From Bacillota bacterium (GTDB lineage Bacteria > Bacillota > UBA4882 > UBA10575): a stretch of DNA of 52,381 bases. The stretch is from assembly GCA_012735135.1 (NCBI GenBank), contig JAAYHY010000118.1:1-52381 (forward strand). The letters run 5' to 3'. The position numbers and the translations under genes were made by a program. Position 1 is the first letter of the stretch; every line of letters starts with the position of its first letter. Shown in pieces: positions 1 to 52,381 of the stretch. The notes under the pieces were generated by a model, which saw only the letters and a list, made by a program, of their open reading frames with translations, was not told where the DNA came from and ran no database searches.

Positions 1-122
1 CTGAAGATTGGGAGACTTCTAGATGCTATATCAGGAAAGATATTCTTCAGCATATCTTAGCCAGGCGCAAAGTAGCTTAGTCCAGTGGGGTCTCGATGGG
101 AAATTGCGAACTATACTTGACA
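1..122 (-). mobile_element. possible insertion-sequence terminus that truncates the chemoreceptor gene
   Basis: Read on the minus strand, receptor coding sequence stops making sense after residues KEVVGGLG and runs into a segment starting TGTCAAGTATAGTTCGCAA at position 122. The segment has no receptor homology in any frame down to the window edge. A TGT-starting end directly at the break resembles IS21-type element ends. No transposase is visible because the window ends here, so this is inference. Confidence 0.3.
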
Positions 123-1256
123 CAATCCCAAGCCACCGACCACTTCTTTAATTTGCCGAACTGAGAATATAAAATTATCAATGGCTTGGATCATCTCCTC
201 AGTGGCATCTTCACCGCGCTGAGCATCTTCAGAGGCCGCTTGGCAGATCTTGTTAATTTCCAGGGTGGACTTTATAACTTGATTCGTTCGAAGGGTTGCC
301 TGCTGAATAGAATCAATGGCCAAATTAACACTTTGACTTTGGGATTCCGCTCCAGCCGCCAAATGGTCGATAAGTTTGTCCAACTCCCCCAATGAGTTTG
401 TCGTTTCTTCAACGACTTGAAAGAGATTATGGGTGGAAGTATTTATTTTTTTTCCGACATGGGCAGTACGGGTTACCATAGAACGCAGCTCTTCAACGGC
501 ATGGTTAAATGCGGACGCTACGACCCCAACCTCATCACGGGAAGTTAAATCAACTCTAGTATTTAGGTCACCTTGGGCAAGGAGCCGGGTTGAATCGCGG
601 AGCTTATACAAGGGGCGAATGATGGAACGCGAAACCAATATACCAATGAACAGACCTAATGATACACCAATAATGGTAATAATCATTTGTAAAGTTCTAG
701 TCGATGCATAAACTTGCCTACCTGTTCTGAAACTTTCCACCCCGACGATTCTTTGCGCTTTTCCCAGCTCATAACAGAACTTATATAGCTTGTTTGATAC
801 ATCTTTAAAGTGATAATAAAGGGGCTCAATATTACTGTCTCTGGCCTTTAACCCATTATAAAGCTCCCGCGCTGCTTCTTCATATTCTGTCCATACCTGA
901 TTAAAGCTTTTCCTCGTTTCTTCTGTAAGGTTGTAAAAGAAGTTTCCGACTTGACCAACACATTCAGTCAACCGGCCATAATAAGCGGAGATCGATCCGG
1001 AGCTGCCTAATTCTACCGCTTCAAAAGCACTATGCTCCATACGATATATTGTTTCCAAAAAATCAAAAAGCGGAAAAAGCACCGAAGTATTACTATTAAA
1101 AATATTGGCGGCCGCATGATTCATTTCTTCAATTCCCGAGTTGCCTACGAGGCCCACAGCAACAATCATTACACTCAAAACAATAAGGATTACGAAAATC
1201 TTAAAGAAAACACCACTAAAGACCAATTTTAATTTGGGCTTACCTGAAATTTTCAC
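111..1256 (-). pseudogene. methyl-accepting chemotaxis protein, 3'-truncated
   Basis: This is the N-terminal part of a membrane chemoreceptor. The first transmembrane helix follows a short basic N-terminus. A roughly 150-residue helical sensor domain comes next, then a second helix ending in VSRSIIRPL and a HAMP domain (TRVDLTSRDEVGVVASAF). About 100 residues of signalling coiled coil follow and end abruptly at GLGLCQV. The conserved hairpin tip (NLLALNAAIEAARAGE type) that contacts CheA/CheW is absent, so signalling is unlikely. I choose the GTG at 1256 because AGGGGAGGG lies about six bases upstream; the longer ATG frame reads through a terminator hairpin. It lies just after xylH and may once have linked xylose binding to chemotaxis, which is inference. 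Confidence 0.8.
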
Positions 1257-1287
1257 TGGCTTCCCTCCCCTCAAAATCCAAATAAAT

Positions 1288-1320
1288 AAAAGAGGAAGGA
1301 CATAACGTCCTTCTCTTTTC
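1288..1320 (-). terminator. intrinsic terminator after xylH
   Basis: AAAAGAG-AAGGAC and GTCCTTCCTCTTTT form a long stem around a four-to-five-base loop. On the minus strand it is followed by TTTTATTTATTT. It lies between the xylH stop and the chemoreceptor start and should end the xylFGH transcript. The symmetrical A/T flanks make it potentially bidirectional. Confidence 0.75.
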
Positions 1321-1347
1321 AGGAGAGTTTCAAGGATAAGCACCTGT

Positions 1348-2529
1348 TCACTTCTTTTTCGTTTTAATATCCAACCAAACTGCTAAAAGAAGGATAGAAC
1401 CTTTAATAATCGGTTGCCAGTAGGCCTCTACATTCATCATGCTCATTCCATTATCTAAGCTAGCCATTACCAGAGCACCTAAGACCGCACCGGGAATACT
1501 ACCGACACCGCCCAAAAAGCTGGTTCCACCAATTACACAGGAGGCAATCGCATCCAATTCCGCCCCATCACCGGCCGTAATGGTTGCCGCATTTAAACGT
1601 GCAGTGGTAAGAACACCAGCAATCGAAGCTAGTAAACCCGCCAAAACAAAGACGACCAATGTTCTCCGGCGGACATTTATCCCGGATAAACGTGCGGCTT
1701 CAACATTTCCACCCATGGCATAGACTTGACGGCCAAATTTTGTGTTGTTGGTGATAAAAGAGAAGATTATGGCCAGAACTAAGACTACGATCACCGGATA
1801 AGGGATTCCTTCGTATTGATATAAGACATAAGTAGCAAGAATAATTAACCCGCAGTATACTATAGTAGTCAGGATCTCGAAATACAAAGGTTTAACTTTA
1901 AATCCGTACTTAATTTTGGAACGGCGGGACAATATGCTGGTCAAGACCAAGCCAATTATGATAATCGAACTCAAGATTATTCCAGGAACAAGCGCTAAAT
2001 AGCCACTGCTTAAAACCTTAAAACTGGGAGCAAGAGGAGCCACCGTTTGGCCTTTAGTTATCCCGAGCAGAATTCCACGGTAAGCCAAAAGACCAGCTAA
2101 TGTCACAATAAAAGCAGGAACATTATGATAGGCCACCCAGTAACCATGAAAGGCTCCGATTAAAGCGCCACAGAGTAAAGCAATTAAAATTGCCACCGGG
2201 GTCGAAACATGATACCACACCTGTAAAATACCAGCCAGACCTCCCGTCAGCCCTAAAATTGACCCGACTGAAAGCTCAATATGGGTGGTAACAATAACCA
2301 TCACCATGCCGATGGCCAAGATCGCTGTAATTGACACTTGACGAGCTAAGTTTGAAATATTACGGGGAGTTAGAAACCGCCCCTCTGTCAGGATCGTAAA
2401 AAACAACCAGATAATAACTAAGGCAATAATCATCGTATAGGCACGCAGATCGAATCTGGCGTTAAGTCGTGAAAACAGACTTTTTCTGGCAACAATTGTC
2501 GATTCTGTAGATTCCCGAACAACGCTCAT
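1348..2529 (-). CDS. xylH: D-xylose ABC transporter, permease subunit (XylH-like)
   Basis: This 393-residue polytopic membrane protein belongs to the carbohydrate-uptake type 2 permease family (XylH/GguB/RbsC). About ten hydrophobic helices are visible. The family signature is recognisable: NISNLARQVS near residue 60, HIELSVGSILGLTGG near 90, and the late loop GGTSFLGGVGSIPGAVLGAL near 345. It forms the membrane channel that works with the XylG ATPase and XylF binding protein. The start ATG lies three bases downstream of the xylG stop, so the two genes are translationally coupled. Length is normal for XylH, which is longer than RbsC. The neighbouring XylF-like protein supports xylose over ribose or galactose; related pentoses are possible. 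Confidence 0.9.
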   Translation of the reverse strand: MSVVRESTESTIVARKSLFSRLNARFDLRAYTMIIALVIIWLFFTILTEGRFLTPRNISNLARQVSITAILAIGMVMVIVTTHIELSVGSILGLTGGLAGILQVWYHVSTPVAILIALLCGALIGAFHGYWVAYHNVPAFIVTLAGLLAYRGILLGITKGQTVAPLAPSFKVLSSGYLALVPGIILSSIIIIGLVLTSILSRRSKIKYGFKVKPLYFEILTTIVYCGLIILATYVLYQYEGIPYPVIVVLVLAIIFSFITNNTKFGRQVYAMGGNVEAARLSGINVRRRTLVVFVLAGLLASIAGVLTTARLNAATITAGDGAELDAIASCVIGGTSFLGGVGSIPGAVLGALVMASLDNGMSMMNVEAYWQPIIKGSILLLAVWLDIKTKKK

Positions 2530-2531
2530 TT

Positions 2532-4049
2532 TTAGTTCCCTCCTGTCGCTGCCAACATTATCTTTTCTTGGCTGGCTTCGTCATGTTTGAATTCACCATT
2601 GATTTTACCTTCATGTATTACAAGTATTCTGTCACTCATACCCAGAATTTCAGGTAATTCAGAGGAAATCATAATAATCGCAACCCCTTGTTTTTTTAGC
2701 TCATTCATAATACTGTAAATCTCATATTTTGCCCCGACATCAATCCCTCTGGTGGGCTCATCCATAATTAGGATCAATGGTTGGGTTAAGAGCCATTTGC
2801 CCACCACCACCTTCTGTTGGTTGCCACCGCTAAGATTATTTACTTTTGTCTCTAAAGAGGGGGTTTTGATACTTAAAGTATTCACTATCTTTTCCGAATC
2901 GTGAATTTCTTCGTTCGCATTAATAACCCCGGATTTACAATATTTTTTTAGATTAGCCAGCGTCAAATTCTTTTTAACATCATGAATTAGCACTAATCCA
3001 TAACGTTTACGGTCTTCGGTGACCATCGCCAAACCGTTATTGATCGCATCCAGGGGACTTTTAATCTCGACTTTTTGACCATTGATATAAACCTCGCCGT
3101 AGCTTTCTCCTGGGAAGCCCCCAAAGATGCTGCTCATTAGTTCGGTTCGGCCGGCGCCCATTAAGCCCGCGATCCCCAAAATCTCACCGCGCCGGACACT
3201 AAAACTGACATTATCAACTAATTTCCGTTGGGGGTTATCAGGATCAAAAACATTATAGTTCTTCACCTCAAATATTACTTCACCAGTCTCGTGGTTAATT
3301 CTGGGGAAACGGTTTGATAGCTCTCTCCCGACCATCATCGCGATGACTTCATTTTCAGTGGTCTGGTCAATTGGTTTGGTCGCAATTGTCTCACCGTCAC
3401 GAAGCACCGTGACCGTATCGGCTATTTCGAAAATTTCATTGATTTTGTGTGATATATAAATACAAGTGACGCCATTATTTTTTAGAGTCCGAAGAATGTC
3501 CATAAGTGTATCTACTTCATTTTCCGTCAGCGCCGCACTGGGCTCATCCAGGATTAATATTTTAGCTTTTTTGGACAGAGCCTTTGCAATCTCCACCATC
3601 TGCTGATGACCCACACCCAGGTTAGCAACTTTTGTTTGCGGATTAATATCTAACTTCACTGCTGCCATCCATTTTTTCGATTCGTAGTATAACTGATGCC
3701 AATTGATGACTCCGTGTTTATTGGGTTCGTTACCAAGAAAGATGTTTTCGCCAACGGTTAACTGTTTTACGAGGGTCAGCTCCTGATTAATAATGGCAAT
3801 CCCGGCCGCTTCGGAGGATGCAATATTATTAAATCTTTGTTCTTCTCCATTTATAATTATAGCTCCGTCATAAGTTCCGTAAGGATAAACACCACTTAGA
3901 ATCTTCATAAGTGTGGATTTACCAGCCCCATTTTCGCCGCAGAGCGCATGGATTTCACCAGGACGGACTTTAAAATTGACGTTGTTTAGAGCTCTGACCC
4001 CTGGAAATTCTTTCGTAATATTCCTCATTTCCAGGATATAATCGCCCAT
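2532..4049 (-). CDS. xylG: D-xylose ABC transporter, duplicated ATP-binding subunit (XylG-like)
   Basis: This 505-residue protein has two tandem ABC ATPase domains, typical of sugar importers of the XylG/RbsA/MglA type. The first domain has Walker A GENGAGKST near residue 40 and Walker B LILDEPSAALTE near 165. The second domain has a degenerate P-loop (GLMGAGRTE), signature LSGGNQQKV and Walker B LIMDEPTRGIDVG, as is usual for this family. I place the start at the ATG encoding MGDYILEMRN because GGAGGAGG lies just upstream. It is the energising subunit for XylH. A stem-loop separates it from xylF and could lower xylGH expression relative to the binding protein. Confidence 0.9.
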   Translation of the reverse strand: MGDYILEMRNITKEFPGVRALNNVNFKVRPGEIHALCGENGAGKSTLMKILSGVYPYGTYDGAIIINGEEQRFNNIASSEAAGIAIINQELTLVKQLTVGENIFLGNEPNKHGVINWHQLYYESKKWMAAVKLDINPQTKVANLGVGHQQMVEIAKALSKKAKILILDEPSAALTENEVDTLMDILRTLKNNGVTCIYISHKINEIFEIADTVTVLRDGETIATKPIDQTTENEVIAMMVGRELSNRFPRINHETGEVIFEVKNYNVFDPDNPQRKLVDNVSFSVRRGEILGIAGLMGAGRTELMSSIFGGFPGESYGEVYINGQKVEIKSPLDAINNGLAMVTEDRKRYGLVLIHDVKKNLTLANLKKYCKSGVINANEEIHDSEKIVNTLSIKTPSLETKVNNLSGGNQQKVVVGKWLLTQPLILIMDEPTRGIDVGAKYEIYSIMNELKKQGVAIIMISSELPEILGMSDRILVIHEGKINGEFKHDEASQEKIMLAATGGN

Positions 4050-4151
4050 CTGACCTCCTCCTCTCGAGGTACCAAACAAAAAATGTTAGGTTTAATATAT
4101 GATATCCGTTTTTTACTAGAAATAGAGCCGAATCCGAATTCACCATACTAA

Positions 4152-4178
4152 AGAGAGAGAGGAAAACCTCTCTCTCAT
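4152..4178 (-). terminator. stem-loop between xylF and xylG
   Basis: GAGAGAGAGG and CCTCTCTCTC pair around an AAAA/TTTT loop. The tract after the stem on the minus strand is only weakly T-rich, so this is more likely a partial terminator or mRNA-stabilising hairpin. Such hairpins are common between a highly expressed binding protein and its transporter genes. Confidence 0.6.
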
Positions 4179-4216
4179 TTTCCATCATAGTAGGGTTCAT
4201 AGTGGAACTTAACCCG

Positions 4217-5257
4217 CTATTTATCTGCCGGCCAGTCTTTCTTGGGAATATTGCGATAAACTTCCTCCACTGTATAGAAGCCATCTCTTATAATTACATC
4301 ATACATATTCTCTTTATAAACAGGAATCGGTTCAAGGGCCAAATAGGGCACATCAACTTTGCCATTGTTCACACTCAATTCAGCTTCAACTTTTTCACCC
4401 TTGGCCAGCTTAATAGCGGCTTGGGCAGCAGCGGTCGCAATCGCCTTAATTGGTTTGTAAACGGTCACCGTTTGGGTCCCCTCAACGATCCGTTGGCAAG
4501 CGGCCAAGTCCGCGTCTTGTCCGGAGACCGGAACTTTCCCGGCGAGTTTTTGGTCGGCTAACGCCTGAATTACACCACCGGCAGTGCCGTCATTAGCGGC
4601 CACCACCGCATCAACTTGATTATTCAACATAGTAAGGGCGTTTTCCATGTTAGCTTGTGCGATTGCGGGGTCCCAGTTCGGGGTGAACTGATCATAGACA
4701 ATTTTGATCTTTCCTTGGTCAATGTAGGGTTGAAGCGCCTTCATCGAACCCTTTTTAACCAGATACGCGTTATTATCGGTCGGTGAGCCACCGATGTAAA
4801 CAAAGTTGCCGGCCGAGACCTTCGAAAGGACACCCATGGCCTGTAAATAGCCAACTTTCTCATTATCGAAAGATATATAGAGGTCAAGGTCACAGTTACT
4901 GATTAACCGATCGTAAGCAATTACGGGAACATTTGATTTATGTGCGGATTCAACAGCCGCGGCGCAAGCCTCGCCATCATGGGGAACAATAACCAAAACA
5001 TCGACGCCTTGAGAAAGAAGGTTCTCACACTGGGAAATCTGCAAAGCATCGTCGTTATTGGCTGCTTGTACCAGAACCTGGGCGCCTAATCTTTCGGCTT
5101 CTGCTTTAAAGAAGTCTCTGTCTTTCGCCCATCTTTCCTCCTGCAAAGTGGCTAGTGAAAACCCGATCTTTATTTTCTTTGGGGCGGCAGTAACCAACGA
5201 AGAAGATACCAAAACAACCAACAAACCTACAATAAGAAAAATCCGCAAGTTTTTCAC
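4217..5257 (-). CDS. xylF: periplasmic D-xylose-binding protein (XylF)
   Basis: This 346-residue type I periplasmic-binding protein has an N-terminal signal peptide (hydrophobic to about residue 24, cleavage near VTAAPKK). No lipobox cysteine is present, so it appears to be soluble or not lipid-anchored. It carries XylF family signatures: LQEERWAKDRDFF near residue 38, VIAYDRLISNCDLDLYISFDNEKVG near 110-135, GGSPTDNNA near 155 and SGQDADLAACQRIVEGTQTVTVYKP near 245-270. GTG start with AAGGAGG seven bases upstream. It delivers xylose to XylGH. An inverted repeat precedes the gene. The paralogue at 5444-6517 is probably the sensor version; this one is the transport version because it has a cleavable signal and sits next to xylGH. 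Confidence 0.9.
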   Translation of the reverse strand: MKNLRIFLIVGLLVVLVSSSLVTAAPKKIKIGFSLATLQEERWAKDRDFFKAEAERLGAQVLVQAANNDDALQISQCENLLSQGVDVLVIVPHDGEACAAAVESAHKSNVPVIAYDRLISNCDLDLYISFDNEKVGYLQAMGVLSKVSAGNFVYIGGSPTDNNAYLVKKGSMKALQPYIDQGKIKIVYDQFTPNWDPAIAQANMENALTMLNNQVDAVVAANDGTAGGVIQALADQKLAGKVPVSGQDADLAACQRIVEGTQTVTVYKPIKAIATAAAQAAIKLAKGEKVEAELSVNNGKVDVPYLALEPIPVYKENMYDVIIRDGFYTVEEVYRNIPKKDWPADK

Positions 5258-5284
5258 TGCAATACCTCCTTAAATTTTTAGAAT

Positions 5285-5317
5285 AACTGATGAACCTCGC
5301 CTTGAGATTCATCAGTT
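5285..5317 (-). promoter_or_regulatory. inverted repeat in the xylF leader
   Basis: Perfect 10-base arms AACTGATGAA and TTCATCAGTT are separated by 13 bases and lie about 28 bases upstream of the xylF GTG, just before the ribosome site. No T-run follows, so it is not a terminator. It may be an mRNA 5' hairpin or an operator. AraC-type regulators usually bind direct repeats, which argues mildly against it being the YesN site. Confidence 0.45.
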
Positions 5318-5443
5318 TAACTACACCTAGATTAACATCAAGTAACTAATTTGTATCTAGAATTGCTTGCGGATTTACATAATTTTCTTGTTGTGAAATT
5401 CATCTCTTTTCTTTAAAAGGCCTGGAATAGCATTTTTTTGTGG

Positions 5444-6517
5444 TCAAAATTGTCTTGCGTCATACGGTAGATTCCGATAGATATCTTCAGGTTTATGGAA
5501 TTCGTCTTCAATGATTATGTTGATATTAGATTGGTCAATTGAGATTGGGGTTATTATTTCTGCCGGAATATAATTTTTTCCGTTATAAACCGCCGGACTA
5601 TTTGTGCTTATTTCTTGATTTTTCGCCAGAAGCATAGCAAGTTCACCTGCGCGATAGGCCAGTTTACGAATGGGTTTATAAACGGTCATCAATTGGGTGC
5701 CTTCAATAATTCGCTGACATGCTGAAAGATCAGCATCATGACCGGTTACAGGTATCTTCCCCGCCAAACGCCATTCGGATAAAGCCTCAATAACCCCGCT
5801 GGCCAGACCGTCATTAGCAGCAAGAACAGCGTCAAAATCCACATTGTCCAAAAGAAGCCGGGAGATCGTCGCATAGGCTTTTTCCGGAAGCCAATCCTCT
5901 GCCCATTTTTCGTAGACAATTTCAATCTTATGCTTTTCTAAAAAAGGAGTTAGTACATTTCTGTAACCCTGATTAATCAGATAACAATTATGATCAGTCC
6001 GGGGCCCGTTAACAATTACATATCGACCGGAAGGAACCTCTTCCGTTAGTCGTTTAGCCATTAACTCTCCTACCTTAATGCTATCAAACGATATGTATAA
6101 GTCTAAATCCGCGTTTTGGATCAAACGGTCATAGGAAATAACTTTTATACCGGCTTTTTTTGCAATTTCGACCGCTTCCGCCGCCCGGTTTAAATCTTGA
6201 GGAATGATAATCAAAACATCTACCTTCTTGTTTATTAAGTATTCCACTTGTTTCACCTGTAAATTATGGTCGTTATTGGCGGATAAGGAGATAAGCTCTC
6301 CCCCGCACTCCGTAATTTTTTCTTTCAAGTAATACTGATCCCTTTTCCACCTTTCTTCCTGCAGAGTAGCCATGCTTAAACCAACTTTCACCCGCGAAGG
6401 TTTATTATTATGATTGATTACCGGTAAGCCCCGCCGATAAGTAACTATGCTGATCATAAATAGCAATAACATCGCCAATAAAAACAGAGGGTTCTTTAAT
6501 TTTTTCCTATCCATCAT
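5444..6517 (-). CDS. membrane-anchored XylF paralogue, probable xylose sensor (XylFII-like)
   Basis: This 357-residue protein is clearly homologous to the XylF at 4217-5257 (shared LQEERW, YDRLIQNADLDLYISFDS, GHDADLSACQRIIEGTQLMTVYKPIRKLA). Its N-terminus is KKLKNPLFLLAMLLLFMISIV, an uncleaved transmembrane anchor with no signal cleavage site, so the domain is held at the outer face of the membrane. It follows the yesN-type gene by 86 bases and precedes xylF. In clostridia such as C. beijerinckii, a membrane XylFII binds xylose and activates the LytS kinase, which signals through YesN to xylFGH. Gene content and order here match that scheme. Ribosome site GAGGTG; ATGATG double start. Confidence 0.85.
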   Translation of the reverse strand: MMDRKKLKNPLFLLAMLLLFMISIVTYRRGLPVINHNNKPSRVKVGLSMATLQEERWKRDQYYLKEKITECGGELISLSANNDHNLQVKQVEYLINKKVDVLIIIPQDLNRAAEAVEIAKKAGIKVISYDRLIQNADLDLYISFDSIKVGELMAKRLTEEVPSGRYVIVNGPRTDHNCYLINQGYRNVLTPFLEKHKIEIVYEKWAEDWLPEKAYATISRLLLDNVDFDAVLAANDGLASGVIEALSEWRLAGKIPVTGHDADLSACQRIIEGTQLMTVYKPIRKLAYRAGELAMLLAKNQEISTNSPAVYNGKNYIPAEIITPISIDQSNINIIIEDEFHKPEDIYRNLPYDARQF

Positions 6518-6603
6518 TTATAATCACCTCTTTAGTAACGGTCTTCAGAGGCAGTTATATGGCATAGATAGCAGTTCATCCCCTTTGTTCACCCAGTTAT
6601 TCC

Positions 6604-8196
6604 TCACTCGTTACCTGTCTGCTTTCTAGCCCAATCTGACGGCGTTACACCAAAATACTTTTTAAAAAGCCGGCTGAAATAATTCGGGTCATTATAACCC
6701 ACCAAGAAACAACATTCTTTTACCGATTGTCCCTTCGCCAATAATTCGATGGCTTTTTCCATCCGCAACCTGGTTATATACTCCGAAAAACTCTCTCCCA
6801 ATTCTTCTTTGAATAAACGACTTAAGTAAAAAGAACTGACATTGACCATATCCGCTAATTCTTCTAAGGAAATATGCTTATCATAATTATGATCGATAAT
6901 CGCTTTCGCCTCTCTGATTACTGAGTTAATATTCTTTTCCCTATTTTCCTTTACAGAGTTAACCATCAACTTAATCTCCGCCGCGATTAGACTGAATACC
7001 TTTTTTAGATTATTGCTTGATTGGAACATAGTGGCTATCCTTTCATAGCTTGGCACAAATAGGTTTAGACCGTAGTTTTCTTTGGTTATTCTGTAGGAGG
7101 TAAAATAAAAATTTAAAAGGTGAAATAAGATCTGATCCTTATGTTCTTCACTTATTTGAAACAATAAGAATTCTAATTTATCAAGCAAAAGCTGGACCTT
7201 CGTTGAGTTTCCGAAGGAAAGAGCATTCCATCCTTCCTGGAAATAAGCGAGTAGTTGATCCTCCCACAATAAACACGAGGACTTTGGTAAATCCTGATAG
7301 TAAACAATTCTTTCTCCCCATCTTGAATAATTGAGGGCTTGAAGTGCCTCGTAATAGGATTGTTTGACTTTAGTTGGATCCGAATAGATCTCTCCCAGGC
7401 CAAGGACAATTCCCCGGCCTATATCGCCGGGAGGTAAGTGTTTAAGGATCTTTTGGCCATAGTTCTCCAAGATCTCTTTAAAATCTTCCCCCGGATCGAT
7501 TGCCAGCGGGAAAAAAACTGTCAGTGGATTCGTCTTCAGCGGGCCAACAAAACATTTAAATAAATGACGAATATTTTCAGCAAGCAGCACCAAATATTCA
7601 CGGACTTGATAAATATATTCGTCATAATTTTGATTGGTAGTTTCTTCCAATAGGGAGATCGCCAGAAAAAAACCGCTGGTAAAATTGAAACCAAGTAATT
7701 TCTGGTATTCATAAAATTGTGATCGGCTGATCCCATTGACCAGATTATGTAAAAATTCACTTTCAATAAAAGGAATGATTTTTTTATATTTTTCCCGTAG
7801 TTCTAAGTCTTTTTGCCGCTCTCTTTTTATTTGTTCTATTCTGTTTCTAACTTTATTTATAATCTGAAGTAACTCGCTTTTATTGATGGGTTTTACTAAA
7901 TAGGAAAAGACATTTAAGTTAATTGCTTCTTGGGCATAGCTGAAGTTGTCATAAGCCGAGAGAATTATAAAAACCGCAGAAGGTATCAAGCGCCGGATCT
8001 CCGCAAGGGCCTCTAAACCGTTAATCCCCGGCATTTTTATATCCATTATCACCAAATCAGGTTTGAAGGTTTCCGCCTTTTCAATGGCTTCTCTTCCGGT
8101 GCGTGCAGTCTCTAAAACCAACCCTTCCTCATGCCTTAAGATTTTACAGACTGATTCCAACATTATTAGCTCGTCGTCAGCTACAAGAATTTTCAT
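6604..8196 (-). CDS. yesN: YesN/AraC-family response regulator
   Basis: This 530-residue cytoplasmic regulator has an N-terminal receiver domain: acidic pair D7-D8, phosphoacceptor D52 in PDLVIMDIKMPG, S80 in ILSAYDNF and K102 in LVKPINK. A roughly 280-residue linker with a helical segment follows. The C-terminus has two AraC helix-turn-helix motifs, recognisable by ISLEELADMVNVSSFYLSRLFKEE and the closing CFLVGYNDPNYFSRLFKKYFGVTPSDWARK. Its start overlaps the kinase 3' end by 20 bases, so the two are coupled. The likely role is to activate xylFGH when the XylFII-LytS sensor detects xylose. The gene symbol follows the clostridial naming. Confidence 0.9.
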   Translation of the reverse strand: MKILVADDELIMLESVCKILRHEEGLVLETARTGREAIEKAETFKPDLVIMDIKMPGINGLEALAEIRRLIPSAVFIILSAYDNFSYAQEAINLNVFSYLVKPINKSELLQIINKVRNRIEQIKRERQKDLELREKYKKIIPFIESEFLHNLVNGISRSQFYEYQKLLGFNFTSGFFLAISLLEETTNQNYDEYIYQVREYLVLLAENIRHLFKCFVGPLKTNPLTVFFPLAIDPGEDFKEILENYGQKILKHLPPGDIGRGIVLGLGEIYSDPTKVKQSYYEALQALNYSRWGERIVYYQDLPKSSCLLWEDQLLAYFQEGWNALSFGNSTKVQLLLDKLEFLLFQISEEHKDQILFHLLNFYFTSYRITKENYGLNLFVPSYERIATMFQSSNNLKKVFSLIAAEIKLMVNSVKENREKNINSVIREAKAIIDHNYDKHISLEELADMVNVSSFYLSRLFKEELGESFSEYITRLRMEKAIELLAKGQSVKECCFLVGYNDPNYFSRLFKKYFGVTPSDWARKQTGNE

Positions 8197-8854
8197 CCGC
8201 AGGCACCTCCTGATCAGGATCTCCCTTAGGCAAGATAATTCTAATTGTCGTTCCCTGTTTCGGGATACTCATGATTTGCAATAAATTTTCCCGCCCAAAA
8301 AATAACCTCAAACGTTCCCGAACATTCCAAAGGCCAAGTCCGGTTGTATGACCGGATTGTTTTCTCCCTTCTTGCAATCTTTTAACGGTCTCATCGTCCA
8401 TACCCAGCCCATTGTCGGACACATCAATGATTACAGACTGATTATTCTGGTAAGCGCGGACCTTGATTTCGCCACCTTCCTCCAATTGCTCCACACCGTG
8501 AATTAAGGCATTTTCCACAATCGGCTGGATGGTCAGGAGAGGAATTCGAAAATCGGCAATTGCCGGATCGACATCGATAAGCAAGTTAAACCGGTCGCTT
8601 CCATATCTAGTTTTTAGGATAAAAAAGTAGTTTTCCAAGTTATCTGTTTCTTCGCGGATTGTCACGGAAGTATTTATTTGGCGGAGGTTATAGCGGAGTA
8701 ATTTTGAGACTTTATCGATAAAATTAGCCGTTTTATCCGCATCTTCCATAATTGCCAACTGAACGCCGGCATTAAGCGTATTAAATAAAAAATGGGGGTT
8801 AATCTGTGATTGAAGGGCATGAAGTTCCGCCTCTTTTAGGGTGTTTTTCATCAC
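8177..8854 (-). CDS. LytS-type histidine kinase, catalytic half (downstream of frame change)
   Basis: This frame encodes the His_kinase and HATPase_c domains of a membrane kinase. The phosphoacceptor lies in LQSQINPHFLFNTLN (H21 of this frame), the N-box in IQPIVENALIHG and the G-boxes in DNGLGMDD and TGLGLWNVRERL. It begins at a GTG overlapping the TAG stop of the upstream frame by one base (TAGTG). On its own it lacks membrane and HAMP segments. A minus-one shift at the A_AAA_AAC heptamer upstream would join it to the sensor half without gaps, through KKLQEQEYQNLVMKNTL. It could instead be made by stop-start re-initiation, or the gene could be broken or mis-sequenced. Confidence 0.85.
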   Translation of the reverse strand: MMKNTLKEAELHALQSQINPHFLFNTLNAGVQLAIMEDADKTANFIDKVSKLLRYNLRQINTSVTIREETDNLENYFFILKTRYGSDRFNLLIDVDPAIADFRIPLLTIQPIVENALIHGVEQLEEGGEIKVRAYQNNQSVIIDVSDNGLGMDDETVKRLQEGRKQSGHTTGLGLWNVRERLRLFFGRENLLQIMSIPKQGTTIRIILPKGDPDQEVPADENSCS

Positions 8855-9705
8855 TAAATTCTGGTATTCTTGTTCTTGAAGTTTTTTTCCAAATCGGCTT
8901 TGTTTTTGATTTCTGAAATCAACTTCCCTATATTAGCTGCCATTTCATTAAAGGCCTCGGAAACGACGGCAATTTCATCATTGGAAGAGACCGGTAAGGG
9001 GGATAGCTGAAATTCACCCCGGGAGATTGTTTCAGCGGCCTCAACCAATTGTCTTAACGGTTTCGTTAGCCGGACCCCAATCCAGATCGTGGATATGATA
9101 CTAAAAATAATCGCCAGGATGATCATGAGAAGACCTAGTCGTTGTATAAAGTTTATCCGCTCAGTAATTAATTGATATTGCATACTATTCTCTTCCAGCT
9201 GCTTTGTGATCAGACGATCAACAGCCCATTTAATATTGGTATTATACCGTAACACCTCATCAAATGCCCGGGAATAACCGGCACTGTCCCTTGCTCTTTT
9301 AAACCGCTCCGCAGAATCGGCTTCCTGTAAAAATAATCTGGTCATTGTTTTTATATTTTCTAGAAGCAGATGGTTTTCTGTACTTTCTTCGATAAGTCGC
9401 AGATTATTATATTTCGACTCCACTTCCTGGTAATAGTGGTAATAACTACGCAACATGTCAGAGCTGCGCTCGATAAGGTATTTTTCCAGAGAAATTACTA
9501 TATTATCCACATCTGAACTGAATTCCCGTAATTCTACGGAATATGCTAAGAGACTGTTGATTCGGGTTAACAGAGCGCGTTCACTGTAGTAGGTGCAGAA
9601 ACTTACTGAAGTAAAGACAATAATCATGGTTAAAAAAGAAAACATAAATTTATTACGGATTGATTGTATAGGTTTTTTACTCACCTTCCACACCAGCCCG
9701 TGCAT
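8854..9705 (-). CDS. LytS-type histidine kinase, membrane sensor and HAMP half (upstream of frame change)
   Basis: This frame encodes the input half of the kinase. Transmembrane helix 1 is near residues 19-38 and is followed by about 150 residues of mostly helical extracytoplasmic domain. Helix 2 is near 190-212, then comes a HAMP domain (RLTKPLRQLVEAAETISRGEF). After KNKADLEK the frame runs off into NFKNKNTRI and stops. The next gene continues the family sequence one base back. The helical outer domain is the expected docking surface for a membrane-anchored XylF paralogue. The start is uncertain: an ATG at 9705 lies inside the preceding gene, and a GTG at 9684 (VSKKPIQS) overlaps it by only eight bases. 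Confidence 0.8.
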   Translation of the reverse strand: MHGLVWKVSKKPIQSIRNKFMFSFLTMIIVFTSVSFCTYYSERALLTRINSLLAYSVELREFSSDVDNIVISLEKYLIERSSDMLRSYYHYYQEVESKYNNLRLIEESTENHLLLENIKTMTRLFLQEADSAERFKRARDSAGYSRAFDEVLRYNTNIKWAVDRLITKQLEENSMQYQLITERINFIQRLGLLMIILAIIFSIISTIWIGVRLTKPLRQLVEAAETISRGEFQLSPLPVSSNDEIAVVSEAFNEMAANIGKLISEIKNKADLEKNFKNKNTRI

Positions 9706-10696
9706 TCGTGATCAATTTACTATACATCTCGTCCACATTCGCTGAATTGACCAGAAAGATTGGGAGATAATAGTTTTCCTTTTTTGAATCTCCTTCTATT
9801 AAGCGAAGTAAGGCGAGCATACCCTGGGCGCCAAGTTCATAGGGATCATCCGTCAGAACTCCAGAAATGATCTTCCGCTTAATATACCTGACAATCTCCG
9901 AATTTAATCCACTTCCGATGATTGTGATTTGTGATACCCGGTTCAGATCAACAACTACTTTAGCCACACCGAGCGTATCGCTAACATCAGAACAGACTAT
10001 AGCTTGAATCTGCGGGTAATTTTTTAAAATCGTTTGCGTTTGCTCTTCAGCCCCGATGCTTCCACCCTTCGACCTCATAATCAAGCTTAAATTAAGGGCT
10101 GGATTATTCTGGATAGCCGTTTTTAGACCATTTAGGTATTGCGTGTAATTATAGTTGGAGAAATTGGAAGTGACCAGCACCGCCACTTCAATCCGGGAGG
10201 ATTTAAGATGGGCGGTGGCCTCAATCAGAGCCGCTCCGGTTCTAAATCCTAATTCATAAGCATTAATTCCAATAAAAGAGTGATAGTCTTTATTCTCAAA
10301 TTCGTTAACCAGGGCAACCACAGGAATTCCTTTTTCTGATGCTTCTTTAATTAGGGTTAAAAAACCAGGTTCATTCGGCACAGACAAAAGAATCCCATCG
10401 ATCCGTGATAAGATTGCCATTTCTAAATAACGTTCCAATTCCTTAATATTACGAAAATGAGAGCTATAATACTCAAGGGCAACCTTTTCTTTAGCAGCAA
10501 CGGCTTTTACTCCAGAAAAGACATGTTCCCAATAAACCTCATCCGTTACTCTAGTAATCATCATACAGTGATATCGATGGTCAGCAAAAGGCGGGCTTAT
10601 GGTATTTTCCGGGATTTCTCCGAATCCGTAGGCCCAATAGACAACATAGATTATAAAAACCAAAGTTATGAGGAGAATAATCTTTCCCTTCATCAT
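9677..10696 (-). CDS. membrane-anchored type I sugar-binding protein (RbsB-like), probable sensor partner
   Basis: This 339-residue protein has an N-terminal uncleaved hydrophobic helix (IILLITLVFIIYVVYWAYGF) followed by a periplasmic-binding fold of the ribose/galactose type. Family-like segments include ISRIDGILLSVPNEPGFLTLI, GIPVVALVNEFE, ITIIGSGLN and a C-terminal GVLTDDPYELGAQGMLALLRL. It is much more diverged than the two XylF paralogues and its ligand cannot be read from the sequence. It is the first gene of the sensory operon and overlaps the kinase start, so it probably presents a sugar to the same kinase. ATG start at 10696 (or 10693) follows GAGG. Confidence 0.75.
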   Translation of the reverse strand: MMKGKIILLITLVFIIYVVYWAYGFGEIPENTISPPFADHRYHCMMITRVTDEVYWEHVFSGVKAVAAKEKVALEYYSSHFRNIKELERYLEMAILSRIDGILLSVPNEPGFLTLIKEASEKGIPVVALVNEFENKDYHSFIGINAYELGFRTGAALIEATAHLKSSRIEVAVLVTSNFSNYNYTQYLNGLKTAIQNNPALNLSLIMRSKGGSIGAEEQTQTILKNYPQIQAIVCSDVSDTLGVAKVVVDLNRVSQITIIGSGLNSEIVRYIKRKIISGVLTDDPYELGAQGMLALLRLIEGDSKKENYYLPIFLVNSANVDEMYSKLITNARAGVEGE

Positions 10697-10904
10697 ACAC
10701 CTCAATCTAACCAAGTAAAGAACCGGAGAAACAATATGGACCTAAACGTATGTAACAGTTGTCTTACTAATTCTAGTTTGAAATGGAAATTCCTTTAAAG
10801 TCAATCCTTCCGTCCCTTCTTCCAGTGGACAAAAAAACCTTTATTTACCGGTTAGTATTGAGTTATGAAAGATTTCGCGGTGGAAACATTTTTATAAAAG
10901 AGAA
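10697..10904. other. intergenic leader of the sensory operon
   Basis: This stretch lies upstream of the sugar-sensor operon, which reads to the left. I see no open reading frame with a ribosome site. A TTGACT and a TAGAAT occur on the minus strand but 23 bases apart, so no convincing sigma-A promoter can be assigned. Confidence 0.4.
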
Positions 10905-10961
10905 GAGGAACCTCCCATTCACAAAGAATGTTTGCCCCCTGGAAGGGGGCCGAGGTTCCTC
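10905..10961 (-). terminator. compound three-way-junction hairpin after ompH
   Basis: An outer stem of GAGGAACCTC with GAGGTTCCTC (10 perfect pairs) encloses two small hairpins: GCCCCCT-TCC-AGGGGGC and CATTC-TTTGT-GAATG. On the minus strand the outer stem is followed by TTCTCTTTTAT, consistent with transcription termination after the ompH gene. The branched form is unusual for a simple terminator, so a structured 3' RNA is also possible. Confidence 0.55.
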
Positions 10962-11000
10962 CTGAATTTAAATTTGAAAATCGCCGATGAAAAGCAAATC

Positions 11001-11522
11001 TCACCAGCTATTTCTTTTCTCGTTGTACCTGCGCACAACTTCCCCGGTAATATCGATGATATTTGTCCGGGTGTAATAAGTAATTGTCGTGGAATCAATA
11101 ATCAACGAATATTTTTGTTCTTCCCCAATAGCCAGGATTATTTCCTGGATCTCGCCGACCAGTTCATTTCTCATCCTTTGAGCTTCCGCTTAAATCTGGC
11201 TGTTCGCTTCATCCACCTTTTGCTGGTATTCATTGACCAACTGGGTCAACTGTTGTTGCTTTTCGGGAGTATCCTGGGTTTCTATCTCTTTTTGCAGTGT
11301 GTTAATGTTGTCGGCGACTTTATTTAACTCATCCTGTTTTTCTTTGATTAATTGCAGTAATACCCGGTTTGCGCCTTGACCGGCCAGGGATTCATTGATT
11401 ACCTTATCAATATTGACCACTGCCACACTTACATTCCCGGCGCCGCTTGCCGCTGCTGAAAACAACGCCATCAATAATACCACCATCAGACCTGTTACCA
11501 TAATCGTAAAACTTCTTTTCAT
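11001..11522 (-). pseudogene. OmpH/Skp-like periplasmic chaperone with an in-frame stop
   Basis: Periplasmic chaperone for outer-membrane proteins. A clean signal peptide (IMVTGLMVVLLMALFSAAASGA) precedes VAVVNIDKVINES and a coiled coil rich in Q, E and K. The frame meets TAA at 11190-11192 after ANSQI. Directly beyond it, in the same frame, the domain continues: AEAQRMRNELVGEIQEII, then EEQKYSLIIDSTTITYYT and DITGEVVRRYN, the usual OmpH ending, to a TGA at 11001. A single base change thus truncates a protein of about 172 residues to 110. It is the last gene after tpsA and tpsB, which are also broken. The truncated form would lack most of the C-terminal strand. Confidence 0.8.
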
Positions 11523-11589
11523 TCTTTTCCTCCTCCTTATAGCTCTTTTAGGCTGATTTTATCTAAGAATACTTCTTGCTTCGTTTCAG

Positions 11590-11949
11590 TTAATAAAAAC
11601 TGGCCTGGGCATTAAAATGGATTCTTACCTTGTCTTTGTAAGGCGCCCCACAGACAACTTGTCCCGTAATCCGGTCGGTTAATTGAAGATTACAACCAAT
11701 CCCGACGGAGGCCAAAAAGTTTTCATTGGTAAAAGGCCACTTGCTAAAAGCGATACCCTGGTCGAGAAAGAGGAAGCCTTTAATCCAGCGTGGGGTCTTT
11801 TCATGCAGCTCCAATCTTAAACAATAGCCATGATCCCCCCGGATAATTCCAACAGCATAACCCCGGACCGTCGACACCCCGCCAATGGAAAATTGCTCCC
11901 TTTCGGGTTGGTCTTTGGTCCCCAGCTGACCGCTGAAGTTAAGGACCAT
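11590..11949 (-). pseudogene. TpsB (ShlB/FhaC-like) C-terminal barrel fragment
   Basis: This frame carries the C-terminal part of a two-partner secretion transporter. It includes QFSIGGVSTVRGYAVG, matching the conserved substrate-pore loop motif (VRGY) of the Omp85/TpsB barrel, followed by alternating strands ending in FNAQASFY with an aromatic C-terminus typical of outer-membrane barrels. The same frame continues upstream through SFFKYNSEYQWQIITQ before meeting another frame near 12010. The remainder of the barrel and the POTRA domain lie at 12111-13094. It cannot form a transporter alone. Confidence 0.8.
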
Positions 11950-12110
11950 CCGCCGGTTCTTTTGGGTAATTATCTGCCACTGGTATTCACTGTTGTATTT
12001 AAAGAAACTTTTTTGTGCTTTTTGTTGGAAACAGGGTAGTTCTATCCTGTTTGCCCCCGGTCAAGCTATGGCTATAGAACCTAAGATTATCGTCTACCCT
12101 GTTTGTATGT

Positions 12111-13094
12111 TCAAACCCGCCTGAAACCGTAAGCAGATCGGTCTTTTCCAGTGTTGAGGTGGAGATAAAAACCCTTCCCGCCGAGGGGGAACTGATAATT
12201 CAACGAAGCGCTCATCGACCCTTGGCCAAAAACTCCATTGAGCGTCAACGGATCCCGGTACCCGAATAGGCTTCTGGCGGCTAAATAAAGGCCGGCGCGA
12301 TACACTCCCCCCGTATCCTCGCTTCCTTGGTTATCCGTAAATATAGTCGCTTGGAAATTAGACGGCTCGAAGGTCTTAATGATCACATCGGTGGTTTGGT
12401 ATTCCTCCCCCGCCTCCAGTTCGGCGATGACCATAACGTCGTTAGTCAGGTTAAATAGTTGTAATTTTGCTTCCAGGTTGTCCAAGTAAAAGATATCGCC
12501 TTTGGTCAATCCCAACCGGTTCCTGATATAGCGCGCCTTCGTATACCGGTTATTCTCCACCCGGATCTCGCCAATGCGTCCTTCAACCAACTCCACCCGG
12601 ATCACACCATCTTTAACCGTTTGCGGTGGAAGAAAAGCCTTGGCCGTAAGCGCCCCCTTCTGTAGGTAAAGATCATTTATCTTATCAATTACCGTTTTCA
12701 GTCGATCAATCGACATCCATCTCTCTTCATACTCGGCAAAGACTGATTCAAGCTCTTCCGCTGATAGAATTTGCGATTCACTCGTCACAATTTTCCTAAT
12801 ATAGACGAAGGAAGGAAGTTCCAGTACCTGGGGCTCGACGGCATCGCTTGGAAACTCGCCTTGTTGTTCGCTCTCTGGATCGATAACTTCTTCGCCGAAC
12901 TCCAGGTCCCGGGCCTCGCCATCACTGGAATATTCTTCTTCCAGACCAATGAATTCTTGCTCATCCTCCGCGTCTTGGGGCTCGGCGGCATTACCCGGAA
13001 GAACAGAACACGACACCACCAAGACAACCATGAGGATCATTACCAAAACCTTTTGCGTAAAAAGCCCTCGTGGGCTACTTAATCTACGCCCCAT
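12111..13094 (-). pseudogene. TpsB (ShlB/FhaC-like) signal, POTRA and first barrel part, frameshifted
   Basis: Outer-membrane translocator of a two-partner (type Vb) secretion system. Residues 1-37 form a signal peptide; an acidic low-complexity linker follows to about residue 90. The POTRA_2 domain is at about 95-190, with DRLKTVIDKINDLYLQKGALTAKAFLPPQTVKDGVIRVELVEG matching the family. Barrel strands begin at NFQATIFTDNQGSE. The frame ends at FRRV. The barrel continues one base on as SGGFEHTNRVDDN to about 12010, then shifts again into the 11590-11949 fragment. Both breaks behave as single-base insertions in short T and A runs. The start lies 32 bases after the tpsA stop, so this is an exoprotein-transporter operon. 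Confidence 0.85.
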
Positions 13095-13126
13095 CTCTTT
13101 TTCCCCCTTACTCCTGGGCTTCTTCT

Positions 13127-15517
13127 TTATCCACGATCTTCCCTATTCTGTTCTTCGGTTTCATCTTCTACTTCCACGTCCTGTTCTTCCATACCACCCT
13201 CAGCATTCCCATTGTGTTCTTCCGCACCCTGTTCGGCCTGGGTTTCATTTTCATCCTCAGTCTCCTGAGTGCCCAGTATTTTTTCTGCCCCGCTAATCAA
13301 AGGATCCGTCTCCGGGATCTCCGGAACCACATTCTCCTCCGCCAGCTGTGGAGTGGTCAGGGAGGATAAAGCCTGCATGTCGCGGGTGGTGTCAAGGATT
13401 GTCTTCCCAAGGTCGTTACTGATCCGGTCCGGTTTGTAATTAACGATAAAACCATTGGTCTTAATCTCGCGACCGGGGTTTAACATGAGGTAGAAAGCGA
13501 CCTTCGGGGCAGAGAGCTGTAGATCAACATCGTAAAATTTCCGGTTTAAGTTGTCGACAATGACGTTATTTAAACTGCTTTCGATCTCTGCGTAAGTGCC
13601 AATCCGGAGATGTCCGAAGCCTAAACGCTCCGTCTTGACCTGAATCACCCCGGAATCCATGACTAGCCGGTTGAAGTGCAGCCCCTTGGCACTGGCCCCC
13701 TTAATCAGCACCTCGGTTGCCATCTGCCGGCTACTGCCGGTAACATCCAAGAACAACCCGGAAGTTCCGTCATGGACCAGTTCCTCCAGTCGCAACCGGT
13801 CGGCCTTGATCGTCAGCAGTCCACCGGCCATCTGGAGTTTTGTCACCTTGAGGCCGCCCGCCACTACCAACAGGTTCAGGGCCCCCTCTCCATGAAGGAG
13901 CGACTCCACAACCAAGTCGGTCATATTTGTAAAACTAAAGTCACCATTGGCATGATTCGTCGCCTTCAAGACTGAAACCTGGTTTTCCCCGGTCAGGAGC
14001 TGGCCCGTGCTGCTGTTCGTCACCAGAAGCGACGTATTAATCCCGCCGTTTCTTTGTTCAATGCGATTGAGCGCCTCCAACCAGACCCCGCCTTCGCCTT
14101 GAACATTGATCAGATCGGTTAAAATCAGATCGCCAAAGGCTTTCACCCGCAACTCACCGCTAGCGGTTATCGGACCCAGGTTGACCAAGTTGGAATAATC
14201 AACCAGGTAAATATGACGGCCGCTGGCTGTAAGCTCGCCTTGTTGGGTGAGGACTCTAAATTCCACATTTTCTCCGTCAAACCGGCCGATATCTCCCTTC
14301 ACCGAGACCAAGCTGACGCTCTTAGCGACGATCTCCAGTGAGCCTTCGGGATGGAGATCGATATCAACAGAATCCCTAAGTAAAACGGTGATGATCATGT
14401 TCTCCTCATCAACCAGGACATCATTGGCTTCGGCGGCGGCTAACGCCAACCGGTTTTCCCGGTCTTTCAGCACCTCCGGATTCTCCACGTCAATCACCAG
14501 CTGGCCACGGTCGCTGCCGATACTGCCATTCTCCGCAAGGAGCGTTACATTCCGGCCGCGAATATTGGGGTCCTCAAAGAACGGCACGGTGCTGGTGGTT
14601 CGCTTATTCAGAACCACTTGGCTTAAAGAGGTCTCCAGTTGTTCTCTCGTCCAATAGTAACCCGCGGTCAACTCGATTCTTTCCTCATTGGAAACCTCAT
14701 ACTTCCAATCCGGATCAAAATCCTCTCCTCCGTAGAGTTGATGGAGGGCTTGCAGTTCCGGACTGGCGGTTTCCGGATCATAATCGTCCCATGTATAAAC
14801 CGGTTGACCCTGGTCATCATAGACCGGTTGACCCTGTTCGTCGCAGACCAGCTGGATATTCCTCAGCCGCCAGTAGGTCTCGTATTCATGTTTTTTCGCT
14901 TTTTCATAGGCCGCAATCGTCTCCTGGACGCTCTCTTCCGCTTCGGCATCTATCAGCCGTAGGCGTTTCCAATGCTGTTCCAGCTCTTCTTCGGTCCGTT
15001 CATCCCGTTGTTGAGTATAATTGGCATCAAAGAAGGAACCGTTCAGCGCCTGCAACCAGACATCGCCCAAGGTTGAAACCACACTTTCCAGATACACATC
15101 CCCTTCGGCCTGGGAGAGATGGATATCACGGGTCGCTGCGGCGCGTAATCCCCCGGCGCCACTCTTAATCCTTAAGGGGTTTTCCCGGCTATTGCCAATG
15201 CTTCCTTGCTCGGAAACCAGTTCAACCCGGTTCCCGTCAATCACCAAAGCATTTTGACCGTTACCGATTATATCACCGACAGACACCAGCCTGATCTCCC
15301 TGGCGACTTCGGCGGTCTCTTTTTCGTCCGGATCCTTGTTGTCGTCTTCTCCGTTTCCGCCGTTCTCGCCGTTCTCACCGTTCTCACCATTCTCGCCGTT
15401 CTCGCCGTTCTCGACAACCGGTACTTTGGTTTCGATTCTGTTCAGGATCAGATCACCGGCTACCGCCCGAATATAGATGTTTTTTGCCTCCGCGGTCAAA
15501 CCGGCGGACCCGTGCAC
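13127..15517 (-). pseudogene. TpsA-like exoprotein, C-terminal fragment
   Basis: This is the C-terminal part of a giant filamentous-haemagglutinin-like exoprotein. The reading frame is open from 15754, directly after an in-frame TAG at 15755-15757 that separates it from the preceding fragment. It contains repeated short beta-helix motifs such as GDIGRFDGENVEF, LLAENGSIGSDRG and GGLLTIKADRLRLE, a Gly-Asn-Glu tandem repeat near 15357-15414, a Tyr/Gln-rich charged segment near 14.8 kb and an acidic tail rich in Glu and Asp. There is no C-terminal membrane anchor. Expression as a separate protein is unlikely because no signal or ribosome site is seen at the internal GTG at 15517. Confidence 0.75.
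15357..15414 (-). repeat. 9-base tandem repeat encoding Glu-Asn-Gly units
   Basis: About six near-identical copies of a 9-base unit (CGTTCTCGC and variants on the plus strand) encode ENG repeated in tandem, followed by a diverged GNGEDD. The unit is a multiple of three, so copy-number change would lengthen the exoprotein linker without a frameshift. Confidence 0.85.
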
Positions 15518-15754
15518 CTGGACAGCCAGGGGATTTTCCCTGCTTCCGATCGAACCTTTATTTGAAGTTAAGCTCAGCCAATCGGCGTCGAGGACAGCAT
15601 TTTCCGAAACCTGCTCGATTCCGCCTTCGGCAATGACCGTTATCCCGCCCTTTAAGTTAGAGACCCGGCCGCCAATCCTGACGGGGCCATCACTTGTAAT
15701 CGAAAGCTGACCGCTGTCCGCCCCGATAAACTGGACCCCGATCGTATAATCTGC

Positions 15755-17701
15755 CTAGAATGAATGCACGATCCGCTCTTCAAAATTGGGAATAACCCAC
15801 CAGGCTTTGTAATTATCGAATTTACTCTGCGGATATTCGGCTTTATACCATATAGGATTCCAGTCGGACGCGGTCGGTCCATTATAGTAGAGATAATAAT
15901 AGGCACTCGGATGGTCTTCGATATAAACGGATTTCTTATTCTCATATTTGGTTTCAGTAACTACTTGCCACTCGCTATCTATAGCGTAATGGTTATAACC
16001 AAACTCTTGCCTGAAATAATTTACCATATAAAAGTAGTCTTTCTGTTTCTCGTCCCAATTGTCCTTATGTTGATTTTTAAAACTATCCCACCAACCTGCA
16101 CTCAGTTCCCCAATTCGATACCGATCAACGGTTCTTAATGTCTCCACTTTGTAACGCTGGTTCGCCAGTGGTTGATAGCTGGTTGCACGAGCGTTTTTAA
16201 TCACTTGGGAATCGAGTATTGTTTCACCTTCACTCTCCCGGACCAACTTTTCGATGATGATATCATTACCGAGCCGCTGGTAAACTGTTGTCACCGGCAA
16301 ACCGTTATGGGTGAAATTGGGATCCGTAATGGTTAATTTCCCTTCAATATTTCCAGTATCGAGCAGATTAAGCTTTAGAGCATAGGGGGTATTGTTTGCA
16401 ATATTGATTCTTCCGAAACCATCCATTACTTTGATCTGTCCCCCGCCGGTGTTAATGACCTTCCCTTCAATGACGGCATTGCCCCCTTCTACCTTCACGT
16501 CTTCCACGATGATCTCCTTTGTTTCCGGATTATAGTAGGAGGCGATTTGGCCATACCTATTATCACGTTCAGTCAGACGGTAATGCTGCAACGCATGGGC
16601 GTCCAGCGCGGGCCGGCCGTCTTCTTCCCACTTGCGCTCTAAGTAGTCAAGATACTGGCCCAAATTCCCCGATCTCCAAACTAACGAACCATATTCATTT
16701 CTTTCTTGCCACTGATACCAGCCTTTATTTACATCAAGCGTCAGACTCCAATCAGGGAGCCCGCTTTGGATCGTGCCGTTGATATTAAGATACTCTGCGC
16801 TTAAATATAGATGATTTCCGGCAACCAAAGCGCCGCTGCCTGACCGGCCATCCGCGATTTCCCTGTAGTACCGTAAAGTAAGATCAAAGGGGTCCCCGTA
16901 ATTACTAAAGTTCTTTGGATCATCTGTCACTTTCCTAAATTCTTCGATTATATCATTCCAGATCGCTAAGGGTTCGCTGGCCGTATGTCTGACCCCAGGG
17001 ACATACTCCATAATGACATCTCTTCCGCTGCGCATATTAACCGTCTCACCCAGGACAATTGGCACACTCCCGTTATGGCTGACTATATTAATGTTGCCTT
17101 TGGCGTTTTCAACGGTGATCACGCCGCTCAGATTAGAAATCATCCCTGTCAAGTCGATATTCGGCCCGTCACCCGTAATGGGGGTATAGGTGTTTTTAAT
17201 GTTGATCTGCGGCACTGCTACGCTTCCGGGGGCAACAACCGTCAGATTGACCACCCCGCCAAACCCAAATTTGTCCCTGTTGATCCCTTTAATCTTCTCC
17301 GCCGAATCAACCGCAAGCCCGTTATAATAGAGATAGCCTCCCTGATCCGCTCCCTTGACGAGCAGGTTGTTAATGCGCAGTTGATGCTGGCTCCGATTGA
17401 TAATGGTCAGTTCAGTATCACCGGGAGCCAGCAGGTTGCCCTTGCCATAAAGGTTATCCGCGGTCACAACGATATTACCGCCAGCCACGACAAAGGTGTC
17501 TTGCACATCGATATAATCGCCGTCAATTATATAATTGATCCGGTCGGTCTTTTCGACCACATTCCCGTCGAGATCAAAGACTAAACGTTCCTTGTTATAG
17601 ATCCCGGTCCGGACGGTACCATCAACATTCACCAGGTTATTGCGGTTATATAATCTCTCGCCCGCTTTGATCTGGAGGGAAATTTTTTCCATCCCAAACA
17701 A
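15755..17701 (-). pseudogene. TpsA-like exoprotein, middle fragment ending in an amber codon
   Basis: This fragment holds 648 residues of the exoprotein, with authentic sequence from about 17680 (ISLQIKAGERLYNRNN). It includes beta-helix-type repeats (GGNIVVTADNLYGKGNLL, SGVITVENAKGNINIVSHNG) and, towards its end, a less repetitive Tyr/Trp-rich segment (YFYMVNYFRQEFGYNHYA). It ends at TAG at 15755-15757. The same frame continues beyond with ADYTIGVQFIGADSGQLSI, so the stop is a point interruption. At its 5' side it joins the preceding fragment through one extra A in a run of six. Confidence 0.75.
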
Positions 17702-18284
17702 CTACGGCGGCCGCCCCGGCTATCCCGTAGGTCTTGCTGTTGGCACTGGTTGTGAACTCGGCTTCGGTCCGTCCGCCTAAATTGGCGGTGATCGCTTTTA
17801 TAACCGCATTTTCATCCAGAATAACCGTACTGCTCACCTGGTCGGCGGTGATCTTTGATTCGGTTTTGGCAACTTCGATGGCCCCGCCGGTGTCAAGTCT
17901 GACGTCATCGTAAGCGGTAATCTCGTTGACCGCGTTGTAATTGACCATGCCGCCAACAATCTTCGCACCGGTTATAAGACCGGAGTCGGTCACTTGATCA
18001 TCTTCCGACTCAAGCTCGCGGACTTCCCTTCCGGTACTTACAACCGATGAATTCTTTCCTTGGACGACCCGGGCGTTGCTGGTAATCACCGTATCGCTGA
18101 TCCCTGCCGACGCATTGATCACTCCGCCGGCCCCGACCTTCACGTTATAGCCATCCCCCGGTAGCCGCATAGAGATTATCCGTGCCGACCGCGTCAATCG
18201 ATAATTGACCGGCAATTGTTCCCTTAATCCCATTGGCGAGCTTAACATGGATCTCCGTATCCGACCTCGCCTGCGACACAACAC
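17646..18284 (-). pseudogene. TpsA-like exoprotein, short middle fragment between two frameshifts
   Basis: Authentic exoprotein sequence runs from about 18160 (DGYNVKVGAGGVINASAG) to about 17680 (GIAGAAAVVVWDGK). It continues the repeat style of the 18145-22164 frame. The upstream join is one extra G in a run of five (AATG then DGYNVKV). The downstream join is one extra A in a run of six. The first 40 residues of the listed frame are out-of-frame reading. Confidence 0.7.
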
Positions 18285-27686: not shown

Positions 27687-30323
27687 CTATAGCCCTTTAA
27701 GGATAAAGGAAACATAACTTTCGCCGTCGCGGTTAATGCCAATGCTAACACCGGGATTTAGCATTAAGGTAAGCCATGCGCAGTTTAATTTCATCTCCTG
27801 ATAAAATTCCACCCCATAGGCCAGTTGGTACTCCCCTTCATCCGGAAGCGCCGCGTCCACAAAGACCGACGCATATAAATCCTCCAGGTATAGGGAGAGC
27901 GGCCAGCTTCCGGTCCTTAACCGCAAGAGCGGATGGGTGTATTCCAGTGTAAAAACGGCTCCTTTCTTCGCTGCCAACTCTTCCTGATAACCGCGGATCC
28001 GCGGAAAAACATCATTCTGACTATCAGGATCAAAAATACCTTGCACCTTTAAACTCAGGTCACCAGCGCCCAACAACCGGTTGGCTTCCACCCCGCCGTA
28101 ATAACCAATCCGTTTGTCCAGCCCGGCGTAAGCTAGATCTTCCACCGGCATCTGCAATTGGAAAAGGATCTTGGCCCCGGGATACCTGAAACTAAAGTAA
28201 GTATAAGGAATCAGTTCCGTTCCGAAATCCCTCCCATAGGCGCAAGCCAAACCGACACTAATTCCGGAAAACCCGGGTGACAAACGGGAGTAGAGAGGGT
28301 AATCAAAATCCAGGTAAAAGGGGCGGTCCAGGAAAGACCGGTAACCGAGATTAATTTGTATAGGCGAGAAAAGGTTGAGGGCCAGCAAAGAATCGGTCCA
28401 CCACTGTCCGGCCTCCGAATCGTATAAGAAACCAAGTTGATACTCGGGAAAATGGCCGATGGCATCACTGCCTAATAAGTAGAACCCTGCCACATACCCG
28501 CCACTATAGGGTATAATTTGGGGAAGCATTACTTTCGGGATTAAAGTCCGCAAATTATCTCCGTATCCCCCTGGTTTGAACTGGATCTCATTCCTTTTTT
28601 CCGCCCGGTGCGGCCACCTTTCCGGCAAGGCATCAGGAAGTTCATACGGGGAAAAAGTCGCTTCTCGCCGGTAAAGATCAAACCCGTCCGTGTGTAAGCC
28701 CACAAAGTATAAGTCCCCCCGCGTTCCGTCGTAAGCCGGTTCAGTAGCATAATTGCCAGTGGTCATTTTATAAACTTCCCCTGTCAGCAAGTCATAACAG
28801 TAGATCCCATAGACCTGCTGATAATTGGCATGGAAGAATAATCGATCCCCGGCGAGCGCAATCCCGTATTCCCCATATGCGGTGGTCACCAGAGGGGTAA
28901 ACTCCCCGGTTTTGAGCGTGAAAAGATAAAGATCATTGTTCTCCCCGTTTTTCCGGGCGGTAAAGACAATCCGTCCGCCATCGGCAGCCATTTCATCAAT
29001 TAAATAGGGAACCTCGTAGAGGAGCTTACTTCCGGCGTCCGGATGATAGAGATAAAGCTGGGAACCGAAGCTGTCCTTCAGGGCGGTGGCATACAGAATA
29101 CTCCCGTCCGGGAGCAGTTCGTAAGTCCGCAGGTCGCCCGCAAGCACCAGCCGGTCCTTTCCTGACCGTAAATCCTTCTCCCGGAGCTCAGCATAGTAAC
29201 CGTAGCCCAAATTCAAAGCATTATCATACCCGGATTTACTCTCAAACACCCCATAATACAGTTTGGACCCGCGCACTTTTATAGGGAGGCAAAAAGAGGA
29301 CGTGGTGGCGACGACCACCTTTTCCTCCTGGGTATCAAGATTCAGGCCTACAATCTCCGTTTGGTAATAAGTCTGGTCCGGTCCGGCCTTAGTCTGTATT
29401 TCCCGGATATAATAGAGCAGCCTTTCCCCCTGTTCACCGAAGGCGACAACCGGGTTGGAGACATTCCACCCATTGGCGGTAACCCGTTCCCCGTCGATGG
29501 CAAAATCTTTAAACCTTTCGCTCTCGTATGCTTTCCATTCCTCCCATAGCTGGGGGAAGGTTTTACCAAAGACTTCTTCCGTATTCGCATCCAACGATTT
29601 CAGCGAAGAACCCTGTACCGTGAAGAATTCGGTCAGTTTCTCTTCCCCATAAGTTTGGGCCAGGTAGTTTAAGAAGAGGCCGCCATAGGTATAGATCCCT
29701 TCCAACTGAAATTCATGGGGGAAAAAGGTCGCCTCCAAAATGGTGGGAAAGCGGTTCTCCGCCACCCGGGCTCCGATGTAAGCGTCAAATTTCCCGTCAT
29801 TAAGCCGCCCTTGATAATTAAAAAGACGCGATTCACTATAGACCGTGGTTCCTTCCAGCACCCAACCGGGGACCCAAGCGTTAGGAGAAAGGATATTGCC
29901 AAAAATACTACACAAGATCTTCGGTCCTTTTCCCACATTCGTCATTTGTAAAATATGGGTGTATTCATGGATTGCCACCAAAGCATTCCAATCTTCCACT
30001 GTCCCAAGCATACCAGCTTTTGGTGGATACCAAAAGAGATGAACATAATCCAAGTATGGATTGGCCAGCCCATTAGGGGTGATTCCAGTGTCATCAATCA
30101 CCACCGACAGGTTATACCTGCGGTTACCGGTAAGTTTCTCCACCTCCGGCCGGTAAAATTCGAGGATCTGGAGAACGTCCCGGGCTACCTCCTCCATTCC
30201 GGAGGGGTAAAACACGGTAAAGTATTGGGTCTTCAGCGCTTGCCAATTGGTTCCGCCAAGACATACGGTGGGAAGCAGCAGAAAGCCGACGGTAAGCATT
30301 ATAATTAATCCGGCTTTTTTCAT
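27687..30323 (-). CDS. secreted gluzincin metalloprotease with beta-propeller and predicted outer-membrane barrel
   Basis: This 878-residue exported protein has a signal peptide (IIMLTVGFLLLPTVCLGG). Residues 30-260 resemble the peptidase MA-like family: zinc motif HEYTH at 119-123 and a third ligand E157 in WVLEGTTVYSES. Residues about 290-590 contain repeated four-strand units (LYYIREIQT, GSILYATALKDSFGSQLYLYH, GRIVFTARKNGENNDLYLF, GDLYFVGLHTDGFDLYRR), as in TolB-like propellers. The last 270 residues alternate polar and aromatic/hydrophobic residues (LFSPIQINLGYRSF, FYLDFDYPLYSRL, SYVSFILKGL), typical of an outer-membrane barrel. A proteolytic role at the outer membrane is inferred; the substrate is unknown. 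ATG has GGAGG eight bases upstream. Confidence 0.75.
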   Translation of the reverse strand: MKKAGLIIMLTVGFLLLPTVCLGGTNWQALKTQYFTVFYPSGMEEVARDVLQILEFYRPEVEKLTGNRRYNLSVVIDDTGITPNGLANPYLDYVHLFWYPPKAGMLGTVEDWNALVAIHEYTHILQMTNVGKGPKILCSIFGNILSPNAWVPGWVLEGTTVYSESRLFNYQGRLNDGKFDAYIGARVAENRFPTILEATFFPHEFQLEGIYTYGGLFLNYLAQTYGEEKLTEFFTVQGSSLKSLDANTEEVFGKTFPQLWEEWKAYESERFKDFAIDGERVTANGWNVSNPVVAFGEQGERLLYYIREIQTKAGPDQTYYQTEIVGLNLDTQEEKVVVATTSSFCLPIKVRGSKLYYGVFESKSGYDNALNLGYGYYAELREKDLRSGKDRLVLAGDLRTYELLPDGSILYATALKDSFGSQLYLYHPDAGSKLLYEVPYLIDEMAADGGRIVFTARKNGENNDLYLFTLKTGEFTPLVTTAYGEYGIALAGDRLFFHANYQQVYGIYCYDLLTGEVYKMTTGNYATEPAYDGTRGDLYFVGLHTDGFDLYRREATFSPYELPDALPERWPHRAEKRNEIQFKPGGYGDNLRTLIPKVMLPQIIPYSGGYVAGFYLLGSDAIGHFPEYQLGFLYDSEAGQWWTDSLLALNLFSPIQINLGYRSFLDRPFYLDFDYPLYSRLSPGFSGISVGLACAYGRDFGTELIPYTYFSFRYPGAKILFQLQMPVEDLAYAGLDKRIGYYGGVEANRLLGAGDLSLKVQGIFDPDSQNDVFPRIRGYQEELAAKKGAVFTLEYTHPLLRLRTGSWPLSLYLEDLYASVFVDAALPDEGEYQLAYGVEFYQEMKLNCAWLTLMLNPGVSIGINRDGESYVSFILKGL

Positions 30324-30432
30324 GAAAGTAACCTCCATTTAGCTCCTGGCAATAACCCAACAATTCACCATAATTAAGAAATATCCTGCCAATTTCCGGC
30401 GGGAAAATGGCGAAGGCAAGCGGGGACATACC

Positions 30433-30459
30433 AAAAAGCGCAGGTTTAACCTGCGCTTT
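30433..30459 (-). terminator. intrinsic terminator after rubredoxin
   Basis: AAAGCGCAGGTT and AACCTGCGCTTT pair perfectly around one base; on the minus strand TTTTTGG follows. The same core (GCGCAGG...CCTGCGC) recurs in the mgtE terminator at 34.1 kb. Confidence 0.85.
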
Positions 30460-30505
30460 ACAAAAGACCTTTTCAAAGCTCGCTTATCGCAACGGCTGCT
30501 ACCGT

Positions 30506-30673
30506 CTAGTCTGTTTCGACCGGCTCAAACTCATCTTTACCAACCCCGCAAATGGGGCAGACCCAATCGGCGGGCACATCCTCCCACTTGGTGCCCGGCG
30601 CAATACCATCGTCCGGATAACCGGTCGCTTCATCATAAATAAAACCACAGTAAATGCACTTATATTTTTCCAT
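30506..30673 (-). CDS. rubredoxin
   Basis: This 55-residue iron-only electron carrier has the two CxxC knuckles, C6-IY-C9 and C39-PI-C42, that bind one Fe(Cys)4 centre, and the family core [20 protein letters not shown]. The start at 30673 is preceded by AAGGGGAGAG; the longer frame to 30691 is unnecessary. It lies two genes from rubrerythrin, and the pair suggests an anaerobe that uses rubredoxin to donate electrons for peroxide reduction. Its own terminator follows. Confidence 0.97.
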
Positions 30674-30794
30674 GCTCTCCCCTTCTTTCATGAATTTATT
30701 TAAAGAATGCCTCCGCTGCTTGCCGGCCTCCCCGGCTTTGGATTATCCTCACATAAAGAGATTAACTCTTCCGTCCCGGAAATCCTCTTTTCCT

Positions 30795-31688
30795 TCAACT
30801 ATAATTTCGGATGATTAATTCATTGATCACCCCTCTTTTCCGGGCCTTGCAGTTGATATGTCTTTTGGCGGGAACCCTTTCGATGCGGTAGCCTTTATAG
30901 ATGGTTTCAAAGAAATGGTCATGGGGGTTTTCATTTTTGGGATCCGAATTACTCAGCATTAGATAGGCGCCCTTTTGGTCCAATCTTTGAAAATAGGCGG
31001 CCAGTCTCTTCTGGTCCAGGTCGGAAAAGCCGTCTTTTGAATAGTTTGTAAAACTGGAAGTTCTATTTAAGGGTCTGTATGGCGGATCCAGATAGACAAA
31101 ACTGTTTGGCGTCACAAACTTCTCCGACTCGCTAAAATCACCAGAGTAGATCTGCGTATTTCGTAAGGCGAGGTTTGCTTTTTTTATTGTATCGGGATCA
31201 TAAATTTTAGGCTTTTTATATCGGCCATAAGGAACATTGAACTCGCCTTGCCGGTTAAGACGGAAGAGACCGTTGTAACATGTTTTATTCAAAAAAACCA
31301 AAAAGCCGGCCCGTTCAACCCATGCCCCGCTATAAACCTGGTAATTAAAGCTTTTCTGTTGTCTGTTATATAACTCCCTGATTTGATAATAAAAGGCTTT
31401 TCGTTCTGTTTCCGCCCTTTGCCAAAACTCGGTGTTAATCTTCTCTAAGGTGTGGATTAATTCCAGGTGGTTATTTTGGAGGACCTTATAACAGATTATC
31501 AAATCGGCATTGATGTCAAAAAGATAAGACTGGTCAATGCGGTAATGGTTTTTTAAAAAGAAAAACATCGCCCCGCCGCCCACAAACGGTTCAAGGTAGC
31601 GGGGAATGGCTTTAGTTTCCTTAATCGGTTTGGGCAGCCGGGCTTCAAAGAGGTCCAGTAATTGGGTTTTGCCGCCGGCCCATTTCAA
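30795..31688 (-). CDS. dam: DNA adenine N6-methyltransferase (Dam/DpnII-type), start region disrupted
   Basis: This D12-class (alpha) adenine methylase probably acts on GATC. Motifs are KWAGGKTQLL (X), YLEPFVGGGAMFFFL (I, SAM binding, residues 31-45), FLNKTCYNGLFRLNRQGEFNVPYG and DPPY at 201-204 (IV, catalysis). The C-terminus HINCKARKRGVINELIIRNY is complete. The only in-frame start, TTG at 31688, has no ribosome site. An ATG at 31699 encodes M-R-P-F in another frame and would continue as the usual MRPFLKWAGGK if the run of five T had six. Expression may therefore be impaired, phase-variable, or this may be a sequencing error. No partner endonuclease is adjacent. Confidence 0.85.
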   Translation of the reverse strand: MKWAGGKTQLLDLFEARLPKPIKETKAIPRYLEPFVGGGAMFFFLKNHYRIDQSYLFDINADLIICYKVLQNNHLELIHTLEKINTEFWQRAETERKAFYYQIRELYNRQQKSFNYQVYSGAWVERAGFLVFLNKTCYNGLFRLNRQGEFNVPYGRYKKPKIYDPDTIKKANLALRNTQIYSGDFSESEKFVTPNSFVYLDPPYRPLNRTSSFTNYSKDGFSDLDQKRLAAYFQRLDQKGAYLMLSNSDPKNENPHDHFFETIYKGYRIERVPAKRHINCKARKRGVINELIIRNYS

Positions 31689-31732
31689 AAAGGGCGCATT
31701 TTACAGTTCAACTCCATCGTAAACCCTTTCAC

Positions 31733-32227
31733 TCAGTATTTAATGAATTTACTGCCCGGCACTCCACAGATTCGGCATTTTTCCGGCACGGATTTTTCAA
31801 TATTGCCGCAGACTGGACAGAGATAGTAAAAGACCTCTTCCGTTTCGTCCAAATTCTCCAAGGCTTCCTGGTAGAGTTTGGCATGGACTTCTTCGGCCGC
31901 CATGGCAAAGCGAAAAATAGTCATCGCCGCTTTATTCCCCTCTTCTTGGGCAACCTTTAAGAATTCGGGGTACATCTCTTTAAACTCATAGGTTTCGCCG
32001 GCGATGGCGTCCGCCAAATTATCGCTAGTCGACCCAATCTTACCCGCCAACTCAAATTCTTTCAGCGCATGGATAGTTTCAGCCTCGGCCGCAACCCGAA
32101 AGAGTTTGGCCGCATTATGCTTCCCCTCGGCCTCCGCTTTCTTGGCGTAAGCAAGATATTTCCGGTTGGCCTGGGCTTCCCCGGCAAAAGCCGCCATTAA
32201 ATTAGCGCGTGTTTTTTCTTCATTCAT
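31733..32227 (-). CDS. rbr: rubrerythrin
   Basis: This 164-residue peroxide reductase has an N-terminal ferritin-like diiron domain with carboxylate motifs GEAQANRKY, EAETIHAL, ETYEFKEMYPEF and AAEEVHAKLY, and a C-terminal rubredoxin-like domain with CPVCG and CRICG. It protects anaerobes against hydrogen peroxide using electrons from rubredoxin or NADH. Start at 32227 (MNEEKTR) is preceded by GGAGGG; an in-frame upstream start would overlap this site. It precedes dam and rubredoxin on the same strand. Confidence 0.96.
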   Translation of the reverse strand: MNEEKTRANLMAAFAGEAQANRKYLAYAKKAEAEGKHNAAKLFRVAAEAETIHALKEFELAGKIGSTSDNLADAIAGETYEFKEMYPEFLKVAQEEGNKAAMTIFRFAMAAEEVHAKLYQEALENLDETEEVFYYLCPVCGNIEKSVPEKCRICGVPGSKFIKY

Positions 32228-32391
32228 GGCCCATCCCTCCAAAATGAGTTAAATATTGAATTATATAAAGAATAAATTCTCCCGGAAGAACCGGTTATCC
32301 TCTCTATCTTCCCCTTTTTCAGTAAAAGTTACGCCCACCCAACCGGAAACCATAAAAAATAACCTTTCACCCGAACGGACGAGTCATTATA

Positions 32392-32724
32392 GTGTGTTTC
32401 AGCAAGATGGCTTTGGCTGAGCCCGGGCAAACGATCAGCGGTTGGATGCTTGGTTTAGATCTCGTAGGGGTCCTCAACCCACAGCTGGATCTAGAGGCTG
32501 CCCTGGCCTTTTCCCTGACGGGTGACTATGAGCACGGTAATCAGAACACATCCTTCCATCAAGACTGCTCCATCTTGGACTTGGAAATAAAACTTGTCTA
32601 TTACTTACAAAAGAACCTGGCCGCCACCTTCGGCTAAGACTATTCAGCGGCCACGCTCGATCTGCCCAAAGAACCACGCTACACCTTATCCGGTCTCTCC
32701 TTGGGGCTGAAATACCTCTTTTGA
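32392..32724 (+). pseudogene. outer-membrane beta-barrel protein, C-terminal remnant
   Basis: The frame reads LDLVGVLNPQLDLEAALAFSLTGDYEHG, DLEIKLVYYLQKNLAATFG, a TAA at 32635-32637, then continues in the same frame as DYSAATLDLPKEPRYTLSGLSLGLKYLF to a TGA. Alternating barrel strands and the terminal Phe in GLKYLF are the classic C-terminal signature of an outer-membrane protein. There is no signal peptide, ribosome site or upstream part, and an internal stop is present. This is the decayed tail of a larger porin- or OmpA-type barrel gene. Confidence 0.65.
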
Positions 32725-32773
32725 CAGTTTTGACAGTAAAGAAAGGCGGGGGTATTATCGCCCGTTTTTCCTT

Positions 32774-32986
32774 TTACTTGTTGATCAAGATCAATCCGGC
32801 CAGACACAGAATGACGCCAAAAACTTTATTCAAGTCAAAACCCTCTTTATAAAAGAAGATCCCCACCGGGATCAGGACGATGGCCAAAATAATATTGGCC
32901 ACCAATGACCCGACACTTATGTTCCATCCAGCCCGGTAAGCCATGATGTAGCCGAACTCCAGGCCGACAATGGCTACCCCCAACAC
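32774..32986 (-). pseudogene. DMT/EamA-like small transporter, 5'-truncated
   Basis: Seventy residues with two transmembrane helices (SLVANIILAIVLIPVGIFFY and KVFGVILCLAGLILINK) match the C-terminal half of a roughly 140-residue drug/metabolite transporter of the EamA/SMR kind. An in-frame TAA lies four codons before the first GTG, and the N-terminal helices are missing. A terminator of the neighbouring lipoprotein gene lies just upstream, so the rest was probably deleted. Confidence 0.5.
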
Positions 32987-33030
32987 GAGTATTTATATCT
33001 CTAATGAAGGCCTTGCCGAGTGAGTTAAAG

Positions 33031-33053
33031 ATAAAAGCCCGGCTTGGCCGGGC
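33031..33053 (-). terminator. intrinsic terminator of the lipoprotein gene
   Basis: GCCCGG and CCGGGC pair around a short CTTGG loop; on the minus strand TTTTATCTTT follows. It is six bases after the gene's stop codon. Confidence 0.8.
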
Positions 33054-33059
33054 AACGGT

Positions 33060-33788
33060 TCAATCCTCTGCTGGAAACTGGATTGTCCGTCTATCCGAGT
33101 AGTGCCGGATGGTGCGGTCCCCTGCTTGATACTCGACACAGACCGACCAATTTTTAACGTATTTCAAGCCATATTCGTTCCCTTGGACTGTAACCTTCTC
33201 ATCGCCGGTAAGGGAAACCGAAGTTTCCCGTGTTGTTTTTTCGATGGGGATTAAAAAAATTAAAAAAAGTATGTTCAAGTTGAGGCGGTACTCCGGAGTT
33301 ATCCCCGGCCGTGCGTAGGGTGTCCATTTAAACGTAGGTTTCTCTGCGGTCAGGTCAAATGTGGCGCCGTCCTCCGGTTCCACCAGACCGAAACCATACA
33401 AGCCCAAATCGATCTGGCCCAAGTTGTTATCACCTTTTTTAACTACATACTCAAAGACACAAGTCCTACTGAAAACCCCGGCAACTTCCCCAGTTGGGAT
33501 AAAATTAAGAGTAATGGTCTTGCCGGGAACGCAGTACTCATGGTCCAACTCCCCACTCCCGTGCGAAAAGTAGCCGTTCTCTTCGATCGCGTCAAAATAA
33601 TCTTTGTCATTGGCGGAAACAGTGTGTATCACTTGGTCCGGGCCGGCCGGCTCTCCGTTGATCAGGATCTGACCGCGAATAGTAGCTTTACTGCCACCGC
33701 CGCCACTTGTCTTGCCGCATCCGGAAAGGAACAGGCAAACGGTTAAAAAAACCAAAGCGATTAAGAGCAGGTGTGATCTTTTCATCAT
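33060..33788 (-). CDS. lipoprotein of unknown function
   Basis: This 242-residue exported protein has a lipobox (LFLSGC, Cys near residue 24), followed by a Gly/Ser-rich linker (GKTSGGGGSK). The next region, ATIRGQILINGEPAGPDQVIHTV, resembles a carboxypeptidase-regulatory or Ig-like beta-sandwich. A second beta-rich domain begins at LVEPEDGATFDLTAEKPTFKWTPY, recalling fibronectin-III-like modules. An odd hydrophobic stretch (NILFLIFLIPIEK) lies in that second domain. Ribosome site GGAGG precedes the double ATG. I do not recognise a specific family; it is probably a cell-envelope protein. Confidence 0.75.
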   Translation of the reverse strand: MMKRSHLLLIALVFLTVCLFLSGCGKTSGGGGSKATIRGQILINGEPAGPDQVIHTVSANDKDYFDAIEENGYFSHGSGELDHEYCVPGKTITLNFIPTGEVAGVFSRTCVFEYVVKKGDNNLGQIDLGLYGFGLVEPEDGATFDLTAEKPTFKWTPYARPGITPEYRLNLNILFLIFLIPIEKTTRETSVSLTGDEKVTVQGNEYGLKYVKNWSVCVEYQAGDRTIRHYSDRRTIQFPAED

Positions 33789-33951
33789 TCTCCGTACCTC
33801 CTATCCTTTGGTCTGTCAAGACTTGATCTGTTTTTGCCGATCATGCTTGTTATTATTCTTCCCGGGGGATGTTTTGAGAATATCTACTATTTATGCAAAT
33901 ATTCGCTAATTTCCGCGTTCCCCTGCCACTGCCTCAATTTCATTGCTCCGG

Positions 33952-34044
33952 TTCTATCTGGGTCTGTTCATGGTCCACCTCTTCCACCGGGAACATCATT
34001 CCTTGGGAATCTCTTTGGCGCGCGTCCTTTTTGTCGTGAAATAA
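33952..34044 (+). pseudogene. remnant of the 3' end of a paralogue of the 40437-41390 membrane protein
   Basis: The frame FYLGLFMVHLFHREHHSLG matches the ending FIWGLFMVWLLHRRHHSLA of the intact gene at 40.4 kb. The nucleotide match continues across one missing base into CTCTTTGGCGC. Upstream similarity fades, so only the last 90 or so bases survive. Confidence 0.6.
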
Positions 34045-34045
34045 A

Positions 34046-34095
34046 GGGTGTCCTCCCGGTTTCCGTCCGGGTTGTGCCTATCCCGACTGACACCC
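34046..34095. other. inverted repeat between the remnant and the mgtE terminator
   Basis: GGGTGTC and GACACCC enclose a second hairpin, CCCGG...CCGGG. On the minus strand TTTATTTC follows the stem. It may be a second terminator behind mgtE, or the terminator of the decayed plus-strand gene. Confidence 0.4.
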
Positions 34096-34125
34096 ACAAA
34101 AACGCGCAGGCTTAACCTGCGCGTT
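34096..34125 (-). terminator. intrinsic terminator of mgtE
   Basis: AACGCGCAGG and CCTGCGCGTT form a 10-base stem around CTTAA; on the minus strand TTTTTGTG follows. It lies about 55 bases after the mgtE stop. Confidence 0.8.
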
Positions 34126-34179
34126 CTCTATTCGTTCTTAGTTCCAAAAATAACAGCTTTCTTCTGCGGCGCCAATTCC

Positions 34180-35535
34180 TCATATCCCCAGGATAACAGT
34201 GGCAATCCGGAAATAAATCAGTAAAGACAAAGCGTCTACAATCGTCGTGATGAAGGGGCTGGCCATCACTACCGGATCAAAACCCGCCCTTTGAGCCAAC
34301 ATGGGCAGGACGCACCCGGTCAACTTCGCCACAAAGACCGTTGACATCAGGGTCAGGCAGATCACAAAGGCCACCATCAGGCCAACCTGATCAAAGAGCA
34401 TGAGCTTGGCAAAGTTGAAGACCGCCAGGGTAACACCGGCCAAAAGGGCGACTCTAATCTCTTTCCAAACAATCCGGAAAAGATCACGAAACTCCAACTC
34501 ATGCAAGGAAAGACCACGAATAATCGTGACCGACGTTTGGCTGCCCGAATTACCGCCGGTATCCATCAGCATAGGGATATAAGCCGTTAACAAGACATAA
34601 GTCTTTAAGGCATTCTCAAAGTGATTAATAATTAACCCGGTAAAAGTAGCGGAGATCATTAATAGCAAAAGCCAAGGGATACGGCTTTTCCAGATTTCCA
34701 GGACAGATTTTTTTAAGTAAGGCCGGTCGGTCGGCGTAATCGCCGCCATCTTTTCAAAGTCCTCGGTGGTCGCCTCCTGCAATACATCAAGGGCATCATC
34801 CACGGTGACAATCCCAACCAGCCGATTCTCCCCATCGACGACCGGAAGCACGGTTAAATCATACTTGGCAAACATTTTCGCCACCGTCTCCTGGTCTTCG
34901 GTGGTCCGCACCGACACTACATACCGGTTCATTATATCTTCAATCCGGTCGTGCTCCCCGGCGAGAATAAGCGTGCGGATGGAAACAACCCCGATCAAGC
35001 GCCTTCCATCATCCGTCACATAGCAGACATTAATGGTCTCGCTATTAAGCCCAAGCTGCCGGATGCGCTTGAGCGCGTCGGTCACCGACATCTGCGCGCG
35101 GAGACTGACAAACTCCGTTGTCATAATACTCCCGGCAGAATCTTCCGGGTACTTCAGGATCTCATTGATCTGCCGGCGGGTTTCCGGATCAGCCTGCCTA
35201 AGAATACGCTTAACCACATTGGCCGGCATCTCCTCAATTAACGCCGCCACATCATCCACGTAAAGCTCGTTGACAACCTCCTGCAACTCGGCATCGGTAA
35301 AGCCTTGGATCAAAAGGTGTTGTTGGTCGCTGTCCATCTCGACAAAAGTCTCAGCGGCTAAATCTTTCGGCAATAACCGGAAAACCAAGGGCAGGTTTTT
35401 TTCGGATAATTCGTTAAAGAGCGCGGCAATGTCCGCCGGCTGCATAGTAGTGAGAATATCTCGTAGGTGCTGAAAGCTTTTCTCCGCAATCAGCGTAAGA
35501 ACGGTCTTATTGAGATCAGTATAAACTTCCGCCAT
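34180..35535 (-). CDS. mgtE: magnesium transporter MgtE
   Basis: This 451-residue Mg2+ channel has the full family architecture. The MgtE N-terminal superhelical domain spans about residues 20-130 (DIAALFNELSEKNLPLVFRLLPKDLAAETF). Two CBS domains span about 135-255 (TEFVSLRAQMSVTDALKRI, VVDGENRLVGIVTVDDALDVL). The C-terminal part has five transmembrane helices with the selectivity segment MDTGGNSGSQTSVTIIRGL near residue 328. The cytoplasmic domains close the channel when Mg2+ is high. ATG with GAGAGGAG upstream. A long structured leader with alternative terminator pairing precedes it, so transcription attenuation is likely. A fragment matching its last 35 codons recurs at 43.2 kb. Confidence 0.95.
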   Translation of the reverse strand: MAEVYTDLNKTVLTLIAEKSFQHLRDILTTMQPADIAALFNELSEKNLPLVFRLLPKDLAAETFVEMDSDQQHLLIQGFTDAELQEVVNELYVDDVAALIEEMPANVVKRILRQADPETRRQINEILKYPEDSAGSIMTTEFVSLRAQMSVTDALKRIRQLGLNSETINVCYVTDDGRRLIGVVSIRTLILAGEHDRIEDIMNRYVVSVRTTEDQETVAKMFAKYDLTVLPVVDGENRLVGIVTVDDALDVLQEATTEDFEKMAAITPTDRPYLKKSVLEIWKSRIPWLLLLMISATFTGLIINHFENALKTYVLLTAYIPMLMDTGGNSGSQTSVTIIRGLSLHELEFRDLFRIVWKEIRVALLAGVTLAVFNFAKLMLFDQVGLMVAFVICLTLMSTVFVAKLTGCVLPMLAQRAGFDPVVMASPFITTIVDALSLLIYFRIATVILGI

Positions 35536-35544
35536 TGGTCTTTT

Positions 35545-35725
35545 CTCCTCTCTGTAGGTGTTTTAAAAAAGCCGTTAATGTGTTACCTCTTTAGAACAGG
35601 AGTAAGACACAATTAGGCTGAAGCCTCAATGAAAAGTGGACGCTGCGGTAGCAAAAGTCCATTCACGATGGCTTCGGCCTAAAGTTGTGCCATTACTACT
35701 GTCAGCGTCCATTCTTTTCACCTCA
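35545..35725 (-). ncRNA. structured mgtE leader RNA with interleaved helices and switchable terminator (riboswitch-like)
   Basis: In transcript order the leader contains B' (TGGACGCTG, 35711-35703), A' (CACAACTTTAGGCCGAAGCC, 35689-35670), B (CAGCGTCCA, 35645-35637) and A (GGCTTCAGCCTAATTGTG, 35625-35608). B' pairs with B over nine bases and A' with A over about 17 with small irregularities; the two helices are interleaved, as in a pseudoknot. The A strand can instead pair with the later CACATTAACGGCT, giving a hairpin followed by six T residues (35570-35565), just ahead of the mgtE ribosome site. This is an antiterminator/terminator layout. It does not show the M-box core I know. Ligand and class are unknown. 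Confidence 0.6.
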
Positions 35726-35752
35726 CTTTTTTGATGGAATCGAACCCCGGCC

Positions 35753-36208
35753 TTACCGTAAGGCTTCAAGATTTATGTGCATTTTTCCTTTAACAACAAA
35801 GACCACCGCAAGCAAAGAGATTATTACTGATTGGACTAAAAAATAATGGGGATTCATCTTGGGAGCAGATTCCATCCCCGTCAGGGTTATATCAGTCAGA
35901 AAGATGACACTACTATTGTTCATCATCCAGTGGAAAAAAACCCCTGCCAAAAACAGATTCTTATTGCTCTTTATGTAATACCATGTCATTATAATCGAAA
36001 AACTAATTTCAGTAATGATAAACAAAGGGTAATACTTAAGGCCAATAGCGTATTGAGAAGAACCGGGCCGGTAAAACTCCACTAAATGCCAAGCGCCAAA
36101 ATATGCCCCGACAATTATTGAGCTTATGAACGGGGATTTTGTTCTCAACAATACCGGCAGCACATAGCCACGAAGGACCGAATACTTCTTCCAATATGGG
36201 ACCACCAA
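35753..36208 (-). pseudogene. CPBP-family membrane protease, C-terminal part (frameshifted)
   Basis: The frame continues the CPBP (CAAX-like) protease begun at 36572. From the join it reads LRGYVLPVLLRTKSPF (end of the EExxxR motif), IIVGAYFGAWHLVEFYRP (second motif histidine), then a third helix with FFHWMMNNSS (third motif His/Asn). The first eight residues of this frame are out-of-frame reading. It differs by one extra base from the upstream frame near 36180. Confidence 0.75.
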
Positions 36209-36572
36209 ACAATATTGCCAAAAAGAGCAGAGGGATTAGATGCGGCTCCTTCCTGATCATCTTAAAGGTGGGAACATCCCCAAACAATAAATACGATATG
36301 AGCAAGGTAAGTAAACATACTGAGATGAGAATTCCTAGTATTTCCAAATAATGACGGGGTTTGGCCTTTATCCGGACCGCAGATTTCAGTTGCTCTTTAA
36401 TACCTTTTTTGCCTTGCGTAATCCCGACTAGCACAACCCCGGTCAAAGGCATTCCATACATGAACCAACCGGGTTCACCATAAATATACCATGGCCAGTA
36501 TCCCAAGAGCGTTGAAAAAAGGAAAAAGAGGAATATTTGGTACTTCTCGATAAACAGGCGCATCTTACCCAT
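36036..36572 (-). pseudogene. CPBP-family membrane protease, N-terminal part (frameshifted)
   Basis: This frame encodes the first membrane helices of an Abi/CPBP intramembrane protease, ending with GGPILEEVFG, the start of the EExxxR catalytic motif, at about 36180. It then runs out of frame. Removing one C after GTATTCGGT restores LEEVFGLRGYVLP and the full 270-residue family protein. The break separates the catalytic glutamates from the histidines, so neither part would be active. A CPBP relative with an intact frame is at 45207-45890. Such proteins are often linked to bacteriocin immunity or membrane-protein processing; the role here is unknown. Confidence 0.75.
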
Positions 36573-36651
36573 ATTTTCACCTCTCTCACCTCGCTATCTC
36601 TTCCGGTAAAGCGTAATCCCTTATTATCAATATGTTCCTTAAATAATGAGC

Positions 36652-36882
36652 TTACCTGTTCTCTCTAATTCCGTAATAAACCTGTTCCATTAAAATCTCA
36701 GAAATATCAGTCCGAAAAGCGGCGTCATTCATGTACTTAGCAAAGATATCTTGATATCTATATTACTTCAAGGCCAATCCATCGTCAAACTCATATCGGG
36801 GATGATCGGTTGACTTGTTTTCTACTTTATCAAAAACAACCACTTCCTCAAAGACTAAAACCGGGTGGCACCGTAATATTAA
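36652..36882 (-). pseudogene. possible type I restriction subunit (HsdR-like) C-terminal remnant
   Basis: The frame gives EEVVVFDKVENKSTDHPRY, then an in-frame TAA (36763-36765), then YQDIFAKYMNDAAFRTDISE and ILMEQVYYGIREN. The last part resembles the closing segment of type I restriction R subunits. No start, helicase motifs or partner genes are present. Recognition is tentative. Confidence 0.3.
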
Positions 36883-36949
36883 TTATATCCAGTAAAAAAG
36901 ATCGAACATCAAATCAAGAAACAAGCCCTGTTCCAGTTAGAACAGGACT

Positions 36950-37066
36950 TTATACCGCCGTGGAGGAGATAACCACTTTCCAATATCCAGTATCGTATGC
37001 AATCTCAAGCACATGGCAATCATTGAAGAACGCCGCTACCACAGCCCGAATTTCTACAAGATCCAA
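36950..37066 (-). pseudogene. possible SAM-dependent methyltransferase fragment
   Basis: A 38-codon frame contains CHVLEIAYDTGYWKVV, similar to the VLEIACGTGYWT motif I of class I methyltransferases, with stops on both sides. It is short and isolated, so this is weak evidence for a decayed gene. Confidence 0.25.
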
Positions 37067-37175
37067 TTATCGTTCCAGCTTTATGTAAATGTGTTCAAAT
37101 TTATCCTGTATAATTAATTTTTGATCACTACTCCTTATACTATTCAATGTAAAACTTGGACAAAGATGTAATTGA

Positions 37176-37709
37176 CTATTTCTGAGAAGTAAAGGCATTA
37201 CGTATTTTGTTAATAGCAGCAGCAGAACCATCCAGAGGAAAACGAAAGTAAACTTTCCCCTCGCCATACCAGTTAAGTTCAAACAAAACAGATTTTGATT
37301 TAGCAATCTTAGAAATTACAGATTCGTCATCCGTAAAATGTAAGAACTTCGAGCCCCAACTCTGTGTCAGTGTTATATCCTCGATTTGGTCATCCCACTT
37401 TATTCGCGTATAAATAAGATCGTATCCATCTCTCGTCGTAGTGCCAGTTAAGTTTGGAGAAACAGTAAACCCAACATAAACCCATTCGTCCTCGCCATCA
37501 CAACCAATTCCTAACCAAGCCTTTGTGTCTCCATATGGGAAGCTCATTTTCTTCACTGGTCCAACTGACGGCGAAAATGCGTACCACGTCTCCGCCTCAG
37601 TCATTTCATCTTTTGAAACAGATGTAGTCCATTGATTATTAGCAAAAACCGAAAGTGACAAGAAAATAATTGTAATAAACATGGCTAGCCTGATGATCTT
37701 GTTATGCAT
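37176..37709 (-). CDS. small secreted protein, possibly VasI-like
   Basis: This 177-residue protein starts with a signal peptide (IIRLAMFITIIFLSLSVFA, cleavage near ANNQW). The mature part is a single beta-rich domain with YAFSPSVGPVKKMSFPYGDTKAWLGIGCD and a C-terminal KVYFRFPLDGSAAAINKIRNAF. The ending resembles small VasI-type and phage-linked proteins that close with a Phe-x-Leu-x-Gly helix motif. No lipobox. AGGAGG stands eight bases before the ATG, so it is probably expressed. It lies alone, with debris on one side and a 790-base gap on the other. The function is unknown. Confidence 0.6.
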   Translation of the reverse strand: MHNKIIRLAMFITIIFLSLSVFANNQWTTSVSKDEMTEAETWYAFSPSVGPVKKMSFPYGDTKAWLGIGCDGEDEWVYVGFTVSPNLTGTTTRDGYDLIYTRIKWDDQIEDITLTQSWGSKFLHFTDDESVISKIAKSKSVLFELNWYGEGKVYFRFPLDGSAAAINKIRNAFTSQK

Positions 37710-38499
37710 ATAACCAACCTCCTTTCAATAATTAATAACGAATAGCGATAACTGGCGTCAACTGTTCTAGCCAAAAGGTTCCCCCACAGCAGACATCAGA
37801 TCATCACTTCAGATTGCCAAAAAATGCAGAATCAACCATGGGGTATTAAACTTTTACTATGTGCTCTTGCATCAACTCTTCCGCGATTGATTCCGCTTGT
37901 TTTAATACAGTTTCAGTAGCCAGTATCTTCATATGCGGAAGTCATATTTACTTTAATAATACCTAGGTTATCTACACTTACAACTCAAAAGTTATAACAA
38001 ACGTGTAAAACATATATAATACATAGATTCGTATGATTACTCTAATTTCCTGCAATTGTTCCCAAAATTCGACTTCAGCTCAAAACCTTACATTGCCACT
38101 GTTAACCATGGCAAATATGGAAAAACCTCGATATGTGCGAAACCATAATCCATTTGTAATACAAAAAAATAAAAAAAGAGGCTCGCTTAAAACCTCTTGC
38201 TAATCCTTTGTCTTAAATAACAAATATTTCAAAATACTGCGCTCCTCCCGCCGCCCACGCGGCCCGAAGCGGCCATGCTGTGCTATTTTTCTCCCAAATA
38301 TCATCTTAATATTTATAATTTACAAAACCTAACTTATGCATTAACCCTTTATTTTCCTCTCTTTTTGTCAATTTATGAATGTTATCCCTAAAATAGCCCG
38401 TAGAATCGAAGGTGATTCAAAATAAAAAGGAAGATCGAAAGCACATCCCGAACCATATTAACATCGATCCTACCAGATAGAAATGGGGGTGGGTGGGGA
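37710..38499. other. 790-base AT-rich intergenic region
   Basis: I see no convincing gene. It holds an orphan minus-strand terminator at 38162-38198 and a GC-rich pair of small hairpins near 38245-38275 (GCCGC...GCGGC, GGCC...GGCC) within an otherwise AT-rich stretch. The promoter of the response-regulator operon should lie in its last 150 bases but no clear consensus is visible. Confidence 0.5.
38162..38198 (-). terminator. orphan intrinsic terminator
   Basis: AAGAGG and CCTCTT pair around eleven bases; on the minus strand a very long T-rich run (TTTTTTTATTTTTTT) follows. No minus-strand gene lies upstream, so its gene was probably lost. Confidence 0.5.
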
Positions 38500-39174
38500 A
38501 TGTTACCCGCGGAACTTAGCATCCTGGTGGTGGATGATCATCCCCTTTTCCGGCAGGGAGTGCGGTTTTTCCTGGAGTCAATCCCCGAAATAACATTGGT
38601 TAAGGAGGCCGGTAACGGGATTGAAGCCTTACAGGTATTAACGGAAGAACTTATCCATTTGGTCTTACTTGATTTGCAGATGCCGGTGATGGACGGGGTG
38701 GAATTGACCCAACAGATCAAAGCCCGGTTTCCAGAGGTTAAGGTACTGGTGTTAACAAGTTTCGCCGGATGGGAAAAGGTTTATCCTTCTTTACAGGCCG
38801 GAGCCGACGGGTACCTCTTAAAAGACGCCAGTCCGGATCAGCTAAGCGCAGCCATCCAAGCGGTGATGACGGGCGGACATTATTTCGAGCCGCAGGTCAC
38901 GTCGGAGTTACTTAACCTGCTCAATCGGGAGGAGACGGAAAAGCATAATTTGCCCACCGCAGAGTTATCCCAAAGAGAACTGGAGGTTTTATCCTTAATC
39001 ACAGAAGGGTTAGGAAATAAAGAGATCGCCGCGAAGTTATTCATCAGTGAAAAAACAGTAAAAACCCATGTGGCCAATATTCTAGAAAAATTACAGGTTA
39101 AATCGCGTACCCAAGCGGCCCTCTACGCCACCAGGATGGGCTGGTTCGGGAGTAAGCGAGGGGGGCAACCATGA
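38500..39174 (+). CDS. NarL/LuxR-family response regulator (LiaR-like)
   Basis: This 224-residue DNA-binding regulator has a receiver domain with acidic pair D12-D13 ([11 protein letters not shown]), phosphoacceptor D58 ([14 protein letters not shown]), T/S switch in [10 protein letters not shown] and K in YLLKDASP. The C-terminal LuxR helix-turn-helix is [36 protein letters not shown]. The G-rich ribosome site (GGGTGGGGA) precedes ATG. It is translationally coupled to the downstream kinase through an ATGA overlap. The LiaRS type commonly responds to envelope stress; the target may be the membrane protein gene that follows the kinase, which is inference. Confidence 0.93.
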
Positions 39175-40313
39175 AGATCCGGCCAAAAGATGAGACCAGC
39201 AAAAAGAAGATCGGCGTGCAAGTCCTCTATGTCTTTTTGTTTGCGGCAACAGTTGGCTCCATTTTTTCTTCCTTTATTGTCGTAATTTTTTTAGCCCAAG
39301 GAAACCAATTCCCCTTTCCTTTGCCCGTCGTATCTTTGGTTTGCGCCCTCCTCTCCGGTTGTGGCGGTGTACTGGGGCTGATCATAGATAAACTGATCCA
39401 ACGTCTTGGCCTTAAAAATGAAGTCCTGGTTAGGAGTCTCGGTTTTCTTGGCACCATCGTTGCCCTCTTTATCTTTATTTTTCTCCTTGCCTTGCTCACC
39501 GGTTATCTTCAAAAGCTCTTAGCCTTTTTATCCAATTCAATCTGGTTTATCTTGCTGGGTTGTTTTTTTGGCGGAATCGCCGGAGTTGTTGAGTATTTTT
39601 ATGCGAAATTGGAAGGCAAAGTTAAACACCTTTCACGGCAAAACCGTTTACTGGCAGATTTGGCCAAAAAAGATCAGGAATTGGCGGAGAAAACAAAGGC
39701 TTTGGCGGTGATGGAAGAGCGCAATCGCATGGCCAGAGAGCTTCATGATTCGATCTGCCAGGGAATCCACGGCATTATATATTCCTGCCATACGCTGAAA
39801 AAATACCTTCTAGCAACGGAGATCCCAAGCGAAGCCCAGATTCTGGTCGAACATTTGGAAAAGACAGCCGGATTGACCTTAAGCGAACTCAGAGCGATGA
39901 TCCTGGAATTACGTCCCACGCTTTTGGAGAACCAAGGGTTGGCCCAGGCTTTGCAGGTCAATGCCGACTTGTTTTCCTGGCATCAACAGGTTGGAGTTGA
40001 GTTGAACCTGGATTATGTGGCCGGTCTCACTTCCGAACAAGAAATAGCGGTCTACCGGATCGTGCAGGAGGCTTTGGCCAATATCCGGAAACACGCCAAG
40101 GCCAGCAGGGTTTACCTTTCTTTACTGGAAAGCAAGGAGCGGGTAGAGTTAGAAATTGAGGATAATGGCGCCGGTTTTGATCCGGAGAACGTAAAAAAAG
40201 GAAACGGTTTACTTAATATGAAGACCCGGGCTCAGGATAACGGGGGTGTTTTCCGTTTACAGACCGCTCCCGGCAAAGGAACAACAATCCAGGTGGAATT
40301 TCCAAAAGACTGA
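39171..40313 (+). CDS. sensor histidine kinase, NarX/LiaS-like (HisKA_3)
   Basis: This 380-residue kinase has four transmembrane helices in the first 145 residues with very short external loops, so it senses within or at the membrane. A coiled coil of about 35 residues ([21 protein letters not shown]) follows. The HisKA_3 motif is [21 protein letters not shown] (H192), and the HATPase has [22 protein letters not shown] and [11 protein letters not shown]. Its ATG overlaps the regulator stop by four bases. A terminator follows directly, so the pair forms a two-gene operon. Confidence 0.93.
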
Positions 40314-40330
40314 GAAAATCAGTCTTTTTT
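40304..40330 (+). terminator. intrinsic terminator of the response regulator-kinase operon
   Basis: AAAGACTGA and TCAGTCTTT pair around GAAAA, followed by TTTTTG. The stem starts within the last codons of the kinase. Confidence 0.9.
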
Positions 40331-40436
40331 TGTAGCCGCTTTCGGCCTTTCGGCTGATGGCTGTTGATACCGGTCAAGATATAATTGGTCTTGAAGGTAA
40401 AGCAATTATTCGGTTTTATCCGAGGAGGTAGAAACT

Positions 40437-41390
40437 ATGGGTTCTTTCCAACCGGTATCTAACTTTATCCCCCGTTTTGTTTTGTTGTACTTTTTGTTTC
40501 TCATTTTTTATGTAATGGCCTCGATGTTTATTTCCGTGCCGGAGACAGCGGTGTCCGGAATAACCGGGGCCGAAACGGCCGTTTCCGAACCCGGACTGGT
40601 CTCCCCCGTCGCCGGGCTGCTGATAATCGCCCTGGTTAACCTGATGATTATCATCCCATTAATCCAGAGTTCACGCTGGGGAGGCTGGAAATTGGCGCTG
40701 ATCTTAGCCCTGTCTTACTACGGCGCAGCAACCTTTGTGGTACAGCTTGAATCCTGGTTCTTTCTCACGGCGAACACCGTCGACGCCCGGATGCTTCCAC
40801 GCCTGTTTTTGATGGGCATACCACCGGCTTTCTTCTTCATTCCATTGGCGATATGGGTTCTGGGTAAAAATTCTTCAACGGTCGAACCTGCATCCAACCC
40901 CGTCATGGTTATGCCTCTTCGCCAGTGGATTTGGAAGTTAACCACGGTTGTCGCTGCTTATTTACTCCTGTACTGGCTCGCCGGTTATTTTATCGCCTGG
41001 CAAAATCCGGTGCTTCGCGCCTTTTACGGACAGCCCGGTCCCGCCTTACCCTTCTTTAAACATACGCTTAATACAATACGTGATTCCCGGTTGTTTCTTT
41101 TGCAGATCCTCCGCGCCCTGCTATACGTGTTGTGTATGGCGCCGGTAATCCGTGGTTCAAGGCTTAACCCTTGGCGGACGGCGCTCTTGGTTGGAGCTTA
41201 CTTAAGCCTGCCGCAAAACATCGCATTGATTTTGGAAAATCCCTTGATGCCCAACGCCGCTGTGCGCCTTACCCACCTGATCGAGACGGTCTCCTCCAAT
41301 TTTATCTGGGGTCTCTTCATGGTCTGGCTCTTGCACCGCCGGCATCATTCCCTGGCGGATCTCTTTGGCGCCCGCGCTTTTCCCGCTTGA
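40437..41390 (+). CDS. polytopic membrane protein of unknown function
   Basis: This 317-residue protein has about seven transmembrane helices (for example FVLLYFLFLIFYVMASMFI, LLIIALVNLMIIIPLI, LTTVVAAYLLLYWLAGYFIAW) and one loop near residues 42-52 rich in Ala, Val and Glu. The C-terminus, SSNFIWGLFMVWLLHRRHHSLADLFGARA, is rich in basic residues and histidine, and a decayed copy of it occurs at 33.95 kb. GAGGAGG precedes the ATG. I do not recognise a family. Its position right after a LiaRS-like pair suggests envelope stress or drug resistance, as inference only. Confidence 0.75.
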   Translation: MGSFQPVSNFIPRFVLLYFLFLIFYVMASMFISVPETAVSGITGAETAVSEPGLVSPVAGLLIIALVNLMIIIPLIQSSRWGGWKLALILALSYYGAATFVVQLESWFFLTANTVDARMLPRLFLMGIPPAFFFIPLAIWVLGKNSSTVEPASNPVMVMPLRQWIWKLTTVVAAYLLLYWLAGYFIAWQNPVLRAFYGQPGPALPFFKHTLNTIRDSRLFLLQILRALLYVLCMAPVIRGSRLNPWRTALLVGAYLSLPQNIALILENPLMPNAAVRLTHLIETVSSNFIWGLFMVWLLHRRHHSLADLFGARAFPA

Positions 41391-41551
41391 AGAGCCTTTG
41401 CCCATCTCCCTTTGGGATGATCTCTTGTTTGTTTTTGTCCTACAACAATTTTAGTACTATGGCCTCAGGTTCAGATCTGGTCTTGCCGAAAAACCGCAAA
41501 ACTTCTGACCGGGAAATAAGGATCGAACGTCTGAACCAGGCAAATTAGCGG

Positions 41552-41580
41552 TTGACATTTACACCATTTCCCATTAGAAT
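41552..41580 (+). promoter_or_regulatory. sigma-A promoter of the T-box/DAHP synthase transcript
   Basis: TTGACA (41552-41557) and TAGAAT (41575-41580) are separated by 17 bases. The T-box leader starts some 30 bases downstream, which supports this as the working promoter. Confidence 0.85.
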
Positions 41581-41609
41581 CATAAATAATTATTATCCCC
41601 AAACACTTC

Positions 41610-41918
41610 ATAATGGTTAAAGGCGAGGAAAGGGAAAAGTAAGTATAAAAAGTTTTCCCAGCGAGCCGGGGACGGTGGGAGCCCGGTAAAACGGTTTATA
41701 CCCAAGTTCTCCCTGGAGCTACCGGTTGAATACAACACCTCTGTTGTTATTAGACCGTGTCGGTTTCTCCAACCGTTATCCCGGGAGGGCATATCGGAAA
41801 AAACTGCCGATCAGTATTTTTCCCGTATGCTTCAATGAGTGGTTTCCTTTTCAGGATTCAAGTTGGGTGGTACCGCGTGGATTATAACTCCTCGTCCCGA
41901 TCGGGACGGGGAGTTTTT
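41610..41918 (+). ncRNA. T-box leader controlling DAHP synthase
   Basis: Uncharged tRNA binds this leader and prevents termination. Visible parts are the stem I apical region (AGCGAGCCGGGGACGGTGG and GAGCCCGG at 41660-41686), a specifier candidate TGG at 41714-41716 followed by A, and the antiterminator box TTGGGTGGTACCGCG at 41863-41877. The terminator ACTCC-CGTCCCGA/TCGGGACG-GGAGT with TTTTTT closes it at 41887-41918. A tryptophan specifier fits an aromatic-pathway gene, but UUC (Phe, near 41707) cannot be ruled out without modelling stem I. Confidence 0.9.
41887..41918 (+). terminator. T-box regulated terminator
   Basis: ACTCC-CGTCCCGA and TCGGGACG-GGAGT form a near-perfect stem followed by six T residues, immediately after the T-box antiterminator sequence. 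Confidence 0.92.
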
Positions 41919-41972
41919 TATTTAAGTAAACACATGCGGAAAAGAAACTTTTCACCAGAGGGAGGTATCTTT

Positions 41973-42986
41973 ATGATTATTGTGATGCAGACCGGGGCAA
42001 CAAAAGACCAAATCCAACAGGTTGAGCATGAACTCGGCAACCTGGGCTATAAAACCCACCCCATTTACGGGGAGGTAAAAACCGTCATTGCGGCGGTTGG
42101 CGACCAAAGATTACCCAACCCGGAACTGATCACCAGTCTCCCCGGGGTCGAAGGGATTATGCCTATTATGAAACCCTACAAACTGGTAAGCAGGGAACTA
42201 AAACCGGCCGGAACCACCATCCAAATTGACGATTTAACCATCGGCGGCCGGGAAATCGTCATCATGGCCGGTCCCTGCGCCGTCGAAAACGAAGAGGTCT
42301 TTTTTGAAACCGCCCGTCAAGTGAAGGAAGCCGGCGCCAAAATCCTCCGGGGCGGCGCCTATAAGCCCCGTACTTCCCCCTATTCCTTCCAAGGACTTGA
42401 GAAGGAAGGCCTCAAAATGCTGGCGCAGGCCCGCCAGGAAACGGGACTGAAGATTGTGACCGAGGTGGTAGACACCCGGGATGTGGAAGTGGTCGCCAAG
42501 TATGCCGATATTCTGCAAATCGGCGCCCGCAATATGCAAAATTTCCGCCTGCTCCGGGAAGCGGGAGCCAGCGGCAAACCAATCCTGTTGAAAAGGGGGC
42601 TCTCGGCCACCATTGAGGAATGGCTGATGGCGGCCGAGTACATTCTCTCCTCCGGCAATTCCCAGGTCATCCTCTGTGAAAGGGGAATCCGCACCTTTGA
42701 AACGGCCACCAGAAATACCATTGACCTGAGTGCCATTCCGGTGGTCAAGGAACTCTCCCATCTCCCCATTGTCGCCGACCCCAGCCACGCCACGGGTTCC
42801 TGGAAATACGTGGATGCGCTGGCCAAAGCGGCGGTGGCGGCGGGCGCCGACGGATTACTCATCGAAGTACACAGCGATCCGGCCCGGGCCTTATGCGACG
42901 GGCCCCAGTCCCTCCGTCCCGACCGCTTCGCCCACCTGGTCCAAGAGCTAAAAGCGTTGGCGACCGCCGTGAACCGCCGGCTCTAA
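41973..42986 (+). CDS. aroF: 3-deoxy-7-phosphoheptulonate (DAHP) synthase, AroF/AroA(G) type
   Basis: This 337-residue enzyme condenses phosphoenolpyruvate and erythrose 4-phosphate, the first step of the shikimate pathway. An N-terminal ferredoxin-like regulatory domain spans residues 1-70 ([21 protein letters not shown]). The TIM barrel has [78 protein letters not shown] and [11 protein letters not shown], all typical active-site segments of type I-beta enzymes. The ATG at 41973 has GGAGG seven bases upstream and gives the standard length; earlier in-frame starts would lie within the T-box leader. Expression depends on tRNA charging through the leader. Confidence 0.96.
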
Positions 42987-42990
42987 GCCA

Positions 42991-43015
42991 AGGGGGTTGT
43001 ATTGTTCAACCCCCT
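42991..43015 (+). terminator. stem-loop after DAHP synthase
   Basis: AGGGGGTTG and CAACCCCCT pair perfectly around seven bases, four bases after the stop codon. No immediate T-run follows, but TTTCTTTTTTT occurs about 20 bases on. Confidence 0.6.
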
Positions 43016-43151
43016 CGACCTACTTATGCCTTGGGTTTCTTTTTTTCACATTCAACTCCTCCAAAACCGGAACAGCGGCAATTACCTCACATCTTAACCG
43101 CTTGACGCCTCACCGCTGCGCGCCTTGATTATATTTATTCGGTTCATATAG

Positions 43152-43182
43152 AAAGGACCCCTTCTTAAGGGTCCTTTTCTTT
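43152..43182 (+). terminator. intrinsic terminator-like hairpin
   Basis: AAAGGACCC and GGGTCCTTT pair around eight bases and are followed by TCTTTTG. It overlaps the end of the mgtE remnant and may be a second terminator for the aroF transcript. Confidence 0.6.
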
Positions 43183-43281
43183 TGAGCATAGCCTCAGGAT
43201 AAGCGTAGCGATCCGGAGATAAATCAATAAGGACAGCGCGTCCACAATTGTGGCAATAAAGGGGCTGGCCATCAGCATCGT
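43165..43281 (-). pseudogene. mgtE C-terminal remnant
   Basis: The frame reads TMLMASPFIATIVDALSLLIYLRIATLILRL, nearly the same as the last helix of the intact MgtE at 34.2 kb (VVMASPFITTIVDALSLLIYFRIATVILGI). The frame continues upstream to 43416 but with unrelated sequence. No start or upstream MgtE domains are present. Confidence 0.8.
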
Positions 43282-43436
43282 AATCTGTTCATTTTCAATT
43301 GCTTGACAGACCAGCTTCACCAAGCAGTCAGGCTGAAAATCCACTTCAATCAATTTATAGGGCTCATCCGGGCACGGTTTTCTCCCACTGACAATGATAA
43401 CACCATCCGCATACATTGTTTGGAGAGGTGAAAACC

Positions 43437-52381: not shown

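Follow-up and report, generated by a model that had tools for sequence, protein, structure and literature searches.

The window, i.e., the whole stretch of 52,381 nucleotides of Bacillota DNA analyzed here, carries a magnesium channel gene, mgtE, whose leader raises the question of how the channel is regulated. The first-pass annotation had described two crossing helices and a switchable terminator in this leader and had proposed a metal- or metabolite-sensing riboswitch of unfamiliar class, or a strongly diverged M-box. We argue instead that the leader is probably a ribosome-operated switch of mgtE, on which ribosomes translating a short upstream ORF (uORF) would abort in its first codons at low Mg2+. 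The elements of the locus are listed in the order of transcription.

35718 to 35727, minus strand: Shine-Dalgarno (SD) sequence of the uORF, AGTGAGGTGA; invariant in six aligned sequences
35626 to 35712, minus strand: uORF of 28 codons, MDADSSNGTTLGRSHREWTFATAASTFH, with a TGA stop; frame and stop kept in seven genomes
35703 to 35711, minus strand: B', the uORF start region, predicted OFF-fold partner of B; 97% pairing of this helix in six sequences
35670 to 35697, minus strand: A', about codons 6 to 15 of the uORF, partner of A in the ON fold according to folding
35631 to 35646, minus strand: B, the uORF tail GCAGCGTCCACTTTTC, partner of the uORF SD and start in the OFF fold according to folding and alignment
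35601 to 35625, minus strand: A, the element directly past the uORF stop, ON partner of A' according to folding
35599 to 35608, minus strand: anti-SD GTCTTACTCC, the 3' end of A, predicted OFF partner of the mgtE SD; invariant in six aligned sequences, helix 100% paired
35565 to 35619, minus strand: weak terminator-like alternative pairing AGCCTAATTGTG with CACATTAACGGCTTTTTT; not conserved
35538 to 35548, minus strand: mgtE SD and next bases, GGAGAAAAGAC, sequestered in the OFF fold according to folding and alignment
34180 to 35535, minus strand: mgtE, with MgtE_N, CBS and MgtE domains (Pfam)

Folding of positions 35545 to 35735 gave -61.2 kcal/mol, against a mean of -43.1 for shuffled sequences (z = -4.34), and none of 200 dinucleotide shuffles folded as well. 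The helices described earlier are real. Their crossing order, B'-A'-B-A, is present on the minus strand at the position claimed: B', TGGACGCTG, forms nine pairs with CAGCGTCCA (35637 to 35645) in B, and A' pairs with A. The local hairpin reported in the leader was likewise found on the minus strand, as were both copies of the repeat GAATGGAC (35707 to 35714 and 35657 to 35664). Two features go beyond that account: B' is where the uORF starts, and the mgtE SD is a further possible partner of A. Within the close family, the 5' part of the leader hardly varies. Just upstream of the uORF SD, GCCGGGGTTCGATTCCATC (35731 to 35770, minus strand) resembles the end of a tRNA T-arm; ARAGORN found no tRNA in the window. 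The same genome holds three MgtE matches and two further MgtE_N fragments at contig edges (G000:C15, C154), the two other MgtE channel matches being short frames near a contig end.

The SD, frame and stop of the uORF are kept in the orthologous leaders of six other genomes (G003, G004, G007, G008, G010 and G013). Single-base codon differences, summed over pairs of the six ORFs of equal length, were synonymous in 73 cases and nonsynonymous in 38 in the uORF frame, as opposed to 23/64 and 25/72 in the two other frames of the same sequences; the seventh ORF, that of G008, differs by one whole codon. Residues 1 to 9 of the peptide are identical in all seven genomes. From this coding constraint we infer that the uORF is transcribed and translated, and we consider it highly probable that it acts in cis. 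In the window, the peptide begins with MDADSS, with acidic residues within the first five codons, behind its own SD and upstream of an Mg2+ importer gene. This acidic N-terminus with Ser(AGT) codons is the proposed abort site.

We analyzed how the uORF relates to the fold. Folding the window leader together with the mgtE SD gave the OFF structure as the energy minimum (-64.5 kcal/mol), in which the uORF SD and start pair with the uORF tail, and TTGTGTCTTACTCC pairs with GGAGAAAAGACCAA. When the SD region is left out of the folding, the ON alternative appears, with a long A'/A hairpin (-61.2 kcal/mol). By eye, the same OFF fold was obtained for four of the five other aligned leaders, and the G003 sequence, which ends before the mgtE start codon, gave an ON-type fold. 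Across the six aligned sequences, pairing is complete (100%) in the SD helix and reaches 97% in the start/tail helix and 92.5% in the ON helix, against 36 to 54% for slid versions of the helices; most true pairs never vary. Covariation in related mgtE leaders, suggested at the outset as a check, was weak within the close family: the helices are near-invariant there, and most covariation measures did not exceed those of shuffled controls. Between lineages, partners change together, to GTACC/GGTAC in L082, CCTTGCTC/GGAGACAAGG in L114, GGCAGTACCT/GAGGTATTGC in L135 and GGTCTTGCTCC/GGAGGAAGAC in L060, and counterparts of the anti-SD are present in the leaders of other lineages.

The two competing pairings were then assessed in 46 of 57 leaders, those with a gap of 40 to 130 nt, collapsed to 23 clusters. 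Relative to cross-locus controls not matched for composition, the pairing of the uORF with the element was stronger (-25.4 versus -20.5 kcal/mol, p = 1.6e-4), and so was that of the element with the SD (-16.0 versus -12.8 kcal/mol, p = 6.5e-6). When the element was dinucleotide-shuffled as a control, the 0.05 level was reached in only 9 of the 23 clusters for the uORF arm and in 11 for the SD arm. The two pairings overlap on the element by at least 4 nt in 20 of the 23 clusters. A switch between two exclusive computed folds, one of which hides the mgtE SD, is therefore likely. The start/tail helix is strong in the window family; by eye it is inconsistent in other groups, and we dropped it as a general feature. 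Since B'/B and A'/A occur in alternative minimum-energy folds, we prefer an exclusive switch to one combined pseudoknot, which seems less likely and explains less. The original reading was upheld insofar as it saw in the region a metal-linked, switchable leader with crossing helices that controls mgtE in cis.

These features suggest the following scheme. The short ORF with its acidic, AGU-serine N-terminus (MDADSS) would be translated first. With sufficient Mg2+, ribosomes would read the whole uORF, strip A' from A and finish on B; upon such read-through the anti-SD in A would fold onto the mgtE SD, turning mgtE off. With low Mg2+, ribosomes initiating on the uORF would be destabilized and drop off within about six codons, so that B' would be held open, the A' core would not be entered, and A' would capture A. 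Trapping of A by A' would leave the mgtE SD free, and MgtE would be made. The footprint of a ribosome at initiation spans about six codons from the start of its ORF. In the uORF these correspond to the conserved MDADSS stretch and B', and the A' core begins just beyond them. Because the ribosome footprint ends before the A' core, early drop-off would keep the OFF helix open and A' free, favoring the ON state. RNA without ribosomes would adopt the OFF state, this being the minimum-energy fold. Judging from the genes next to these uORFs and from the mgtQ and mgtL precedents, Mg2+ is the likely signal. By the same analogy we favor early abort, rather than stalling, as the event, and we infer the sign of the response.

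Mg2+ sensing by ribosome abort has been described for enterobacterial mgtL and mgtQ (excerpts of PMC8092293 and PMC11282234). In the excerpts of PMC8092293, Salmonella mgtQ has Asp2 and Glu5, its RNA forms stem-loop 2:3 or stem-loop 3:4, the latter holding the mgtB ribosome-binding site (RBS), and mgtQ translation is inversely tied to translation of the importer. The window leader as computed here resembles that system in its short ORF, acidic near-start residues and two exclusive folds, one of which sequesters the importer RBS. Unlike the uORFs described here, mgtQ as presented there belongs to Gammaproteobacteria, has 8 codons, is intergenic in an operon and serves one transporter gene, whereas our uORF has 28 codons (19 to 50 in the listed loci before importers of the pattern search below) and its counterparts occur in Bacillota before MgtE, MgtA, CorA and NRAMP genes. 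The Ser(AGU) signature found here is not mentioned for mgtQ in those excerpts. As to mgtL, the EPDP motif of its peptide destabilizes the ribosome at low Mg2+, and ribosome dissociation switches mgtA on (excerpts of PMC11282234, which cites Chadani 2017). The uORF and mgtL of Escherichia coli and Salmonella share an acidic N-terminus upstream of an Mg2+ importer. In contrast, the output of mgtL is Rho-dependent termination according to the same excerpts, and its motif contains proline; the window peptide has no proline and only two acidic residues near its start, a milder feature than EPDP. The likeness to mgtL and mgtQ is one of working, and we do not claim descent from the enterobacterial ORFs.

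The same uORF and fold switch could also operate if the ribosome stalled or paused instead of aborting, or if another signal such as ATP or pH were read. By the coordinates and usual footprint sizes, a ribosome held on codons 1 to 3 or 4 would likewise prevent B'/B pairing while most of A' stayed available, and EttA acts on acidic pauses in MgtL (excerpts of PMC11282234). The N-termini of our uORFs, however, resemble those of the abort-type mgtL and mgtQ. Classical arrest peptides hold on to the ribosome tunnel; with six residues, the nascent chain would not be long enough to do so. We thus regard stalling, or another signal, as unlikely.

We searched for similar uORFs in other genomes. Blastn with the leader alone gave matches in 14 of 149 genomes; seven of the matches were short and fell outside the close family. 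Among these seven, two are uORFs, one (L011, MEADSS...) before CorA and one (L012, MEDGSS...) before an MgtA-type P-ATPase; L014, considered as a further one, is by eye the start of a spore-protein-like gene. A scan of the phylum for an SD, a start codon, Asp/Glu, any residue, Asp/Glu/Gly, AGT and AGT hit 11 of 398 genomes, compared with 2 of 398 for the reversed pattern. Five of the matches lie outside the window family, three before MgtE or MgtA and two, in sister genomes, at the start of a TetR-like gene.

The pattern M-[DE]-x-[DG]-Ser(AGT)-Ser(AGT) behind an SD was next run against a collection of 84,980 species genomes and matched at least 80 loci. Among the matches listed, 10 fall inside long ORFs or at their starts (L065, L069, L084, L106, L124, L129 and L137; L064 and L091, in the TetR-like gene of L050/L051; and L075, which runs off its locus and was classed by eye) and were set aside, and 70 mark the start of ORFs no longer than 60 codons, one with only 2 codons. 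Of these 70 listed short ORFs, 64 lie before importer genes: mgtE in 51 cases, mgtA in 8 (once behind an mgtC-like ORF), corA in 1, NRAMP in 2, and a MgtE_N/CBS gene directly followed by NRAMP in 2. The other six comprise two that end at the locus edge before any gene and four of other kinds; L097, L119 and L120 were rejected as short frames with no importer behind. The channel domain lies within 45 of the 51 listed mgtE loci, five being cut by the locus end and L125 being assigned via the same contig in G008; the window family contributes 5 of the 51. By taxon name, the 64 listed loci belong to Bacillota, mostly Clostridia, with Pectinatus and Trichococcus, except L086 (Actinobacteria) and L082 (Candidatus Apopatocola). 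The commonest N-terminus is M-D-A-G-S-S-[STN]-G, of which the search itself fixes or restricts residues 2 and 4 to 6; the sequence after it is variable.

Some loci of this search are of interest in themselves. In Propionibacterium cyclohexanicum (L105, around 2608), MDADSSSPRSTFHSSHPVRCTLD (MDADSS) precedes a two-part ABC permease (BPD_transp_1), either by chance or as an unrecognized Mg2+ transporter; it was counted as not Mg2+. In Clostridium sp. OS1-26 (L092, around 4787), an MDAGSS leader ORF is followed by an mgtC-like ORF and then by an mgtA match. For NRAMP, the link is based on four loci of the pattern search: L086 and L132, and L061 and L072 with NRAMP as second gene. A MgtE_N/CBS protein without the MgtE channel domain is directly followed by NRAMP in L061, L072 (where it carries a PRC barrel by Pfam), L139, L140, L144, L157, L160, L162 and L164, as if the sensor half of MgtE had been coupled to an NRAMP importer.

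A further survey did not use the motif. Genes were chosen by protein family, and an SD-led ORF of 8 to 60 codons with Asp or Glu at codon 2 was sought within about 350 nt upstream. Such an ORF was found at 18 of 42 MgtE/MgtE_N, 3 of 17 MgtA and 13 of 25 CorA loci, but at none of 11 DPGN-type NRAMP, 13 other P-ATPase and 30 TrkH loci, i.e., at 34/84 versus 0/54 (p = 1.6e-9), under a rule set after the first MgtE loci had been seen, with MgtA, TrkH and the other P-ATPases run simultaneously and CorA and NRAMP fetched and tested later. The reverse strand of the same importer regions gave 0 of 84; that of one TrkH region has an Asp/Glu frame. By the rule, 24 of 42 MgtE/MgtE_N, 14 of 17 MgtA and 12 of 25 CorA loci are without an acidic uORF; relaxing the length and distance limits raised MgtA to 6 of 17. 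The leader peptides before CorA begin with, e.g., MDGDPGSSC, MDSGPSNGE, MDDPSQLYY and MEGDPSSQL. Among the NRAMP loci sampled, an acidic uORF was seen at 0 of 12 of the DPGN type and at 1 of 7 others, four of these seven (L240, L243, L245 and L258) being second genes behind a MgtE_N/CBS gene, with the leader further up. The link between these uORFs and several Mg2+ importer families is, like the uORF, its coding conservation and the two exclusive folds, a computational result.

For these counts the window family was reduced from seven loci to one (L018), and set-a gene repeats (L142, L143, L149, L150, L156, L163, L166 and L168), second tandem mgtE copies without an acidic uORF (L141 and L159), a locus in which no frame was located (L145), near-copies (L263 and L236) and partial or fused CorA matches (L283 to L285 and L287) were left out. 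Adding L141, L159 and L236 as negatives gives 34/86 versus 0/55 (p = 1.9e-9). Seven members of the MgtE set (L139, L140, L144, L157, L160, L162 and L164) are MgtE_N/CBS genes with NRAMP behind them and not MgtE channels; in L144, L157, L160 and L162 the gene start was placed inside the gene, and the region scored is not the true leader. L044, L045 and L260 satisfy the rule and were retained, though unconvincing on inspection; L028 (MDIDQSPVP) fails its SD test.

These comparisons bear on the proposal of a new class of ligand-binding riboswitch, for a metal or a metabolite, whose aptamer would contain an ORF by chance. The strong fold, the crossing helices and the near-invariant 5' part in the close family all agree with it. 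Across lineages, however, only the uORF start (the first six to eight codons) and, in many cases, the anti-SD are shared, along with an open frame and its stop; the remainder varies. As the leader beyond the uORF start differs in sequence and length between lineages, we disfavor an aptamer. In addition, the substitutions are of the coding type, similar N-termini precede unrelated transporters, and there is no Rfam match. An aptamer of unfamiliar class, as first suggested, is thus unsupported and improbable, and the leader is probably no ligand-binding riboswitch. Another candidate RNA upstream of mgtE that includes the SD, the mgtE motif SRC-65-1, has been proposed as a riboswitch on 32 examples, all from Thioalkalivibrio; the excerpts of PMC11109978 mention no uORF for it.

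The original annotation had also predicted a switchable terminator. Strand A can indeed pair with CACATTAACGGCT before TTTTTT, but this hairpin is weak (-12.6 kcal/mol) and not conserved. Transcription attenuation as the main output would fit the runs of at least five T past the element in the window, G010 and G013, and the hairpin-plus-T elements seen by eye behind the uORF in L046 and L047. Against it, such runs are missing in three of the six aligned sequences, the stem sequence is not kept, and a simple terminator scan found none between 35400 and 36000. Moreover, in 18 of the 57 leaders examined, only 41 to 60 nt separate the uORF stop from the gene, and the SD-pairing helix lies there. 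A terminator as the conserved output of the family was thus ruled out, and a terminator switch as the main output seems improbable; as judged by sequence conservation, it is sequestration of the mgtE SD that the family retains as its output.

The serine codons of the uORFs are unusual. In 33 uORFs, none of which was selected for AGT (e.g., L041, L167, L203, L208 and L274; L026, L157, L241, L260 and the pattern loci were omitted, and L028 was added by eye), AGT accounts for 36 of 53 serine codons at positions 2 to 10 and for 8 of 61 later in the same uORFs (p = 2e-9); its share of serine codons in ORFs of at least 200 codons of the same loci is 15.8%. Position 5 is Pro in 12 of the 33. A stop in the +2 frame occurs within codons 2 to 10 in 24 of 33 uORFs, against 17 of 33 within codons 12 to 20. 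This enrichment could be taken as a sign of serine or tRNA-Ser attenuation with AGU codons as the sensor, as in amino-acid operons. Yet no run of codons for an amino acid of the downstream gene was found, these genes being for Mg2+ importers and not for serine, several uORFs (L032, L044 to L046 and L281) have no early serine, and a ribosome stalled at codon 6 would, with usual footprint sizes, cover A' and favor OFF. Serine attenuation is consequently very unlikely. Under the abort scheme, the AGU bias is not predicted by ribosome destabilization through charge alone, so that sensing here could work differently. Possible origins of the bias are weak wobble decoding, the off-frame stop, or insulation from the effect of TCN serine codons, an effect reported for Bacillus subtilis in the excerpts of PMC3862929.

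The absence of an M-box, already suspected, was borne out: cmscan detected none in the leader at the gathering threshold or at E values up to 10. Five other Rfam matches to the leader up to E 10, with E values of 3 to 8.9, all score far below their gathering thresholds. A strongly diverged M-box (ykoK) riboswitch is extremely unlikely, even though M-boxes control the same gene family, lie directly upstream of such uORFs in 6 of 17 chosen pattern loci (L135, L086, L101, L070, L066 and L114) and occur in 7 of 20 mgtE-type loci, since the model is silent on this leader and gives 78 to 147 bits for M-boxes elsewhere.

The Rfam scan that the first-pass annotation had called for gave one match at gathering score in the window, a T-box leader (109 bits) at 41617 to 41902 on the plus strand, just upstream of frame 41757 to 42986, which by eye resembles DAHP synthase. 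The M-boxes (RF00380) of the 7 mgtE-type loci, which were chosen and not random, score 132 to 147 bits. By eye, six of the seven (L139, L148, L026, L164, L032 and L158) have an acidic uORF after the M-box, that of L026 extending past the mgtE start; short M-box-like strings occur in L061, L077, L092 and L123. The M-box, a ligand-binding aptamer absent from the window leader, thus controls the same kinds of gene and sometimes directly precedes an acidic uORF; there, two Mg2+ sensors may work one after the other. For mycobacteria, the excerpts of PMC12810186 describe a translational M-box followed by a conserved uORF2 (Rv1805A), a combination said to be specific to these bacteria and to encode a peptide of unknown role. 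This system shares with our leader a conserved small ORF and N-terminus and competition among SD, anti-SD and anti-anti-SD; there uORF2 is the regulated target, whereas we read the window uORF as the sensor.

Searches of open-access PMC full text turned up no account of acidic leader ORFs before mgtE, corA or mgtA of Bacillota, or of the peptide motifs. The only text match to MDADSS among the peptide motifs searched there was in PMC5547118, whose title concerns ring degradation.

It is conceivable, though we hold it somewhat short of probable, that Bacillota, and possibly Actinomycetota, share a widespread and unrecognized Mg2+ gauge in which the ribosome is the sensor. Its drop-off at low Mg2+ from a uORF beginning M-[DE]-x-[DEGP]-(S/P/G)-S, with AGU serines, would uncover the ribosome site of MgtE, CorA, MgtA and some NRAMP genes, sometimes in tandem behind an M-box, and decoding strength (or an off-frame stop) would be read besides the charge of the nascent chain. 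If this is true, sensing at the level of codons beside charge would be a new sensing principle, and ribosome-abort logic would stand before 34 of 84 sampled Mg2+ importers of the phylum of the window and before none of 54 controls. It would provide one testable rule for the possible control of importers without an M-box, suggest a role for the small ORFs behind M-boxes, and supply a set of sequences with which to ask why near-start AGU serine codons matter.
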